A stretch of DNA of 64,000 bases. Origin: Lysobacteraceae bacterium. GTDB taxonomy: Bacteria > Pseudomonadota > Gammaproteobacteria > Xanthomonadales > Rhodanobacteraceae. How positions within the stretch are numbered: the stretch's first letter is position 1; each line of letters starts with the position of its first letter. Below the pieces are notes generated by a model. That model was given only the letters and a program-made list of their open reading frames with translations, ran no database searches and was not told the origin of the DNA. Below, one piece after another: positions 1 to 64,000 of the stretch. Position numbers and translations under genes: made by a program. The DNA is taken from contig JAGWPB010000006.1 in NCBI GenBank assembly GCA_028870665.1, forward strand, positions 1-64,000, in the 5' to 3' direction.

Positions 1-374
1 CGGTCCTGGCTCGACTCAGTCAATCAGGGTGCTCCGCTTCCTGGTGTCAGGTTTTGCTACTGCGACGGCTCGGCGCTTTCACTGCTGAACAAGAATTAGA
101 CCCCGGATCCGGGGGATAACGCCGGATGTTCAGCTTCACCCGGCGCGCTGTCAATTGGACGTTTTCCTGCCGGGTCAAGCATTTGGATGGATGCCACCGC
201 GTCTGCCGTGGTCGGAATGGACCTTGCGTATCACTCCAGGTGAAGCGCTGTCTCATCCACCGGGATCCGCGGGTCGATCCGGCCCGGCGCGCCCGTTGCC
301 GCGGCGGCAACCCGCGGCCGGCCTCCAGTCAGAGCTTGCGCCGTTTCCACACCGCGCCGGACTGCGCGACGCCC
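1..374. other. Left-edge stretch without a recognisable gene
   Basis: No convincing gene is seen in the 374 bases downstream of dinB. Short frames exist on both strands but none resembles a known family. Around 105-190 the base composition is less GC-rich than the neighbourhood and there is a short ccccggatccgggg-like palindrome. The stretch could be a decayed insertion-sequence end, but no transposase fragment or terminal repeat can be demonstrated. Confidence 0.4.
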
Positions 375-1460
375 TCACCGGCTCGCCGCGAACAGATCCG
401 ACTGCACGGCCGGGCTGTCGGCATCGACGAAGCCGGACAGACCGACGCCGACCAGCCGATACAGGGTGTCGGGCGCAAGATCGACGCGCTCGCGCAGGGC
501 GCAGGCCGTCGCGGCCAGTTCCGCCGCGCTGACGGGTCGCAGCGGCGGGGTGAGGCTGCGGGTGAGGGTGCGGAAGTCGGCGGTCTTGAGCTTGAGGACC
601 ACGGTGCGCGCGATGCGGCCGTGCTCGCGCTGACAGCCGGCCCAGGCCTTCTCGGCCAGGCGCTGGATGTGCGGCTCGAGCTGATCGAGGCGCAGGTCGC
701 GCTCGAAGGTGTCCTCGGCGGAGATCTGCAGGGTCGGGCGTTCGGACTGCACCGGATGCTCGTCGATGCCGCGCGCCAGTTCGTGCAGGCGCCGGCCCCA
801 GCGGCCGAAGCGCTGTTCGAGCAGGGCCCGTTCGTACGCGCGCAGCTCGCCGACGGTGCGCACGCCCAGTTCCGCGAGCTTGCCTTCCATCACCCGGCCG
901 ACGCCGGGCAGGCGCGCGACCGGCAGCGGGACCAGGAAGGCGGCGACCTGCGCCGGACGGATCACGAACAGGCCGTCGGGCTTGCGCCAGTCGGAGGCGA
1001 TCTTGGCCAGGAACTTGTTGGGCGCGACGCCGGCCGAGGCGGTCAGCCGCGTCTCCTCGCGGATCGCGGCGCGGATCGCCTGCGCGGTCGCGGTGGCCGA
1101 GGCCAGTCCGGTCTTGGTCACGCTGACGTCGAGGTAGGCCTCGTCCAGCGACAGCGGTTCGATCACGTCGGTGTGGCGCGCGAAGATTTCGCGCACCTGC
1201 CGCGAGACCGCCTTGTAGCGCGCGAAGTCCGGCGCCACGAACACCGCCTGCGGGCACAGCCGCTCGGCACGCAGCGCCGGCATCGCCGAGCGCACGCCGA
1301 AGACGCGCGCCTCGTAGCTGGCGGCGCACACCACCGAGCGCGCCCCGCGCCAGGCCACCACCACCGGGCGCCCGCGCAGCGCGGGGTCGTCGCGCTGCTC
1401 GACCGACGCGTAGAACGCGTCCATGTCGACGTGCACGATCTTGCGGATCGGTGCAGCCAT
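375..1460 (-). CDS. dinB: DNA polymerase IV (Y-family translesion polymerase)
   Basis: A 361-residue error-prone polymerase that extends past lesions and misaligned primers. The N-terminal HVDMDAFYASVE block carries the first metal ligand (D12). The SLDEAYLDV motif supplies D106 and E107, completing the catalytic triad known in the family. The LPGVGR segment is the helix-hairpin-helix thumb, and the C-terminal half forms the little finger. The protein ends in QSDLF, a typical beta-clamp-binding peptide. Length matches the family (about 350). It stands alone on the minus strand, diverging from the DsrE/LbpA unit. No clear LexA box was seen upstream, so SOS control is not supported here. Confidence 0.96.
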   Translation of the reverse strand: MAAPIRKIVHVDMDAFYASVEQRDDPALRGRPVVVAWRGARSVVCAASYEARVFGVRSAMPALRAERLCPQAVFVAPDFARYKAVSRQVREIFARHTDVIEPLSLDEAYLDVSVTKTGLASATATAQAIRAAIREETRLTASAGVAPNKFLAKIASDWRKPDGLFVIRPAQVAAFLVPLPVARLPGVGRVMEGKLAELGVRTVGELRAYERALLEQRFGRWGRRLHELARGIDEHPVQSERPTLQISAEDTFERDLRLDQLEPHIQRLAEKAWAGCQREHGRIARTVVLKLKTADFRTLTRSLTPPLRPVSAAELAATACALRERVDLAPDTLYRLVGVGLSGFVDADSPAVQSDLFAASR

Positions 1461-1537
1461 GTCAGCGGCTCGCCCGGCGACGAAGCCGGCGGCGCACGCG
1501 TTCCCGCGGACGGCGCAGGATCCATGGCGTGCCGGAC

Positions 1538-1551
1538 TTGATCCCGATCAA
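1538..1551. promoter_or_regulatory. Perfect FNR/Anr box upstream of the DsrE-like gene
   Basis: TTGATCCCGATCAA matches the FNR-family consensus TTGAT-N4-ATCAA at all ten defined positions. Its centre is about 122 bp before the ATG of the DsrE-like gene. If the promoter is of the usual class II type (box centred near -41.5), transcription would start near 1586. dinB lies on the other side, and its start is 78 bp away. Function is inferred from the consensus. Confidence 0.75.
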
Positions 1552-1665
1552 GGGATCGCCATCGAGTCGGGGAAATCGGCCTTTGCCATCCGTTTTCCGC
1601 GCGTCCCGGGCGCAGACTGGCGACCTGCGCATGCGCGGTTTCCCTGCAGCTGAAGGAGAGGTGTC

Positions 1666-2040
1666 ATGTCCGTACCCGCAGCCGATCTCGTCATCATCAT
1701 GCTCACCGGCCCCGAAAATCCCAAGCGCCTGCCTTCGGCCTTTTTCCTCGCCGCCACGGCGGCGGCGGCGGAGCAGACGGTGGTGATGTATTTCACCGGC
1801 CCGGCGATGGAATTGCTGGCCAAGGGCAAGGCCGAGTCGATCGTGCCGATCGCGGGCGGCAAGAGTATCGCCGGCTTCATGAAACTGGCCGAGGACAACG
1901 GCGTCCAGTTCATCGGCTGCCTGCAGTCGATGGAGCTCAGCGGCATGCAGGCGGCCGATCTGGCCAAGCCGGTCCCGCTGCTGACGCCCAGTGCCGCGCT
2001 GCCGGCGCTGGGTGCCGCCCGGCGCCTGATGACCTGGTGA
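1666..2040 (+). CDS. DsrE/DsrF-like sulfurtransferase-type protein (DsrE3-like)
   Basis: A 124-residue soluble protein of the DsrE superfamily, whose members carry sulfane sulfur on a conserved cysteine. The only cysteine is C85, in the context GCLQSMEL, which resembles the Cys-x-x-(S/T)-Met-(D/E) signature I recall for the DsrE3 subgroup of sulfur oxidisers. The N-terminal DLVIIMLTGPENPKR strand-loop and the alanine-rich helix fit the fold. A good GGAGAGG ribosome site precedes the ATG. The next gene, 130 bp downstream, is an LbpA-like lipoyl carrier. In sHdr-type sulfur oxidation, DsrE3, TusA and LbpA act together, so a role in sulfur relay is the best inference. A generic 'peroxiredoxin-like DsrE family' label is the fallback. 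Confidence 0.75.
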   Translation: MSVPAADLVIIMLTGPENPKRLPSAFFLAATAAAAEQTVVMYFTGPAMELLAKGKAESIVPIAGGKSIAGFMKLAEDNGVQFIGCLQSMELSGMQAADLAKPVPLLTPSAALPALGAARRLMTW

Positions 2041-2170
2041 GGCCGGGTGCGTCTCCGCGATCCCGCCCAGCCCGCCCGTGCGGGTGCGGGGGTGCGCCGG
2101 GGCGCTGGCACGAAGCACGCGGCAGGCCGCGGTAAGCTAGCCTGAACCCGACGACTGAGGAGAATGCATC

Positions 2171-2611
2171 ATGGCGACGGCCCGCGGTTGCGTGTTCCCC
2201 GACGAGCTCCTGTACGACGTCCCCAACAACATGTGGTACCGGGAAGAGCCGGACGGCAGCGTCGTGACCGGCCTGACCATGGTCGCCGTGGCACTGGCCG
2301 GGCAGCTGGTGGCGGTGACGCCGAAGAAGGCGGGCAAGCCGCTGCAGGCGGGCAAGTCCTGCGCCACGATCGAGTCGGGCAAGTGGGTCGGTCCGGCCAA
2401 GATCGCCTTCGATGCCGAGGTGACCGCGGTCAACGATGCGCTGATGGCCGATCCCAAGATCGCCAACGCCGACCCCTACCAGGGCGGCTGGCTGATGCGG
2501 GTCAAGCCGGCCGCCTGGGAGGAAGCGAAGAAGTCGCTGGTGCCGGGCGGTCAGGTGGCGGCGCCGTACGAGGCGAAGATGGCCGCCGACGGCTTTGCCG
2601 GCTGCGCCTGA
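2171..2611 (+). CDS. lbpA: GcvH-like lipoate-binding protein, probably LbpA of sHdr sulfur oxidation
   Basis: A 146-residue lipoyl-domain protein of the glycine-cleavage-H family. The lipoyl lysine is expected at K71 in ESGKWVGP. Canonical GcvH proteins have ESVKAASD here. The WVGP version, the ADPYQGGW segment and a C-terminal GFAGC tail are features I associate with LbpA carriers of the heterodisulfide-reductase-like (sHdr) sulfur oxidation system. No gcvT or gcvP is nearby, and the upstream neighbour is DsrE-like. In that pathway the lipoyl arm serves as a carrier for sulfur-compound oxidation in the cytoplasm. The sHdr subunits themselves are not in this window, so the assignment rests on motif plus neighbour. 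An ordinary GcvH paralogue is the alternative. Confidence 0.8.
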   Translation: MATARGCVFPDELLYDVPNNMWYREEPDGSVVTGLTMVAVALAGQLVAVTPKKAGKPLQAGKSCATIESGKWVGPAKIAFDAEVTAVNDALMADPKIANADPYQGGWLMRVKPAAWEEAKKSLVPGGQVAAPYEAKMAADGFAGCA

Positions 2612-3039
2612 GCGCCCGGGGACGACGCGGACCTGCGGGGCGTTCGGGCACGGCGGCCACGCCGCCCCTCCCGGCCGGGAGGACGCCGCGGGCACCGTCG
2701 ATTCACTGCCGCGGGAACGCGTGGATCAGCGAGCCGTGCCGCTCGTCGCGGATTTGAGGGACCGCGGGCAGCTGTTGCGCAGATTGATTCCTGGCACGCC
2801 CCCTACGCTGCCGAGACGTGGAAACCGATCCCGGTGGTGTCGCCCGTGAACGCCGCCTGCGCGGTCGCCGGGCGCCATCCCGCACGCCGGCTATCGATGC
2901 ACGAGCGCGCGCGCCGCATCGTCCCGGCGCGCGCACCCGGGATCGATGGTCGCGCGCGTCTGACCTGGATCAATCCCGGCGCCGCCGGCATCGGCGATGC
3001 TGCGGCGTCGACGCGCAGGCGCCGTGCAGGACCAGGTCC
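2612..3039. other. 428-bp intergenic stretch with two stable hairpins
   Basis: No gene is recognised between the LbpA-like gene and the small Cys4 gene. At 2652-2666 there is a 6-bp GC stem with a CAC loop. At 2667-2682 lies a perfect 16-bp palindrome, CCTCCCGGCCGGGAGG. Together they could end or stabilise the upstream transcript, although no T-run follows. The remainder shows nothing identifiable. Confidence 0.4.
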
Positions 3040-3333
3040 ATGACCGATCGCATCGAAGCCTGGCAGTGCGTGGGCTGCGGCCGCATCGAGGCGCCGCAGA
3101 CCTGCATCGGCGTCTGCCGCGATCGCAAGATTCATCTGGTCGACGCCGACACCCATCAGGCCGCGCTGGCGGCGCTGCAGACCGCGACCGCGCAGGCGCA
3201 ACGGCTCGAGGCGCTGGTGCGGCAGCTGGCGCTGACGACGCCGCGCGACGACGCCTGGGAGCGCACCTACCGCGCGCTGCAGCTGCAGGCACGGATGCTG
3301 CTGGCGCCGGCCGATGCCGCGCCGACGCCGTGA
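3040..3333 (+). CDS. Small Cys4 protein of unknown function
   Basis: A 97-residue protein beginning MTDRIEAWQCVGCGRIEAP. The ATG at 3040 is chosen because the cysteine knuckle follows it immediately and the sequence upstream is not protein-like. Four cysteines (C10, C13, C22, C26) are spaced like a compact zinc ribbon or small Fe-S site. The rest is a helical, Ala/Leu/Gln-rich segment (residues 40-90) compatible with a coiled coil. I do not recognise the family. It lies on the same strand as the DsrE/LbpA pair, but 428 bp away, and its ribosome site is weak. A link to sulfur metabolism is only positional. Confidence 0.6.
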   Translation: MTDRIEAWQCVGCGRIEAPQTCIGVCRDRKIHLVDADTHQAALAALQTATAQAQRLEALVRQLALTTPRDDAWERTYRALQLQARMLLAPADAAPTP

Positions 3334-3510
3334 CGCGGCCGCCCCTGCGATGATCCTGCGCCGGCCGGCCGATGCGGCCGCCGTGATGCGTCGGCGCCGC
3401 CACCATGACCGCCGTGAGCGTTTCGTAAGTTGACCTGCGGGTGAAAATCGGTTGCCTTCGACGTTCCCCATGACCCGTCCCGGCGGGCCACCCTGTTCGA
3501 GGAGTTCCCC

Positions 3511-5289
3511 ATGCGTCTGCCGATCCCGATGTTGCTGGCCTGCCTGCTCACCGCCGCGCCGGCGCTGGCGGCACCGGTCACCGCGCCCGCCGCCGCGCAC
3601 GCGACGTCGATCCCGACTGCGGCCCTGGACAGCACCGCCGGCGGCATCCGCCGCGCGCAGTGGATGGCGGCGCAGCCGGTACTGGCGAAACACGCGATGG
3701 TGGTCAGCGCACAGCACTACGCCACCGAAGCGGGCCTGAGCATCCTCAAGCAGGGTGGCAACGCCATCGATGCCGCCGTCGCGGTGGGTTATGCGCTGGC
3801 GGTGGTGCACCCGTGCTGCGGCAACATCGGCGGCGGCGGCTTCATGACCATCCATCTGGCCAATGGCAAGAACCTCTTCCTGGACTTCCGCGAGCGCGCG
3901 CCGCTGGCGGCGACGGCGACGCTGTTCCAGGACGCGCAGGGCAACGTGGTGCCCGGACGCAGCACCAAGACCTGGCTGGGCGTGGGCGTGCCCGGCTCGG
4001 TGATGGGTCTGGATGTCGCGCTGAAGAAGTACGGCACCATGACCCGCGCACAGGTGATGGCTCCGGCCATCAAGCTGGCGCGCGATGGCTACGTGCTGCA
4101 GCCGGGCGACGTGAAGATTCTCGACACGCGCGCCAAGGATTTCGCCGCGCACCCCGACGTCGCCGCGATCTTCCTCGACCACGGCCAGCCCTGGCAGGCC
4201 GGCGCGGTGCTCCGGCAGCCCGAGCTGGCACACACGCTGGAGCTGATCGACAAGGGCGGCAGCCGGGCCTATTACGACGGCCCGATCGCCAGGGCCATCG
4301 TCGCCGCCAGCGCGAAGCAGGGCGGCATCCTCAGCCTCAAGGACTTCCGCGACTACAAGGCGGTATGGGCCAGGCCCATCGAGTGCCGGTACCGCGGTTA
4401 CACCGTGGTGACCCCGCCGCCGCCGAGCTCGGGCGAGACGGTGTGCGAGATCCTGCGCGTGCTCGACGGCTACCCGCTGGCCCGGTGGGGCTACGGCTCG
4501 GTGCAGACCTCGCACGTTCTGGCCGAGGCCGAACGCCATGCCTTTGCCGACCGCAACACCTACCTCGGCGACCCGGCCTTCGTGAAGAATCCGATCGCGC
4601 GCCTGCTGTCGACCGCCAACATCGCGCGCATCCGTGCCGCGATCCAGCCCGACCGCGCCACGCCTTCCAGCGCGGTCAAGGGCAGCCTGGGTGCCGCCGA
4701 AGGCATGCACACCACGCACTTCTCGGTGCTCGATGCCAAGGGCAACGCGGTCAGCGTCACCTACAGCATCAACTATCTGTTCGGCGTCGGCATGATGGCC
4801 GGCGACACCGGCTTCTTCCTCAACAACACGATGGACGACTTCACCTCCAAGCCCGGCGTGCCCAACTCGTTCGGACTGGTGCAGGGCCACGTCAACGCGA
4901 TCCAGCCGGGCAAGATCCCGCTGTCCTCGATGGTGCCGAGCATCGTGCTCAAGCACGGCAAGGTGTTCATGGTCACCGGCAGCCCGGGCGGCTCGACGAT
5001 CATCTCGACCACGCTGGAGAGCATGGTCAATGTCATCGATTTCGGGATGAACATGCAGCAGGCGGTCGATGCGCCGCGCGTGCACATGCAGTGGTACCCC
5101 GACATGATCTTCGTCGAGCCCGGTTATCTGACCCCGGCAACACAGGCCGCGCTGGAGAAGATGGGCTACCGGTTCAAGGTGGTCAACGCCTGGGGAGCCG
5201 ACGAGGCGATCCTGGTCAATCCGAAGACGCACCTGCTGGAAGGCGCCAACGACCGTCGCCGCCCGGCGGGCTTGGCCGCAGGCTACTGA
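3511..5289 (+). CDS. ggt: Gamma-glutamyltransferase / glutathione hydrolase precursor
   Basis: A 592-residue periplasmic Ntn hydrolase that removes the gamma-glutamyl group of glutathione and related peptides. Residues 1-20 form a Sec signal peptide ending ALA. The proenzyme is expected to cleave itself before T401 in TTHFSV, the conserved nucleophile of the small subunit. The GNAIDAAVAVGYALAVVHP and GGGGF blocks are classic large-subunit motifs, and the SPGGS loop belongs to the small-subunit active site. Length matches the family. The start follows a GAGGAG ribosome site. It converges with the next minus-strand gene, separated by 9 bp. Likely role: recovery of cysteine and glutamate from extracytoplasmic glutathione. 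Confidence 0.96.
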   Translation: MRLPIPMLLACLLTAAPALAAPVTAPAAAHATSIPTAALDSTAGGIRRAQWMAAQPVLAKHAMVVSAQHYATEAGLSILKQGGNAIDAAVAVGYALAVVHPCCGNIGGGGFMTIHLANGKNLFLDFRERAPLAATATLFQDAQGNVVPGRSTKTWLGVGVPGSVMGLDVALKKYGTMTRAQVMAPAIKLARDGYVLQPGDVKILDTRAKDFAAHPDVAAIFLDHGQPWQAGAVLRQPELAHTLELIDKGGSRAYYDGPIARAIVAASAKQGGILSLKDFRDYKAVWARPIECRYRGYTVVTPPPPSSGETVCEILRVLDGYPLARWGYGSVQTSHVLAEAERHAFADRNTYLGDPAFVKNPIARLLSTANIARIRAAIQPDRATPSSAVKGSLGAAEGMHTTHFSVLDAKGNAVSVTYSINYLFGVGMMAGDTGFFLNNTMDDFTSKPGVPNSFGLVQGHVNAIQPGKIPLSSMVPSIVLKHGKVFMVTGSPGGSTIISTTLESMVNVIDFGMNMQQAVDAPRVHMQWYPDMIFVEPGYLTPATQAALEKMGYRFKVVNAWGADEAILVNPKTHLLEGANDRRRPAGLAAGY

Positions 5290-5298
5290 TCGCCGCGC

Positions 5299-6732
5299 TC
5301 AGTGCGCTGCCGCTGCCGCGACCGGCAGCGGCAGCACGAAGCGCGCATCGGGCCGGCTGGGTCGCCAGTGGTCGACGACATACAGCGAGCGCCCGTCGGC
5401 GCTGACGCCGGACACGTGACCGGGACTGTGCAGATCCGCGGGCAGCGCGGCATAACGCTGGGCCAGGGTTTGTCCGGCGACGGTGGGCGCCGCGCGCAAG
5501 GCCAGCAGCGCCGCACCGAGGCGCAGGTGGGCGGCGTAGTCGGCGGTCCTCTGGATTTCGTCGCTGTACAGCGCGCGCAGCGACGATCGGCCGAGCGCAT
5601 CCAGGACGCAGGGAATCAGGCTGCTGACGCAGCCGGCGAGATCGAAGCGGAACAACGCCGGCAGCGTGGCCGCGGCGGGATCATCGGCCAGCAGGCGTGC
5701 ATCCAGTGCTGGCCGGCACAGCGGCGCATTCTGCTCGGCCAGCCAGGCCGAGGCCTGTCGGCGATCGAACCAGAACCAGGGATGTGCCTTCCCCGTTTGC
5801 GCGTTGCCGATCATCCAATCGAGGTTCGCCATCGAGGTCGCCTGCTGGCGCTGGGCCCAGGCGCAGCTGTCGACATCGGCCGCGGTGACCGGCCGCAGCG
5901 CCTGCGCGCAGGCCGCGGGCGTCGGCGTATCGGGCGGCAACTGCGCCAGCATCGCCGCTGCCAGGCGGATGTCGTCGCTGACGAACGCCGCGGTGCCCAT
6001 CGCGTAGGACAGGTCGTTGGTGCCCTGATGCAGGCGTCGCCAGGTGGCGATCGCCGTGCAGGTGTCGGTCAATGCCGCAACGCGTTCGCCGCGGACGAAG
6101 CGGTCGGCCAGCGCGGTCAGCCATACCCACTGCGGTGGGCCCCATGCGTTGCCCATGCCGCCGTAACGCGGATCGGGCGGCAGTTCGTTCCAGAGGAAGC
6201 CGGTCTGCGCCAATTGCCGGGCCCGATGCAGCGGCAACGCCGCCTGCGCCAATGCGGCCTCGACGGCCGCGCGATGGCCGGTGACAAAGGCGAGGCAATC
6301 GGGCACCGACCAGCCGCAGAGTGATTCCAGATTCGGCAGGGGTGGCGCCGGCCAGCGCGCCTGCGCCACCGAGACATAGTTGTCGATGCCGTTGGCGCGC
6401 ACCGTGGCGGCAGCGAGATTCTTCGGCACCGGCTGCGTGACCAGCGCATACAAATGCCGCAGGTCCGCCGCGGTCACCGCCTGCAGCTGATCGTCCGGCA
6501 CCGGCCAGCCCGCCAGCCACAGCACGGGAAAGGCATTGCGCCCCGCGGGCGGCGCGCGCGTCGGCTGCATCGCCGCCAGCGCCGCGCGTCCGGCGGCATC
6601 GGGACCGCGCAGACGGCCGTAGGCGAACAGCCCGGCGACGATCAGGACCACGACCGCCACGACGGCACCGATCCACTTCATCACCGTCAGCAGCCCGCGC
6701 GCGAACGGCAGCAGCCAACCCGATACGCCCAT
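5299..6732 (-). CDS. Membrane-anchored extracytoplasmic protein of unknown function
   Basis: A 477-residue protein. The ATG at 6732 is preferred over an in-frame upstream start because the upstream residues are arginine-rich and not protein-like. One membrane segment follows the first MKW (about residues 18-40), so the bulk is probably periplasmic. It has scattered tryptophans and eight or so cysteines (for example LCGWSVPDC, DTC, DSCAW, APLC, AGC, IPC), suggesting disulfides. The C-terminal part ends in an alanine-rich tail. I do not recognise the family. It converges with ggt, and a 13-bp perfect stem lies in its last codons. Confidence 0.75.
   Translation of the reverse strand: MGVSGWLLPFARGLLTVMKWIGAVVAVVVLIVAGLFAYGRLRGPDAAGRAALAAMQPTRAPPAGRNAFPVLWLAGWPVPDDQLQAVTAADLRHLYALVTQPVPKNLAAATVRANGIDNYVSVAQARWPAPPLPNLESLCGWSVPDCLAFVTGHRAAVEAALAQAALPLHRARQLAQTGFLWNELPPDPRYGGMGNAWGPPQWVWLTALADRFVRGERVAALTDTCTAIATWRRLHQGTNDLSYAMGTAAFVSDDIRLAAAMLAQLPPDTPTPAACAQALRPVTAADVDSCAWAQRQQATSMANLDWMIGNAQTGKAHPWFWFDRRQASAWLAEQNAPLCRPALDARLLADDPAAATLPALFRFDLAGCVSSLIPCVLDALGRSSLRALYSDEIQRTADYAAHLRLGAALLALRAAPTVAGQTLAQRYAALPADLHSPGHVSGVSADGRSLYVVDHWRPSRPDARFVLPLPVAAAAAH
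5306..5335. terminator. GC-rich hairpin between convergent ggt and the unknown gene
   Basis: A 13-bp perfect inverted repeat (arms 5306-5318 and 5323-5335, four-base loop) lies just past the ggt stop and inside the last codons of the opposing gene. It could act as a bidirectional terminator or mRNA end-stabiliser. There is no T-run on either side, so termination strength is uncertain. Confidence 0.45.
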
Positions 6733-6841
6733 GGCGCGCCTCCCTGACGGCCCTGCCCCGGGTGCTTTAGTATCAGATCGAAGCGCGCGCCGCGACCCGC
6801 GATTCGCGGGAGCAACCATCGCAATCCCCAGGGAGGCCGCC

Positions 6842-7249
6842 ATGCTGCAGAACATCCTCGTCGGCTATGACGGCACGCCGCAGTCGCGGCGCGCCTACGA
6901 TTTCGCCGTCGCCGCGGCGGCGGCCTGCGGCGGCCGCGTGCACGTGGTCATGGCGCTGGTGCTGCCGCGCGTCGATCCCGGCACGGCGATCCTCGACGAC
7001 CGCCAGCGCGACGAGGCCGCGCGCGCGCTGGCGACGCTGACCGCGCATCACGACCCGCGCCTGACCGTGACCACGGCGGTGATCCACGGCAGCCCCGGCG
7101 ACGTGCTGCTGGCGGAAGCGTCGCGCCAGGCCAGCGATCACATCGTGCTCGGCCACACGCCGCGCGGTGCGTTGCTGACCTGGCTGCTGGGCTCGGTGAC
7201 CAGCGACGTGATGGGCGCCGCGCCGGTGCCGGTGACCGTGCTGCGCTGA
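6842..7249 (+). CDS. Universal stress protein, UspA family
   Basis: A 135-residue single-domain Usp. The ILVGYDGTPQSRRAYDFA opening is the standard first strand and helix. The C-terminal block LGHTPRGALLTWLLGSVTSDVMGAAPVPVTVLR fits the G-x2-G-x9-G(S/T) nucleotide-binding pattern only loosely, because the glycines are replaced. ATP binding may therefore be weak. The ATG at 6842 is chosen because it follows an AGGGAGG ribosome site and starts the domain exactly. It stands alone between the unknown anchored protein (divergent) and the envelope-glycan unit. Confidence 0.9.
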   Translation: MLQNILVGYDGTPQSRRAYDFAVAAAAACGGRVHVVMALVLPRVDPGTAILDDRQRDEAARALATLTAHHDPRLTVTTAVIHGSPGDVLLAEASRQASDHIVLGHTPRGALLTWLLGSVTSDVMGAAPVPVTVLR

Positions 7250-7265
7250 GCCGCGCTCGATCCGG

Positions 7266-7354
7266 GCGCAGCGAAGGGACGATGTTCGCGAAGGCTGCGC
7301 GCTGCCGTCACGCTGTGGCCGTCCGGCTCCCTCGAGCTGCGTCCTCGGGATGAC
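7266..7354. repeat. Partial copy of a dispersed intergenic repeat
   Basis: The blocks GCGCAGCGAAGGGAC (7266-7280) and CCTCGGGATGAC (7343-7354) recur, in swapped order, in the inverted repeat at 10387-10449. They resemble the REP-like intergenic elements common in this part of the Xanthomonadales. This copy appears degenerate. Confidence 0.4.
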
Positions 7355-7521
7355 GACGAACAGGGTCACGCGGCGCAGCGGCAACCGATTTGCCCCCTGC
7401 GCGCAGCGAAGGCTCTGCCGTGGCGCAACCGTCGCCATCGATCGCGCGGCCGGCGACTGCAACGGCACTGCCATCGGACTGTCACCGGCGACGCGATCGC
7501 CGCCGGGACAATCGCGGACGC

Positions 7522-8646
7522 ATGCACCTGCTCGACACCACCCTGTTCCACGCGCCGCACAGCGGCGGCGTGAAGCGCTATCTCGGCGAGAAGCGCCGCC
7601 ACTGCACCGTGCGCGGCGTGCGCCACACCCTGCTGATTCCGGGCCCGTGCGATGCGACCTGCGACGCGACCATCACCGTCGCCAGCCCGGCGCTTCCGTT
7701 CGGCGCCGGCTACCGGCTGCCGCTGCGCCTGGGTGCCTGGCAGCGCGCGATCGAGGCCGCGGCGCCCGACGCGATCGAGGTCGCGGATCCCTATTCCCCG
7801 GCCTGGGCGGCACTGCGCGCCGCGGACCGGATGGGCATCCCGGTGGTGGCGTTCGCGCATTCGGATCTGTCTCGGCTGCTGGCGCGCCGCTGCGGGCGCG
7901 CGACGGCGGCGCTCGCCGATGCCTACCTGCGCCGGCTCTACGCACGCTTCGACGCGGTGTGGGCACCGAGCCGGGTGATCGCGCGACGGCTCGAACGGGC
8001 CGGCGTGGCCCGGGTCGCGGTGCAGCCGCTGGGCGTCGATCCGCGGATCTTTCATCCGGACCGGCGCGATCCGGCGCTGCGCGCCGAACTCGGACTGCCG
8101 GCATCCACCCGGCTGCTGATCTTCGCCGGCCGCCTGGCCGCGGAAAAGCGCATCCCGCTGCTGCGCGCCGCGGTGCAGCGGCTGGGCGCGCCCTATCACC
8201 TGCTGCTGGTCGGCGGCGACACGGCGCGACGCCTGGATGCGCGCACGACACGGCTGCCCTACCAGCACGACGGCACGGCCCTGGCACGGCTGCTGGCCAG
8301 CGCCGACGTGCTGGTGCACGCCGGCGAACACGAGACCTTCGGCATCGTGATCGTCGAGGCGATGGCCTGCGGACGTCCGGTGGTCGGCGTCGCCGCCGGC
8401 GCCATCCCGGAACTGGTGGATGCGCGGGTCGGCGCATTGGCCACGCCCGGCGACGCCGCGGCCATCGCGGCGGCGATCGACGACGTCTACGCGCGCGGTC
8501 TCGAGGCGCTCGGTGCCGCGGCGCGGGCACGGGTCGAGCGCGACTATGCCTGGGCGCGCACGCTCGATCGCCAACTCGAGGCCTATGCGCGACTGCTGCG
8601 GCGACCCCTGGCGATGCCGGCGTCGGCGCTCACGGAGACCGGCTGA
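7522..8646 (+). CDS. GT4-family glycosyltransferase
   Basis: A 374-residue GT-B glycosyltransferase. The start at 7522 gives MHLLDTTLFHAPHSGGVKRYL, the usual GSGGVKRY-type acceptor-side loop. The second Rossmann half contains LIFAGRLAAEKRIPLLRA, the donor-sugar site with E/K, and the ETFGIVIVEAMACGRPVV block with the E-x7-E motif typical of GT4 retaining enzymes. No signal peptide is present, so it acts in the cytoplasm, probably on a lipid-linked acceptor. The stop overlaps the start of the next gene (TGATG), so the three genes to 10414 form a tight operon for an envelope glycan or glycolipid. Substrate cannot be read from sequence. Confidence 0.88.
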   Translation: MHLLDTTLFHAPHSGGVKRYLGEKRRHCTVRGVRHTLLIPGPCDATCDATITVASPALPFGAGYRLPLRLGAWQRAIEAAAPDAIEVADPYSPAWAALRAADRMGIPVVAFAHSDLSRLLARRCGRATAALADAYLRRLYARFDAVWAPSRVIARRLERAGVARVAVQPLGVDPRIFHPDRRDPALRAELGLPASTRLLIFAGRLAAEKRIPLLRAAVQRLGAPYHLLLVGGDTARRLDARTTRLPYQHDGTALARLLASADVLVHAGEHETFGIVIVEAMACGRPVVGVAAGAIPELVDARVGALATPGDAAAIAAAIDDVYARGLEALGAAARARVERDYAWARTLDRQLEAYARLLRRPLAMPASALTETG

Positions 8647-9401
8647 TGCGGACCCTTTGCATCGCCCTGCACGACGTGGCGCCAGCCACCTGGCCGCAGT
8701 GCGAGGCGTTGCTGGCATTCCTCGATGGCCTCGGCGCGGCACCGCTCACCTTGCTGGCCGTGCCGGATTTCCACGGCCGCGGCGGCTTCGAGGCGGCGCC
8801 GGCGATCACCGCCGCGCTGCGCGCGCGTCAGGCGCGCGGCGACGCGATCGCGCTGCACGGGCTGCGCCACCGTGACGAGAACGCGCCGCCGCGCACCCCG
8901 GTCGACTGGCTGCGCCGGCGCGTGCTGACCGCCGGCGAGGGCGAGTTCGCGGCGCTCGCTGCCGACGCCGCCGCGCGCCGTATCCGCGAAGGCCGCGAGC
9001 GCCTGGGTCGGCTCGGTTTCGCGATCGACGGTTGCGTGCCGCCGGCGTGGTTGGCCAGCGCCGGGACGCGGGTCGCACTGCGCCGCAGCGGCCTGCGCTG
9101 GGCCTCCAGTCATGCGGCGCTGCATGACCTCGTCGAGGATCGCCGCCTGCCCGCACCCTGCCTGACGGCCTCGCCGCGTTCGGCGTGGCGGCGCGGACTC
9201 AGTCGCGCCTGGTTGCGCGGCCTGCTGCGCGCGACACGCCGGACGCCGCTGCTGCGCGTCGGCCTGCATCCGGATGACGTCCTGCATCCGGCGCTGCTGG
9301 CGGTCTGGAGCGCGGTACTGCAGGAACTGCTGGCTACCCGGGCGCCGCTGACCAAATCGCAGGCCGTGGCCGCCGCATGCGTCGCCGCACCGGCCCGCTG
9401 A
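8646..9401 (+). CDS. DUF2334 polysaccharide-deacetylase-like protein
   Basis: A 251-residue protein of the DUF2334 branch of the NodB-like deacetylase superfamily. The opening ALHDVAPATW carries the first metal-binding HD, and IALHGLRHRDE supplies the H-x3-H pair, so a metal-dependent hydrolase site is plausible. It lacks a signal peptide. The start overlaps the glycosyltransferase stop by one base, and its end overlaps the next gene by 25 bp, which implies translational coupling. Together with the GT4 enzyme and the flippase-like membrane protein it probably builds or trims a surface sugar. N-deacetylation of a hexosamine is the likely reaction, but that is inference. Confidence 0.82.
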   Translation: MRTLCIALHDVAPATWPQCEALLAFLDGLGAAPLTLLAVPDFHGRGGFEAAPAITAALRARQARGDAIALHGLRHRDENAPPRTPVDWLRRRVLTAGEGEFAALAADAAARRIREGRERLGRLGFAIDGCVPPAWLASAGTRVALRRSGLRWASSHAALHDLVEDRRLPAPCLTASPRSAWRRGLSRAWLRGLLRATRRTPLLRVGLHPDDVLHPALLAVWSAVLQELLATRAPLTKSQAVAAACVAAPAR

Positions 9402-10414
9402 TCGCACTCGCGCTGGTGGCCGCCTGCACGCTGCCGCTGGCCGTCGGCGGGCGTGCAGCGCTGGTGCAGGTTTTGCGCTTCGCCCCGATCGACGCGGCCG
9501 CGCTGTTCGCACTGGCCGCCATCGCGGCATTGGCGCGCGCGCTGAAACAGTGCCTGCTGCTGCACCGCCTGGGGCTGCGTCTCGGGATCGCGCCCAGCCT
9601 GGCGGTATCGCTGGCGACGGAGGCGGCCTTTGCGTTGACGCCGGCCGGTGCCGGCGGCTATCCGGCCAGCGTCTGGCTGCTGCGACGCACCGGCGCGCGC
9701 CTGCCGACGGCGATCGCGACGACCGCCGCCGACCCGCTGCTCGACGGCGTGTTCTTCGCCATCGCCCTGCCGCTGGCGGCACTGTCTGCCGTCGACAGCA
9801 GCGCGCCGACGGTGCTGCGCGAACTGGCACTGGCGACCGCGATCGCCCTGGCCATGGTTGCGGCACTGGCCACGCTGGCGTGGCGTCCGCTGCGGCGACT
9901 GGCGTTGCGCCTGCTGCCGCGACTGTGGCGCCTGTCGCCGCTGGCGCGGCGGCGCCGCGCGCTGACAGCGACAACGGTCAGGTTGCGCCGCGCGCTGCGC
10001 CGGCTGCGGCGCGGCGGCTTGCTGTTTCTGCTGCTCGCGCTGGCACTGACCACGGCGCAATGGTGCGCGCGCTACGCCATCCTGTGGCTGATCCTCGATC
10101 GCCTCGGCGCACCGTTGCCGTTCGCGCTGGTGCTGCTGCTGCAGGCGCTGGTGCTGCACGCCGCACAGTGGACCGGAAGCCCTGCCGGCGCCGGCGGCGC
10201 CGATCTCGGGCTGGGGCTGGCGCTGGCGCCGCTGCTGCCGGCGCCAAAGCTGGCCGCCGCGCTGCTGCTGTGGCGGCTGGGTACGCTGGTGCTGCCGGTC
10301 GCCGCGGGCGCGCTGGCGCTGCTGGCACTGGGCCTGCACCGCGCTGCGCCGACCGCCGCCGCGACGCGCGACGTCGGCAGCCGCGAGATCCTTCGGTCTT
10401 CGACCTCGGGATGA
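9377..10414 (+). CDS. YbhN/UPF0104-family integral membrane protein (flippase-like)
   Basis: A 345-residue polytopic membrane protein with about eight hydrophobic segments, of the lysylphosphatidylglycerol-synthase transmembrane/UPF0104 fold. The ALTPAGAGGYPASVW and GSPAGAGGADLGLG stretches match the conserved Pro/Gly-rich family loops. Such proteins often sit beside glycosyltransferases and are thought to move lipid-linked sugars or polyprenyl lipids. It is the third gene of the overlapping unit. Its last dozen residues (SREILRSSTSG) are encoded by the left arm of a REP-like inverted repeat, so the native C-terminus has probably been replaced by the repeat. Confidence 0.82.
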   Translation: MRRRTGPLIALALVAACTLPLAVGGRAALVQVLRFAPIDAAALFALAAIAALARALKQCLLLHRLGLRLGIAPSLAVSLATEAAFALTPAGAGGYPASVWLLRRTGARLPTAIATTAADPLLDGVFFAIALPLAALSAVDSSAPTVLRELALATAIALAMVAALATLAWRPLRRLALRLLPRLWRLSPLARRRRALTATTVRLRRALRRLRRGGLLFLLLALALTTAQWCARYAILWLILDRLGAPLPFALVLLLQALVLHAAQWTGSPAGAGGADLGLGLALAPLLPAPKLAAALLLWRLGTLVLPVAAGALALLALGLHRAAPTAAATRDVGSREILRSSTSG

Positions 10415-10449
10415 CACCTTCGGTGTCACCCTGAGCGCAGCGAAGGGTC
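10387..10449. repeat. REP-like inverted repeat overlapping the 3' end of the flippase-like gene
   Basis: Outer arms GATCCTTCG (10387-10395) and CGAAGGGTC (10441-10449) pair with one mismatch. Inner arms CTCGGGATGACACC and GGTGTCACCCTGAG pair around a three-base loop at 10419-10421. The whole forms a long imperfect hairpin. It contains the stop codon of the upstream gene, and its sub-blocks recur near 7266 and 7343. It may also end transcription. Confidence 0.7.
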
Positions 10450-10511
10450 CGTGATGCAGGCAACGAAGTCGCCGCACGCGAGCAAACCGCTGACCGGTCA
10501 CGATCGCCGCG

Positions 10512-10540
10512 AAAAAAAGGCCGCGACTTGCGCCGCGGCC
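10512..10540 (-). terminator. Rho-independent terminator of the Cyc2-like gene
   Basis: On the minus strand a GGCCGCG stem closes with CGCGGCC across an eight-base loop and is followed by seven T residues. It lies 30 bp past the stop of the Cyc2-like gene, so that gene forms a single-gene transcript. Confidence 0.85.
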
Positions 10541-10569
10541 CGGGTACCACACCGAAACTCACGCGTTGC

Positions 10570-11940
10570 TCAGAACGCCGTCCACAGATACAGGTAGGTC
10601 GTGTTGTTGTCGCTGGCGTTGCGGCCGGTGCCGTCGTAGTTGTTCTTGGCGCCGTCGTACTTGGTGTAGAAGGTGTATTGCAGGCCGACGCGCAGGTTGA
10701 TCCACGGCTGGTCGAACGAGGTCGCCTTGCCGAATGGATTCCAGTTCAGCTCGACGATGCCGCCGTTGGTATCGGGCGAACCGTTGACGCTGCCGTAGAG
10801 CAGGGCATCCGCGGTTCCGGTGTTGCGGAACATGCCCAGCGTGGCGCCCCAGGTGTTTTCGTACCAGTAGGCGCCATTGAGGTTGAGCGCGTTGACACTG
10901 TTGCCGAGGTTGGAGGAGCCGCCGCTGGCGTAGGTCGCATACAGCCGCTGCTGCTCGTGGATGTACGAGGCATTGGCGGTGAAGATGTGCTTGCCGGTTC
11001 CGAGGAACTGGTAGCTGCCGTCCACGCCGAAATCGCGGAAGTTGTCGGTCGGGCCGGGCATCGCGAACGGATTGCCGTTGACGTCGGTGCCGGGCAGTCC
11101 GCGATGGACATTGAAGAATGTCGTGCCGATCTCGAAGTCACCGCCCCTCACCGTCGAGGTGTAGGCCAGGCGGGCATACGGCGCAAGGCCGCTGATGCGT
11201 CCGCCGTAACCGATGTTGATGTCGTTGAGGAAGCCCGGCGACAGCGTGCGATAACCGCCGCCCTCGACATACCAGTGGTTGTCGATCAGCGAATAGGCGG
11301 TGACACCGATCACCTGCTGGCCGAAGCCGCCGTACAGCACCGGCGTGGCCGGCGGGCCGTAGGCGAGATTCGAGCTCATGTACGGGTACTGCCAGGCCGG
11401 CGCGGTGTTGAACACGTCCGACACGGTCGGATTGTTGTTGGCTGAAATGCCCCACATCAGCGTGTGCCCGTTCCACATCGTGGTCCGCGCGTAGCGCACG
11501 TCGGTGTTGTCCCAGCCGAGCAGGCCGCCATTCTCCGAATAGGTGGCCTGGCCCAGTACGCCCAGGTGATCACTGAGGCGACCGGCGAGGAAGATCGACG
11601 CCTGCTGCATCTCGAGGTTGTTGTTGTTGTGGAAGCCGTTGGCGGGCGGCGAGGGCTGGCTGGTGGCGGTGTGGGTGTAGGACTCCACCAGCATCACCGA
11701 CAACGGCAGGTTCGACTGGTTGCCCGCCTTCATGGTGTAGCCGCCGAGCTTGAACAGGCGGCCGAAAGGGGTGAGCTGCGGGCCGAAGCCGCCGATGTGG
11801 CAGGCCGCGCAAGGCTGATGAGTCTGGCGCGCGAACGCCGGGACCGCGGATGCCGTCGGCATGTAGCCCGCCGCCGCCAGGAATGCGATCGCCAGCGCCG
11901 CTCGCAGCGCCGGGGATCGGGACAACCATCGCGTGAACAT
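10570..11940 (-). CDS. Cyc2-like outer-membrane monoheme cytochrome fused to a porin barrel
   Basis: A 456-residue protein with a signal peptide (about residues 1-32) and one c-type heme motif, C44-A-A-C47-H48. The region AVPAFARQTHQPCAACH followed by PQLTPFGRLFKLGGY matches the AxPxFARQTxxxCxxCH and FGRxFKLxGY pattern described for Cyc2 Fe(II) oxidases. The remaining 390 residues alternate aromatic and polar strands (WYVEGGGYR, PYARLAYTS, INLRVGLQYTFYT) and end in an aromatic (LYLWTAF), as expected of an outer-membrane barrel. Cyc2 proteins pass electrons from extracellular iron into the periplasm. Related proteins of unproven function share the motif, so iron oxidation is likely but not certain. 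An AGGAGGTG ribosome site decides the start. The gene has its own terminator and an FNR box upstream. Confidence 0.82.
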   Translation of the reverse strand: MFTRWLSRSPALRAALAIAFLAAAGYMPTASAVPAFARQTHQPCAACHIGGFGPQLTPFGRLFKLGGYTMKAGNQSNLPLSVMLVESYTHTATSQPSPPANGFHNNNNLEMQQASIFLAGRLSDHLGVLGQATYSENGGLLGWDNTDVRYARTTMWNGHTLMWGISANNNPTVSDVFNTAPAWQYPYMSSNLAYGPPATPVLYGGFGQQVIGVTAYSLIDNHWYVEGGGYRTLSPGFLNDINIGYGGRISGLAPYARLAYTSTVRGGDFEIGTTFFNVHRGLPGTDVNGNPFAMPGPTDNFRDFGVDGSYQFLGTGKHIFTANASYIHEQQRLYATYASGGSSNLGNSVNALNLNGAYWYENTWGATLGMFRNTGTADALLYGSVNGSPDTNGGIVELNWNPFGKATSFDQPWINLRVGLQYTFYTKYDGAKNNYDGTGRNASDNNTTYLYLWTAF

Positions 11941-12028
11941 GAGACACCTCCTGTTTTTCTGAAACCTGCTTGACCTGTGGCCACGATGCCTGCTGCTTGC
12001 AGAACGGGCCAACGAAACTTTCACGGTT

Positions 12029-12045
12029 AACGATACGTTATCGTT
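12029..12045. promoter_or_regulatory. 17-bp inverted repeat in the Cyc2-like promoter
   Basis: AACGATA-CGT-TATCGTT is a perfect 7-bp inverted repeat. It sits between the FNR box and the start codon, and its minus-strand TATCGT would fall near the expected -10 position of a class II FNR promoter. It may be an operator for a second regulator. No family is assigned. Confidence 0.5.
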
Positions 12046-12056
12046 CCGGGCGCCCC

Positions 12057-12070
12057 TTGATTCCGATCAA
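12057..12070. promoter_or_regulatory. Perfect FNR/Anr box upstream of the Cyc2-like gene
   Basis: TTGATTCCGATCAA fits TTGAT-N4-ATCAA at all ten defined positions. The centre is about 124 bp before the ATG at 11940, practically the same distance as the box before the DsrE-like gene. glnA lies on the far side and points toward this region, so the site can serve only the Cyc2-like gene. Confidence 0.75.
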
Positions 12071-12171
12071 GCCGGCGACCCGCGCCTGCTTACGATTCGT
12101 AGGAATGCGCGCGGCGCGCTGTCGCAGGCCGGGACTGATCCTCGCGCAGCCGAATCGACCCCGACAACGAC

Positions 12172-12195
12172 GAAGGCCCCGTCACCGGGGCCTTC
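12172..12195 (-). terminator. glnA: Stem-loop downstream of glnA
   Basis: A 10-bp perfect stem (GAAGGCCCCG / CGGGGCCTTC) with a TCAC loop lies about 28 bp past the glnA stop. The following minus-strand bases are only weakly T-rich, so it is a probable but not textbook terminator. It also separates glnA from the promoter of the Cyc2-like gene. Confidence 0.65.
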
Positions 12196-12223
12196 GTGCG
12201 CGCTTGCGGTCGTGCAGACTGGC

Positions 12224-13633
<1,410 letters not shown>

Positions 13634-13878
13634 GGAACGCTCCAGATGGGGTAAGGGGTGCTCTGACGAGGCAAGGGCCGTGCCAGCGGACTTCGGATGC
13701 GCGGAATCAAGCCGTGGGCCGCCGGCGGGCGGGGGCACCCGCCGCGATTTGATTCAAGATGGTGCGCCCCGACGGGATTTTGCACCAAGGAGGTCATCGC
13801 GGCGACCGTTGCGCCGCCCGTCCTCGCCCACCCGCTGCAACCGCGCCAGCCGAATCGCGCGGCCGGCGCACGCCGCGC

Positions 13879-14265
13879 TCAGTCATCGGCATCGGCGCGG
13901 CGCAGCCAGTGCAGATGGACGCCCTGGGTCACTTCATCGGCGCGGGTACCGGGACGGCTTTGCATGACCACGCCCCAAAGCGGCGCTCCGGACTCGCCGC
14001 TCGGCCGGTCGATGCGAACATGCTCGCCCGCCGGCAGCGGGAAATCCGTCTGCAGGACGATCGTGTCCGCGTGCAGGTCCAGCAGCCTGGCGGGCCGGGG
14101 GGCGCCGGTACTCCAGCGCAGATGGATCCGCACATCCTGCGGCGTGAAGTTGCGGCGCTTGTCCAGCTGCCAGCTTTCGGTCTTGCGCAGCAGCGACTGC
14201 AGCTCGGGATCGCTCCAGTCGACCTTGACGGGCTTCTGCTCCGGAAAGTCTCTATCGCGTGCCAT
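13879..14265 (-). CDS. Small PilZ-like protein, hypothetical
   Basis: A 128-residue soluble protein. The start at 14265 is chosen because it follows a GGGAGG-type ribosome site and the upstream frame is low-complexity Arg/Pro. The second half (about residues 45-120) has alternating beta-strand character: ARLLDLHADTIVLQTDFPLP, GEHVRIDRP, LWGVVMQSRP, GVHLHW. This resembles a PilZ-type barrel, but the canonical RxxxR and (D/N)xSxxG c-di-GMP motifs are not evident. It is separated from glnA by about 245 bp. Function unknown. Confidence 0.65.
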   Translation of the reverse strand: MARDRDFPEQKPVKVDWSDPELQSLLRKTESWQLDKRRNFTPQDVRIHLRWSTGAPRPARLLDLHADTIVLQTDFPLPAGEHVRIDRPSGESGAPLWGVVMQSRPGTRADEVTQGVHLHWLRRADADD

Positions 14266-14589
14266 GGAGGATGTCCTCCCGATCAACGTCCGCGACGGCC
14301 CTCCGGATGGCCGCGGCCCTCGCGCTCCGCCGGATCGCCTGCCAGAGGCCGGCAGCGATGGCGGCGCGGGTACGGACCGGGGACACGAGCACGGAGGCCT
14401 CCTGCACCGCGGCGTGCCGGTCGCGACCCGCACCCGATCGTGAGAGGCTGCGATCCGGCATGCACGAGCGGTTCATCGGTTGGCCCATGCGGACCCGTGG
14501 GCCGCCAGGGCCAGCTTACTCCTGATCCGCAAGACCGCTGCAGGTGCCGAGTCGCTTACCATCGGGGCATCGTCCGCGAGGGGTCGCCC

Positions 14590-15438
14590 ATGACGCTGTT
14601 CAACATCCTGCTGATCGCGCTGCTGCAGGGACTGACCGAGTTGTTCCCGGTCAGCAGTCTCGGCCATGCCGTGGTGCTTCCGGCACTGCTGCATCTGGGC
14701 ATCGATCAGCACGCGCCCGGCTTCCTGCCGTTCCTGGTGGTGCTGCACGTGGGCACGCTGGCGGCCTTGCTGCTGTATTTCTGGCGCGAATGGCTGGGCA
14801 TCGCCTGGGGCCTGGTGCGCGGCCCGCGCGCGGACGATGCCGAAAACTATCGCCGGCTCGCCGGCCTGCTGGTGCTGGGCACGCTGCCGGCGATCGCCGT
14901 CGGCTTCGTGCTGGAAAAACCGCTGCGCGTGCTGTTCGGCGATCCGTGGGTGGCGGCGCTGTTCCTGATCGTCAACGGCGGCCTGCTGCTGGTCGGCGAG
15001 CGGCTGCGCCGGCGCGGTACGGCGACAGCGTCCGGCGAGCGCCTGGACGGCCTGCGCTGGCGCGATGCGCTGGTCATCGGCCTCTGGCAGTGCCTGGCCT
15101 TCATTCCCGGCCTGTCGCGGTCGGGCGCGACGATGGTCGGCGGACTGCGGCTGGGGCTGAATCATGCGCAAGCCGCGCGGTTCTCGTTCCTGCTCGGCGC
15201 GCCGGTGATCACCGGCGCCGCGGTGCTGGAGATTCCCAAGCTGCTGCACGCGCACGGCGCAGCGCAGGCCGCGCCGCTGGGGCTGATCCTGCTGGCCGGC
15301 GCCGTGGCGGGCGCGGCGGCGTTCCTCAGCACCGCGTTCCTGATGCGCTACTTTCGCCGCCACGAGACCGCGGCGCTGAATCCCTTCGCGTACTACTGCA
15401 TCGCGCTGGGCGCGCTGGCGCTGGTCTTGCTGCATTGA
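14590..15438 (+). CDS. UppP/BacA-family undecaprenyl-diphosphatase, variant motif
   Basis: A 282-residue membrane protein of the UppP (BacA) family, which dephosphorylates undecaprenyl diphosphate for recycling of the cell-wall carrier lipid. Motif 1 here reads LQGLTELFPVSSLGH, so the first of the two usual glutamates (E17 in E. coli) is Gln, while the second Glu, the Ser and the His remain. Motif 2, PGLSRSGAT, keeps the arginine. A second paralogue with the standard motif lies 1.6 kb downstream. This copy may act on a different polyprenyl or lipid diphosphate. Confidence 0.85.
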   Translation: MTLFNILLIALLQGLTELFPVSSLGHAVVLPALLHLGIDQHAPGFLPFLVVLHVGTLAALLLYFWREWLGIAWGLVRGPRADDAENYRRLAGLLVLGTLPAIAVGFVLEKPLRVLFGDPWVAALFLIVNGGLLLVGERLRRRGTATASGERLDGLRWRDALVIGLWQCLAFIPGLSRSGATMVGGLRLGLNHAQAARFSFLLGAPVITGAAVLEIPKLLHAHGAAQAAPLGLILLAGAVAGAAAFLSTAFLMRYFRRHETAALNPFAYYCIALGALALVLLH

Positions 15439-15600
15439 GCGGCAGCACGGGCGCCCGGCACGACCGGCCTCGCGCAGGCCTGCCCGAGTCGGGCTGAGAA
15501 GCGCAGCCCAGCCTGCGCCCCGACAAGCCTGACAGCGACCGGCGATTCAGCTTTTGTCAGCCGCGTCGCGCGAGCACCGCGGCCTCGACCTGGAACATTC

Positions 15601-16947
15601 ATGCACCGGTTTCGACAAACGCTCGCTTGCCTGTTGCTCAGCCTCGTCAGCGCCGCGAGCCTGCCCGCGCGCGCCGCCGATACCGCCGCACCACCGCTGT
15701 TCATGCCGCAACTGCTGGGCGCGCAGATGACCTACGCAGGCCAGGACCTCGGCCCGCTGCGCTCACCGTATGCGGGGCCGCTCAGCCTGCGCGCGGGCGG
15801 CGACAAGGCGGTCACGCGCACCTACGGCGTGTATCTCGGCATGCGCCTGCCGGCGCATCTGGCCTTCTATCTCGACACCGAACTGTTCCGCGGGCGCGGC
15901 ATCAACGATGGCACCGGCCTGGCCGGCTACGTTAACGGCGACGCCGTGCGCGCCGGCACCGGCGGTCGGCAGATCCCCTACATCGCCCGCGCCTACCTCG
16001 ACTGGAACCTGCCGCTGGGCGACGCAACCACACCCACGGCTGCCGCGCAGGACCAGCTGCCGGGCGCGGTCGCCGCCGCGCGCGTCGAATTGAAACTCGG
16101 CCGGCTGTCGGTGGCCGACGACTTCGACAAGAACCGCTATGCCAACGACACCCGCCGCCAGTTCATGAACTGGGATTTCATCAACGCCGCGACCTACGAC
16201 TACGCCGCCGATACCCGCGGTTACAGCGACGGCTTCATCGCCGCGTGGGTGCAACCACGCTGGACACTGCGCTACGGGCTGTACCAGATGCCACTGCACG
16301 CCAATGGCCAGGCGCTGGAAGGTCCGCTTGGGCGCGCGCGCTCCGAGCAGGTGCAGCTGTCACTGCATCCGTTCGGCAGCGACGGCTTCGCCCTGCGCCT
16401 GCTGGCCTACCGCAACATCGCGCGCATGGGCCGCTACGCGCAGGCGCTGGCGCTGGCGGCAGCCACCGGCACCACGCCCGACATCGTCGCCAACGACCGC
16501 AACGGCCGCCGCAAGCACGGCTGGATGCTCAACGCCGAGCTGCCGCTGGCCGACGGCGGCGATACCGGCCTGTTCGCGCGGCTCGGCTGGAACGACGGCG
16601 TCACCGAGTCCTTCGCCTACACCGAGGCCGACCGTGCGTTGAGCGTCGGCGCACAGCTCTCGGGTGTGCACTGGCAGCGAACGCAGGACCGGATCGGCGT
16701 CGCGCTGGGCCTCGATGGCCTGTCGACGCTGCATCGCGCCTATCTCGCCGGCGGCGGCTGCGGCTTCATGCTCTGCGACGGCGCGCTGGACTATGGCCGC
16801 GAGCGCGTGATCGAGGCCTATTACCGCCTGCAGCTCGGACACTACCTGCAACTCAGCCCCGACCTGCAGTGGATCGCCAACCCCGGCTACAACCGCGCGC
16901 GCGGTCCGGCGCGGGTGGTCGGTCTGCGCGCGCACCTGGAGCTGTGA
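15601..16947 (+). CDS. OprB-family carbohydrate-selective porin
   Basis: A 448-residue outer-membrane protein with a signal peptide (residues 1-25, ARA). Its body consists of amphipathic strands, and it contains the OprB-type blocks LGMRLPAHLAFYLDTELFRG, ARAYLDWNLPLG, KLGRLSVADDFDKNRYANDTR and NWDFINAATYDYAADTRGY. It ends HLEL rather than in an aromatic residue. OprB porins admit sugars and other small neutral solutes. It lies between two UppP paralogues on the same strand but spaced 160 bp from the first and about 70 bp from the second. A shared transcript is possible, but a functional link is not evident. Confidence 0.85.
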   Translation: MHRFRQTLACLLLSLVSAASLPARAADTAAPPLFMPQLLGAQMTYAGQDLGPLRSPYAGPLSLRAGGDKAVTRTYGVYLGMRLPAHLAFYLDTELFRGRGINDGTGLAGYVNGDAVRAGTGGRQIPYIARAYLDWNLPLGDATTPTAAAQDQLPGAVAAARVELKLGRLSVADDFDKNRYANDTRRQFMNWDFINAATYDYAADTRGYSDGFIAAWVQPRWTLRYGLYQMPLHANGQALEGPLGRARSEQVQLSLHPFGSDGFALRLLAYRNIARMGRYAQALALAAATGTTPDIVANDRNGRRKHGWMLNAELPLADGGDTGLFARLGWNDGVTESFAYTEADRALSVGAQLSGVHWQRTQDRIGVALGLDGLSTLHRAYLAGGGCGFMLCDGALDYGRERVIEAYYRLQLGHYLQLSPDLQWIANPGYNRARGPARVVGLRAHLEL

Positions 16948-17017
16948 CTCCCGGCCCGCCGTGGTGCCGCTTCAGCGGCGCGCTCGCGTACCCTTGCGAC
17001 ACTGACGCGACCGCGGA

Positions 17018-17833
17018 GTGCCGCCCGTGCTGATCCACTTCAACGCCATCCTGCTCGGCCTGATCGAGGGCATCACCGAGTTCCTGCCGATCTCCTCGAC
17101 CGGTCACCTGCTGATCGCCGAGCAGTGGCTGGGCGCGCGCTCGGACCTGTTCAACGTGGTGATCCAGGCCGGCGCGATCCTGGCGGTGATGCTGGTGTAC
17201 CGGCACCGGCTGTGGACACTGGCGACGGGCCTGGGCCGGCGCGAAAACCGCGATTACGCCGCCAAGTTGCTGGTGGCCTTCCTGATCACCGGCGTGCTGG
17301 GACTGATCGCGGTCAGGCTCGGCTTCAAGCTGCCGGAAACCGTGGTGCCGGTGGCCTGGGCGCTGATCCTGGGCGGTTTCTGGATGCTCGGCGCCGAACG
17401 CCTCGCCGCGCGCCTCGGGCCCGGCACGAGGATCACCTGGACGGTGGCGATCGTGGTCGGCCTGGCGCAGATGGTGGCGGGGATCTTCCCGGGCCTGTCG
17501 CGCTCGGGTGCCAGCATCTTCGCGGCCATGCTGGCCGGCACCCGCGACCGCTCGGCCGCGACCGAGTTCTCGTTCCTGGTCGGCATCCCGACCATGTTCG
17601 CCGCCAGCGGCTACGAGCTTTGGCACCACACGCGCCATGCCGCCGCCGGCGCGCCGCCCGAACACTGGGCCGCGCTGGGCGTCGCCTTCGTGGTGTCGAC
17701 GCTCACCGCCTTCGTCGCGGTGAAGTGGCTGCTCGGTTACATCAAGAGTCACCGCTACACGCTGTTCGCGTGGTACCGCATCGCGCTGGGGCTGGCCTTG
17801 TTCGGCCTGCTGCGGCTGGGCTGCGTGCACTGA
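17018..17833 (+). CDS. uppP: Undecaprenyl-diphosphatase
   Basis: A 271-residue polytopic membrane phosphatase that regenerates undecaprenyl phosphate. Motif 1, IEGITEFLPISSTGH, has both catalytic glutamates plus the Ser and His. Motif 2, FPGLSRSGASI, carries the conserved Arg. Length matches E. coli BacA (273). The start is a GTG at 17018; a second GTG at 17027 would shorten it by three residues and cannot be excluded. It is probably the housekeeping enzyme, given its standard motifs compared with the variant at 14590. Confidence 0.95.
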   Translation: MPPVLIHFNAILLGLIEGITEFLPISSTGHLLIAEQWLGARSDLFNVVIQAGAILAVMLVYRHRLWTLATGLGRRENRDYAAKLLVAFLITGVLGLIAVRLGFKLPETVVPVAWALILGGFWMLGAERLAARLGPGTRITWTVAIVVGLAQMVAGIFPGLSRSGASIFAAMLAGTRDRSAATEFSFLVGIPTMFAASGYELWHHTRHAAAGAPPEHWAALGVAFVVSTLTAFVAVKWLLGYIKSHRYTLFAWYRIALGLALFGLLRLGCVH

Positions 17834-17970
17834 GACCCGGTGCACCCGGCGCCGGCGCGACAGCGAACGCTGCCCGGTTTCCCGTGCGGCAACACAGCAT
17901 GCCCGGACCGGCCCTCGGCAAGCCGTTCCGGCAACCCCATCCTGTACGCATTCCGCCACGGAGCACGATC

Positions 17971-18807
17971 ATGAGCACCGCCCGCACCATCACCCGCCGC
18001 GTCCGCGGCCTGCCCACCAGCGACGGCGACGGCGTCAAGCTGACCCGCGTGATCGGCCAGCCGGCGCTGGAGATGCTGGATCCGTTCCTGCTGCTGGATG
18101 CCTTCGGCTCGGAGCAGGGTGCCGACTACATCGGCGGCTTCCCCGATCATCCGCACCGCGGCTTCGAAACCGTGACCTACATGCTGGCCGGGCGCATGCG
18201 CCACCGCGACAACCACGGCAACAGCGGCCTGCTGGTGCCGGGCGGCGCGCAGTGGATGACCGCGGGCGCGGGCCTGATCCACTCCGAGATGCCCGAGCAG
18301 GAGGACGGCGCGATGCGCGGCTTCCAGCTCTGGGTCAACCTGCCCGCGCGCGACAAGATGCGCGCGCCGCGCTACCAGGACATCGCGCCGGAGCAGATCC
18401 CCGAGATCGCACCCGCGCCCGGCGCGCGCGTGCGCGTGATCGCCGGCGAGCTGGCCGGCGCGCACGGCCCGGTCAGCGGCATCGCCACCCGGCCGCTGTT
18501 TCTCGACATCGCGCTCGCTGCCGGCGCCGTGCTCGACGTGCCGCTGCCCGTGGGCCACAGCGGCTTCGTCTACGTGTTCGAGGGCGCCAGCGCGACCGTC
18601 GGCGACAGCGCGCTGGACTTGAACGAACTGGGCGTGCTCGGACCGGGCGATGGCGTGCGGTTGGCGGCGAGCGACGCGGCGGCGCGGCTGATCCTGGTTG
18701 CCGGCCAGCCGCTCCGCGAGCCGGTGGCCAAGTACGGCCCCTTCGTGATGAACACCCGCGAGGAGATCGTGCAGGCGGTCGAGGACTTCCGCGCCGGGCG
18801 GTTCTGA
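17971..18807 (+). CDS. Pirin family protein
   Basis: A 278-residue bicupin of the pirin family. The N-terminal cupin has the metal-binding pattern FPDHPHRGFETVTYML and later GLIHSEMPE, supplying the expected His and Glu ligands. The TAGAGLIHSEMP block is the family hallmark. The C-terminal cupin lacks metal ligands, as is usual. Bacterial pirins can act as quercetinases or redox-responsive partners, but the real substrate is unknown. It is monocistronic after uppP. Confidence 0.92.
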   Translation: MSTARTITRRVRGLPTSDGDGVKLTRVIGQPALEMLDPFLLLDAFGSEQGADYIGGFPDHPHRGFETVTYMLAGRMRHRDNHGNSGLLVPGGAQWMTAGAGLIHSEMPEQEDGAMRGFQLWVNLPARDKMRAPRYQDIAPEQIPEIAPAPGARVRVIAGELAGAHGPVSGIATRPLFLDIALAAGAVLDVPLPVGHSGFVYVFEGASATVGDSALDLNELGVLGPGDGVRLAASDAAARLILVAGQPLREPVAKYGPFVMNTREEIVQAVEDFRAGRF

Positions 18808-18981
18808 CGCGCCGCACCGGCACATCGGGCGACTGCATCATCGTCAAGCAGTACGAGCGCCCCGTCCGCCGGCCCCTGCCGCCGGTCGGAGCCGGGCGCT
18901 CGCGGTGCGCGCGCCATCGCGCCCGGACTGCCATGGCTCGCCTCGCGGAGGGGGCCGGCCGGATGCCGCCCCGCGCAAGAC

Positions 18982-19749
18982 TCAGGACATCTTGAACGAG
19001 GTGAACTTGAAGCTGTAACTGTTGCTCGCCGTCTGGCTGGCGACGGTGATGAAGATGCCGACGGCCTGCAGGTAATAGTCCTGGAATTTGGTCGTCTCGA
19101 CGCCGTTGGCATTGATCTTTTCACAGGTGTAGGCAACGGCGGTCCCGGGGATCGCCGGATTGAGTTCCGAAGCCGCGATGGATGCGCCACGCTTGCAGGC
19201 CATCGATCCCTTGGAAGCGATCGCGTACGGCTGGGTCGATGTGAACACGCCCGCGTAGTGCACCGAGTCCTGGCCCGTGAACGCCGTGAAATCATCCAGC
19301 TTGACCGCGCTCACGATGTAGCCCGCATCAAGACTGCTCATGGCGACGGCCTGACTGCGCAATCCGAACATGTCGCGATAGCCGATCGAGTACTCGTCGA
19401 GCACCTCGATCCCGTTGGATGAAATGCGCGTCAACTCGCTGATCAGCCCATCGCCTTCATTGATCAGCAGCCGGTCATGCGTGTACGTGCCCACGATCTT
19501 GCCCGTCGAATCCTTGCTGGTGCCAACCAGCTCGATTCGGATGCGCTTGAACGGCAGCGTGCCGTCGGCGCCGCGGATCGCCTGCAGGACGGCGGCGGGC
19601 AGATCGGCGGGTGCGAAGTGGCTCTCGAGATAGCCCGTGCGGTTGGCGTTGATGCTCTGCGTGGGCACCGGCGGCGTCATGGCGCATCCCGCGAGAGCGG
19701 CCATCAGCGCTCCGGACAACACCCGCTTCCCGGTCATCGACTGCTTCAT
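18982..19749 (-). CDS. Putative lipoprotein of unknown function
   Basis: A 255-residue secreted protein. The start at 19749 (MKQSMTGKRVLSGAL) gives a lipoprotein signal peptide with lipobox LAGC, so Cys24 should be acylated. The mature part is rich in Thr/Ser/Asn beta-strand segments and has two further cysteines (ACKRG and YTCEK) that could form a disulfide. It is less GC-rich than its neighbours in the middle. I do not recognise the family. It is followed upstream by the peptidase gene on the same strand but with 130 bp between them. Confidence 0.8.
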   Translation of the reverse strand: MKQSMTGKRVLSGALMAALAGCAMTPPVPTQSINANRTGYLESHFAPADLPAAVLQAIRGADGTLPFKRIRIELVGTSKDSTGKIVGTYTHDRLLINEGDGLISELTRISSNGIEVLDEYSIGYRDMFGLRSQAVAMSSLDAGYIVSAVKLDDFTAFTGQDSVHYAGVFTSTQPYAIASKGSMACKRGASIAASELNPAIPGTAVAYTCEKINANGVETTKFQDYYLQAVGIFITVASQTASNSYSFKFTSFKMS

Positions 19750-19882
19750 TGATTCCCCCCTCCGGTTGAACAGCGAACAAGGCTGAAGGCCCATTCTGCC
19801 AGCGCCTCGGGTCATGGCCTATCGCGGTGCGCGGCGTGCGCCGTCCCGCCACCCGCGGAGCCTGGCGCCGTGACCGGGTTTT

Positions 19883-22108
19883 TCAGCGCTTCCTGCAGTC
19901 GCGCCCTGCAATCGTTCTCTCGAAGAAATCCGCAATCAGGCGGTAGACGTGCTTCTGCATCGCCGGGGTGCTGAGACCGTGCTTGGCGCCGGGATAGGTC
20001 ATCAGGCGAAACTGCGTGCCCTGGGTCTGCAGCGCGCCCATCAGTTCGGTGGAGTTGAGGAACAGCACGTTGTCGTCGGCCATGCCGTGCACCAGGTACA
20101 GCGGCGCGGTCAGACCCTTGAGATACGGAAACACCGCGCTGTCGGCGTAGCCTCGGGGATCGTCCTGCGGCCGGCCCAGGTAGCGCTCGGTGTAGAAGGT
20201 GTCGTAGAGCTTCCAGTTGGTGACCGGCGCGACCGCCACGCCGCCGGCGAGCTGGACGGAATCCTTGGCCAGCAGCATCACCGTCAGGTAGCCGCCGTAG
20301 CTCCAGCCGAACACGCCGATGCGCTTGGGATCCACCCAGGGCTGCTGCTGCAGCCAGTTGATGCCGACCTTCTGATCAGCCACCTCGGCGTCGCCGAAGT
20401 GGTGATAAATCACGTCGGAGAACCGCCGACCGCGCCGCGCCATGCCGCGGTTGTCCAGCGTGAACACGACAAAGCCGTGCTGCGCCATGTACTCGGCGAA
20501 CAGCGGCGGCCAGGCGCGCACGACCTGCTGCGCGGTGGGGCCGCCGTAGTAGGTGTCGAACACCGGGTAGCGTTTGGCCGGATCGAAGTCGAGCGGCTTG
20601 TAGAGTCGGTAGTACAGCGTCTGCCCGTCGGCCGCGGTCAGCGTGCCGAACTCGGGTTGAATGTGGTCCTTGAGATAGGGCCAGTAGGGATGGCCGGGCG
20701 CGAGCTGGTTCTGCTCGATCCACGCCAGGCGCGCGCCGTCGGCGGCGTGCACGCTGACCTGTGGCGGCTGCTCGGGGCTGGAGTAGGTGTCGACGTAGAA
20801 CGCGCCGTCGGGCGAGAACTCGGCGCCATGGGTGCCGTCGCGACGGCTGATGCGGATCGGCGCATCGGCGCTGCTGCCGTCGAGCCTCAGCGCATAGATC
20901 TGGCGATCGGGCACGAAGTCGCGGTTGGAGCTGACGTAGGCCAGGCCCTTCTTCTCGTCCACCGCGAGCAGGCCGTCGAGGTTCCAGGCGCCGGTGCTGA
21001 TCGGATGCAACAGCCGGCCGTCGAGATCGTACAGATACAGGTGATGGAAGCCGCTGCGCTCGGAGCCCCAGACGAATTCGGGCTGGTCCTTGAGAAAGCG
21101 CAGATCGTTGTTGAGGTTGATCCAGGTCGTCGAGGACTCGGTCAGCAGCGTGCGCGCGTCCAGCGTCGCGGCATCGACGCGTACCAGTGCGAGGTGTTTC
21201 TGGTCGCGCGTCATCCACTGGTAGGACACCGCCCGGGCGTCCGGCAGCCAGTTGACGCGCACCAGGTACTCGGCGCCCGCGGGCGCGGCGATCCAGCGCG
21301 GCGCGCCGCCCTGCGGCGCGATCAGGCCCAGCCGCCAGCGCACGTTGGGATCGCCGGCGAAGGGATAGCGCTGCTTCACCACCGCGGTGCGGTCGGCATA
21401 CAGCTCCATGCGCTCGGTCACCGGCACGGCGGCCTCGTCGTAGTGCTCGAAGGCGATCGCGGAATCGTCCGGCGCCCACCAGTAGCCGGTGCTGCGGTCC
21501 ATTTCCTCCTGCGCCACGAACTCGGCCTCGCCGTTGTGCACGCTGCCGCCGCCGTCGCGGGTCAGCTCGCGGAGCTGGTCGTCCCTGAGGTCGTACACCC
21601 ACAGGTTCTGGTCGCGCACAAACGACACGTAGCGGCCGCGGGGCGAGATTTTCGGATCGAGCGCGAAACCCTCGCCGATCGGCAGCATGCGCACGCTGCG
21701 CGTCGCCAGCGTGTACAGATACAGTTTGCCGTTGAGCGGGAACAGCAGCTGTGTGCCGTCCGCTGCCCAGTGGTAGTTGACGATGCCGGAATAGATCGCC
21801 GTGCGCTCGCGTTCGCGGCGGGCCTTTTCGGCGTCCGACAGCTGCTCGCCGTGTGGCTCCAGCGTCTTGGCCGCGACCAGCAGGCGCGTGCCGTGATCCT
21901 TCAGGTTGTACTCCCACAGATCCAGCCGGTACTGATCCTCGGCGCTGCCGCGCAGGAAGGTGACGCGCGAACCGTCCGGTGCGATCTGCACGCGGATCGG
22001 CGTCGGCCCGCTGAGCGCGGGATCGTCGAACAGGCGATTGATGGTGAGCTTGTCGGCCATGGCAGGTGCGGTGATCAGGCAGAGCAGGATGAAGATCCAG
22101 GCGCGCAT
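19883..22108 (-). CDS. Dipeptidyl peptidase IV, S9 family serine peptidase
   Basis: A 741-residue exported enzyme with a signal peptide (residues 1-18). The N-terminal half is the DPP IV beta-propeller, with the Glu-rich substrate helix in EFVAQEEMDRSTGYWW that binds the free peptide N-terminus. The C-terminal alpha/beta hydrolase has nucleophile S603 in GWSYGGY, the acid in HGMADDNV, and the catalytic His in GAKHGL. It releases Xaa-Pro (and Xaa-Ala) dipeptides. The start at 22108 is preferred because the long in-frame extension upstream is not protein-like. With the tricorn-type protease nearby it suggests growth on peptides. Confidence 0.95.
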   Translation of the reverse strand: MRAWIFILLCLITAPAMADKLTINRLFDDPALSGPTPIRVQIAPDGSRVTFLRGSAEDQYRLDLWEYNLKDHGTRLLVAAKTLEPHGEQLSDAEKARRERERTAIYSGIVNYHWAADGTQLLFPLNGKLYLYTLATRSVRMLPIGEGFALDPKISPRGRYVSFVRDQNLWVYDLRDDQLRELTRDGGGSVHNGEAEFVAQEEMDRSTGYWWAPDDSAIAFEHYDEAAVPVTERMELYADRTAVVKQRYPFAGDPNVRWRLGLIAPQGGAPRWIAAPAGAEYLVRVNWLPDARAVSYQWMTRDQKHLALVRVDAATLDARTLLTESSTTWINLNNDLRFLKDQPEFVWGSERSGFHHLYLYDLDGRLLHPISTGAWNLDGLLAVDEKKGLAYVSSNRDFVPDRQIYALRLDGSSADAPIRISRRDGTHGAEFSPDGAFYVDTYSSPEQPPQVSVHAADGARLAWIEQNQLAPGHPYWPYLKDHIQPEFGTLTAADGQTLYYRLYKPLDFDPAKRYPVFDTYYGGPTAQQVVRAWPPLFAEYMAQHGFVVFTLDNRGMARRGRRFSDVIYHHFGDAEVADQKVGINWLQQQPWVDPKRIGVFGWSYGGYLTVMLLAKDSVQLAGGVAVAPVTNWKLYDTFYTERYLGRPQDDPRGYADSAVFPYLKGLTAPLYLVHGMADDNVLFLNSTELMGALQTQGTQFRLMTYPGAKHGLSTPAMQKHVYRLIADFFERTIAGRDCRKR

Positions 22109-22212
22109 GGCGCGGTTTCCACGGTGCGGAAAGCCGCGATCAGAGCACGGGCACCCGGGGCGCGCCAAGCAGGTCGTCGCGTCGCGACCGCGCCGCACCC
22201 GCCGCCGCGGCC

Positions 22213-24921
22213 TCAGCCGGTGTTCTGCAGCCCCTGCGCCACGCCGTTGACGCTCGCCACCAGCGCGCGGAACAGCGCGTCCGCCGGACGACCGGACTCG
22301 CGCCAGCGCCGCAGCAGATCGACCTGCAGCAGGCTCATCGGATCGACATAGGGATTGCGCAATCGGATCGAGAGCGCAAGGCGCGGGTCGTCTTCCAGCA
22401 ATTCGCGCTGGCCGCGCAGGCGCAGCACCCAGCGGCGACAGCGCTCGAACTCGGCCTGCACCTGCGGAAAGAAGCGCGCGTGCAGTTCGGCGCCGGCCAG
22501 CCGCGAAAAGCGCTCGGCGATGGCGAGGTCGCATTTGGCCAGCAGCATGTCGATGTCATCGAGCAGGCCGCGGCAGAAGGGCCAGCCGCGCGCCATCTCC
22601 CGCAACGCCTCCTCGCCCGATTCGGCGACCGCGCGCTCCAGCGCGGTTCCGGCGCCGTACCAGCCGGTGAGACCGGCGCGGCATTGCGTCCACGCGAACA
22701 CCCAGGGGATGGAGCGCAGGCTCTCCACGCCGCGCATCCGGCCGCGGCGCGGCGGGCGCGAGCCGAGGGTCATGCGCTCGATGACGTCGATCGGCGTGGC
22801 CGACCGGAAGTAGTCGCCGAAGGCCTCCGCGTCGACCAGCGCCCGGTAGGTTGCGTACCCGTCCGCGGCCGCCCGCTCCATCACCGCGGACCACCGCGCC
22901 TCGCGCGGTTCCGGCGGCGGCGCACGCAGCGATGCGCGCAAGACCGCGCCCGCGGACTGTTCCAGGGTTCGCAGCGCCAGCGCGCGGATGCCGTACTTGC
23001 GGTGGATCACCTCGCCCTGCTCGGTGACACGCAGGGTGCCGACCACGGTGCCGTGCGGCGCGGCCATCAGCGCCGTGCTGACGCGGCTGCCGCCGCGGCT
23101 GATCGATCCGCCGCGGCCGTGGAAGAAGACCAGGCGCGCGCCGGCCGCGGCGGCGACCTCCGTCAGTTCGACCTGGGCGCGCTGCAGCGCCCAGCGCGAG
23201 GCGACGATGCCGCCGTCCTTGCCCGAGTCCGAATAACCCAGCATCACCAGCTGGCGCCGGTCGCGCGCATCGAGATGCGCGCGATAGACCGGATCGGCCA
23301 GCAGCGCGCGCAGCGCGGCGGGCGCCGACCGCAGGTCGTCGATGGTCTCGAACAACGGCGCCACATCCAGCGGCACGCGGCCCTGTGCATCCGTGAAGCC
23401 GCCCGCCCGCGCCAGCGCCAGCACGGCCAGCACGTCGGCCGCGCTCTCGGCCATGCTGACGATATAGGGTCCGATCGCATCGCCACCGTAGCGCCTCAGG
23501 CTGTCGGCGAGGGTCGAGAAGACCGCGCGCAGGCGCGCCGCAGGCTCGGCGGCGCTGCACGGAAGCATCTTGCTGCCGGCAGCAAACGGTTGCAGGCGCT
23601 GCGCGAGCCCGCCGGCATCGGCGTCCGTCAACGCGGGTTCGCCGAAAGCCGCCGCCAGCGCCGCGCGGTGAACGGCCGCTTCCTGGCGCACGTCGAGACG
23701 TGCCAGATGAAACCCGAAGGTGCGCAGACGGCGCTGCAGGCGGCGCACCGCGAATCCGCCCGCGTGCTCGCCGCCATGTTCGTGCAGGCTGGCGGCGACC
23801 AGTGCGAGATCTGCGGCGAAAGCATCGGCATCCGGATAGCCCTGCGCCATGCCCTCGCGGGTCGCTTGCAGCCGGGCGTGCATCAGCGACAGCAGGCAGC
23901 GATAAGGCATATCGGCATGGCGTGGACGGATCAGCGCCGCCGCGTCGGGCAGCAGGGCGCGGTAGTCGGCCAGGCGGCGTTGCAGCGCCGTGCTCGTGCG
24001 CACCCGCTCCGCGGTCTGGCTGAGCAGCCGCGCGAGCCGCGCGGTTTCCGCCGCATAGCGTTCGAGGATCAGTCGGCGTTGCGCGCGCAGCGTGGCGGCG
24101 ATGGTGTCGGCGGCGACGCCGGGATTGCCGTCCATGTCCCCTCCGACCCAGGTCGCGAAGCGCAGTACGCGGGGCATCTCGACGCCGGCGCCGTAGACTT
24201 CGGCCAGCGCTTCCTCGAATGCCTCGTAGAACACCGGCACCACGCGATACAGGGGATCGGCGAGGTAGTAGCCCACGTGCTCCATTTCATCCTGCACCGA
24301 CGGGCGGATCGATGACGCCTCGCTGGTCTGCCAGCCGGTCGTGATCGCGGTGCGCAACTGCGCCTCGTCGGTGCGGCGCTCCTGCGGCGTGCGCTGTCCA
24401 TCCAGGTCCGCGACCAGGCAGCGAACGATGGTGTATTCCTTCTCCAGCAGCGATCGGCGCACGGCCTCGGTGGGATGCGCGGTGAACACGGGCTCGATGT
24501 CGAGCCGCTGCAGCCAGCCGATCAGGGTGTCGCGATCCACGCCGTCGGACTTCAGCTTGCCCAGCACGTCGCGCAGGCTTTCCGGCTGCGGCGCGGCTCC
24601 CGCGCGCTGGTAATCGCGGTGGCGGCGGATGCGATGCACGCGCTCGGCGATGTTGACGACCTGGAAATAGGTCGAGAAGGCGCGGATCAGCTGCTCGGCT
24701 CGCTCCGCGCTGCGCTCGCGCAGCGCACCGGCCAGCGCGTCGGGTGTCGTCGCGGTCTGGCGCCGCGCGATGGCGCTGCGCCGGATCACCTCGACTTCTG
24801 CCAGAAAGCCGGCGCCCAGCTGCTCGCTCAGTACGGCACCCACCAGCGTGCCCAGTCGCCGCACGTCCTCGCGCAAGGGCGCGTCCGGCCCCGCGAATTC
24901 GATCTCTTGACGATCATGCAT
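22213..24921 (-). CDS. ppc: Phosphoenolpyruvate carboxylase
   Basis: A 902-residue anaplerotic enzyme fixing bicarbonate onto PEP to give oxaloacetate. Catalytic landmarks are [32 protein letters not shown] and [12 protein letters not shown], and the conserved C-terminal GLQNTG. Its length fits the bacterial family (880-930). The gene is solitary, 105 bp upstream of the peptidase gene on the same strand. In a facultative autotroph it would also refill the TCA cycle. Confidence 0.97.
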
Positions 24922-25009
24922 GCCGGACGGTCTCTGCGCTGGCGCGGGCCGGTCCCGACACTAGCAGGACGGCCCGACCCGACGGAGTGCGCACCACCCG
25001 GCACCACCC

Positions 25010-25030
25010 GGCGCCGCCCGCGGCGGCGCC
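25010..25030 (-). terminator. GC hairpin past the tricorn-type protease gene
   Basis: A 9-bp perfect stem (GGCGCCGCC / GGCGGCGCC) with a three-base loop begins 8 bp past the stop of the protease gene. No T-run follows, so it may only stabilise the transcript end. Confidence 0.4.
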
Positions 25031-25037
25031 GGCACGC

Positions 25038-28000
25038 TCACTGGCAGCTGCCGCTCGTCACCGGACAGGGCGGATAGGCCGGCTGGGTCGGAAATGCCGG
25101 CAGCCAAGGCGGCGGTGGCGGTACCGGCGTTGGCCGCTGCTGGATCTCCTGCTTCAGCACGGCCACGGCTCTCTCGATCTGGGTGTCGCGACCCGTACGC
25201 GCCAGCAAGCCGGGATCGACGTGCTGCTCGATCGATGGCACCACGCCGATGTTCTCCACCACCCACTTCGAGTCGGTGCCGTACATGGCGATCTCGGACA
25301 CCACCTGCGCGCCGCCATCGAGCAGCCGGAACGGCGCCTGGTAGCCGCGCACGCCGCCCCAGGTGCGCGAGCCGATGGTCGGTCCGAGGTGATACTGCTG
25401 GAAGCGGTAGGCGAAGATGTCGCCGTCCGAGGCCGAGCCGCCATTGATCAGTGCCGCCAGATGGCCGATGTAGGCGTCCGCGGGGCTCTGGTTGTAGGCG
25501 CCATGCCGATTGGTCCAGGCCCCGACCATCCGCTGGTTGAGCTGGTTGAACAGGATGGTGTCGATGAAACCGCCGAGATTCCAGCGGTCGTCGATGATCA
25601 GGCCCGGCTTGGTCAGCTGGCTGTAGTACTGGCGCACGAACTCGTGCAGACCGGTCGCCTCCATGTCGTCCAGATACACGTAGCCGATGGTGCCGCCCGA
25701 CAGCTTGCTCACTTCGCGGCGATTGTCGTTGATCCAGTGCAGCAGATGCAGCTTGCCGCTGTTGACTACCGGCCGGACCAGGATCGTCCACGGCTTGCCG
25801 CCGGGCGATGCCGCCAGCTGCAGGGCGATGGTCTGGCCCAGCGTGCCCTGCAGCAGCTGGTAGGGATTGGTGGGCGCCTTGAGCTCATGGCCGTTGATGG
25901 CGAGGACGTAATCGCCCGGCTGAACCTTCAGTCCCGGCTGCGCCAGCGGCGCCGTGTAGCCCGGCACGGTGTTGTCGCCATGGAAGATGCGCTTGAGGTA
26001 ATAGCGCCCCGCGCCGGCGTTGAGCGCGAATTCGGCGCCCAGCCCGGCGGTGGGCTGCGGCGGCGTGCGCCAACCCATGTCGCCGCCGAACACATACATG
26101 TGGCTTTCACCCAGCGAGCCGATCATGTTGGCAATGATCCAGTTGACGTCCGCGCGGCTCTGCGCCAGCGGCAGCAGCGCGCGGTAGCGATCACCCAGCG
26201 CCGCCCATCGCGTCTTGATCAGCTCGGGGTTGACGAAATAGTCGCGTACGTTGCGCCACGACTCGTTGAAGATCTCGGCCCACTCCCGGCGCGGATCGAT
26301 CTGCATCTGCATGCGCGCGGTGTCCAGCGGCTTGGCCTTGGCCTTGGGCGCGAAGATCGCCGGCCGCAGCATCCACTGCGACTTGGCCCGGTAGAGCAGG
26401 GTCGAACCATCGGCCGACAGCGCGAAACCGCCGCCGATGCCCGGCACCAGGGTCAGCACCTTGCGCTTGGCGAGGTCATAGGCGCGCAGCTCCGGCATCT
26501 CGCCCGGAATCGCGCCACCCAGCACCGGCACCGGCACGGTCACGTAGTAGACGACGCCCTTGGCCTCGGCCACCTGCGCGATGTTGGATGCCGGCACCGG
26601 GACCTGCACCGCGCGTTCGATCAGGCCATCGAAATCGATCTTCACCGCGGGCGGATGCGGCTTGCCCTTGGCCTTGGCCTTGGCGGCCGCCTTGGGCTTG
26701 GGCGCGGAGGGTTCCCGGGTGCGCGGGGCAAGCGGCGAGGGCGTCGCCGCTGCGAGCGTGGTCACGTAGAGCCCGTCCGGCACCACGCCCGAGGCACCGA
26801 AGTTGTAGCTCGACAGCACCGGGTTCACCAGCCGCGCCGAGACGAAGTACAGATACTTGCCGTCCTGCGAAAATGCCGGATCGATGTCGTTGAAATCGCC
26901 GCGGCTGACCGCGTGCAGCTGGCCATCACCCAGGCCGTAGATGAACAGTCCGTGCAGGTGGTTGGGCAGATGCTTGGAAAACGCCAGCCAGCGGCTGTCG
27001 GGCGAGAACGCCACGTCCTGGAACGCACCGATGATCTTTTGCGGATCCGACGTCACCTCCTTGCGCGCCCCGGTCTTCACATCGATCAGCCACAGGCGCT
27101 GACGCGAGTCGGTGCAGGTCAGCCAGTCGCTGTCCGGGCTCCACAGCAGCGGCCCGGCGTAGCTCAGGCGGCCCTGCGCGGTCAGCGCCCGGACCGGGCC
27201 CTGGCCGTCGGCCGGTCGCAGCATCACCTGGCTGTCGATGCCGGTATCGCGGATGTAGGCAATCCACCGGCCATCCGGAGACCACGACGGATCCTTGTCG
27301 TTGCTGGCCGCGGTCTGGCTGATCTCGGTGGTGTGTCCGTATCCGGCCGGTACCGTGAACAGGGCGCCGCGCGCGCTGAACACCGCCAGCTTGCCGTCCG
27401 GCGCAACGTCGGCGCCATGGATCATCTTGCCCGCGGCGTATTCGTACGGGAGGGTGCGCGCACCGTCCAGCGGAACCGTCACCGGCACCTGCGCGAGTTT
27501 CCCGGTAGCGAATGAATAGACGTAGAGACGTCCGCCATCCGAGAGTGCGATGCCGCTGTTGCCAAGGCTCGGCCAATCCACGTCATAGCTCGGGAAGTCG
27601 GTCAGCTGCACCGTGGCGCCGGTCTTGAGGTTGCGCTGCCAGAGGTTGAGCACGCCGTTCTTGCCGCGATCGGAGGCAAAGAAGAGCGTGTCGCCATCCC
27701 ACATCGGATAGGTGTCCTCGCCCTTCCAGTGCGTCAGCTGGGTGCTGGCCCCGCTGGCGAGGTCGTAGCTGAAAAGGTTGTCGGCCTGGCCACCGTAATA
27801 GTCCTTGCGATGAAACGGCCGCAGCATGTGCGCCAGCTTGTTGTAGACGACGGCGCTGCCGCTGGCGTTGAACGCGAGCGGCCCGGTCCATGGCATCGGC
27901 AGTGCCACCGGCAAGCCGCCGGTGACCGGTACCTCGAAGGCGCGCTCGATCTGCGGATTGAAACTGTCGCGCCGCGAGAGGAACACCACGTCCTTGCTGT

Positions 28001-28409
28001 CCGGTGTCCAGCCCAGCACCACGTTGTCCGGCGCGGTGAGGATCTTCCCGCCCATCGCCGCGTTGACCGAACGCCAGGTCAGTTGCCTGACCGGGCCACC
28101 CGCAGCGGCGATCACGTAGACGTCGGTGTTGCCGCGATACCAGCCGGTGAAGGCGATCCATTCGCCGTCGGGCGAAAACACCGGATGCGAGTCATACCCG
28201 GAGTCGGAAGTCAGGCGCGTGGCCTCGCCACCCTGTGTGCCCACCTTCCACAAGGCGCCCCCGGCCTCGAACACCACCGTGCTGCCGTGGATCGTCGGGT
28301 AGCGTATCAACGCCTGGATCGGACCTGACGCCGGGGCTGCCGCGGCCAGCGCCAGGACAGGGAACGCCCACGCCAGCAGCGCGGTGCAGAACTTGACGGA
28401 CACCTTCAT
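25038..28409 (-). CDS. Tricorn-type exported protease (S41)
   Basis: A 1123-residue protein with a signal peptide (about residues 1-22). Two WD40-like beta-propellers follow (up to about residue 660), with repeated HPVFSPDGEWIAFTG-type blades, then a linker rich in Lys/Ala/Pro, a helical core, a PDZ domain and the S41 protease domain. The tricorn catalytic set is visible: S769-H770 in GESH, an NLGG oxyanion segment, and S994 in SDGD, the expected nucleophile. The start at 28409 gives a proper signal peptide. Tricorn degrades oligopeptides, and exported homologues probably do so in the periplasm. An upstream 14-bp palindrome may be an operator. Confidence 0.92.
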   Translation of the reverse strand: MKVSVKFCTALLAWAFPVLALAAAAPASGPIQALIRYPTIHGSTVVFEAGGALWKVGTQGGEATRLTSDSGYDSHPVFSPDGEWIAFTGWYRGNTDVYVIAAAGGPVRQLTWRSVNAAMGGKILTAPDNVVLGWTPDSKDVVFLSRRDSFNPQIERAFEVPVTGGLPVALPMPWTGPLAFNASGSAVVYNKLAHMLRPFHRKDYYGGQADNLFSYDLASGASTQLTHWKGEDTYPMWDGDTLFFASDRGKNGVLNLWQRNLKTGATVQLTDFPSYDVDWPSLGNSGIALSDGGRLYVYSFATGKLAQVPVTVPLDGARTLPYEYAAGKMIHGADVAPDGKLAVFSARGALFTVPAGYGHTTEISQTAASNDKDPSWSPDGRWIAYIRDTGIDSQVMLRPADGQGPVRALTAQGRLSYAGPLLWSPDSDWLTCTDSRQRLWLIDVKTGARKEVTSDPQKIIGAFQDVAFSPDSRWLAFSKHLPNHLHGLFIYGLGDGQLHAVSRGDFNDIDPAFSQDGKYLYFVSARLVNPVLSSYNFGASGVVPDGLYVTTLAAATPSPLAPRTREPSAPKPKAAAKAKAKGKPHPPAVKIDFDGLIERAVQVPVPASNIAQVAEAKGVVYYVTVPVPVLGGAIPGEMPELRAYDLAKRKVLTLVPGIGGGFALSADGSTLLYRAKSQWMLRPAIFAPKAKAKPLDTARMQMQIDPRREWAEIFNESWRNVRDYFVNPELIKTRWAALGDRYRALLPLAQSRADVNWIIANMIGSLGESHMYVFGGDMGWRTPPQPTAGLGAEFALNAGAGRYYLKRIFHGDNTVPGYTAPLAQPGLKVQPGDYVLAINGHELKAPTNPYQLLQGTLGQTIALQLAASPGGKPWTILVRPVVNSGKLHLLHWINDNRREVSKLSGGTIGYVYLDDMEATGLHEFVRQYYSQLTKPGLIIDDRWNLGGFIDTILFNQLNQRMVGAWTNRHGAYNQSPADAYIGHLAALINGGSASDGDIFAYRFQQYHLGPTIGSRTWGGVRGYQAPFRLLDGGAQVVSEIAMYGTDSKWVVENIGVVPSIEQHVDPGLLARTGRDTQIERAVAVLKQEIQQRPTPVPPPPPWLPAFPTQPAYPPCPVTSGSCQ

Positions 28410-28614
28410 GACCACTCCTTCGGCAAGGATCGGCGCGGTCCGGCCGCGCAGCGGCGCCCTGCCGGGCCCTGCGGGCGATGACCGCCGGGCCGCTGCTTCG
28501 CGCGGCGTCCTGGTGCATGCGATCACCGCGCTCAGGGTCACAAGGCAACCCTGAGCAGACCGGCGAGAGGCACCGCAAGTTCCGGCAGCATCTCGCAACT
28601 TGCCGGCGGAAATG

Positions 28615-28628
28615 CTACGAAGTCGTAG
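28615..28628. promoter_or_regulatory. CTACGA-AG-TCGTAG palindrome
   Basis: A perfect 6-bp inverted repeat with a two-base centre lies about 206 bp upstream of the tricorn-type protease start and just past the GST stop. Symmetric TACGAnnTCGTA-like sites are the kind bound by small dimeric repressors such as BlaI-type proteins. Assignment is a guess. Confidence 0.3.
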
Positions 28629-28679
28629 GATTCACGCGGTGCGTCCGCCGCCGCCGCGCAGCGCCGTGCGACCAGGCCG

Positions 28680-29375
28680 CTAGCCCGGGCGCCCCTGGCC
28701 GAACAGGATGCGCCGCGCCTCGGCGCTGCCGGTGTCGTGCTGCGTGCGATAGGGTTCGCCGCGGGCATAGGCGCGCTGCGTCGCCGGACGCGCGGCGATG
28801 ATCTCGTACCAGCGCTTGAGGTGCGGGAAATCCTCCAGCCGCATGCTTTGGCGTTCGTGCGACACGATCCACGGATAGCAGGCCATGTCGGCGATGGTGT
28901 ACGCGTTGCCGGCGACGAAGGCGCGATCGGCGAGACGCCGGTCGAGCACGCCGTACAGGCGCCGCGTCTCGTTGACGTAGCGCTCGATCGCGTAGGGAAT
29001 CTTCTCCGGCGCGTAGCCGCTGAAATGATGGTTCTGGCCCAGCATCGGCCCCAGGCCGGCCATCTGCCAGAACAGCCATTGCAGGGTCTCGACGCGCCCG
29101 CGCAGATCGTCGGGCAGGAACCTGCCCGTCTTTTCGGCGAGATAGAGCAGGATCGCGCCGGACTCGAACACGCTCACCGGCGCGCCGCCGCCCGCGGGTG
29201 CCGTGTCGAGGATCGCCGGCATGCGGTTGTTGGGCGCGATCCTGAGGAATCCCGGATCGAACTGCTCGCCCTTGCCGATGTTGACCGGCCGGATCACGCA
29301 ATCGAGGCCGGCCTCCTCGAGAAACAGCGTGATCTTGTGACCGTTGGGCGTCGGCCAGTAGTAGAGCTCGAGCAT
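28680..29375 (-). CDS. Glutathione S-transferase (YghU/Ure2p-like)
   Basis: A 231-residue cytosolic GST. The N-terminal thioredoxin-like domain has YYWPTPNGHKITLFLEEAG and ends with the ESGAILLYLAEKTGRF glutathione-binding block. The TPNGHK motif is typical of the nu-class/YghU-Ure2p group, which has disulfide-bond oxidoreductase activity toward glutathione. The all-helical C-terminal domain carries AYTIADMACYPWI. The start at 29375 begins exactly at the first strand (MLELYYW). It is followed, 270 bp away, by the protease gene on the same strand. Confidence 0.93.
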   Translation of the reverse strand: MLELYYWPTPNGHKITLFLEEAGLDCVIRPVNIGKGEQFDPGFLRIAPNNRMPAILDTAPAGGGAPVSVFESGAILLYLAEKTGRFLPDDLRGRVETLQWLFWQMAGLGPMLGQNHHFSGYAPEKIPYAIERYVNETRRLYGVLDRRLADRAFVAGNAYTIADMACYPWIVSHERQSMRLEDFPHLKRWYEIIAARPATQRAYARGEPYRTQHDTGSAEARRILFGQGRPG

Positions 29376-29550
29376 GATGACACTCCACAGCGTGGGGCCT
29401 GCATGCACATTGCAGCACCCGGCGGTAAATTCAATCGCGGCATCCGCGTCCACCGGGCCGGGGGTCTTCGCCGTCGCCATCCGCCACGACCGCAACCGAT
29501 CCGCCCTGTTGTCGCGGACACAGCAGCGGCATCCGCCGCGCGCGCCGGTA

Positions 29551-30897
29551 TCACTTGCCGATGCAGAAGCCGGCAAAGATCGCGCCGAGCAGGTCGTCGG
29601 CACTGACCGCGCCGGTGATCGTGCCCAGCGCCTGTGCGGCCTGGCGCAGATCCTCGGCGACCAGTTCCGGCGCGCGTTGCACGGCGAGCGCGGCGGCGGC
29701 GGCCGCGAGCGCGGCATCGGCTTGCTGCAGCGCCTCGACGTGGCGCTGACGCGCGGTGAAGGCATCTGCTTCACTGCAGCCGCCGGAATGACGCGCCAAT
29801 TCCGCGCGCAGGTCATCAAGACCGGCACCGGTACGCGCGGACAGATGCAGCCAGGCGCGGCCGGCGCGGGTTTCGACGCGTGCCGCGGGATCGGCCTGGA
29901 GATCGCACTTGTTGACGACCACCAGTGCAGCGGCCCCGTCGGGCAGGCCATCGAGCAGGGTGAGATCGGCTTCGACGTGCGCCATCTCGCTGACCAGCAC
30001 CGCCAAGTCACAGCGGGCGAGCGCGGCACGGGCGCGGCGCACGCCTTCCTGCTCGATCGCATCGCCGCTGTCGCGCAAGCCTGCGGTATCGATCAGTTCG
30101 ATGCCGACGCCATCGATCAGCAGTTCGGCGTGCAGGGTGTCGCGGGTGGTGCCCGGCATCGCGGTGACGATCGCGCGATCCTCGCCGGCGAGCGCGTTGA
30201 GCAGGCTGGACTTGCCGGTGTTGGGCCGGCCGATCAGCACCGCGCGCGCACCGCGCGCAAGGCGCACGCCGCGGCGGGCATCGGCGATCAGCGCCGCAAC
30301 CGCGGCGCGCACCCTCGCGAGCCCTGCGGCAAGCGCGGGATCAGCGAGCAGTTCGAGCTCTTCATCGGCAAAGTCGATCGCCGCCTCGACCTGCACTCGC
30401 AACGCGGTCAGCGCAACGACAAGGCTGTGCACGCGCCGCGAGAACGCGCCGGCCAGCGCGCGCTGCGCGGCGCGTGCAGCGGATTCACTGCGTGCCGCGA
30501 TCAGGTCGGCGACTGCCTCGGCCTGGGCCAGGTCGAGCTTGCCGTTGAGAAAGGCGCGCTCGGTGAATTCGCCAGGACGGGCGCGCCGGGCGCCGAGCTC
30601 GAGCACGCGGTGCAACAGCAGATCCAGCACGACCGGGCTGCCGTGCGCGTGCAACTCGAGCACGTCCTCGCCGGTGTAGGACGCCGGTGCCGCGAAATAC
30701 AGCGCGAGACCGCGCTCGATCGGCGCGCTATCCCCATCCAGGAATGCCGCGTAGTGCGCGCGCCGCGGCTGCGGCATGAAGCCGAGCAGGGAGCTCGCGA
30801 TCGCCGGCACCGCGGGTCCCGACACCCGCAGCACGCCGATGCCGCCCGCTCCGGCGGGCGTGGCGATGGCGGCGATGCTGTCGGGATCTGCGCGCAT
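29551..30897 (-). CDS. mnmE: tRNA uridine-5-carboxymethylaminomethyl modification GTPase
   Basis: A 448-residue GTPase that, with MnmG, modifies U34 of certain tRNAs using methylene-tetrahydrofolate. The N-terminal folate-binding domain starts IAAIATPAGAGGIGVLRVSG. The G domain inserted in the helical region has Walker A GRPNTGKSSLLNAL, switch GTTRD, DTAGL and NKCD. The protein ends FCIGK, the C-x-G-K motif essential in the family. It lies 16 bp after yidC, as in most gammaproteobacterial origins. Confidence 0.98.
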   Translation of the reverse strand: MRADPDSIAAIATPAGAGGIGVLRVSGPAVPAIASSLLGFMPQPRRAHYAAFLDGDSAPIERGLALYFAAPASYTGEDVLELHAHGSPVVLDLLLHRVLELGARRARPGEFTERAFLNGKLDLAQAEAVADLIAARSESAARAAQRALAGAFSRRVHSLVVALTALRVQVEAAIDFADEELELLADPALAAGLARVRAAVAALIADARRGVRLARGARAVLIGRPNTGKSSLLNALAGEDRAIVTAMPGTTRDTLHAELLIDGVGIELIDTAGLRDSGDAIEQEGVRRARAALARCDLAVLVSEMAHVEADLTLLDGLPDGAAALVVVNKCDLQADPAARVETRAGRAWLHLSARTGAGLDDLRAELARHSGGCSEADAFTARQRHVEALQQADAALAAAAAALAVQRAPELVAEDLRQAAQALGTITGAVSADDLLGAIFAGFCIGK

Positions 30898-30913
30898 GGG
30901 CGCACCGCGTTGC

Positions 30914-32599
30914 TCAGGCCGCGGCCTTGGCGTCCCGGGCGTTGTAGCGACGCATGATGAACCACTGCTGCAGCAGGCCAGTGAGCCCGTTGGTCACCCA
31001 GTACAGCACCAGCCCGGAGGGGAAGAACGCGAACATGAAGGCGAATAACAGCGGCATCGCCTTCATGATCTTGGCCTGGGTCGGATCCATGCCCACCATC
31101 GGCGTCAGGAACTGCTGCGCCAGCATCACCGCCGCGTTGAGGACCGGCAGCACGAAGTAGGGGTCCGGCGCCGACAGGTTCTGCAGCCAGCCGAAGAACG
31201 GCGCCTGGCGCAGCTCGACACTCTCCAGCAGCACCCAGTACAGAGCGAAGAACACCGGAATCTGCACCAGCATTGGCCAGCAGCCGGCGAGCGGATTGGC
31301 CTTCTCCTTCTGATACAGCTCCATCATGGCCTGCTGCATCTTGACCTTGTCGTCGCCGTAGCGCTCTTTCAGCGCCTGGATGCGCGGCGCCAGCTTGCGC
31401 ATCTTCGCCGCCGAGGTGTACTGCTTTTCGCTGAGCTTGAAAAACACCGCCTTGATCAGCAGCACCAGCAGGATGATCGCCAGCCCCCAGTTGTGGGTCA
31501 GCCGGTGCAGCTCGACCAGCACCCAGTGCAGCGGCTGCGCGAGCACGGTGAACATGCCGTAGTCCACGGTCAGTTCGAGTCCGGGCGCGACCTGCTGCAG
31601 CAGACTCTGCAGCTTGGGGCCGACGAACAGGTTCGCCGTGCTGCTTGTCGTCTGGCCCGGGGCGACGGTGAATGCCGGTCCCAGCGTGCGCATCACGTAG
31701 CGCACGCTGCCGTCGGCGTTCACCGCGGCACTCTGGAAAGTCTGGGCGCCGGCACTGCCGGGAATCCATGCGGCGAGAAAGTAATGCTGCACCATCGCCA
31801 CCCAGCCGCCGCTGACGGGCTTGTTGAGCGGTTCGCTGGCGATCTTCTCGTAGGGCAGCTTCTGGAACTTGTCGGCGGGACCGTACCAGGCCGGTCCGTT
31901 GTAACTGTGCGAAGCGGGATCGGACAGGCCGAACAGATGGCTGCTGGGCGCGGGCGGTGCCACGCGGGTCAGCTGCTCATAGGCGTTGCCGGTCCAGGAC
32001 GTGCTGCCGCGGTTGCTCACCTGCTCGGTCAGGGCCACCACGTAGCTGCCGCGGGTGAAGGTGTAACGCTTGAGCACGCTGACGCCGCTGGCGGCATCGG
32101 TCCAGGTCAGATCGACATGCAGCGTGTTCTGTCCGGGCGCCAGGGCGTAGTCGGTTTGCGCGGCATGGAACACCGCGGTGTGGTCTGGCGCCTTGCCATT
32201 GGCGCTGACCAATCCGCTTTGCGCGACAAAGTAATCGGCCGCGCCCGCGTGCAGCAAATCGACCCGCGCCGGCTGACCGGGTTCGACGGCGTAGTCGAGC
32301 AGCTCGGCGCGATCCAGCGTGCCGCCGCGAGTATCGATGCCGAGGTCGAGCAGGTCGGTGCGCACGTGTATCTGCTCGCCGTGCGTCTGCGCTCGCGTTG
32401 CAACGGTCGGAATCTCCGGCGCGCGAGGTGCCGTCAGAGCCGCCGTCGCGGATGGCGTGACCTTCCCGGACGCAGGCTGCGTCGTTGCCGTCGTCGCAAC
32501 GGGAACCGGCGCGGTCGCATAGTCTGTCTGCCACGTCGTCCACAGCAGATAGGCCACAAACAGCAGCGCAAAGACGAGGAACGTGCGCGTTTGATTCAT
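30914..32599 (-). CDS. yidC: Membrane protein insertase YidC
   Basis: A 561-residue inner-membrane insertase that folds and inserts proteins with or without SecYEG. It has an N-terminal membrane anchor (MNQTRTFLVFALLFVAYLLW), a large periplasmic domain of the gram-negative type, and five C-terminal membrane helices with the conserved hydrophilic groove arginine region (KLSEKQYTSAAKMRKLAPRIQALKERYGDD is the coiled-coil loop, here quoted only by its bounds near residues 375-405). It is transcribed with rnpA upstream (61-bp gap) and mnmE downstream. Confidence 0.97.
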   Translation of the reverse strand: MNQTRTFLVFALLFVAYLLWTTWQTDYATAPVPVATTATTQPASGKVTPSATAALTAPRAPEIPTVATRAQTHGEQIHVRTDLLDLGIDTRGGTLDRAELLDYAVEPGQPARVDLLHAGAADYFVAQSGLVSANGKAPDHTAVFHAAQTDYALAPGQNTLHVDLTWTDAASGVSVLKRYTFTRGSYVVALTEQVSNRGSTSWTGNAYEQLTRVAPPAPSSHLFGLSDPASHSYNGPAWYGPADKFQKLPYEKIASEPLNKPVSGGWVAMVQHYFLAAWIPGSAGAQTFQSAAVNADGSVRYVMRTLGPAFTVAPGQTTSSTANLFVGPKLQSLLQQVAPGLELTVDYGMFTVLAQPLHWVLVELHRLTHNWGLAIILLVLLIKAVFFKLSEKQYTSAAKMRKLAPRIQALKERYGDDKVKMQQAMMELYQKEKANPLAGCWPMLVQIPVFFALYWVLLESVELRQAPFFGWLQNLSAPDPYFVLPVLNAAVMLAQQFLTPMVGMDPTQAKIMKAMPLLFAFMFAFFPSGLVLYWVTNGLTGLLQQWFIMRRYNARDAKAAA

Positions 32600-32660
32600 T
32601 GCGTGGAGGATCCGAATGGGCGCCGGGGGCAGGGTGAGGATGCGAGACGCCGGCTGCCGG

Positions 32661-33041
32661 TCAGTCGCTGATTGTGCCGGTGGGTGGCAACGGCTTCAAT
32701 GACTGCAAACGCGGCCACAAGCGATCCAGTTCGGCGCGCAGGATCGCATTGTCCACGGTGGCAGCTTCGCTGCGAGCGATCAGCAACAGATCCAGCGGCG
32801 GCAGTTTTGCGCGCATGCGGCGGAACGATTCACGCATCTGCCGCTTGATGCGATTGCGTACGACCGCGCGTTTGGAGACGCGGCGTGAAACAGCCATTCC
32901 CATGCGTGCACTGGCACCGGCAGCCGTCGCGTATCGAATCAGCACGTAGCGGCCGGCGAGACGGCCCGGCGCATCGCGCATGGCCAGAAAGTCGGCGGCG
33001 CGGCGAAGCCGCGTCGCCCGCGGCAGGCCGACGTCGCCCAT
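32661..33041 (-). CDS. rnpA: Ribonuclease P protein component
   Basis: A 126-residue basic protein that assists the RNase P RNA in removing tRNA 5' leaders. The signature RNRIKRQMRESFR is present. The start at 33041 (MGDVGLPRATRLRRAADFL) is chosen because it aligns with the usual N-terminal LxxxxdF segment. The gene begins 8 bp past the rpmH stop. No yidD gene is found in the 61 bp before yidC, although many gammaproteobacteria carry it there. Confidence 0.95.
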   Translation of the reverse strand: MGDVGLPRATRLRRAADFLAMRDAPGRLAGRYVLIRYATAAGASARMGMAVSRRVSKRAVVRNRIKRQMRESFRRMRAKLPPLDLLLIARSEAATVDNAILRAELDRLWPRLQSLKPLPPTGTISD

Positions 33042-33049
33042 CGTCGGAT

Positions 33050-33184
33050 TTACGGAATCAGGCGCTTGCGGCCCTTGGCACGCCGCGCCGCGATGATCTT
33101 GCGGCCGTCGGCCGTCTTCATGCGCGCGCGAAAGCCGTGCGTGCGTGCGCGCTTGAGGTTGCTGGGTTGAAAGGTGCGCTTCAT
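33050..33184 (-). CDS. rpmH: 50S ribosomal protein L34
   Basis: A 44-residue, highly basic ribosomal protein. [19 protein letters not shown] and the [16 protein letters not shown] tail are the full family signature. It heads the rpmH-rnpA-yidC-mnmE operon and diverges from dnaA, marking the origin region. Start and stop are unambiguous. Confidence 0.98.
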
Positions 33185-33335
33185 GGCGTCTTGCCTCGAA
33201 AAAGACTTGGGATTGTCGGGTCGCGACCGCCGCACTGTCAACCATGAGCTGCGGCGGAGGCGCGTGACGAGGCTGCTACACTCGTTCGTCCTGCCGGCGC
33301 ATCGCGCCTCTACTGCCCCACGGACCCTGCGAGCC

Positions 33336-34652
33336 ATGAGCACACTCTGGCAGCGCTGCCTCGAACGCCTGGATGGCGAGCTCAGCGCAGAAGACCTGCA
33401 TACCTGGTTGATGCCGCTGCAAGCGCTCGAGGACGGCGAAGGATTGCGTCTGTTTGCACCCAACGCCTACACCGTGGACACGGTTCGGCTGCACTATCTG
33501 TCGCGGATCGGCGTCGTGCTGGAGCATCTGATCGGTCACCCGGTACCCGTGCACCTGGAGGTCGGCAGCGCACGGCCGCGACTGCTGCGCGCCAGCGCGA
33601 CGGCGGCGGCGGCGCCGATGACGCCCGAGTTCGAACACAACCTTGATCCCAGCTACACGTTCGACACCTTCGTCGAGGGCAAGTCCAACCAGCTTGGCAA
33701 GGCCGCGGCGATGCAGGTCGCGCAGAATCCGGGCCACGCCTACAACCCGTTGTTGCTGTACGGCGGCACCGGCCTCGGCAAAACGCACCTGATGCACGCG
33801 GCCGGCAACATGATCCGCAACCACAAACCCGGCACCAAGGTGCTGTACCTGCGTTCGGAACAGTTCGTCGGCTCGATGATCGAAGCGTTGCGTACCAAGA
33901 ACATGGACGATTTCAAGCGCCGCTTCCGTTCGGTCGACGCGCTGCTGATCGACGACATCCAGTTCTTTGCCGGCAAGAACACCACTCAGGAAGAGTTCTT
34001 CCACACCTTCAACACGCTGTTCGACGGCAAGCAGCAGATCATCCTCACCTGTGACCGTTACCCGAAGGAAGTCGAGAACCTGGAGCCGCGACTGAAATCG
34101 CGTCTGGGCTGGGGATTGTCGGTGGCCATCGAGCCGCCGGACTTCGAAACCCGTGCCGCGATCCTGCTGGCCAAGGCGCATGGCAAAGGCATGGCGTTGC
34201 CGGAAGACGTCGCCTTGCTGCTGGCGCGTCGCATTCGCTCGAACGTGCGCGACCTCGAAGGCGCACTGAACACGCTGTCGGCGAGGGCCAACTTCTTTGC
34301 GCGCCCGATCACGCTCGAGTTCGCCCAAGAGACCCTGCGCGACCTGCTTTCCGTGCATCAGCTGGCGGTGACGGTACCGAACATCCAGAAAACCGTCGCC
34401 GACTACTACCAGGTGCGGTTGTCGGATCTGCTGTCGAAGCGTCGCGTGCGCTCCCTGGCGCGCCCCCGGCAGCTGGCAATGACATTGGCCAAGGATCTGA
34501 CCGAGCACAGCCTGCCGGAAATCGGCGAGGCCTTCGGCGGTCGCGACCACACGACGGTGATGCACGCGTGCAAGACCATCCGCAGCCTCTGCGACAACGA
34601 CGCGCGAATGCGGCAGGATTGGGACAAACTGATCCGTATACTCACGGGGTGA
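33336..34652 (+). CDS. dnaA: Chromosomal replication initiator DnaA
   Basis: A 438-residue AAA+ initiator. Domain I starts [17 protein letters not shown] and the linker domain II is short. The AAA+ part contains Walker [17 protein letters not shown] and Walker [10 protein letters not shown]. Domain IV carries the DnaA-box-reading helix-turn-helix with [15 protein letters not shown]. The ATG at 33336 matches the family start; an earlier in-frame ATG would run through the rpmH promoter. DnaA boxes lie immediately downstream in the dnaA-dnaN gap. Confidence 0.98.
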
Positions 34653-34853
34653 ACCCTGTGGGTAACTCGGCGGAGTGTTCGGACGGCAAAGTTATCCCCA
34701 GAATACACACCGGCAAGAACGCTGCTTCCGGCCCAAGGTCTCCATCGCAACCAATTGAATATAAAAATAAAATAGGCCTTCTGCGCTTATCCACCGAACC
34801 AGCAACAGCTACCAGAATTTCTTTATCAACAAAGCACTGGAACAGGATGCGCC
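34653..34853. other. Putative replication origin (oriC) between dnaA and dnaN
   Basis: The 201-bp gap holds four DnaA-box-like 9-mers: the reverse complement of TTACCCACA at 34657-34665, TTATCCCCA at 34692-34700, TTATCCACC at 34787-34795 and TTATCAACA at 34823-34831. Between them, about 34752-34775, is the most AT-rich stretch of the window (aattgaatataaaaataaaata), a candidate unwinding element. Each box has one or two deviations from TTATCCACA. Location and content fit oriC; the rpmH-dnaA gap shows no boxes. Confidence 0.8.
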
Positions 34854-35954
34854 ATGCGATTCAGCACTCAGCGAGAAGCCTTGCTCAAACCATTGCAGCA
34901 GGTAGTCGGCGTGGTCGAGCGGCGTCAGACCTTGCCGGTCCTGTCCAATCTTCTGGCTCAGGTTCGGGGTGATCGACTGGCATTGACCTCGACCGATCTG
35001 GAAGTCGAGATGGTTGCTTCCGCGGAGGTGCAGCAACCCGCCGAGGGTGAAATCACGCTGCCGGCACGCAAACTGTTCGACATCGTGCGAGCGCTGCCGG
35101 ACGGAGTGCGGATTGAGCTCAAGCTCAGCGGAGATCGTGCCTCGCTGACCGCAGGCCGCAGCCGTTACACGCTAGCTACCTTGCCTGCCAGCGAGTTTCC
35201 GACCCTGGATGCCATCGACGTGGTCGAGCGCGTGCAGCTGCAGGAATCCGTGTTGAAGGCCTTGATGGATCGCACCGCCTTTGCGATGGCCAATCAGGAT
35301 GTCCGTTTTTACCTCAATGGCATGCTGTTTGATCTGCGCGAGAGCGGACTTCGCTGCGTGGCAACCGACGGGCATCGCCTCGCCATGGCGGAGACGGAGC
35401 TGGCGGCCGGAGCCACGGCGCGCAGGCAGATCATTCTTCCGCGCAAGGGGGTGAACGAACTGGGTGGCCTGCTGGAGCCGAGCGATGTCACCGTGGAACT
35501 GGAAGTGGCGCGAAATCACGTGCGCGTGCGGCGCGGCGACGTGGTGTTCACGTCCAAACTGATCGACGGTCGATTTCCTGACTACGAGGCCGTGCTGCCG
35601 ATCGGAGCTGACAAGACCGCCGAGTTGGACCGCGACGCGCTGCGTGCCGCGCTGCAGCGGGCTGCCATCCTGTCGAACGAGAAGTATCGCGGTGTGAAGC
35701 TTGAGCTCAATCCAGGCAAGCTGCGTATCGTGGCCCACAATCCCGAGCAGGAGGAGGCCGTCGAGGAAATCGAAGCCGATACCGCGATCAGCGAGCTCGC
35801 GGTTGGTTTCAACGTCGGCTATTTGCTGGACGCGCTGGGCGCGTTGCGCAGTGATCGAGTGCGATTGAACCTCCGTGATGCCCAGTCGAGTTGCCTGATC
35901 CAGGGTGTTCCCGATGAGCAGGCGCGACACGTGGTCATGCCGTTGCGTCTCTGA
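34854..35954 (+). CDS. dnaN: DNA polymerase III beta subunit (sliding clamp)
   Basis: A 366-residue clamp subunit built from three similar domains that dimerises around DNA. MRFSTQREALLKPLQQVVGVVERRQTLPVL is quoted here only by its ends; the KPL and RRQTLPVLSN segments are the usual first-domain motifs. The C-terminus VVMPLRL is the conserved partner-binding pocket strand. It is followed by recF 71 bp later in the standard origin order. Confidence 0.98.
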   Translation: MRFSTQREALLKPLQQVVGVVERRQTLPVLSNLLAQVRGDRLALTSTDLEVEMVASAEVQQPAEGEITLPARKLFDIVRALPDGVRIELKLSGDRASLTAGRSRYTLATLPASEFPTLDAIDVVERVQLQESVLKALMDRTAFAMANQDVRFYLNGMLFDLRESGLRCVATDGHRLAMAETELAAGATARRQIILPRKGVNELGGLLEPSDVTVELEVARNHVRVRRGDVVFTSKLIDGRFPDYEAVLPIGADKTAELDRDALRAALQRAAILSNEKYRGVKLELNPGKLRIVAHNPEQEEAVEEIEADTAISELAVGFNVGYLLDALGALRSDRVRLNLRDAQSSCLIQGVPDEQARHVVMPLRL

Positions 35955-36025
35955 CCGCGACACCGCTCGGGTTGCCCCGCCGCCGCAGGCCGGTGGCATG
36001 TGCCGGCGCTTTCCTGTGAGCCTCC

Positions 36026-37096
36026 ATGCAGTTTGCCCGCCTGGTCGTCGATGAGCTGCGCTGTTTTCAGCATCTGGACGTGGTGCTGCAGCCGGGCATC
36101 AATGTCTTTGTCGGCGACAATGGTGCGGGCAAGACCTCGCTGCTGGAAGCCGCACACCTGCTTTCGCACGGCCGCTCGTTTCGTGCCGGTGCCGCGGAAG
36201 CCTTGCTGCGTCGCGGCTCCACAAACTGGACCGTGCATGCCGAAATCCGCCATGCAACGGGGCAGGTGCAATCCCTGGGCTTGACGCGCCAAGCCGATCG
36301 CTGGCAGGCGCGTGTGGACGGCCAGTCCGTGGCGACATTGGCCGCAATGATCGAGCATTGTGCGGTCATCTGCTTCGAACCCGGCAGTCATGCCCTGATC
36401 GCGGGCCCGGCCGAGGAGCGCCGGCGCTTCGTCGACTGGGGCGTGTTCCACGTGGAACATGAATTCCAGCCCCTCTGGCGGCGCTATCGACGTGCTTTGC
36501 GCCAGCGCAATGCCTTGCTGCGCAGCGCGGCCGTTGATGTTGACCTCGAACCATGGGAGCAGGAGTTGGCGCAGCGGGGCGAGCAGCTGGATGCGATGAG
36601 GCAACGTTATCTGGAAGCGCTCGCACCCCTGCTGGAGGCCCTGTGTGCGGTGCTGGTTCCTGAACTCGGTACGCCGCTCCTCCTCTATCGCCGCGGCTGG
36701 CCCGCCGGAGAGTCTCTGGCGGCGGCGTTGCAGGGGTCACGCCAGCGTGATCGGGCTTTGGCGCATACACGGCCGGGCCCGCATCGGGCGGATTGGTCGC
36801 TCACCTATGCAGCAGCGCCATCGCGGGCCTTGCTGTCGCGCGGACAGGCCAAGCTCTCCGCGTTGGCTTGCTTGTTGTCGCAAGCGGAACTGCACGATCG
36901 ACGTAGTCGCGATGCGGCCGTGCTGTGCATGGACGATCTGGCCTCCGAGCTGGACGCGGCCCATCTGGAGGCCGTTGTCGACCGATTGCAACACCAGGCA
37001 GGGCAGGTGCTGATCACGGGTACGACCATTGCGCCCGTGTTGGCCGGCAGCACGACCCGGTTCCACGTGGAACACGGCACGGTCCGGAAGCTCTGA
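36026..37096 (+). CDS. recF: DNA replication and repair protein RecF
   Basis: A 356-residue SMC-like ATPase acting with RecO and RecR to load RecA at gaps. Walker A is GDNGAGKTSLLEA near residue 31. The LLSRGQAKLSALACLL signature and the Walker B LCMDDLASELD lie near the C-terminus. Two GTTCCACGTGGAAC-like palindromic sequences fall within the coding region (near 36445 and 37060) and encode the repeated VFHVEH / RFHVEH segments. It is in the dnaN-recF-gyrB order. Confidence 0.97.
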   Translation: MQFARLVVDELRCFQHLDVVLQPGINVFVGDNGAGKTSLLEAAHLLSHGRSFRAGAAEALLRRGSTNWTVHAEIRHATGQVQSLGLTRQADRWQARVDGQSVATLAAMIEHCAVICFEPGSHALIAGPAEERRRFVDWGVFHVEHEFQPLWRRYRRALRQRNALLRSAAVDVDLEPWEQELAQRGEQLDAMRQRYLEALAPLLEALCAVLVPELGTPLLLYRRGWPAGESLAAALQGSRQRDRALAHTRPGPHRADWSLTYAAAPSRALLSRGQAKLSALACLLSQAELHDRRSRDAAVLCMDDLASELDAAHLEAVVDRLQHQAGQVLITGTTIAPVLAGSTTRFHVEHGTVRKL

Positions 37097-37124
37097 CGGG
37101 CCGGCGCCGCAATAGCGCGCCTGA

Positions 37125-39593
<2,469 letters not shown>

Positions 39594-39729
39594 GACTTCG
39601 GCACGATGCGGCGAACGCGCGACAGCCATGTCAGCCGCGCATGCCGCGGCGCAGCTTGAGCGACGGCCTGCATCGCCGCTACGCTTCGCAATCTCCCCGC
39701 GTGCCCCGGCACCCCCCAGCGAGGCCTTC

Positions 39730-41019
39730 ATGAAATTCCGCCTGTTCGCCAAGACGCTTGCGATCGTGATGCTTGCTTTCGCGCTGGGCGCCACCGCCGT
39801 GGCCGCCGACAAGAAACCGCCCGAGTATCCCAATGCCAAGCGCGAGTCGCCCAAGCCCGATCTGACCAGCAGGCATGACGAGGAGTTGCTGAAGAAGGGC
39901 TTCGCTGCCCTCAACGACAGCAAGCAGCAGACGGAAGCACAAACCGACCTGCAGAAGCTGGTCAGCGACAGCAGCAGCAAGTACGCGAAGGCCGAGGCCC
40001 TGCGCGGACTGGCGCAACTGAAGGTCAACCAGAACGACTACGCCGGCGGCATCGCCCTGCTCAAGCAGGCGTTGGCGCTCGACTCGCTGCCCAATGACGA
40101 TTACTTCGACACCATGATGGGGCTGGCGCAGCTGTACACGCAGAACCAGCAATGGCAGCCGGCGCTCGACACCCTGAAGACCTGGATGGAGCAAGGCGGC
40201 AAGCAGACCGGCGACGCATACGCATTGCAGGGACGCATCTATCTCAGCGAGAAGGAATACTCGGACGCGGTCAGCTCGATGCAGCAAGCCATGAAGCTGC
40301 AGCCGCAGGGCGCCCCCGTCTGGTGGGGACAGGTTCTGGTGGAGAGCTATGTGGGACTCAAGGACTATGCTCACGCGGCGCAGGTTCTCGAGACGCAGCT
40401 GGCCGCGAATCCCAGCGATGCAACCACCCGGAAGAACCTGGTCGCCGTCTATCTCGACGCCAATCAGCCGGCGAAGGCGCTGCAGGCGATGGAGGATGCG
40501 AAGGCGCACGGACTGATCGTCACCGGTACCGATTACATCAACCTGGCCAAGATGTACGTGATCGTCGGGCAGGACTCCAACGATCCGAAGCCGGATGCAC
40601 AAAAAGCTGTCGCGGCACTGCAGGAAGGCTTCGCGAAACAGGTCGTCCAGCCAAGCTTTGACAGTTACAAGTTGCTGGGCGACGCCTCTTACCTCGCGGG
40701 CGACCTGCACGGCGCTGTGGCCGCGTGGGGCAAGGCCGCGCCGTTCGCCACGGACGGCAAGCTGGACATGCAGCGAGGCCAGCTGATGGTGCAGCAGCTC
40801 GACCAGTACAGGGACGGCAGGGCGGCACTGCAGCAGGCTCTGGCCAAGGGTGGCCTGGAGAAGCCCGGCGTGGCATGGATCCTGATTGGCAACGCCGACA
40901 TCAAGCTCAAGGACAAAGCCGGCGCGCTGGCTGCCTACCGCAAGGCGGCGCAGTACCCGGAGACGAAGTCCGCGGCCGTGAAGTGGCTCAAGGCCGAGTC
41001 GCACGGCGGCAGGAAATAA
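39730..41019 (+). CDS. Exported tetratricopeptide-repeat protein
   Basis: A 429-residue protein with a signal peptide (MKFRLFAKTLAIVMLAFALGATAVAA by its bounds, residues 1-26). At least eight TPR-like helical pairs follow (for example AEALRGLAQLKVNQNDYAGGIALLKQAL by its bounds near residues 86-113). TPR proteins scaffold complexes, and in Xanthomonadales a TPR gene commonly sits before tonB. It lies 168 bp upstream of tonB on the same strand. No enzyme motif is present. The start at 39730 is set by the signal peptide. Confidence 0.85.
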   Translation: MKFRLFAKTLAIVMLAFALGATAVAADKKPPEYPNAKRESPKPDLTSRHDEELLKKGFAALNDSKQQTEAQTDLQKLVSDSSSKYAKAEALRGLAQLKVNQNDYAGGIALLKQALALDSLPNDDYFDTMMGLAQLYTQNQQWQPALDTLKTWMEQGGKQTGDAYALQGRIYLSEKEYSDAVSSMQQAMKLQPQGAPVWWGQVLVESYVGLKDYAHAAQVLETQLAANPSDATTRKNLVAVYLDANQPAKALQAMEDAKAHGLIVTGTDYINLAKMYVIVGQDSNDPKPDAQKAVAALQEGFAKQVVQPSFDSYKLLGDASYLAGDLHGAVAAWGKAAPFATDGKLDMQRGQLMVQQLDQYRDGRAALQQALAKGGLEKPGVAWILIGNADIKLKDKAGALAAYRKAAQYPETKSAAVKWLKAESHGGRK

Positions 41020-41186
41020 TGTGGTGAGAAGCAGGCCGGGGGATTCGCTGAACCGCCCCTATACAAGCCCGCGGTGCTGGTGTAACTTTGTCCTTTCTTG
41101 TGCTCGCGCAACCGCGTGATCTGTAACCCACGCGCGGTAAGCTGCGGTCGCAACGCCGACTCAAGCAGACTCGAATCGATCGACTG

Positions 41187-41846
41187 ATGGCCTCGACCAC
41201 ACAACCTTCCGGCTCCGCGCCGTTCAACTGGAGGCGCACGGTGGCCTTGGCGGGGGCCATTGCGCTCCATGCCACCGCCTTGCTGCTGATGCTGTCGCCG
41301 ATGGCGCCGCCCCAAGCCAAGGAAAAGGCCAAGGACAAGATCGTCCAGGTGGAGTTCATCGAGCCGCCGCCGCCGCCGCCGCCGCCACCGCCGCCGCCGC
41401 CGGTGCCGCCGAAGACGCCGCCGCCGAAAGTGATCCAGCAGATGCGCCCGCCGCCGGTGCCGCCGCCGCCGGCGCAGCCGCCCGTGGTCAATGAAACCTC
41501 GAACATGGCCGTGGCGGCGCCGCCGCCGGCCCCGCCGTCGCCGCCGGCTCCGCCCGTCAGCATTTCGGCGAGCCAGGACGTGGCCTACAATCAAAAGATC
41601 CAGATCCGGTATCCGATCGAAGCCCTGCGTCAGGGCCACCAAGGCACGGTGATCCTGCTGGTGCTGGTCGGGACGGATGGTCGACCGAAGGAAATCCAGA
41701 TCAAGAAGTCGAGCGGTTACCGTGAACTGGATCGAGCGGCACGCGAAGGCGTGATGCAGTATCGCTTTACGGCCGCGGTCAAGGATGGCCAGCCTACGGA
41801 AGCGTGGGTCGAAGTGCCCATCAACTTCACGCCGCAAGAGTTCTGA
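41187..41846 (+). CDS. tonB: TonB energy-transducing protein
   Basis: A 219-residue inner-membrane-anchored protein that delivers proton-motive energy to outer-membrane receptors. A single membrane segment (about residues 14-34, with the conserved HATALLL histidine) is followed by a proline-rich spacer including a run of 13 prolines near residue 55. The C-terminal domain is the TonB fold (RYPIEALRQGHQGTVIL... VEVPINF by its ends). It heads the exb operon, 53 bp before exbB. Confidence 0.95.
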   Translation: MASTTQPSGSAPFNWRRTVALAGAIALHATALLLMLSPMAPPQAKEKAKDKIVQVEFIEPPPPPPPPPPPPPVPPKTPPPKVIQQMRPPPVPPPPAQPPVVNETSNMAVAAPPPAPPSPPAPPVSISASQDVAYNQKIQIRYPIEALRQGHQGTVILLVLVGTDGRPKEIQIKKSSGYRELDRAAREGVMQYRFTAAVKDGQPTEAWVEVPINFTPQEF

Positions 41847-41899
41847 CAGACCGGTAAACTCTCCCCGTCACCCGATCATCCTGCACAAAGGGTCGCGTC

Positions 41900-42754
41900 A
41901 TGCAGCAAGAAGCCTCCTCCTCCATGTCTGCCGCACAGGCGGGCTCCACCCCTCCGCCGGTCGATGCCGCGGCGGCCCACGCCTCCACGGCGGTAGCGCC
42001 CAGCGCGTTGCCGACACTCGGCGGCGGCAATGCTGCAGCCATGCAGAGCGCAGGCTTCGATCAGCTGGTTCACAACTTCGACTTTATCGGTTGGGTGGTG
42101 TTCCTGGTGCTGATCGCGATGTCGGCGCTGTCGTGGTACTACATCATCTTCAATTTCGCGCGCAACATGCAGTTGCGCGGGCGCATGGACAAGGTGATCC
42201 GCACGTTCTGGGATACGCCTTCCGCGCAGGATGCCGTGCGCGCGATGGAGACCCAGCCCAGCTCCGAGCCGTTCTCCAAGATCGCGCTCGATTGCGCCAC
42301 CGCCGCCGCGCATCACTCGCGCGCCGAGGGCGGCAAGATGGCCGAGTCGCTCAGCCGATCCGAGTTCATCGACCGTTCGCTGCGTCAGGCGGTCTCGCGT
42401 GAAAGCATGCGCCTCGAGACGGGCATGACCTTGCTGGCCACGGTCGGCGCGACCGCGCCGTTCGTCGGTCTGCTGGGTACGGTATGGGGCATCTACCATG
42501 CCCTGATCGCGATTGGCGCCAGCGGCAATGCGGACATGGCCGCAGTCGCCGGCCCGGTCGGCGAGGCGTTGATCATGACCGCCATCGGTCTCGGCACCGC
42601 GATCCCGGCGGTCCTGGCGTACAACTTCTACGCCCGTACCAATCGCCTGATCTACGCCCGTTTCGACGAGTTCGCGCATGACCTGCACGACTTCTTCGCG
42701 ACGGGTTCGCGCGTGACCGATCTGTCCAAGCCGGCCGTGCCGACCAGGAAGTAA
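41900..42754 (+). CDS. exbB: ExbB/MotA-TolQ-family proton channel protein
   Basis: A 284-residue inner-membrane protein of the ExbB/TolQ family, which forms the proton channel powering TonB. An alanine-rich N-terminal extension precedes three membrane segments (VVFLVLIAMSALSWYYIIF; LLATVGATAPFVGLLGTVWG; LIMTAIGLGTAIPAVLAYNF). The GLLGTVWGIYHAL and AIGLGTAIPAV motifs are the family signature. The stop is 4 bp before exbD1. Confidence 0.95.
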   Translation: MQQEASSSMSAAQAGSTPPPVDAAAAHASTAVAPSALPTLGGGNAAAMQSAGFDQLVHNFDFIGWVVFLVLIAMSALSWYYIIFNFARNMQLRGRMDKVIRTFWDTPSAQDAVRAMETQPSSEPFSKIALDCATAAAHHSRAEGGKMAESLSRSEFIDRSLRQAVSRESMRLETGMTLLATVGATAPFVGLLGTVWGIYHALIAIGASGNADMAAVAGPVGEALIMTAIGLGTAIPAVLAYNFYARTNRLIYARFDEFAHDLHDFFATGSRVTDLSKPAVPTRK

Positions 42755-42758
42755 AACC

Positions 42759-43160
42759 ATGGCTTTCACCTCGAACACCGGTGGCGGGCCGATGGCGGAC
42801 ATCAACGTCACGCCCTTGGTGGACGTGCTGCTGGTGCTGCTGATCATCTTCATGATCACGGCGCCGATGATGACCCACAAGATCAGCATCGATCTGCCGC
42901 AGGCCACCAACAACCCGCCGCCGGTCAATCCCGCCGAGCCGATCAGCCTGGTCATCGGCAGCGATGGCTCGATCAGCTGGAACGGCAGCCCGATCACCGA
43001 CCTCGAGCTGAAGGCGCAGCTGGCGATTCTCGGCACCAAGCCGAACCAGCCGGAGTTGCATATCAAGGCGGCGGCGACGACGTCCTACAACCAGCTGGCG
43101 AAGGTCATGGCCGAGGCCAAGAGCCAGCACGTCGAAAAGATCGGTTTCGAAAAGTGGTGA
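42759..43160 (+). CDS. exbD: ExbD-family biopolymer transport protein (copy 1)
   Basis: A 133-residue protein with one membrane helix carrying the proton-coupling Asp in NVTPLVDVLLVLLIIFM. The periplasmic domain follows. It works with ExbB and TonB. A second exbD follows after 9 bp and shares a nearly identical 74-bp DNA stretch over the membrane segment. Two tandem exbD genes are characteristic of Xanthomonas-type exb loci, where the second is needed for some substrates. Confidence 0.95.
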   Translation: MAFTSNTGGGPMADINVTPLVDVLLVLLIIFMITAPMMTHKISIDLPQATNNPPPVNPAEPISLVIGSDGSISWNGSPITDLELKAQLAILGTKPNQPELHIKAAATTSYNQLAKVMAEAKSQHVEKIGFEKW

Positions 43161-43169
43161 GGACCTGAC

Positions 43170-43586
43170 ATGGCGTTCAGCAGCAACAGCGGGGGCAGCG
43201 GGCTCATGGCGGACATCAACGTCACGCCCCTGGTGGACGTGATGCTGGTGCTGCTGATCATCTTCATGATCACGGCGCCACTGATGTCGCACAAGATCAA
43301 GGTCGAGCTGCCCAAGGCCAATCCCAATCAGGCTGCCGCCGACAAGATGGTGCCGATCGACCTGGCCATTCGCGAAGACGGCACGATGTACTGGAATGAC
43401 AACGTCGTCAGCAACGCCGAGCTGAAGGCACGGCTTGCGGTGGAGGCGATGAAAACGCCGCAGCCCGAGCTGCAGATCCGCGCCGACAAGACCATCGAGT
43501 ACCGGACCATCTGGGACGTGATGTCCGCTGCCAAGGGCGCGGGCATGGTGCATGTGGGCTTCATCACCACCGGCGACGGCAAATAG
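43170..43586 (+). CDS. exbD: ExbD-family biopolymer transport protein (copy 2)
   Basis: A 138-residue paralogue of the preceding gene. The membrane segment is NVTPLVDVMLVLLIIFM with the same Asp, but the periplasmic half diverges (for example PKANPNQAAADKMVPIDLAI against QATNNPPPVNPAEPISLVI). It closes the tonB-exbB-exbD-exbD operon and is followed by a strong terminator before convergent pdxJ. Confidence 0.94.
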   Translation: MAFSSNSGGSGLMADINVTPLVDVMLVLLIIFMITAPLMSHKIKVELPKANPNQAAADKMVPIDLAIREDGTMYWNDNVVSNAELKARLAVEAMKTPQPELQIRADKTIEYRTIWDVMSAAKGAGMVHVGFITTGDGK

Positions 43587-43615
43587 TCACCCGCAGGCAC
43601 AGCCAGGGTCGCAAG

Positions 43616-43644
43616 ACGCCTCGTTTCGACGGGGCGTTTCTTTA
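43616..43644 (+). terminator. Rho-independent terminator of the tonB-exb operon
   Basis: A nine-pair stem (ACGCCTCGT / ACGGGGCGT, one G-T pair) is capped by a TTCG tetraloop and followed by TTCTTTA. It lies 30 bp past exbD2 and runs into the pdxJ 3' end. Confidence 0.85.
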
Positions 43645-44421
43645 TCCGCGGCCGCCGCGGCTTTCGGGCGTCGAGGGCCCGGCCAGGATTGCCCGATAGC
43701 GCTGGACCGTCGTCGTCAAGCCGGCATACAAGGCCTCGCTGATCAGCGCATGGCCGATCGAGACTTCAGCCAATCCGGGCACGGCAGCACAGAATGCCGC
43801 CAGATTGGCCTGGCTGAGATCATGGCCGGCATTGACACCGAGACCCGCTGCGCCTGCGCGACGCGCCGTGTTCGCGCAACGCGTCAGCTCGGTTTGCGCA
43901 TCACCGGCAGCGAAGGCGTGCGCGTAGGGTCCGGTATAGATCTCGATGCGGGCGGCGCCCAGCGCGGCTGCCTGTTCCAGCGATCCGGCATCGGCGTCGA
44001 CGAACAGTGATACCCGAGCACCGAGCGCACGAATGCGGTCGATGACCGGGGCCAGCCGCTGCGCATCACGGGGAAATTCGAAGCCGTGATCGGAGGTCAG
44101 CTGGCCGTCGCTGTCGGGGACCAGCGTAACCTGTTGCGGACGTGCCGCGCCGATCAGCGCCATCAATCCCGGATAGCCTGCTCGCGGGCGGGCAAAGGGA
44201 TTGCCTTCGATGTTGAACTCGACGCGACCGCGGGTCAGCTGCGCCAGCAGTGTCACATCCTCGGGGCGGATATGGCGGCGATCCGGGCGCGGATGCACGG
44301 TGATGCCACCGCAGCCGGCAGCCATGCAGGTCTCGGCGGCGGTCGCGAGATCCGGCGCGTTGCCGCCGCGCGAGTTGCGCAGCACCGCGATCTTGTTGAG
44401 ATTGACGCTGAGCCGGATCAT
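43642..44421 (-). CDS. pdxJ: Pyridoxine 5'-phosphate synthase
   Basis: A 259-residue TIM-barrel enzyme joining 1-deoxy-D-xylulose 5-phosphate and 3-amino-2-oxopropyl phosphate into pyridoxine 5'-phosphate. Blocks seen: [55 protein letters not shown] and [11 protein letters not shown]. The start at 44421 matches the family. It faces the exb operon end-to-end, as in Xanthomonas-like genomes. A stem-loop with T-run lies 40 bp upstream, leaving little room for a promoter. Confidence 0.96.
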
Positions 44422-44461
44422 CGCGCGAGCCCGATGCGGTGGCGGGAACGCGGATGATGCC

Positions 44462-44489
44462 AAAAAAAACGCGTACCCACGGTACGCGT
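44462..44489 (-). terminator. Stem-loop with T-run between the phosphopantetheinyl transferase and pdxJ
   Basis: On the minus strand a perfect 9-bp stem (ACGCGTACC with GGTACGCGT) around a three-base loop is followed by eight T residues. This is a good intrinsic terminator for the upstream transferase gene. The same strand also offers TTGACG at the start of the stem, so a pdxJ promoter may overlap it. Confidence 0.75.
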
Positions 44490-44599
44490 CAAGATCCGGG
44501 TACGCCGATGCACGATCGCCATCGCGCTCGGCGGCCACGGCAGGAGATGCGATCAATCAGACCCGGGTGTGCGCCAAAGGTTCCCCCGGCCGGGCACCT

Positions 44600-45259
44600 T
44601 CAGCGCGGCAGGGCGAACCGGCGTACCGGGCGTGGCCCGCCACGCCATGCCAGCGCGCCCAGAAAGCCCGGAGCCGGCGTCAGCGAATGAAGCGTCCAGG
44701 CCGATGCGGGGGCGGCGGCGTGTGCGAAATCCTGCGGCAAGACAGCGGTTCCACCCGCCTCGAGCCGGAAGCCCACCCGATTCAAGCCGAAGGCCAGACC
44801 GCGGCCGAGCGCCTTGAGTACCGCTTCCTTGGCCGTCCACAGTCGATAGAAGGCCTGCTGGCGCAGCACCTCGGGCAGGGCGGCCAGCGCTGCCGCTTCA
44901 TCGGCGGTGAAATAACGTTGCGCCAACTGCAGCGCCCGCGGTCGTGGGCGCAAGGCCTCGACGTCCACCCCGAGTTCGACCCCGCGGCCGAGCGCCAGCA
45001 AAACAACGTCGCCGCAGTGGCTGAGGTTGAAACCCAGCGACGAGGGCGCGGCCAGACGGGGTTTGCCGTAGGTGTCGACAGTCAGCGTCAGTGCACCCGG
45101 GGGCACGCCGGCGTATTGCGCGAGCACCGTCCGCCAGCCATCGGCGCGCAGGTGCCAGACATCAACGGCAAGGCCTTGGCTGTCGGCGTGTTCGGCAACC
45201 GCAGCGAATGGCTGCGGATCGAACTCCGAACGGTGCATCGATTGCGACGTGACGGACAT
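44600..45259 (-). CDS. 4'-phosphopantetheinyl transferase superfamily protein
   Basis: A 219-residue Sfp-type enzyme that moves phosphopantetheine from CoA to a carrier-protein serine. The fold halves show FNLSHCGDVVLLAL with VELGVDVE (metal-binding Asp and Glu) and the WTAKEAVLKALGRGL motif (W-x-x-K-E-A). The start at 45259 is chosen because the frame upstream is arginine-rich and unlike the family. Its length is typical for Sfp/AcpT-like enzymes (about 220-240). No polyketide or peptide synthetase is nearby, so the substrate carrier protein is unknown. Confidence 0.9.
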   Translation of the reverse strand: MSVTSQSMHRSEFDPQPFAAVAEHADSQGLAVDVWHLRADGWRTVLAQYAGVPPGALTLTVDTYGKPRLAAPSSLGFNLSHCGDVVLLALGRGVELGVDVEALRPRPRALQLAQRYFTADEAAALAALPEVLRQQAFYRLWTAKEAVLKALGRGLAFGLNRVGFRLEAGGTAVLPQDFAHAAAPASAWTLHSLTPAPGFLGALAWRGGPRPVRRFALPR

Positions 45260-45509
45260 GGAATGACTGGCTGACCGCCCACTTGGGTGCGCTGATCTTG
45301 CCTTGGAATGCGCCCGTCTGGCAGCCGGCAATCGTGAAAGCGGACGGCGATGCCCGCAGGCCGCCGTTCGCGCGTGACATGGCACCGCTGTCATGGGCCG
45401 CGGGATCGGTCCGGGCGAGACAGGCAACGCGGACGATCCGGATGCAAGCCTCCGCGCACCCGCTGGTGCCGGACTTGCGACCGCCGCCCGCGCCGAGAGT
45501 GACGCCGCG

Positions 45510-47060
45510 TCAGGCCGGGCGGGTGGCGTGATAGTCGCCGGGCACGGTCTGATCCTGGCCGCCGGCCACGCCGAGCAGTCGCAACACGACCGTCAGCACC
45601 ACGGCGATCGCGATGTTGAGGATCAGCGAATACAGCGCGGCATACCCGGGAATGGCGTAGCCAAATGCATGCAGCGGGTAGATCGAGCTGGCGAACTTCA
45701 GGTGCGCCGCGATCAACGTGCCCACGCCCATCCCGCCCAGCCACCCCAGCGCCAACGCGTAGCGATGGAACCAGCGCGTGTACAGGCCGAACACCAGTGC
45801 CGGCAGGATCTGGATGATCCAGATGCCGCCGAGCAACTGGAACTGGATCGCGTAGGTCGCGGGCATGATCAGCACGAACACCAGCGCGCCGAACTTGACG
45901 ACCAGCGAGGCCAGCTTGGCCTGGCTGGCCTCCTGCGCCTCGGTGCAGCTCGGGTTGATGTAGGCACGATAGATGCTGCGTGTCCACAGATTGGACGCCG
46001 CGATCGACATGATCGCCGCCGGCACCAGCGCGCCGATCACGATGGCGGCGAAGCCGACGCCGACGAACCACCCGGGGAAGCTGTGCATCAGCAGGGCCGG
46101 GACGGCGAAATTGTTGGCGTATTGCTTGAAGAACGGCGCGTACTGCGGGACCTTGTCCACGCCCACCGCCAGCGCCATGAAGCCGAGCAGCGCCAGCAGG
46201 CCGAGCACCAGGCTGTAGGCCGGCAGAAACGCCATGTTGCGGGTCAGCGTGCGCGGATTCTTGGCCGCCAACACCCCGGTCAGCACGTGCGGATAGACGA
46301 ACAGCGCCAGCGCCGAACCCAGCGCCAGGGTAGCGAACGCGCTGTACATGCCCAGGCTCTGTCCCGTCGGTACGGCCAGCAGCACCTTGGCTGGCGGCAC
46401 GGCGGCAAAGATCTTGCCGAACCCGCCCAGCTGCATCGGGATGATCACCACCGCGGCGATCACCGTGATGTAGACCAGGCTGTCCTTGACGATCGCGATC
46501 AGGGCCGGTGCCCGCAGGCCGCTGGTATAGGTGAAGGCGGCGAGTATCACGAAGGCGACCAGTAGCGGCAGATCGGCGGCCCAGCCACTCATCGGAAAGC
46601 CGAGCGCGGAGATCACGACCTCCATGCCGACCAGCTGCAGGGCGATGTAGGGCATGGTCGCGAGGATGCCGGTGAGTGCGACCAGCAGCGCCAGCAGGGG
46701 GCTGTCATAGCGCCCGCGGACAAAGTCGGCGCCGGTGACATAGTTGTGCTTGTGGGCCACGTACCACAGCCGCGGCAGCACCGCGAACACGATCGGGTAG
46801 GCGACGATCGTGTAGGGCACGGCGAAGAATCCGATCGCGCCGGCACCGAACACCAGCGCGGGCACGGCGATGAAGGTGTAGGCGGTGTAGAGGTCACCGC
46901 CCATCAGGAACCAGGTGACCAAGGTGCCGAATCGGCGGCCGCCCAGTCCCCACTCGTGCAGCTGGTTGAGGTCACCCTTGCGCCAATGCGCGGCGATGAA
47001 GCCGAGCGCGGTCACGAAGACGAACAGCACCAGGAAGACGATCAGTGTGCTCCATTGCAT
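45510..47060 (-). CDS. Sodium:solute symporter, monocarboxylate permease (MctC/ActP-like)
   Basis: A 516-residue SSS-family transporter with about 13 membrane helices. It has the WGLGGRRFGTLVTWFLMGGDLYTAYTF opening (given by its bounds near residues 37-64) and YVTGADFVRGRY, typical of the acetate/propionate/pyruvate branch. The DUF3311 protein encoded 11 bp upstream is the usual small partner of this branch. An outer-membrane porin precedes both on the same strand, and the acetate regulator and acs lie within 8 kb. Together these point to uptake of acetate or related short acids. Confidence 0.9.
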   Translation of the reverse strand: MQWSTLIVFLVLFVFVTALGFIAAHWRKGDLNQLHEWGLGGRRFGTLVTWFLMGGDLYTAYTFIAVPALVFGAGAIGFFAVPYTIVAYPIVFAVLPRLWYVAHKHNYVTGADFVRGRYDSPLLALLVALTGILATMPYIALQLVGMEVVISALGFPMSGWAADLPLLVAFVILAAFTYTSGLRAPALIAIVKDSLVYITVIAAVVIIPMQLGGFGKIFAAVPPAKVLLAVPTGQSLGMYSAFATLALGSALALFVYPHVLTGVLAAKNPRTLTRNMAFLPAYSLVLGLLALLGFMALAVGVDKVPQYAPFFKQYANNFAVPALLMHSFPGWFVGVGFAAIVIGALVPAAIMSIAASNLWTRSIYRAYINPSCTEAQEASQAKLASLVVKFGALVFVLIMPATYAIQFQLLGGIWIIQILPALVFGLYTRWFHRYALALGWLGGMGVGTLIAAHLKFASSIYPLHAFGYAIPGYAALYSLILNIAIAVVLTVVLRLLGVAGGQDQTVPGDYHATRPA

Positions 47061-47071
47061 GACGATGCTCC

Positions 47072-47290
47072 TCAGGCCAGGTCACGCGTCTTGAAGTACA
47101 CCACCGCCGAGCACACCGAGCTCAGCGGCACCCACAGCAGCAGGTACCAGTAGAGAAAGGGGATGCCGATGAACGTCGGCTCCCGATGGTTGTACCAGGG
47201 CACCCAGAGCGTGGCCACGATCGGCACCAGCAGCAGCAGCCGCCACCACAGGCGCGGGTGGATGCCGGAAGACGAATGACGGGTCGTCAT
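47072..47290 (-). CDS. DUF3311 small membrane protein, symporter partner
   Basis: A 72-residue protein with two hydrophobic segments (WRLLLLVPIVATLWVPWY and FLYWYLLLWVPLSSVCSAVVYF by its ends). The GIPFLYWYLLLWVPL segment is the DUF3311 signature. Such proteins are nearly always encoded just before an SSS-family monocarboxylate permease, as here. Its exact role is unknown; it may be needed for transporter assembly. Confidence 0.88.
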   Translation of the reverse strand: MTTRHSSSGIHPRLWWRLLLLVPIVATLWVPWYNHREPTFIGIPFLYWYLLLWVPLSSVCSAVVYFKTRDLA

Positions 47291-47318
47291 GGCAGGGCTC
47301 TCCCTCGATTGGCGATGG

Positions 47319-47347
47319 CATGCCGGCCGCGCATGACGGCCGGCATG
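47319..47347. terminator. Hairpin between the porin and DUF3311 genes
   Basis: CATGCCGGC and GCCGGCATG form a 9-bp perfect stem with an eleven-base loop, 8 bp past the porin stop. There is no T-run, so it probably tunes porin against transporter expression (partial termination or mRNA processing) within one transcript. Confidence 0.5.
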
Positions 47348-47355
47348 GGGTCAGG

Positions 47356-48765
47356 TCAGAAGTGGTAGATCGCGCTGAGGCTGAGCTGATTGCCGCTGAC
47401 CGAATTCCGGTCGAGGCCGGTGTTGGTGTAATCGAGCACGTCGTGCAGCCACTCGAGGCCGATGCCGTAGGGCCCGTTGTTGTAGAGCACGCTGACGGCG
47501 GCCTGGCGGTTCTTGAGGTAGCCCAGTGATCCGTGGCCGAGCCACGTCACGACGTCGCTGGTGTTGTTCTTGCCGATGGCATAGAACCCGTTGACGCTCC
47601 AGTTCGGAGTGAAGAAATAGCTGGCCTGGCCCCAGCCGCCGGTCTCCTTGATGTCACCGAACTGGGCCTCGGTGCCGAACACCGAAGCGAGTCCCTTGCC
47701 GGTGTAGACGTTGCCCTGGAACAGCCAGGCGCCGGGCTTCCAGCTGGCACCGAACTCGGCGCCCTCGCTGGTGATGCTGGACCGGATCGGCGTGGGAGCG
47801 GCGTTGCCGACGCCGCTCAGGCTGACCTTGGCGTAGTGCACGACGCCGTAAGCCGACCAGTCGCCGTCGTCGACGTGCAGGCGCGCCTCGAGCTGCGGAC
47901 GGAACCCGGCATTGCCGGCGGTCAGGTAGTTGAGGTTGTCGCCGGGGCCGTTCCAGTGGCCCTCGAAGGCGCCCAGGTCGAGGCGCCAGTGCGGACCGCT
48001 GGCGCCGTGGTTGAGGTCCTGCATCCAGACGATGCCGGGATAGCGCCAGCCCAGCCAGCCGGCACCGATACCCAGCGGAAAGGCCACGTGGGTCAGCGAG
48101 ATCGGGACATTGCCCAGCATCAGATCCCACTGTTGGCCGATCTGGATCGTGCTGCCGCTGTCGGGGTTGGCCAGGACCAGGTAGGCCTGGCGCAGGCGCG
48201 GAATTTCCTGCGACTGGCTGTAGGCGCTGGCGCCGTTGTTGCCGCCGAAGAAGTCCATCTCGAGGTGGCCGCCGGTGGTCCAGCCGCCGCCCAGTTTCGC
48301 ACCCGAGAAGTCGAGCCAGAAACGGGTGTTGCGCACATCGCCGCCGCTGAGGGAGCCATTGCTGCCCTTGAGCGGGTATTCGGCGTTCTGACCGTTGCCG
48401 TAGACGAAGGAGCGGTTCTGGCTGAAGAAGGTGGCGTCCAGCCAGCCGTGCAGGGCCACGGTCACGCCCGGAGCGCTGGCGAAGGCGGGGGCTGCCGGTT
48501 TGGCCGGAGCGGCCGGCGGGGGCGCGCTGGCCTGGGCCTGGATCTGGCTCTGCTGCTGCGCCTGCTCGGATTCGAGTTGCTTGAGCTGATCGCGCAACAT
48601 CTTCAGATCCTGCTGCTGCTGGTCGAGCTGTTGCTGCTGTTTGTCGATCAGGGCGCGCAGCGTCTTGACCTCGCTGGGCTTGCGGGTCGGCGCGGCGAAG
48701 ACCGGGGCGGTCAGGAGGAGTCCCAGACCGGCAGCCAGAGCCAGGAATAGACGGTTACGGTTCAT
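47356..48765 (-). CDS. Outer-membrane porin with N-terminal coiled coil (DcaP-like)
   Basis: A 469-residue exported protein: signal peptide (residues 1-24), a Gln-rich coiled coil (about 35-75, with LRALIDKQQQQLDQQQQDLK as its core), an Ala/Pro linker, then a beta-barrel with strands such as VALHGWLDATFF and a terminal aromatic (LSAIYHF). This architecture is that of DcaP-type porins, which take up small carboxylates and other diacids. The coiled coil probably trimerises the N-terminus. The start at 48765 is set by the signal peptide. It leads the porin-DUF3311-symporter transcript, with a putative CrbR site 99 bp upstream. Confidence 0.85.
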   Translation of the reverse strand: MNRNRLFLALAAGLGLLLTAPVFAAPTRKPSEVKTLRALIDKQQQQLDQQQQDLKMLRDQLKQLESEQAQQQSQIQAQASAPPPAAPAKPAAPAFASAPGVTVALHGWLDATFFSQNRSFVYGNGQNAEYPLKGSNGSLSGGDVRNTRFWLDFSGAKLGGGWTTGGHLEMDFFGGNNGASAYSQSQEIPRLRQAYLVLANPDSGSTIQIGQQWDLMLGNVPISLTHVAFPLGIGAGWLGWRYPGIVWMQDLNHGASGPHWRLDLGAFEGHWNGPGDNLNYLTAGNAGFRPQLEARLHVDDGDWSAYGVVHYAKVSLSGVGNAAPTPIRSSITSEGAEFGASWKPGAWLFQGNVYTGKGLASVFGTEAQFGDIKETGGWGQASYFFTPNWSVNGFYAIGKNNTSDVVTWLGHGSLGYLKNRQAAVSVLYNNGPYGIGLEWLHDVLDYTNTGLDRNSVSGNQLSLSAIYHF

Positions 48766-48830
48766 CGGAGACCCCTCGGGTGATCGCAGTGACGCTTGCC
48801 GCGACGGGCGCCACGGCGAAGCATTAAAAA

Positions 48831-48836
48831 AGTATG
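48831..48836 (-). promoter_or_regulatory. Possible -10 element of the porin promoter
   Basis: Minus-strand CATACT lies 36 bp downstream of the centre of the ACTTWAGTCGAA element, just before an A/T-rich stretch. It is the best -10-like hexamer in the region; no good -35 is present, as expected for an activator-dependent promoter. Confidence 0.35.
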
Positions 48837-48863
48837 AGCCACGACTCCCGCCACAGCTATTCC

Positions 48864-48875
48864 ACTTAAGTCGAA
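48864..48875. promoter_or_regulatory. Putative CrbR-type site upstream of the porin and crbS
   Basis: ACTTAAGTCGAA differs at one position from ACTTTAGTCGAA at 55366. It lies 99 bp before the porin start (minus strand) and about 217 bp before the crbS start (plus strand). The core ACTTAAGT is palindromic. Because the shared element occurs only before the acid-uptake genes, it is a candidate site for the neighbouring LuxR-type regulator. Confidence 0.5.
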
Positions 48876-49092
48876 GCATGGCCGCTGGCATGACGCGCTG
48901 CAGCAGTGCCGGTTCGCGAGGTGCGCCGATACACGGCGCCGGGCCGCCGTGGCCGTGCAAAGCGGCGCGTGATCACAGGATCGGACGTGCGCCGCCGGGC
49001 GGTGGCAGCGCCGGGGTGGCGCGCAGCTACACTGGCCGCCTCGGTTGCGCCGGGAGGGCACGCGCACAGCCGACGCGGCTGCAGGAGGGGAC

Positions 49093-52000
49093 ATGATCGC
49101 GGGCGGCGTGCTGCTGCTGGTATCGCTGGCGTATGTCGGTCTGCTGTTCGCGCTGGCGTGGTGGGGAGACCGCCGTCCGGTCTATCCGGCGCGCACCGCG
49201 CTGCGACCGCTGATCTACAGTCTGTCGCTGGCGGTGTATTGCTCGGCATGGACCTTTTACGGTGCCGTGGGCACGGCCGTGCGCGGCGGCCTGGCGTTCC
49301 TGCCGATCTATCTCGGGCCGATGCTGCTGTTCGTGTTCGGCCACGGGTTGCTGGGTCGTCTGCAGCGGCTCGCCAAGCGCCGCAGCCTGACGTCGATCGC
49401 CGACCTGGTCGCCGCGCGCTTCGGCCGCTCGCCGGGGCTGGCCGCACTGATCACCGTGATCGCCGTGATCGCCGCGGTGCCTTACATCGCGCTGCAGTTC
49501 AAGGCGGTATCGCAGTCGGTCGTGGTGCTCGCCGGCACCCATTCGTCCGGTGCCCTGATCACCGACAGCGCGCTGTGGGTCGCACTCCTGCTGGCGGTGT
49601 TCGCGATCCTGTTCGGTACTCGCGCGATCGATGCCACCGAACATCATCACGGCATGATGCTTGCGATCGCGGTCGAGTCGCTGATCAAGCTGGCGGCCTT
49701 TCTCGCCGTCGCGTTTTTCGCGTTGCGGCATGGGCCGGGGATGCTGGCGAGCTATGCGCAGGTCGCCGCCGCCGTGCCGCACGACGGATTGCCACCGGGC
49801 TTTCTCGCGCAGTGTCTGCTGGCGTTCTTCGCCGGCATCACGCTGCCGCGCCAGTTCCAGGTGACGGTCGTCGAATCCGAGCATCCCGGCGATCTGCGCA
49901 CGGCGCGCTGGATCTTCCCCGCGTATCTGCTGCTGGTGGTGCTGGCGGTGCCGCTGATCGCCGCCGCCGGCCATGTCCTGCTGGCCGGTGACCGCAGCCA
50001 GGCCGATGCCTGGTCACTGCTGCTGCCGTTGCAGCAGAACCACCGCGCCCTGGCGATCTTCGCCTACGTCGGTGGGTTTTCGGCGGCGACCGGCATGGTC
50101 ATCGTCGCCTGCGTCGCGCTGTCGACGATGATCAGCAACGACCTGGTGATGCCGGCGCTGCTGCGCGTGCGTGCGCTGCATCTCGACCAGCATGGTGACC
50201 TGTCGCGCGTGGTGCTCGCGGTGCGACGCCTGGCGATCCTGCTGCTGGCCGGCGCCGCCTACGTGTACTACCGCGGACTGTCCGACCGGGAGGATCTCGC
50301 CGCGCTGGGACTGCTGTCGTTCACCGCGGTGGTGCAACTCGCGCCCGCGTTGATCGCCGCACTCTACTGGCGCGGCGCCAGTCGCGCCGGCGTTTATGCC
50401 GGCCTGCTCGGCGGCTTCACGGTCTGGGTCTATACGCTGCTGCTGCCGGCCTTGGCGCAGGCGCACTGGTTCCTCGCCGACTGGGTGCGCGGCGGTCCGT
50501 TCGGCATCGACTGGCTGCGTCCGCTTTCGCTGTTCAACCTCTCGGGTTGGGATCCGGTGACGCACGGAACCGCCTGGTCGCTGCTGGTGAACGTGGCGGC
50601 GCTGGTATTCGTCTCGCTGCGATTCCGGCCGAGCCTGGAGGATCGCCTGCGCGGGCAGGATTTTCTCGAATTGCCGGCGCTCGGTGTACCGCAGCCCACG
50701 GCGCGCGACTGGCGCGGACGCATCACCGTCGCCGATCTGCGCGCGATCGGCGAGCGCATCCTCGGCGAGCGCGCTGCGGCGCGCGCCTTCGAGGACTACG
50801 CCGGCGCCCGCGGTGTCGTGCTGGCGCCGACGGCGGTCGCCGACCGCGCGCTGCTGCAGTACACCGAGCGCGTGCTGGCCGGCGCGGTCGGCGCGGCCTC
50901 GGCGCGCCGCCTGTTGATGTCGGCGCTGTCGGGCAGCGGTCTCGATGTCGCCGAGGTGCTGGCCCTGCTCGACGAAGCCTCGCAGGAGCTGCGCTTCAAT
51001 CGCAGTCTGCTCTCGACCACGCTCGAACACATCGCGCAGGCGGTCAGCGTGGTCGATGCCGAAATGCGCCTGGTTGCCTGGAACCGCCGCTATCTCGAAT
51101 TGTTCGATTATCCGCCGGGGCTGGTGTTCGTCGGCCAGTCGGTGGCCGCATTGATCCGCTACAACGCCGAACGCGGCGAATGCGGTCCCGGCGAGGTATC
51201 CGAGCACGTCGCCAAGCGCATCCGCCACATGCGCGCCGGGTCACCGCACGTGTTCGAGCGCGTGCGCACGGATGGTCGCGTGGTCGAGATGCACGGCATC
51301 CCGCTCTCGGCGGGTGGCTACGTCACCACGTATGCCGATGTCACCGCGTACAAGCGGGCGGAACTCGCGCTGCGCGAAGCCAACGAGACGCTCGAACAGC
51401 GCGTCGCCGAACGCACGCTCCAGCTGCGCGAGGCGCTTACCGCGCAGGAGCGCGCCAAGCGCGACGCCGAGGCGGCCAACCAGTCGAAGACGCGTTTCAT
51501 CGCGGCTACCGGTCACGATCTGCTGCAGCCGCTCAATGCCGCGCGGCTGTTCAGCGCCGCCTTGCGTCAGCAGCCCGGGCTGGATGCGGAATCGCTGCAG
51601 CTGACCGAGCGCATCGAGACAAGTTTTCGCGCCGCCGAGGATCTGCTCGAGGGCCTGCTCGATGCCTCGCGGCTGGATGCCGGCCGCTACTGCCCGGAGA
51701 TCGGCCCGGTGGCGCTGGGGCCGCTGTTCGCCTCGCTGAAGTCGCAGTACGCGACGCTGGCCGCGCAGCGCGGGCTGCAATTGCGTGTGCGTGACACGCG
51801 ACTGGTCGCGCACACCGATCCGCAGCTGCTGCGCCGCATCGTGCAGAACTTCCTGTCCAATGCCCTGCGCTATACGCCGCGGGGCGGCGTGCTGCTGGGC
51901 GCGCGCCGGCGCGCCGGCGCCCTGCGCATCGAGGTCTGGGATACCGGTCCGGGGATCCCGCCCGAGCAGCAGCAGCTGATCTTCGCCGAGTTCCAGCGCC

Positions 52001-52635
52001 TCGATCAGCCATCGCCCTGGGGCGAGCGCGGGCTCGGATTGGGCCTGTCGATCTGCGAGCGCATCGCCGCGATCCTCGGGCACCGGCTCGATCTCGCTTC
52101 GACGCCCGGCCGCGGCAGCGGGTTCTTCCTCGGCGTGCCGCGCAGCAGCGTACGCGTGCTGCCGGCGAGTGCCGCCATCGAGTCCCCCGCTGCGGTGCGC
52201 GCGCTGGATCTCGACGTGCTCTGCCTCGACAACGACAGCGCCATCCTCGAAGGCATGACCGTGCTGCTGGCGCGCTGGGGCGTGCGCTGTCGCACGGCGA
52301 CCAGCGTCGATATCGCCGAGGGCCTGCTGGAACAGTCGCGCCCTGACCTGCTGCTGATCGACTTCCACCTCGGCGCCGGTGTCGACGGACTGCAGGCGCT
52401 GGAACGCTTGCGGCAGCGGTTCTCGGATCTGCCGCCGGCGGCGCTGATCACCGCCGACGGTGGTGACGAACTGAAGCAGCGTGCGCGCCTGTTCGGCATG
52501 CCGGTACTGCTCAAGCCGGTGCGCCCGGCGGCGCTGCGCGCGCTGCTGGCGGCATGGGCGCACGATGGCGGCAGGCGCCGTGCGCGGACCGTGGCGCTTC
52601 AGTCGTCCTCGGGAAACGCCGACAACGGCAACTGA
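49093..52635 (+). CDS. crbS: CrbS-like hybrid sensor kinase with sodium:solute-symporter domain
   Basis: An 1180-residue membrane sensor. Residues 1 to about 510 are an SSS-transporter domain with about 13 helices, as in CrbS/CbrA-type sensors. Next come a linker, a PAS domain (LEHIAQAVSVVDAEMRLVAWN region, about 655-750), a coiled coil, a HisKA domain with H808 in GHDLLQPLNAARLF, and an ATPase domain with the N-box NFLSNALRYTP and the G-boxes. A C-terminal receiver has D1090 in LLLIDFHL. In CrbS/R the pair activates acs and acetate uptake genes. Its 3' end overlaps the convergent regulator gene by 37 bp. An AGGAGGGG ribosome site decides the start. Confidence 0.9.
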   Translation: MIAGGVLLLVSLAYVGLLFALAWWGDRRPVYPARTALRPLIYSLSLAVYCSAWTFYGAVGTAVRGGLAFLPIYLGPMLLFVFGHGLLGRLQRLAKRRSLTSIADLVAARFGRSPGLAALITVIAVIAAVPYIALQFKAVSQSVVVLAGTHSSGALITDSALWVALLLAVFAILFGTRAIDATEHHHGMMLAIAVESLIKLAAFLAVAFFALRHGPGMLASYAQVAAAVPHDGLPPGFLAQCLLAFFAGITLPRQFQVTVVESEHPGDLRTARWIFPAYLLLVVLAVPLIAAAGHVLLAGDRSQADAWSLLLPLQQNHRALAIFAYVGGFSAATGMVIVACVALSTMISNDLVMPALLRVRALHLDQHGDLSRVVLAVRRLAILLLAGAAYVYYRGLSDREDLAALGLLSFTAVVQLAPALIAALYWRGASRAGVYAGLLGGFTVWVYTLLLPALAQAHWFLADWVRGGPFGIDWLRPLSLFNLSGWDPVTHGTAWSLLVNVAALVFVSLRFRPSLEDRLRGQDFLELPALGVPQPTARDWRGRITVADLRAIGERILGERAAARAFEDYAGARGVVLAPTAVADRALLQYTERVLAGAVGAASARRLLMSALSGSGLDVAEVLALLDEASQELRFNRSLLSTTLEHIAQAVSVVDAEMRLVAWNRRYLELFDYPPGLVFVGQSVAALIRYNAERGECGPGEVSEHVAKRIRHMRAGSPHVFERVRTDGRVVEMHGIPLSAGGYVTTYADVTAYKRAELALREANETLEQRVAERTLQLREALTAQERAKRDAEAANQSKTRFIAATGHDLLQPLNAARLFSAALRQQPGLDAESLQLTERIETSFRAAEDLLEGLLDASRLDAGRYCPEIGPVALGPLFASLKSQYATLAAQRGLQLRVRDTRLVAHTDPQLLRRIVQNFLSNALRYTPRGGVLLGARRRAGALRIEVWDTGPGIPPEQQQLIFAEFQRLDQPSPWGERGLGLGLSICERIAAILGHRLDLASTPGRGSGFFLGVPRSSVRVLPASAAIESPAAVRALDLDVLCLDNDSAILEGMTVLLARWGVRCRTATSVDIAEGLLEQSRPDLLLIDFHLGAGVDGLQALERLRQRFSDLPPAALITADGGDELKQRARLFGMPVLLKPVRPAALRALLAAWAHDGGRRRARTVALQSSSGNADNGN

Positions 52636-53323
52636 TCCAGCGCCAGCTGGCTGGCCGCCAGCGCGACTTGGGTGCGGTTGGACACGCCGAGCTTGCGCAT
52701 GATCGCGGTCATGTGCGCCTTGACCGTGGCCTCGGAGACACCGAGCTCGTAGGCGATCTGCTTGTTGAGCAGCCCTTCGGCGAGCATGCCCAGCACGCGA
52801 AACTGCTGCGGCGTCAGCTCGGCGATCCGCGCCGCCACCGCGGCTTCGTCCGGCTTCAGCTCGACGCGCGCGCCGACGACACCGGCCGGAACCCAGACCT
52901 CGCCTTCGAGCACCGCACGCACCGCCGCGCCGATGTCCTCGCCGGCCGCCGACTTGGCAAGATACCCCGACGCGCCGTGCGCCAGCGCGCGGCGCACCAC
53001 GGACGCCTCCTCGTGCGCCGATACGACCACGATCGGCAGCCCGGGGTGCTGGCCGCGAATGTGTGCCAGCGCCGAGAAGCCGCGCGCCCCGGGCATGTGC
53101 AGGTCCATCAGCAGCAGATCGGCTTGCGGATGCGCCTCGATCAGCGCCAGCAGCGTCGGCACGCTGGCGGCGCCACGCACCATCGCGCCGGGCAAGGCGC
53201 CCAGCACGGCGCGCGTCAGCGCGTCGCGATACAGCGGGTGGTCATCGGCGATCAGCACTTCACGTGACACCGCGCCGCGCTCCGTCACGGCGGCACGAGC
53301 CGGATCCGTGGCGGCGGGAGCAC

Positions 53324-53327
<4 letters not shown>
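52599..53327 (-). CDS. crbR: CrbR-like LuxR-family response regulator
   Basis: A 242-residue regulator. The receiver has the acidic pair in [13 protein letters not shown], phospho-acceptor D75 in [10 protein letters not shown], and the signalling Thr/Ser and Lys in VVSAHEE and YLAKSA. The DNA-binding domain (about 168-232) contains [22 protein letters not shown] and the recognition helix in EATVKAHM, quoted by segments. It begins ATGA-coupled to the acs stop and overlaps crbS at the 3' end. Expected role: activation of acs and uptake genes on signal from CrbS. The start could be a few codons downstream, near [10 protein letters not shown]. Confidence 0.9.
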
Positions 53328-55264
<1,937 letters not shown>

Positions 55265-55333
55265 GACGTGCTCCTGGGCTTGGCAGGTGGGCGGCGGCGT
55301 CCGCGGATGCGCGACGCACGCCTCAGACCGCCC

Positions 55334-55339
55334 ACACTA
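55334..55339 (-). promoter_or_regulatory. Possible -10 element of the acs promoter
   Basis: Minus-strand TAGTGT lies 35 bp downstream of the centre of the ACTTTAGTCGAA element, the same offset as the -10-like hexamer before the porin gene. The match to TATAAT is poor, so the assignment depends on the shared spacing. Confidence 0.3.
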
Positions 55340-55365
55340 GTCGCGCGCGCCGGGTGACCAAGTGG

Positions 55366-55377
55366 ACTTTAGTCGAA
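55366..55377. promoter_or_regulatory. Putative CrbR-type site between acs and satP
   Basis: ACTTTAGTCGAA is located 102 bp before the acs start (minus strand) and 178 bp before the satP start (plus strand). It matches 11 of 12 bases of the porin element in the same orientation. A nearby ATGTCGACC continues a partial repeat of the TCGA core. Binding by the CrbR-like regulator is inferred. Confidence 0.5.
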
Positions 55378-55554
55378 TGTCGACCAAGGGCGTATAGCCA
55401 GCATGATGGCCAGCGCCGATGCTCGGGCGCACGACTCGGGGCAGCGAGCGGCGGCGGTGCGACACGCCATCACGACCGCGCGCGCATGCATTCCGGCACT
55501 TCGGCAAGTCGCCCGGGCCCACTGCCCGGATTCCCTCACCACGGAGACCTGAAC

Positions 55555-56118
55555 ATGGAAAACAAACTGGCCAATCCGGCCCCGCTCGGGCTCGCCGGCT
55601 TCGCGCTCACCACCTGGATGCTCAGCCTGATCAATGCGGGTTACTACACCGGCGACGGCATGGGCATGGTGCTGGCGCTGGCGTTTGCATTCGGCGGCAC
55701 GGCACAGTTCGTCGCCGGCGTCACCGAACTCAAGCGCGGCAACACCTTCGGCATGACCGCGTTCTGCGGTTACGGCGCCTTCTGGTGGTCGTTCGCGCTG
55801 TTCGTGCAATTCCTGCATGGCAACGCGCCGGCCGCGTTCGTCGGCTGGTACCTGTTCATGTGGGGCGTCTTCACGCTGTACATGCTGATCGCTGCGCTGA
55901 AGCTCAACCGCGCGCTGCAGCTGATTTTCCTGGTGCTGGTGATCACCTTCTGGCTGCTGGCCGCCGGCGAGTGGACCGGATCGGCCTCGCTGCACGCGTT
56001 CGGCGGTTACGGGGGTCTGATCACCGCCCTGCTGGCGTTTTACCTGTCGGCCGCCGAGGTCATCAACGAGACCCACGGCAGGGTCGTGCTTCCGATCGGC
56101 TCGCCCGCGCCGCGTTGA
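55555..56118 (+). CDS. satP: Acetate/succinate transporter, GPR1/FUN34/YaaH family
   Basis: A 187-residue protein with six membrane segments. The N-terminal NPAPLGLAGFA is the NPAPLGL hallmark of SatP (YaaH). It probably moves acetate or other short acids with protons across the inner membrane. It diverges from acs around the shared regulatory region. The start at 55555 places the signature at residue 7, as in E. coli. Confidence 0.95.
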   Translation: MENKLANPAPLGLAGFALTTWMLSLINAGYYTGDGMGMVLALAFAFGGTAQFVAGVTELKRGNTFGMTAFCGYGAFWWSFALFVQFLHGNAPAAFVGWYLFMWGVFTLYMLIAALKLNRALQLIFLVLVITFWLLAAGEWTGSASLHAFGGYGGLITALLAFYLSAAEVINETHGRVVLPIGSPAPR

Positions 56119-56200
56119 ACGTCAGGCCGCCGCGCGTCGTTGCGGCGCGCGGCGGTTAGCGCTTGCCGGCATCCGCCGCGCACGTCCCGCATCGGCGCCG

Positions 56201-56449
56201 TCAGCTGCCGGTGTCCGACGGTGTGCCGCGCCCGGTCGATTTCAGCGACGCCCTGAGCGCCGCGATCTGCTGATCCGAAAGCTGCTCGTCGCGCGCGCTG
56301 CCGTGGATGCGCGCCTGCGCGAAGGCGAAAACCGACGCCAGCGCGCCCAGCAGCAGCAAGGCCAGGCCCAGGCCGAGCCGCCCCGGCGTATGCGCAGACA
56401 GCGCCAGCAGCAAACCGAAGATAGTCAGGGCGAGCAACAGCCAGCGCAT
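56201..56449 (-). CDS. Small two-helix membrane protein, hypothetical
   Basis: An 82-residue protein: hydrophobic segments at about residues 3-18 and 26-45, then a charged tail (ARIHGSARDEQLSDQQIAAL by its ends) that is probably helical. No family recognised. It converges with satP and diverges from the TonB-dependent receptor. Coding potential is supported by the clear membrane pattern and third-position GC preference. Confidence 0.6.
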   Translation of the reverse strand: MRWLLLALTIFGLLLALSAHTPGRLGLGLALLLLGALASVFAFAQARIHGSARDEQLSDQQIAALRASLKSTGRGTPSDTGS

Positions 56450-56580
56450 GGCGGCTCCGTGGGCATTGGGCCTCGGCGCCAGAAATAAACCGCCCGTATG
56501 TCATATGCAAGTCATCTGGAACGCCGCTGTCACGGCGATCGCCGAACCTCATCGGGATCTCAACCGGGGGGTTCTCGATC

Positions 56581-58947
56581 ATGTCCGTTCCGCGCCGTAC
56601 CTTGCGCCATCAGCACATCGCGCTGGCGATCGCCGCCGCGCTCGCCAGCACGCATGCTTCTGCGGCCGATCAACCCGCGCCCCAGGGCAACGCCGTCGAA
56701 CGGCTGCACAAGGTCGTCGTCGCCGGACAGAAGACGCAAAGCGCAGGCCTCAGGAGCCTGAGCCGGAAGTCGATCTTCAGGTCGGCCTTCGGTGACAAGG
56801 TGCTCGATCGCCAGCAGCTGAAGTCGGCCGGTCCGGTCGGCGGCGCGGCGCAGGCGCTGACCTTCGCGCCGGGCGTCAGCATCAGCGGCTACGGCCAGAC
56901 CGGTGCGACCAAGGCCTCGATCAGCGTCAACGGACTCAAGCAGGGCTGGGGCGGCTTTTCCGGCGGCAATATCGACAACGGCAGCATCGCGGTCAGTTTT
57001 GACGGCGTGCCGATGATCAACGCCGCCACGGGTTTGTGGGAAACGCCGCAGCTGCCGCAGACCGGCCTGTTGCAGGGCGCGCGCGTCACCTACGGTCCTG
57101 GCAATCCCGAGGACCGCTGGTACAACAATATCGGCGGAGCGATCGCCTTCATTCCGGTGCAGCCTTCGGCGCAGGCCGGCGGCGACATCGCGCTGACCTA
57201 TGGCAGTTTCAATACGCGCAATGTCGTCTTCAACGTGCAGACCGGCGACGTCGGCGGCTGGGAGACCGTGATCGCCGGCGGCTACGGCAAGGCCGACAAC
57301 TTCCGTCGCTCGTCCGACGGCTATGCCTGGCCCAGCAAGAACTTCGCCGCCTTCGTCAAGACGCGCAAGACATTCGGCAACGGCAGCGTCAGCTTCGGCG
57401 GCTATCTCGGCGACGGCCACGGCTGGCGCCCGACGCCGATCCCGCTGACTCCGGTGCCGGGCATCAGCGTCAACGGACAGGACGCCAACGGCAACCCGAA
57501 CCCGGGTCCGCTGCTGAGCCAGCAGACCACCGGCTACTACAGCGCGCTCAACGAGAACGTCTGGGCCAAGAACGACTACAACCGCACCTGGCTGGTCTAC
57601 GCCAAGCAGAACCTGCGGCTCGACGACCGCATCACCCTGCACAACCTGACCTGGTATCGCCGCGGCGATCGTCTGCACATCCACTACAACGACTTCGTCG
57701 CCAACCCCAGCAATCTGTACGAGCACAACAACCCGTTCTCGCACATGTACGGCGACAAGCTGTGGAGCGACATCGCCCTGCCCGGCAACGACGTCGCGGT
57801 GGGCGGCTATTTCATCAACACCGAGTACAACTCGCGCAATGCCTTCTACAACCCCAACGCGCCTTACTTCGGCTCCTACCTGGTGCCGAACGACCACTTC
57901 CGCAGCGACTACTGGTACATCACCAACCTCGCTGCCTTCGCGCAGGACACCATCACCCCGGTGCAGGGGTTCAGCCTGACCCCGGGCCTGCGCGCGGTCA
58001 GCTTCCACACCGACTACTACCCGCGCGGCAATGTCGACTTCGCCGCGGCCAACGCGCTGTATCCCGGCAACAACCAGGCGCATCTGCCGGCGGCCAGTAC
58101 CAGTTACGACAAGCTCGAGCCCTCGCTCAACGCGCGCTGGCAGCCCACGGGCTGGCTGGCGCTGTACGGCAACTGGGGCACGGCCTACCGCCTGCCGCAG
58201 GTCGGCGGCGGCGGCGGGCTGTATCAGAAGCAGCCGGTGGGCGGTGACATCCTCGAAAAGGGCGTCGAGGCACAGGCCGGCGTCAAGCTGCACTGGCTGC
58301 AGGCGGGCGGCTTCCATGACGTGCTGATCAACGTCAACTACTACCGCATGCACTTCAGCAACCAGTTCATCGGCGTCACCAGCGGCAACGGCCAGTTCCT
58401 CGGTCTCGGTACGGGCGACTCGGTCTATCACGGCTTCAACCTGTCCGCCGAGGGCGCCGTGGGGCACCTGCATCTTTTCAGCAATGCCAATCTGGAGCAG
58501 GCGCACTTCAGCAACTACAACTTCAACGGCACCAACTACGACGGCCTGCCGGTGTCGTATGTGCCCAAGACGACCTTCAACGTGGGTGCCTACTGGCGCT
58601 ATGTCCTGGGCAACGTGGTGATGAAGCCGCGCGCCTGGTACCAGTACGTCGGCGCACAACACGTGTTCGACAACAATCTCGGCGCGCCCAGCCAGCAGAC
58701 CATGCCCTCCTACGGCTTGCTGAATCTGGCGCTGGGTGCCGACCTGCCGACCGGTCTGCTGGGCCATGCCGTCAAGTCGATCAACGTCAACGTCGAGGTC
58801 ATGAACGCGCTGAACCGGCGCTACAACGCCTTCGAGGAACTGTCGGCCGGTGGCCTGTACAACACGGCTCCGGCCGCGGTGGGCTATCCGCTGGTGCTGC
58901 CGGGTGCACCGCGCGCCGTCTACGTCACGCTCGACGTCAAGTTCTGA
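56581..58947 (+). CDS. TonB-dependent outer-membrane receptor
   Basis: A 788-residue receptor with a signal peptide (residues 1-28). The plug follows: the TonB-box-like KVVVAGQK, then LKSAGPVGGAAQALTFAPGV, SVNGLKQGWGG, and GARVTYGPGNPEDRWYNNIGG by its bounds. The 22-strand barrel ends in an aromatic (VYVTLDVKF). Energised import of a scarce ligand is the family role, and the TonB/Exb system is encoded 15 kb upstream. The ligand cannot be inferred: no siderophore, cobalamin or sugar genes adjoin it. A T-run terminator follows. Confidence 0.93.
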   Translation: MSVPRRTLRHQHIALAIAAALASTHASAADQPAPQGNAVERLHKVVVAGQKTQSAGLRSLSRKSIFRSAFGDKVLDRQQLKSAGPVGGAAQALTFAPGVSISGYGQTGATKASISVNGLKQGWGGFSGGNIDNGSIAVSFDGVPMINAATGLWETPQLPQTGLLQGARVTYGPGNPEDRWYNNIGGAIAFIPVQPSAQAGGDIALTYGSFNTRNVVFNVQTGDVGGWETVIAGGYGKADNFRRSSDGYAWPSKNFAAFVKTRKTFGNGSVSFGGYLGDGHGWRPTPIPLTPVPGISVNGQDANGNPNPGPLLSQQTTGYYSALNENVWAKNDYNRTWLVYAKQNLRLDDRITLHNLTWYRRGDRLHIHYNDFVANPSNLYEHNNPFSHMYGDKLWSDIALPGNDVAVGGYFINTEYNSRNAFYNPNAPYFGSYLVPNDHFRSDYWYITNLAAFAQDTITPVQGFSLTPGLRAVSFHTDYYPRGNVDFAAANALYPGNNQAHLPAASTSYDKLEPSLNARWQPTGWLALYGNWGTAYRLPQVGGGGGLYQKQPVGGDILEKGVEAQAGVKLHWLQAGGFHDVLINVNYYRMHFSNQFIGVTSGNGQFLGLGTGDSVYHGFNLSAEGAVGHLHLFSNANLEQAHFSNYNFNGTNYDGLPVSYVPKTTFNVGAYWRYVLGNVVMKPRAWYQYVGAQHVFDNNLGAPSQQTMPSYGLLNLALGADLPTGLLGHAVKSINVNVEVMNALNRRYNAFEELSAGGLYNTAPAAVGYPLVLPGAPRAVYVTLDVKF

Positions 58948-58970
58948 GCCGACCTCGGTTCGATCCGGCC

Positions 58971-59007
58971 GGGCCGTGGTGCAGGGACGCGCCGCGGCCC
59001 TTTTTTT
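58971..59007 (+). terminator. Rho-independent terminator of the TonB-dependent receptor gene
   Basis: GGGCCG at 58971 pairs with CGGCCC at 58995-59000, with further internal GC pairing, and seven T residues follow. It lies 24 bp past the receptor stop. Confidence 0.8.
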
Positions 59008-59038
59008 GACGCAGTCACCCGACGAACAGCCCCATGTC

Positions 59039-59851
59039 TCAACGGGCCGCGCCCGCGGCGGGCACAGCCTGTGTCGCCGGTACTGTCTGCAGATCCAGCA
59101 CATAGGTCGTGCGCGTCGCGCCGTGCTGCCCCAGCCCTGAAGTCTGCTGGTCCAGCTCCAGGCGGGTGGCGATCAGGCGGCCATCGATCACGGCGAGACG
59201 GACCGATTCGTTGCGCTTCAGATTGAAGTCGAGAAACAGCCAGCCCGCCTCGGTGTCGGTGTGGGTGATGTAGGCGAGCGGAACGCCCTGCGGACTCAGC
59301 CACAGCGACAGCGTGGAGCGGTAGTGCTTGACCTTGCTGCGATCGCTGTTGCTGACGCGCAGCGGCTGATCGAAGGTGAGCTCCCGTGCCGGCGCGCCGT
59401 CGAGTGTCGTCGGAGTGTCCTTGAGCAACTTGGCGTCGGCTACTGCGAGCTGCAGGTTGGCGGCCACGTCGAGCATGCGCAGCACCTGCACCGGACCGAT
59501 CGCCGACAACAGATCGGCGGTCGGTGTCGGCCGCTCCGGATCAGCTTGCGCGGCGGCGCGTTCGCGGGCGGCCGTGGCCAGCACCGGCGCGGGCACGCGG
59601 ATGCGCAGACCGCGAGCCGCGGCCACGTCGAGCGTCAGCGTCGCCTCGCTGCGCTTGGCTTTGGCGCCCTCGCCGTCGCGGGTGTGCTGGGTGATGGCGA
59701 GCGTGCCGGCGACCGGTGCGGAACCCTGCAGCCGCGCCAGCGTCGCGCGCAGATCGCCGAGCGGATCGGCGTGCGCGGTTGCGGCAACGAGGCAGCCGAG
59801 GGTGATGATCGCCGTCCGGCAACAATGCCATCCGGCGTATGCGTGACGCAT
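59039..59851 (-). CDS. Exported protein of unknown function
   Basis: A 270-residue protein with a signal peptide (start at 59851, MRHAYAGWHC, cleaved after about residue 28, ATAHA). The mature part is beta-strand rich with repeated hydrophobic/charged alternation (for example RSTLSLWLSPQGVPLAYIT) and could be an outer-membrane-lipid or LolA-like half barrel, although no family is recognised. It diverges from another exported unknown gene at 60048, and it converges with the receptor gene. Confidence 0.7.
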   Translation of the reverse strand: MRHAYAGWHCCRTAIITLGCLVAATAHADPLGDLRATLARLQGSAPVAGTLAITQHTRDGEGAKAKRSEATLTLDVAAARGLRIRVPAPVLATAARERAAAQADPERPTPTADLLSAIGPVQVLRMLDVAANLQLAVADAKLLKDTPTTLDGAPARELTFDQPLRVSNSDRSKVKHYRSTLSLWLSPQGVPLAYITHTDTEAGWLFLDFNLKRNESVRLAVIDGRLIATRLELDQQTSGLGQHGATRTTYVLDLQTVPATQAVPAAGAAR

Positions 59852-60047
59852 GCTTCGTCTCCGGATTGCGCCTGTGGCGAGTCTGCCCGCAGCGCACGGC
59901 GCCGGCAACGCCTTGCCCGGTGGGTGCATCAAGCGCGCAGGCGGACATCGCGCGCGGCGGATTCGGCCTCGCGACGGGACGCGCTGGCCGAGTTGGCATT
60001 GCGATTGCTTTGATCATCGGCATCCGGCATGCAGAAGACGCTCCGTG

Positions 60048-60656
60048 ATGACGACCCGTGGTTGCCGATTGCAAATCGCCGCATGGCTGGCGCTGGCCGC
60101 GCTGGCCATCGTGGCGGTGCGCCCGGCCACCGCCGCGGGTGCCACCGCGTTCAAGCTGCGGCTGCAGCCGGTGACGCTGCTCTACTACTACAGCGCCATC
60201 GACCTCACGCTCGATTCGACCGCGCTGGCCAAGCTGGCCACCCCGGCCGCCGGCACGGCGCTGCCCGCCAAGGCGCTCACGGCGACCGCTGCGGGACAGA
60301 ACCTGACCGCCAACGCCGCGATCGCGCCGCGCGCCGCCAACCGGCTGACCGCGGTCCAGCTCACCCTCAGCAACGCCTGGGCGGTGCGCTCGATCGGCAG
60401 CGCGCGCGGCGGCCGCACCACGGTCAGCGCGCGTTTCAGCAGCGGCCGCAACGCCACGCTCAACGGCCCTGCCGGCAGCGGCGCGCTGATCCGACTGAGC
60501 AATCTCGGCGTCAATCCCGGCCGTTTCGCACCCACCGGACTGGATCCCGCCAAGGCTCGCCAGGGCGCGCTGCGCATGCGCCTTGATTTGTCGCGCGCGC
60601 GCAGCGCGGGCAGCTACGGCACCGCGACGATCGTGATTACCGCGACGACGACCTGA
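60048..60656 (+). CDS. Exported protein of unknown function
   Basis: A 202-residue protein with a signal peptide (about residues 1-29, ATA). The mature part is almost entirely small residues with Arg-rich patches and beta-strand pattern (GSYGTATIVITATTT at the end), reminiscent of DUF4402 or spore-coat-U-type secreted subunits, but the match is not firm. No usher or chaperone genes are adjacent. It lies between the divergent unknown gene and the hydrogenase regulatory region. Confidence 0.65.
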   Translation: MTTRGCRLQIAAWLALAALAIVAVRPATAAGATAFKLRLQPVTLLYYYSAIDLTLDSTALAKLATPAAGTALPAKALTATAAGQNLTANAAIAPRAANRLTAVQLTLSNAWAVRSIGSARGGRTTVSARFSSGRNATLNGPAGSGALIRLSNLGVNPGRFAPTGLDPAKARQGALRMRLDLSRARSAGSYGTATIVITATTT

Positions 60657-60835
60657 ATCTCGATCGCGAACGAGCATTTGCGGGCGGGCGAACCTGCCGC
60701 ACCTGCCGTGATCGAGGATTCCCGGCACGACGCGATCCGGCAACCGGTGGTCATCATGTCCGGCGCGCTCGCTCGCTGCTGCGCGGCTTGCACGGGGGCT
60801 CGATGGCGCAGCGAAGGCTGGCCGCGGGCCTGTGC

Positions 60836-60849
60836 TTGATCCAGATCAA
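60836..60849. promoter_or_regulatory. Perfect FNR/Anr box upstream of the hydrogenase operon
   Basis: TTGATCCAGATCAA matches TTGAT-N4-ATCAA at all ten positions. Its centre is about 212 bp before the ATG of the protease gene and 90 bp before a small upstream frame. A class II promoter would start near 60884. This suggests oxygen-limited expression of the hydrogenase. Confidence 0.75.
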
Positions 60850-60932
60850 CCAAGCCGACAATTTGTCTGGTTGTGGCATCAGCCCCGCGCTAGCGTGATC
60901 GTCGTCCCTCCGATGCGGAGAGGAATGCCGTC

Positions 60933-61058
60933 ATGCCTGAAAGGAATTCGTTCCGGCCGCGACATCCATCCGGTCAAGATGTGGTGGTTGCGATGACGTC
61001 ACCGGCCGCCGGCAGGTGTCGGGGCCGCCGTCGGGGCCGTGCGGGCGCCTGCCCATGA
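60933..61058 (+). CDS. Possible 41-residue leader frame coupled to the hydrogenase operon
   Basis: An ATG at 60933 follows a GGAGAGG ribosome site with good spacing and opens a frame of 41 codons, rich in Arg and Gly. Its stop (61056-61058) overlaps the ATG of the protease gene (ATGA). The protease ATG has no ribosome site of its own, so the small frame may supply translation by coupling. Whether a stable peptide is made is unknown; no family is recognised. Confidence 0.4.
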   Translation: MPERNSFRPRHPSGQDVVVAMTSPAAGRCRGRRRGRAGACP

Positions 61059-61612
61059 CGCCGATCGCGGTCGTGAATCCCGTGGCTTGCCGCGATCCGG
61101 ATGAGGCGCAGGGCGTCTTCGCGCCGGTGGCCGCGAACGTGACGCTGGTGATGGGTGTCGGCAACGTCCTGCAGGGTGATGACGGTGTCGGCGTGCATGC
61201 CATCCGCAGGCTCGAGGCATCGCTCCGGGGCCGGCCCGGGCTGAATCTCTATGATGCCGGCACTCTCGGCACGACCCTGCTGATCGAAATCGAGCAGGCC
61301 GAGCGTCTGGTCATTCTCGATGCCATGCGCATGGAGACGCCACCGGGCACGGTCCGCTGCTTCGAAGGCGCCGCCATGGACCGTTGGCTGAGGCGCCGCA
61401 AGGCCGGCAGCGTGCATGAGGTCGGGATCAGCGAATTGCTCGACCTGGCGCGCCTGCAGGAAAGGTTGCCGACGCGGCGTGCGCTGATCGGAATCGAACC
61501 GGGTTACATCGGCTGGGGCGCGGCCCTGAGCCGCGAAGTGGCAGGCGCGCTCGACGAGGTCGAGCGCCTCGTTCGCGGATTGCTGCGGAGCTGGTCCGAT
61601 GCGGACGCTTGA
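61055..61612 (+). CDS. Hydrogenase maturation endopeptidase (HyaD/HybD family)
   Basis: A 185-residue M52 protease that clips the C-terminal tail of the [NiFe] large subunit after nickel insertion. The opening MGVGNVLQGDDGVGVHAI holds the first acidic nickel-sensing position, LVILDAMRM the Asp, and GSVHEVGISELL the His. An in-frame GTG at 61016 would extend the N-terminus by 13 residues; the ATG at 61055 is favoured by ATGA coupling to the leader frame. It overlaps the next gene by 14 bp. The large subunit itself lies beyond the right edge. Confidence 0.9.
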   Translation: MTPIAVVNPVACRDPDEAQGVFAPVAANVTLVMGVGNVLQGDDGVGVHAIRRLEASLRGRPGLNLYDAGTLGTTLLIEIEQAERLVILDAMRMETPPGTVRCFEGAAMDRWLRRRKAGSVHEVGISELLDLARLQERLPTRRALIGIEPGYIGWGAALSREVAGALDEVERLVRGLLRSWSDADA

Positions 61613-62018
61613 GTCGATCCCGATCGTCGTCGAGCCGTGCGCTGCCGCGACCGGCATGGTGACGGCCATCCTGCGCGAACTCGAGGCCGCCCTGCAGGCC
61701 TTGCTCGACCACGGCACGCGACATGTGATCGATCTGTCGGCCATGCCGCTGTCGGCGCGTGACCGACAGGCGCTGGAACGGACCCTGGGCGAGGGCGAAC
61801 TGCGCATGGACCTGCAGGCGCTGGGCCATTCGCGGATCCGCGAGTCGTCGTTGCCCGGCATCTGGTGGCTGCGCCATGAGGGGCCCGATGGCCGGTTGCT
61901 GGCCGAGCATATCGAGGTGGCCACGGTGCCCGCGATCGTCGCGGCGCACGCCGACGATCTCGCGACGACGCGGACACGGCTGGCCGCCCTGATCGAACAG
62001 GTTTCCCGCGGAGGGTGA
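61599..62018 (+). CDS. HupH/HyaF-like hydrogenase accessory protein, single-domain
   Basis: A 139-residue protein corresponding to one HupH C-terminal-type domain. The block LGHSRIRESSLPGIWWLRHEG and the EHIEVATVPAIVAAH segment (quoted by their ends) are typical. Classical HupH/HyaF proteins are twice as long, with two such domains. They act as chaperones during hydrogenase subunit maturation. Here only one domain is encoded, and no frameshifted remainder is seen. Four bases separate its stop from hynS. Confidence 0.78.
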   Translation: MRTLESIPIVVEPCAAATGMVTAILRELEAALQALLDHGTRHVIDLSAMPLSARDRQALERTLGEGELRMDLQALGHSRIRESSLPGIWWLRHEGPDGRLLAEHIEVATVPAIVAAHADDLATTRTRLAALIEQVSRGG

Positions 62019-62021
62019 TGC

Positions 62022-63110
62022 ATGAACACGCAACGCGATCCGACGGTCCTCGAATCCTTCCAGCAGCAGGGCCTGAGCCGGCGCGCATTCCTGAAGTTCT
62101 GCGCCGCCACGGCATCGCTGCTGGCCTTGCCCGCGGCGCGCGCGGCGGAGTTGGCAGAGAAGCTTGCCGGGATGACGCGGCCGACCGTGATCTACCTGTC
62201 GTTCCAGGAATGCACGGGTTGTCTCGAGTCGCTGACGCGGTCCTTCCAGCCGACGCTGGAAAGCCTGATCTTCAACACGATTTCCCTGGCCTACAACGAC
62301 ACCCTGCAAGCGGCGGCCGGCGAGGCGGCCGAGGCGGCGCGCGAGGATGCGATGCGCAAGGCCTGGGGCAAGTACGTGCTGATCGTCGACGGCGCCATCC
62401 CGCGCCCGGAGGACGGTGCCTATTGCGTGATCGGCGGCAGGAGCGCGCTCGATCTGCTGCGGCACGCCGCCGAAGGTGCCGCCGCCGTGGTCGCGGTCGG
62501 CACCTGCGCTGCGTTCGGCGGCATTCCCTACGCCGCACCCAATCCAACCGGGGCCGCCTCGGTGCAGGACCTGGTCGGCGATCGACCGGTGATCAACATC
62601 TCTGGCTGTCCGCCGATTCCCGAGGTCATCACCGGCACCATCGTCTATTTTCTCGGCTTCGGCGTCCCCGAACTCGACGCGCAGCGGCGCCCGACGATGT
62701 TCTATGGCACCACCATTCACGATCGCTGCTACCGCCGGCCGTTCTACGACAAGGGATTGTTCGCCCGCAGCTTCGACGACGAAGGCGCGCGCAATGGCTG
62801 GTGTCTGTACGAGCTCGGCTGCAAGGGCCCGGTGACCTACAACTCGTGCGCCACCATGAAGTGGAATGACGGCACCAGCTTTCCGATCCAGTCGGGGCAC
62901 GGCTGCCTGGGCTGCTCCGAGCCCAATTTCTGGGATGGCGGCGGGTTCTACCGGCCGCTCTCCAGCGGGCTTTGGCACGGCGGCATCGGCGAGGGACTCG
63001 GTGTCGCCGCCGTGGCCGGAGTGGCCATCGGCGGCGCGGCGGCCGTCGCGGCGCGCCAGCGGCAGAAACGCATCACCGAAGCCGGCAAGAAACCCCCGGA
63101 GGCGCCGTGA
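62022..63110 (+). CDS. hynS: [NiFe]-hydrogenase small subunit, Isp-type (group 1e-like)
   Basis: A 362-residue Fe-S subunit that carries electrons from the nickel-iron site. Residues 18-26 hold the twin-arginine motif LSRRAFLKF, so the folded dimer is exported by Tat. The proximal cluster uses C64 and C67 (QECTGCLES), GTCAAFGG and GCPPIP. The distal and medial sites lie in HDRCYRR, NGWCLYELGCKGP, NSC and GCLGCSEP. Neither supernumerary proximal cysteine of oxygen-tolerant enzymes is present (Gly at the C-T-C-C position). A C-terminal membrane anchor (about 315-340) follows. One-base overlap with isp1. Confidence 0.95.
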   Translation: MNTQRDPTVLESFQQQGLSRRAFLKFCAATASLLALPAARAAELAEKLAGMTRPTVIYLSFQECTGCLESLTRSFQPTLESLIFNTISLAYNDTLQAAAGEAAEAAREDAMRKAWGKYVLIVDGAIPRPEDGAYCVIGGRSALDLLRHAAEGAAAVVAVGTCAAFGGIPYAAPNPTGAASVQDLVGDRPVINISGCPPIPEVITGTIVYFLGFGVPELDAQRRPTMFYGTTIHDRCYRRPFYDKGLFARSFDDEGARNGWCLYELGCKGPVTYNSCATMKWNDGTSFPIQSGHGCLGCSEPNFWDGGGFYRPLSSGLWHGGIGEGLGVAAVAGVAIGGAAAVAARQRQKRITEAGKKPPEAP

Positions 63111-63763
63111 TGGACCTGCTCTCCTTTGCACGCGGCCCGGCCCTGCAGTGGGCGCTGGTGATCTTCGTCCTCGGCTCGCTCTGGCGCCTGGCCGGCATCC
63201 TGCTGCTGCGGCGCAAGCCCGACTACGCCGAGCCGCGCAGTCGCGCGACCTGGCGCGGCGCCCTGAAGCTGGTCGTGACGCGCACCTGGTCCAGACGTGA
63301 ATTCCGCGCCAGCACCGCCTTCGGCCAGTCTCTCGGCTATGTCTTCCACATGGGCCTGGTGGTCGTGGTATTCGGCTTCGTGCCGCACATCCTGTTCATC
63401 CACAGCCTGACCGGACTGCAGTGGCCGGGACTGCCCAGCAGCATCGTCTATGTCAGCGGGGCGCTTACGGTCGCTGCCCTGGTAGCGGCGCTGGTGCGCC
63501 GCCTGAGCCATCCGGTGCTGCGCCTGCTGTCGAACTTCGACGATTACTTCAGCTGGCTGGTCACGGTCACGCCGGTCGCCACCGGCCTGCTGGCGGTAGC
63601 GCACCTGGGCGCGCGCTACGAGACGCTGCTCGCCGTTCACATCCTCAGCGTCTGCCTGCTGCTGGCCTGGCTGCCGTTCGGCAAGCTGATGCACGTCTTC
63701 CTGGTGTTCATTTCCCGGGGTACGACCGGCGCCCTGTTCGCCCGCAAAGGAGCCAGCACATGA
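63110..63763 (+). CDS. isp1: Hydrogenase-associated membrane cytochrome b subunit Isp1
   Basis: A 217-residue NarI-like membrane protein with five helices. Histidines in YVFHMG, FVPHIL, AVHILS and KLMHVF are candidate heme b ligands. In Isp-type hydrogenases, Isp1 links the periplasmic enzyme to the membrane pool, and Isp2 continues electrons on the cytoplasmic side. The gene starts inside the hynS stop (TGATG) and ends overlapping isp2 (ATGA), so all are translated together. Confidence 0.9.
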   Translation: MDLLSFARGPALQWALVIFVLGSLWRLAGILLLRRKPDYAEPRSRATWRGALKLVVTRTWSRREFRASTAFGQSLGYVFHMGLVVVVFGFVPHILFIHSLTGLQWPGLPSSIVYVSGALTVAALVAALVRRLSHPVLRLLSNFDDYFSWLVTVTPVATGLLAVAHLGARYETLLAVHILSVCLLLAWLPFGKLMHVFLVFISRGTTGALFARKGAST

Positions 63764-64000
63764 GCGAGGCTGCCCTGCCGCCCCTCGAGACCCAGGGACC
63801 GCGATTCGGCATCAAGAAGCCGGAACAGCGCCAGGACATCCAGGGCGACCTGTCGGATGCCGCGCGCGTGGATACCGCGATGCGCGAATTCGTGCGCGAT
63901 TTCGGCGCCGTCGCGGCGACCTACATGGAGTCCTGCGTGCACTGCGGCATGTGCGCCGAGGCCTGCCCGTTCTATGTCGAGACCGGCGACCCGAAGTACA
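63760..64000 (+). CDS. isp2: Isp2, HdrD-like iron-sulfur protein (N-terminal part, cut by the right edge)
   Basis: The first 80 residues are visible. The motif CVHCGMCAEACPFY is one 4Fe-4S ferredoxin site of the kind found in the heterodisulfide-reductase-D-like Isp2 subunits of hynS-isp1-isp2-hynL operons. The frame runs off the window. The order hynS-isp1-isp2 predicts hynL (large subunit) next. Confidence 0.88.
   Translation, partial: MSEAALPPLETQGPRFGIKKPEQRQDIQGDLSDAARVDTAMREFVRDFGAVAATYMESCVHCGMCAEACPFYVETGDPKY

Follow-up and report, generated by a model that had tools for sequence, protein, structure and literature searches.

We describe a gene pair in the 64-kb stretch of DNA analysed here as a whole (the window), which encodes a DsrE-like protein (DsrEw) and a lipoate-binding protein of the LbpA2 type. 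The pair is probably a satellite of the sHdr system: its LbpA2 would be a carrier for the sHdr complex encoded on another contig of the same genome (C38), its promoter would be governed by an FNR-type oxygen switch, and DsrEw would act as an accessory sulfur carrier. The parts are of known kinds. New are the DsrEw clade, the satellite position in combination with an FNR-type site, and a genome with two copies of LbpA2 type. Among the papers listed in a literature search covering titles and the beginnings of abstracts, none describes an lbpA that lies apart from shdr under FNR control; likewise, no published name for the DsrEw clade was found. The features of the pair are as follows.

1538-1551, no strand: FNR-type palindrome TTGATCCCGATCAA, an exact match to TTGATN4ATCAA
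1666-2040, + strand: gene for the DsrE-like protein DsrEw, 124 residues (open reading frame; Pfam DsrE and DrsE_2)
2171-2611, + strand: lbpA2-type gene, 146 residues (open reading frame; Pfam GCV_H; tree, alignment and structure model)

Both open reading frames (ORFs) and the palindrome lie where the preliminary description of this DNA had placed them, and the Pfam matches to DrsE_2, DsrE and GCV_H all exceed the gathering scores. A tblastn search of the window with 13 proteins of the pair and the sHdr cluster (E up to 1e-5) matched the pair alone, thus none of the tested hdr genes is in the window and the absence of an adjacent hdr-like gene, noted before, is borne out. Location in or beside an hdr-like cluster, a matter of association and not of sequence, does not apply to this lbpA, the cluster being on contig C38. 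In the window and in one relative (G009) the satellite lbpA lies between DNA polymerase IV-like and gamma-glutamyltransferase-like ORFs; in four others (G002, G003, G008, G011) an MBL-exonuclease-like ORF precedes it, and two of these (G002, G003) have an opposite-strand membrane-protein-like ORF after it (all named by eye).

The DsrEw gene and lbpA are presumably co-transcribed. Their intergenic gap of 130 bp leaves room in the window for a separate lbpA promoter. In G002, G003, G008 and G011 a conserved block around CTTGTTTAG is found before lbpA (by eye), which could be such a promoter; this block is missing from the window.

The lipoyl carrier and its sHdr cluster

Judged by its sequence, the 146-residue protein is of LbpA2 type and not GcvH, in agreement with the preliminary description, which had drawn on the lipoyl motif ESGKWVGP and the tail GFAGC. 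Both are present and contain K71 and C145, respectively. Cysteines are found at positions 7, 64 and 145, and K71, C7 and C145 are invariant in an alignment of 22 rows. In the consulted part of Cao et al. 2018 (PMC6067878), LbpA proteins are marked by a strictly conserved lipoyl lysine and by N- and C-terminal cysteines which are absent from GcvH. The window protein has the lipoyl lysine and both terminal cysteines and groups with LbpA2; the GcvH rows of the genus have one cysteine, at about residue 58. In a tree of 65 rows, where rows were labelled LbpA1 or LbpA2 from the two adjacent types in the Acidithiobacillus and Thioalkalivibrio clusters and from the end residues, the protein groups with the copies of the genus and with 17 LbpA2 proteins of sulfur oxidisers, among them Acidithiobacillus and Thioalkalivibrio (97/92). 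GcvH is split from this group at 100/100, and LbpA1 and a third LbpA-like clade (LbpAx) are also apart. The AlphaFold model of LbpA2 is confident (pLDDT 96.3), and the satellite LbpA2 is presumably lipoylated.

An identity as GcvH of the glycine cleavage system might be suspected from Pfam, which names the protein GCV_H, and from the PDB, where all 13 matches are GcvH. Against it stand the tree split, the two LbpA cysteines and scores below both NCBIfam GcvH cut-offs (93.9 against 117 and 60.4 against 115.85 bits), which rule it out. Moreover, the genome has a separate GcvH-like gene: the relatives of the 146-residue protein in its own genome are two, a copy of 84% identity on C38 and one of 35% identity, the GcvH, on C63. 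We leave virtually no probability to the GcvH identity.

The LbpAx clade forms a branch of its own in the same tree (97/97). Its ORFs encode 148-158 residues with an N-terminal GC and a C-terminal VQCMRC (e.g. L138:8083-8529, L097:7273-7719, L098:7500-7976) and are located away from LbpA1-LbpA2 pairs, in Acidithiobacillus and other genomes as well as in G008 and G011.

The genome of the window (G000; 2.6 Mb, 112 contigs, 92% complete) carries a full sHdr set on contig C38, in the order dsrE, shdrC1, shdrB1, shdrA, a hypothetical ORF, shdrC2, shdrB2, a further hypothetical ORF, lbpA2, dsrE2, tusA and a lipoate-ligase-like gene. The hdr subunits were named from gene order and from identity to the clusters of one Acidithiobacillus and one Thioalkalivibrio genome, whose genes are themselves named after general usage and the papers cited. 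The DsrE2 scores above its NCBIfam cut-off. The ligase stays below the cut-offs of the NCBIfam lipoate-protein ligase models and exceeds the gathering score of the Pfam LplA/B catalytic domain. The view of the pair as a detached piece of an sHdr-type system is partly supported, and the proposed genome search for shdr, tusA and a ligase led in every case to C38. Since the protein is placed with LbpA2 and a full sHdr set with a ligase is present in the genome, neither of the two outcomes named as fatal to that view, clustering with canonical GcvH or a genome devoid of sHdr subunits and a ligase partner, was observed.

Service of the satellite in sHdr is well supported by comparison with relatives. 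LbpA2 at 70% identity or more is present in 9 of the 13 genomes of the genus. Four have it in the cluster (G000, G005, G006, G001) and six as a satellite (G000, G009, G002, G003, G008, G011), both together being seen in G000 only. Five clusters (G011, G008, G012, G002, G003) proceed from hdrB2 to dsrE2, tusA and the ligase with the lbpA slot empty, while the hypothetical ORF after hdrB2 is retained in the three where it was read (G011, G008, G012). The satellite is the only LbpA2 found in G011 and G008 (99% complete), G002 (89%) and G003 (77%). Because these four relatives combine an empty slot with a satellite as their only LbpA2, the satellite very probably serves sHdr. In G012, with its empty slot and 94% completeness, no LbpA2 was found; in G009 the sHdr contig ends within hdrC2, short of the lbpA slot. 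A binning artefact is ruled out by G011, where satellite and cluster lie about 1 Mb apart on one contig of 2.1 Mb. Of the satellite pair as first described, the detached lbpA with its FNR-type box therefore stands, being conserved in relatives, but it is not the sole LbpA of this genome. As the cluster has an LbpA2 of its own, the satellite may be redundant here.

The two lbpA copies of G000 differ by a dS of 0.57, which rules out a recent duplication; for comparison, the window copy is at a dS of 0.65 to 1.05 from the satellites of G008, G011, G002 and G003, and the closest species pairs are at 0.10 to 0.35. Purifying selection is seen between the window and G009 satellites (dN/dS 0.12), and dN/dS was 0.20 or less in those of the satellite and DsrEw pairs compared that gave a value. 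In the tree, the window satellite groups with the in-cluster copies of G000 and G005 (97/89) and not with the other satellites, while an AU test allows all satellites to form one clade (p = 0.228). Gene conversion or the return of a copy to the cluster may have produced this pattern. A detached lbpA is not unique to the genus: the lbpA2 of G250 has other sHdr genes nowhere within about 9 kb of it, and this copy is not paired with DsrEw.

At the site corresponding to the window, G009 (C11; L090:4774-8302) has its satellite lbpA flanked by LipS1-like, LipS2-like and sLpl(AB)-like genes, the LipS1-like and LipS2-like proteins both scoring below the NCBIfam cut-offs; DsrEw and palindrome are both absent from this site. 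In the genome of the window only a ligase of the in-cluster type was found, and a search of it for LipS1, run there without a positive control, gave no match.

DsrEw and its occurrence

DsrEw has a single cysteine, C85, which lies in the GCLQSME segment as the preliminary description had pointed out. Its structure model (pLDDT 91.8) has its best fold match in 3MC3 (TM 0.84/0.86; Z 17.4 over 119 residues, rmsd 2.6), and in a profile search of the PDB no other entry matched at E up to 0.1 (25% identity to 3MC3). In the portion of PMC4175335 consulted, DsrE3A is characterised by a C-X7-C motif with two conserved cysteines and by a gene adjoining that of a dihydrolipoamide dehydrogenase, and the DsrE3B gene adjoins a lipoamide-binding protein gene; an excerpt of PMC12423496 names DsrE3C as another DsrE class. 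In DsrEw the second cysteine of DsrE3A is missing, and the neighbouring genes are a DNA polymerase IV-like ORF (by eye) and lbpA. Its position, 130 bp upstream of lbpA, is that of a DsrE3B gene, but it is outside the DsrE3B clade. A tree covering DsrEw, the DsrE3B of the clusters, the in-cluster DsrE and 3MC3 separates the DsrEw clade (97/94) from the DsrE3B clade of the clusters (96/93) and from the in-cluster DsrE; the 3MC3 row is long-branched, and since long branches may meet, its exact place is uncertain. The DsrE of the Acidithiobacillus and Thioalkalivibrio clusters was called DsrE3B from its place beside lbpA, following the definition in the part of PMC4175335 at hand, and not from comparison with the prototype. 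Clade and cysteine pattern rule out DsrE3A, DsrE3B and the in-cluster DsrE as identities. Going by tree and alignment, DsrEw is a separate single-cysteine clade, neither DsrE3A nor DsrE3B, and of its earlier designation as DsrE3-like only the fold, which best fits DsrE3A, can be retained.

DsrEw was found at no fewer than 35 loci (at least), mostly of Acidithiobacillus and proteobacterial metagenome-assembled genomes (MAGs), with two of Thioalkalivibrio, one of Thiobacillus and two of the genus of the window; relatives at 67-85% identity are among the matches listed. An LbpA2 match was obtained in 18 of 20 DsrEw-bearing genomes searched, G156 and G165 being without one. An even draw of 369 genomes of the class contained 11 with DsrEw, all 11 with an LbpA2-like match at E below 1e-43, as against 30 of 369 with an LbpA2-like match at E below 1e-40. 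The co-occurrence is significant (p = 1.8e-12 for 10 genomes, the own genome excluded) under the assumption of independent genomes, which does not fully apply. Thus, DsrEw is tied to sHdr by occurrence, and by position it is tied to lbpA, among the loci seen, in this genus alone. Among the matches listed, LbpA adjoins DsrEw at none of 33 loci outside the genus (flanks of up to 10 kb, shorter at contig ends). The same holds for the DsrEw flanks of the 10 class genomes from outside the genus, where LbpA is on other contigs (nine) or at least 0.36 Mb away (G522). Several Acidithiobacillus loci have DsrEw near pstS-like genes (by eye).

Within the genus, DsrEw adjoins lbpA in all four genomes with a full-length DsrEw, at two genomic sites. 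The DsrEw proteins of the genus are monophyletic (95/89), so the pairing with lbpA probably arose once. In G008 (C29; L094/L023), a C-terminal remnant of DsrEw persists, with an exact FNR-type site on one side and an intact lbpA on the other. In G009 the satellite lbpA occupies the site of the window with neither DsrEw nor box; it may have lost DsrEw or never have had it. As these two relatives have a satellite lbpA and no intact dsrE, the DsrE is probably accessory. The suggestion of a specialised sulfur relay is not upheld, given these two genomes and the loci outside the genus, where DsrEw was not seen beside lbpA.

In the MAG DBS1-3.bin90 (L029, around 10001-12100), DsrEw lies directly upstream of a gcvT-gcvH-gcvP-like operon (by eye).

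The FNR-type palindrome and candidate regulators

The palindrome ends 114 bp before the ATG of dsrE. With up to one mismatch, the window has three FNR-type matches where 0.41 are expected, and three or more occurred in 1 of 100 shuffles. Exact sites number five in the 2.6-Mb genome, three of them on this contig. Of the others, one is near a cytochrome c gene (C22), one near a UspA-like ORF (C98, by eye), one at window position 12057 near an ORF with a CxxCH motif and no Pfam match, and one at 60836-60849, 1.2 kb upstream of the gene for a [NiFe]-hydrogenase small subunit (62022-63110).

All five satellites that keep the region have the palindrome at the aligned position, as an exact TTGAT-N4-ATCAA in G000, G011 and G008 and as TTGAC-N4-GTCAA, two mismatches from the FNR consensus, in G003 and G002. 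The bases around it are poorly conserved between the window and G011, G008, G003 and G002. In 15 stretches of the genus (234,797 bases) there are 15 sites of the form TTGA[T/C]N4[A/G]TCAA, four of which are in promoters of the pair; C38 and ten other sHdr-cluster stretches, some incomplete, have none. By Markov simulation the chance of a site is at most 0.0005 per 200 bp. The 11 further sites all fall into six stretches of the relatives (102,005 bases), corresponding to about 0.02 per 200 bp. With the site thus not so rare in these relatives, more weight lies on its aligned position. The box is not a general feature of DsrEw: no TTGAYN4RTCAA occurs in 11 class loci (up to 1.5 kb on each side), and no exact site was found up to 400 bp upstream of other DsrEw loci, some of which have matches with one or two mismatches.

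Three Crp-type helix-turn-helix (HTH) matches over the cut-off are present in the genome. Two regulators are Fnr-like, each with an N-terminal C-X2-C-X5-C (by eye); one gene is beside a HemN-like ORF (by eye), the other beside nirK- and norB-like genes, the nirK-like ORF being cut by the end of the locus (276.3 against a cut-off of 296.3). Both Fnr-like proteins, at 174.6 and 180.5 bits, fall short of the NCBIfam Fnr cut-off of 228 bits. The FNR-type box reported at the outset is confirmed as an exact match and is conserved in the relatives whose satellite keeps the region. Together with the Fnr-like regulators, and despite their scores, the conserved and exact sites make FNR control of the pair's promoter plausible.

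Proposed role and comparison with known systems

We propose that the satellite LbpA2 is lipoylated and would serve the C38-encoded sHdr complex as its lipoyl carrier, in this genome together with the LbpA2 of the cluster and in several relatives instead of it. An FNR-type oxygen sensor would switch the promoter on, so that carrier supply would rise under low oxygen, conditions in which nitrite respiration is possible and the nitrite and nitric oxide reductases would be used. DsrEw would be an accessory carrier of sulfane sulfur, bound via Cys85, and would feed the same pathway. Oxygen control of the satellite promoter is suggested by the sites and the candidate regulators. Sulfur transfer by DsrEw is the weakest step of the mechanism, as the lbpA of G008 and G009 comes with no intact DsrEw. 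A further-reaching version is decidedly doubtful, namely that the supply of lipoyl carrier and not the sHdr enzyme is under oxygen control, FNR raising LbpA2 along with a dedicated DsrE that loads lipoyl-LbpA2 with sulfane sulfur and so coupling sulfur oxidation in the cytoplasm to denitrification.

It appears somewhat unlikely to us that this genome has in the satellite lbpA a redundant second copy, and in dsrE a passenger with a separate function unconnected with LbpA. The relatives G008 and G009 and the loci outside the genus, with DsrEw not seen beside LbpA and pstS-like genes (by eye) nearby in several Acidithiobacillus, are what such a passenger would leave behind; adjacency in four of four genus genomes with full-length DsrEw at two sites, monophyly, purifying selection on both genes (dN/dS 0.20 or less) and the strong phyletic tie of DsrEw to LbpA2 are not. 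The satellite might also serve sHdr while its palindrome is non-functional or is read by another protein of the Crp/Fnr family, e.g. a nitric-oxide sensor, in which case an oxygen switch would be lacking. We hold this to be unlikely, given the exact FNR consensus in the window, G011 and G008, the N-terminal C-X2-C-X5-C of both FNR-like regulators (by eye) and the exact sites near cytochrome c and UspA-like (by eye) genes and about 1.2 kb from a [NiFe]-hydrogenase gene. It would be in keeping with the TTGAC-N4-GTCAA sites of G002 and G003, with the 11 similar sites that make the motif not rare in relatives, with three Crp-type HTH matches and an FNR-like gene beside nirK-/norB-like genes, and with the failure of either FNR-like protein to reach the NCBIfam cut-off. 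Service in a different lipoyl-dependent pathway, which detachment from the hdr genes, probable separate control and the detached lbpA2 of G250 would allow, is very improbable: the sHdr clusters of G011, G008, G002 and G003 would otherwise be without LbpA2, and the protein groups with LbpA2 and not with GcvH or the out-of-cluster LbpAx clade. We therefore retain the sHdr satellite as the preferred reading.

The cargo of LbpA and the protein that loads it are unsettled in PMC6067878 and related sHdr literature, as far as the consulted parts of these sources go. In the genus, nature provides variants with which the sulfur donor of LbpA and the link between sHdr and oxygen could be examined: an lbpA outside the cluster, the sole LbpA2 in several species, behind a likely oxygen switch and beside an sHdr-associated DsrE. 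It also marks a conserved DsrE clade, DsrEw, as an sHdr-associated protein.

Among known systems, DsrE3A (Metallosphaera Mcup_0681; Sulfolobus SSO1125 = 3MC3; excerpt of PMC4175335) is the best fold match of DsrEw, and its first motif cysteine aligns with C85. In contrast to DsrE3A, DsrEw is without the second cysteine of C-X7-C and is flanked by lbpA and a DNA polymerase IV-like gene instead of a dihydrolipoamide dehydrogenase gene. The sHdr clusters of Acidithiobacillus and Thioalkalivibrio (lbpA1-dsrE3B-lbpA2) have a dsrE directly upstream of lbpA2, as in the window; there, however, dsrE3B is inside the sHdr cluster and of a different clade. With LbpA2 of the sHdr-LbpA systems of Hyphomicrobium denitrificans and Thioalkalivibrio, as presented in the accessible sections of PMC6067878 and PMC10332631, the window protein shares the lipoyl lysine, the N- and C-terminal cysteines, the tree position and the presence of a complete sHdr cluster in its genome. 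According to the part of PMC6067878 consulted, sHdr in Hyphomicrobium cannot do without LbpA, and where an organism carries two lbpA genes, each type is represented once. Unlike these systems, the genome studied here has two genes of LbpA2 type, and the one in the window, preceded by an FNR-type box, is separate from the sHdr cluster.
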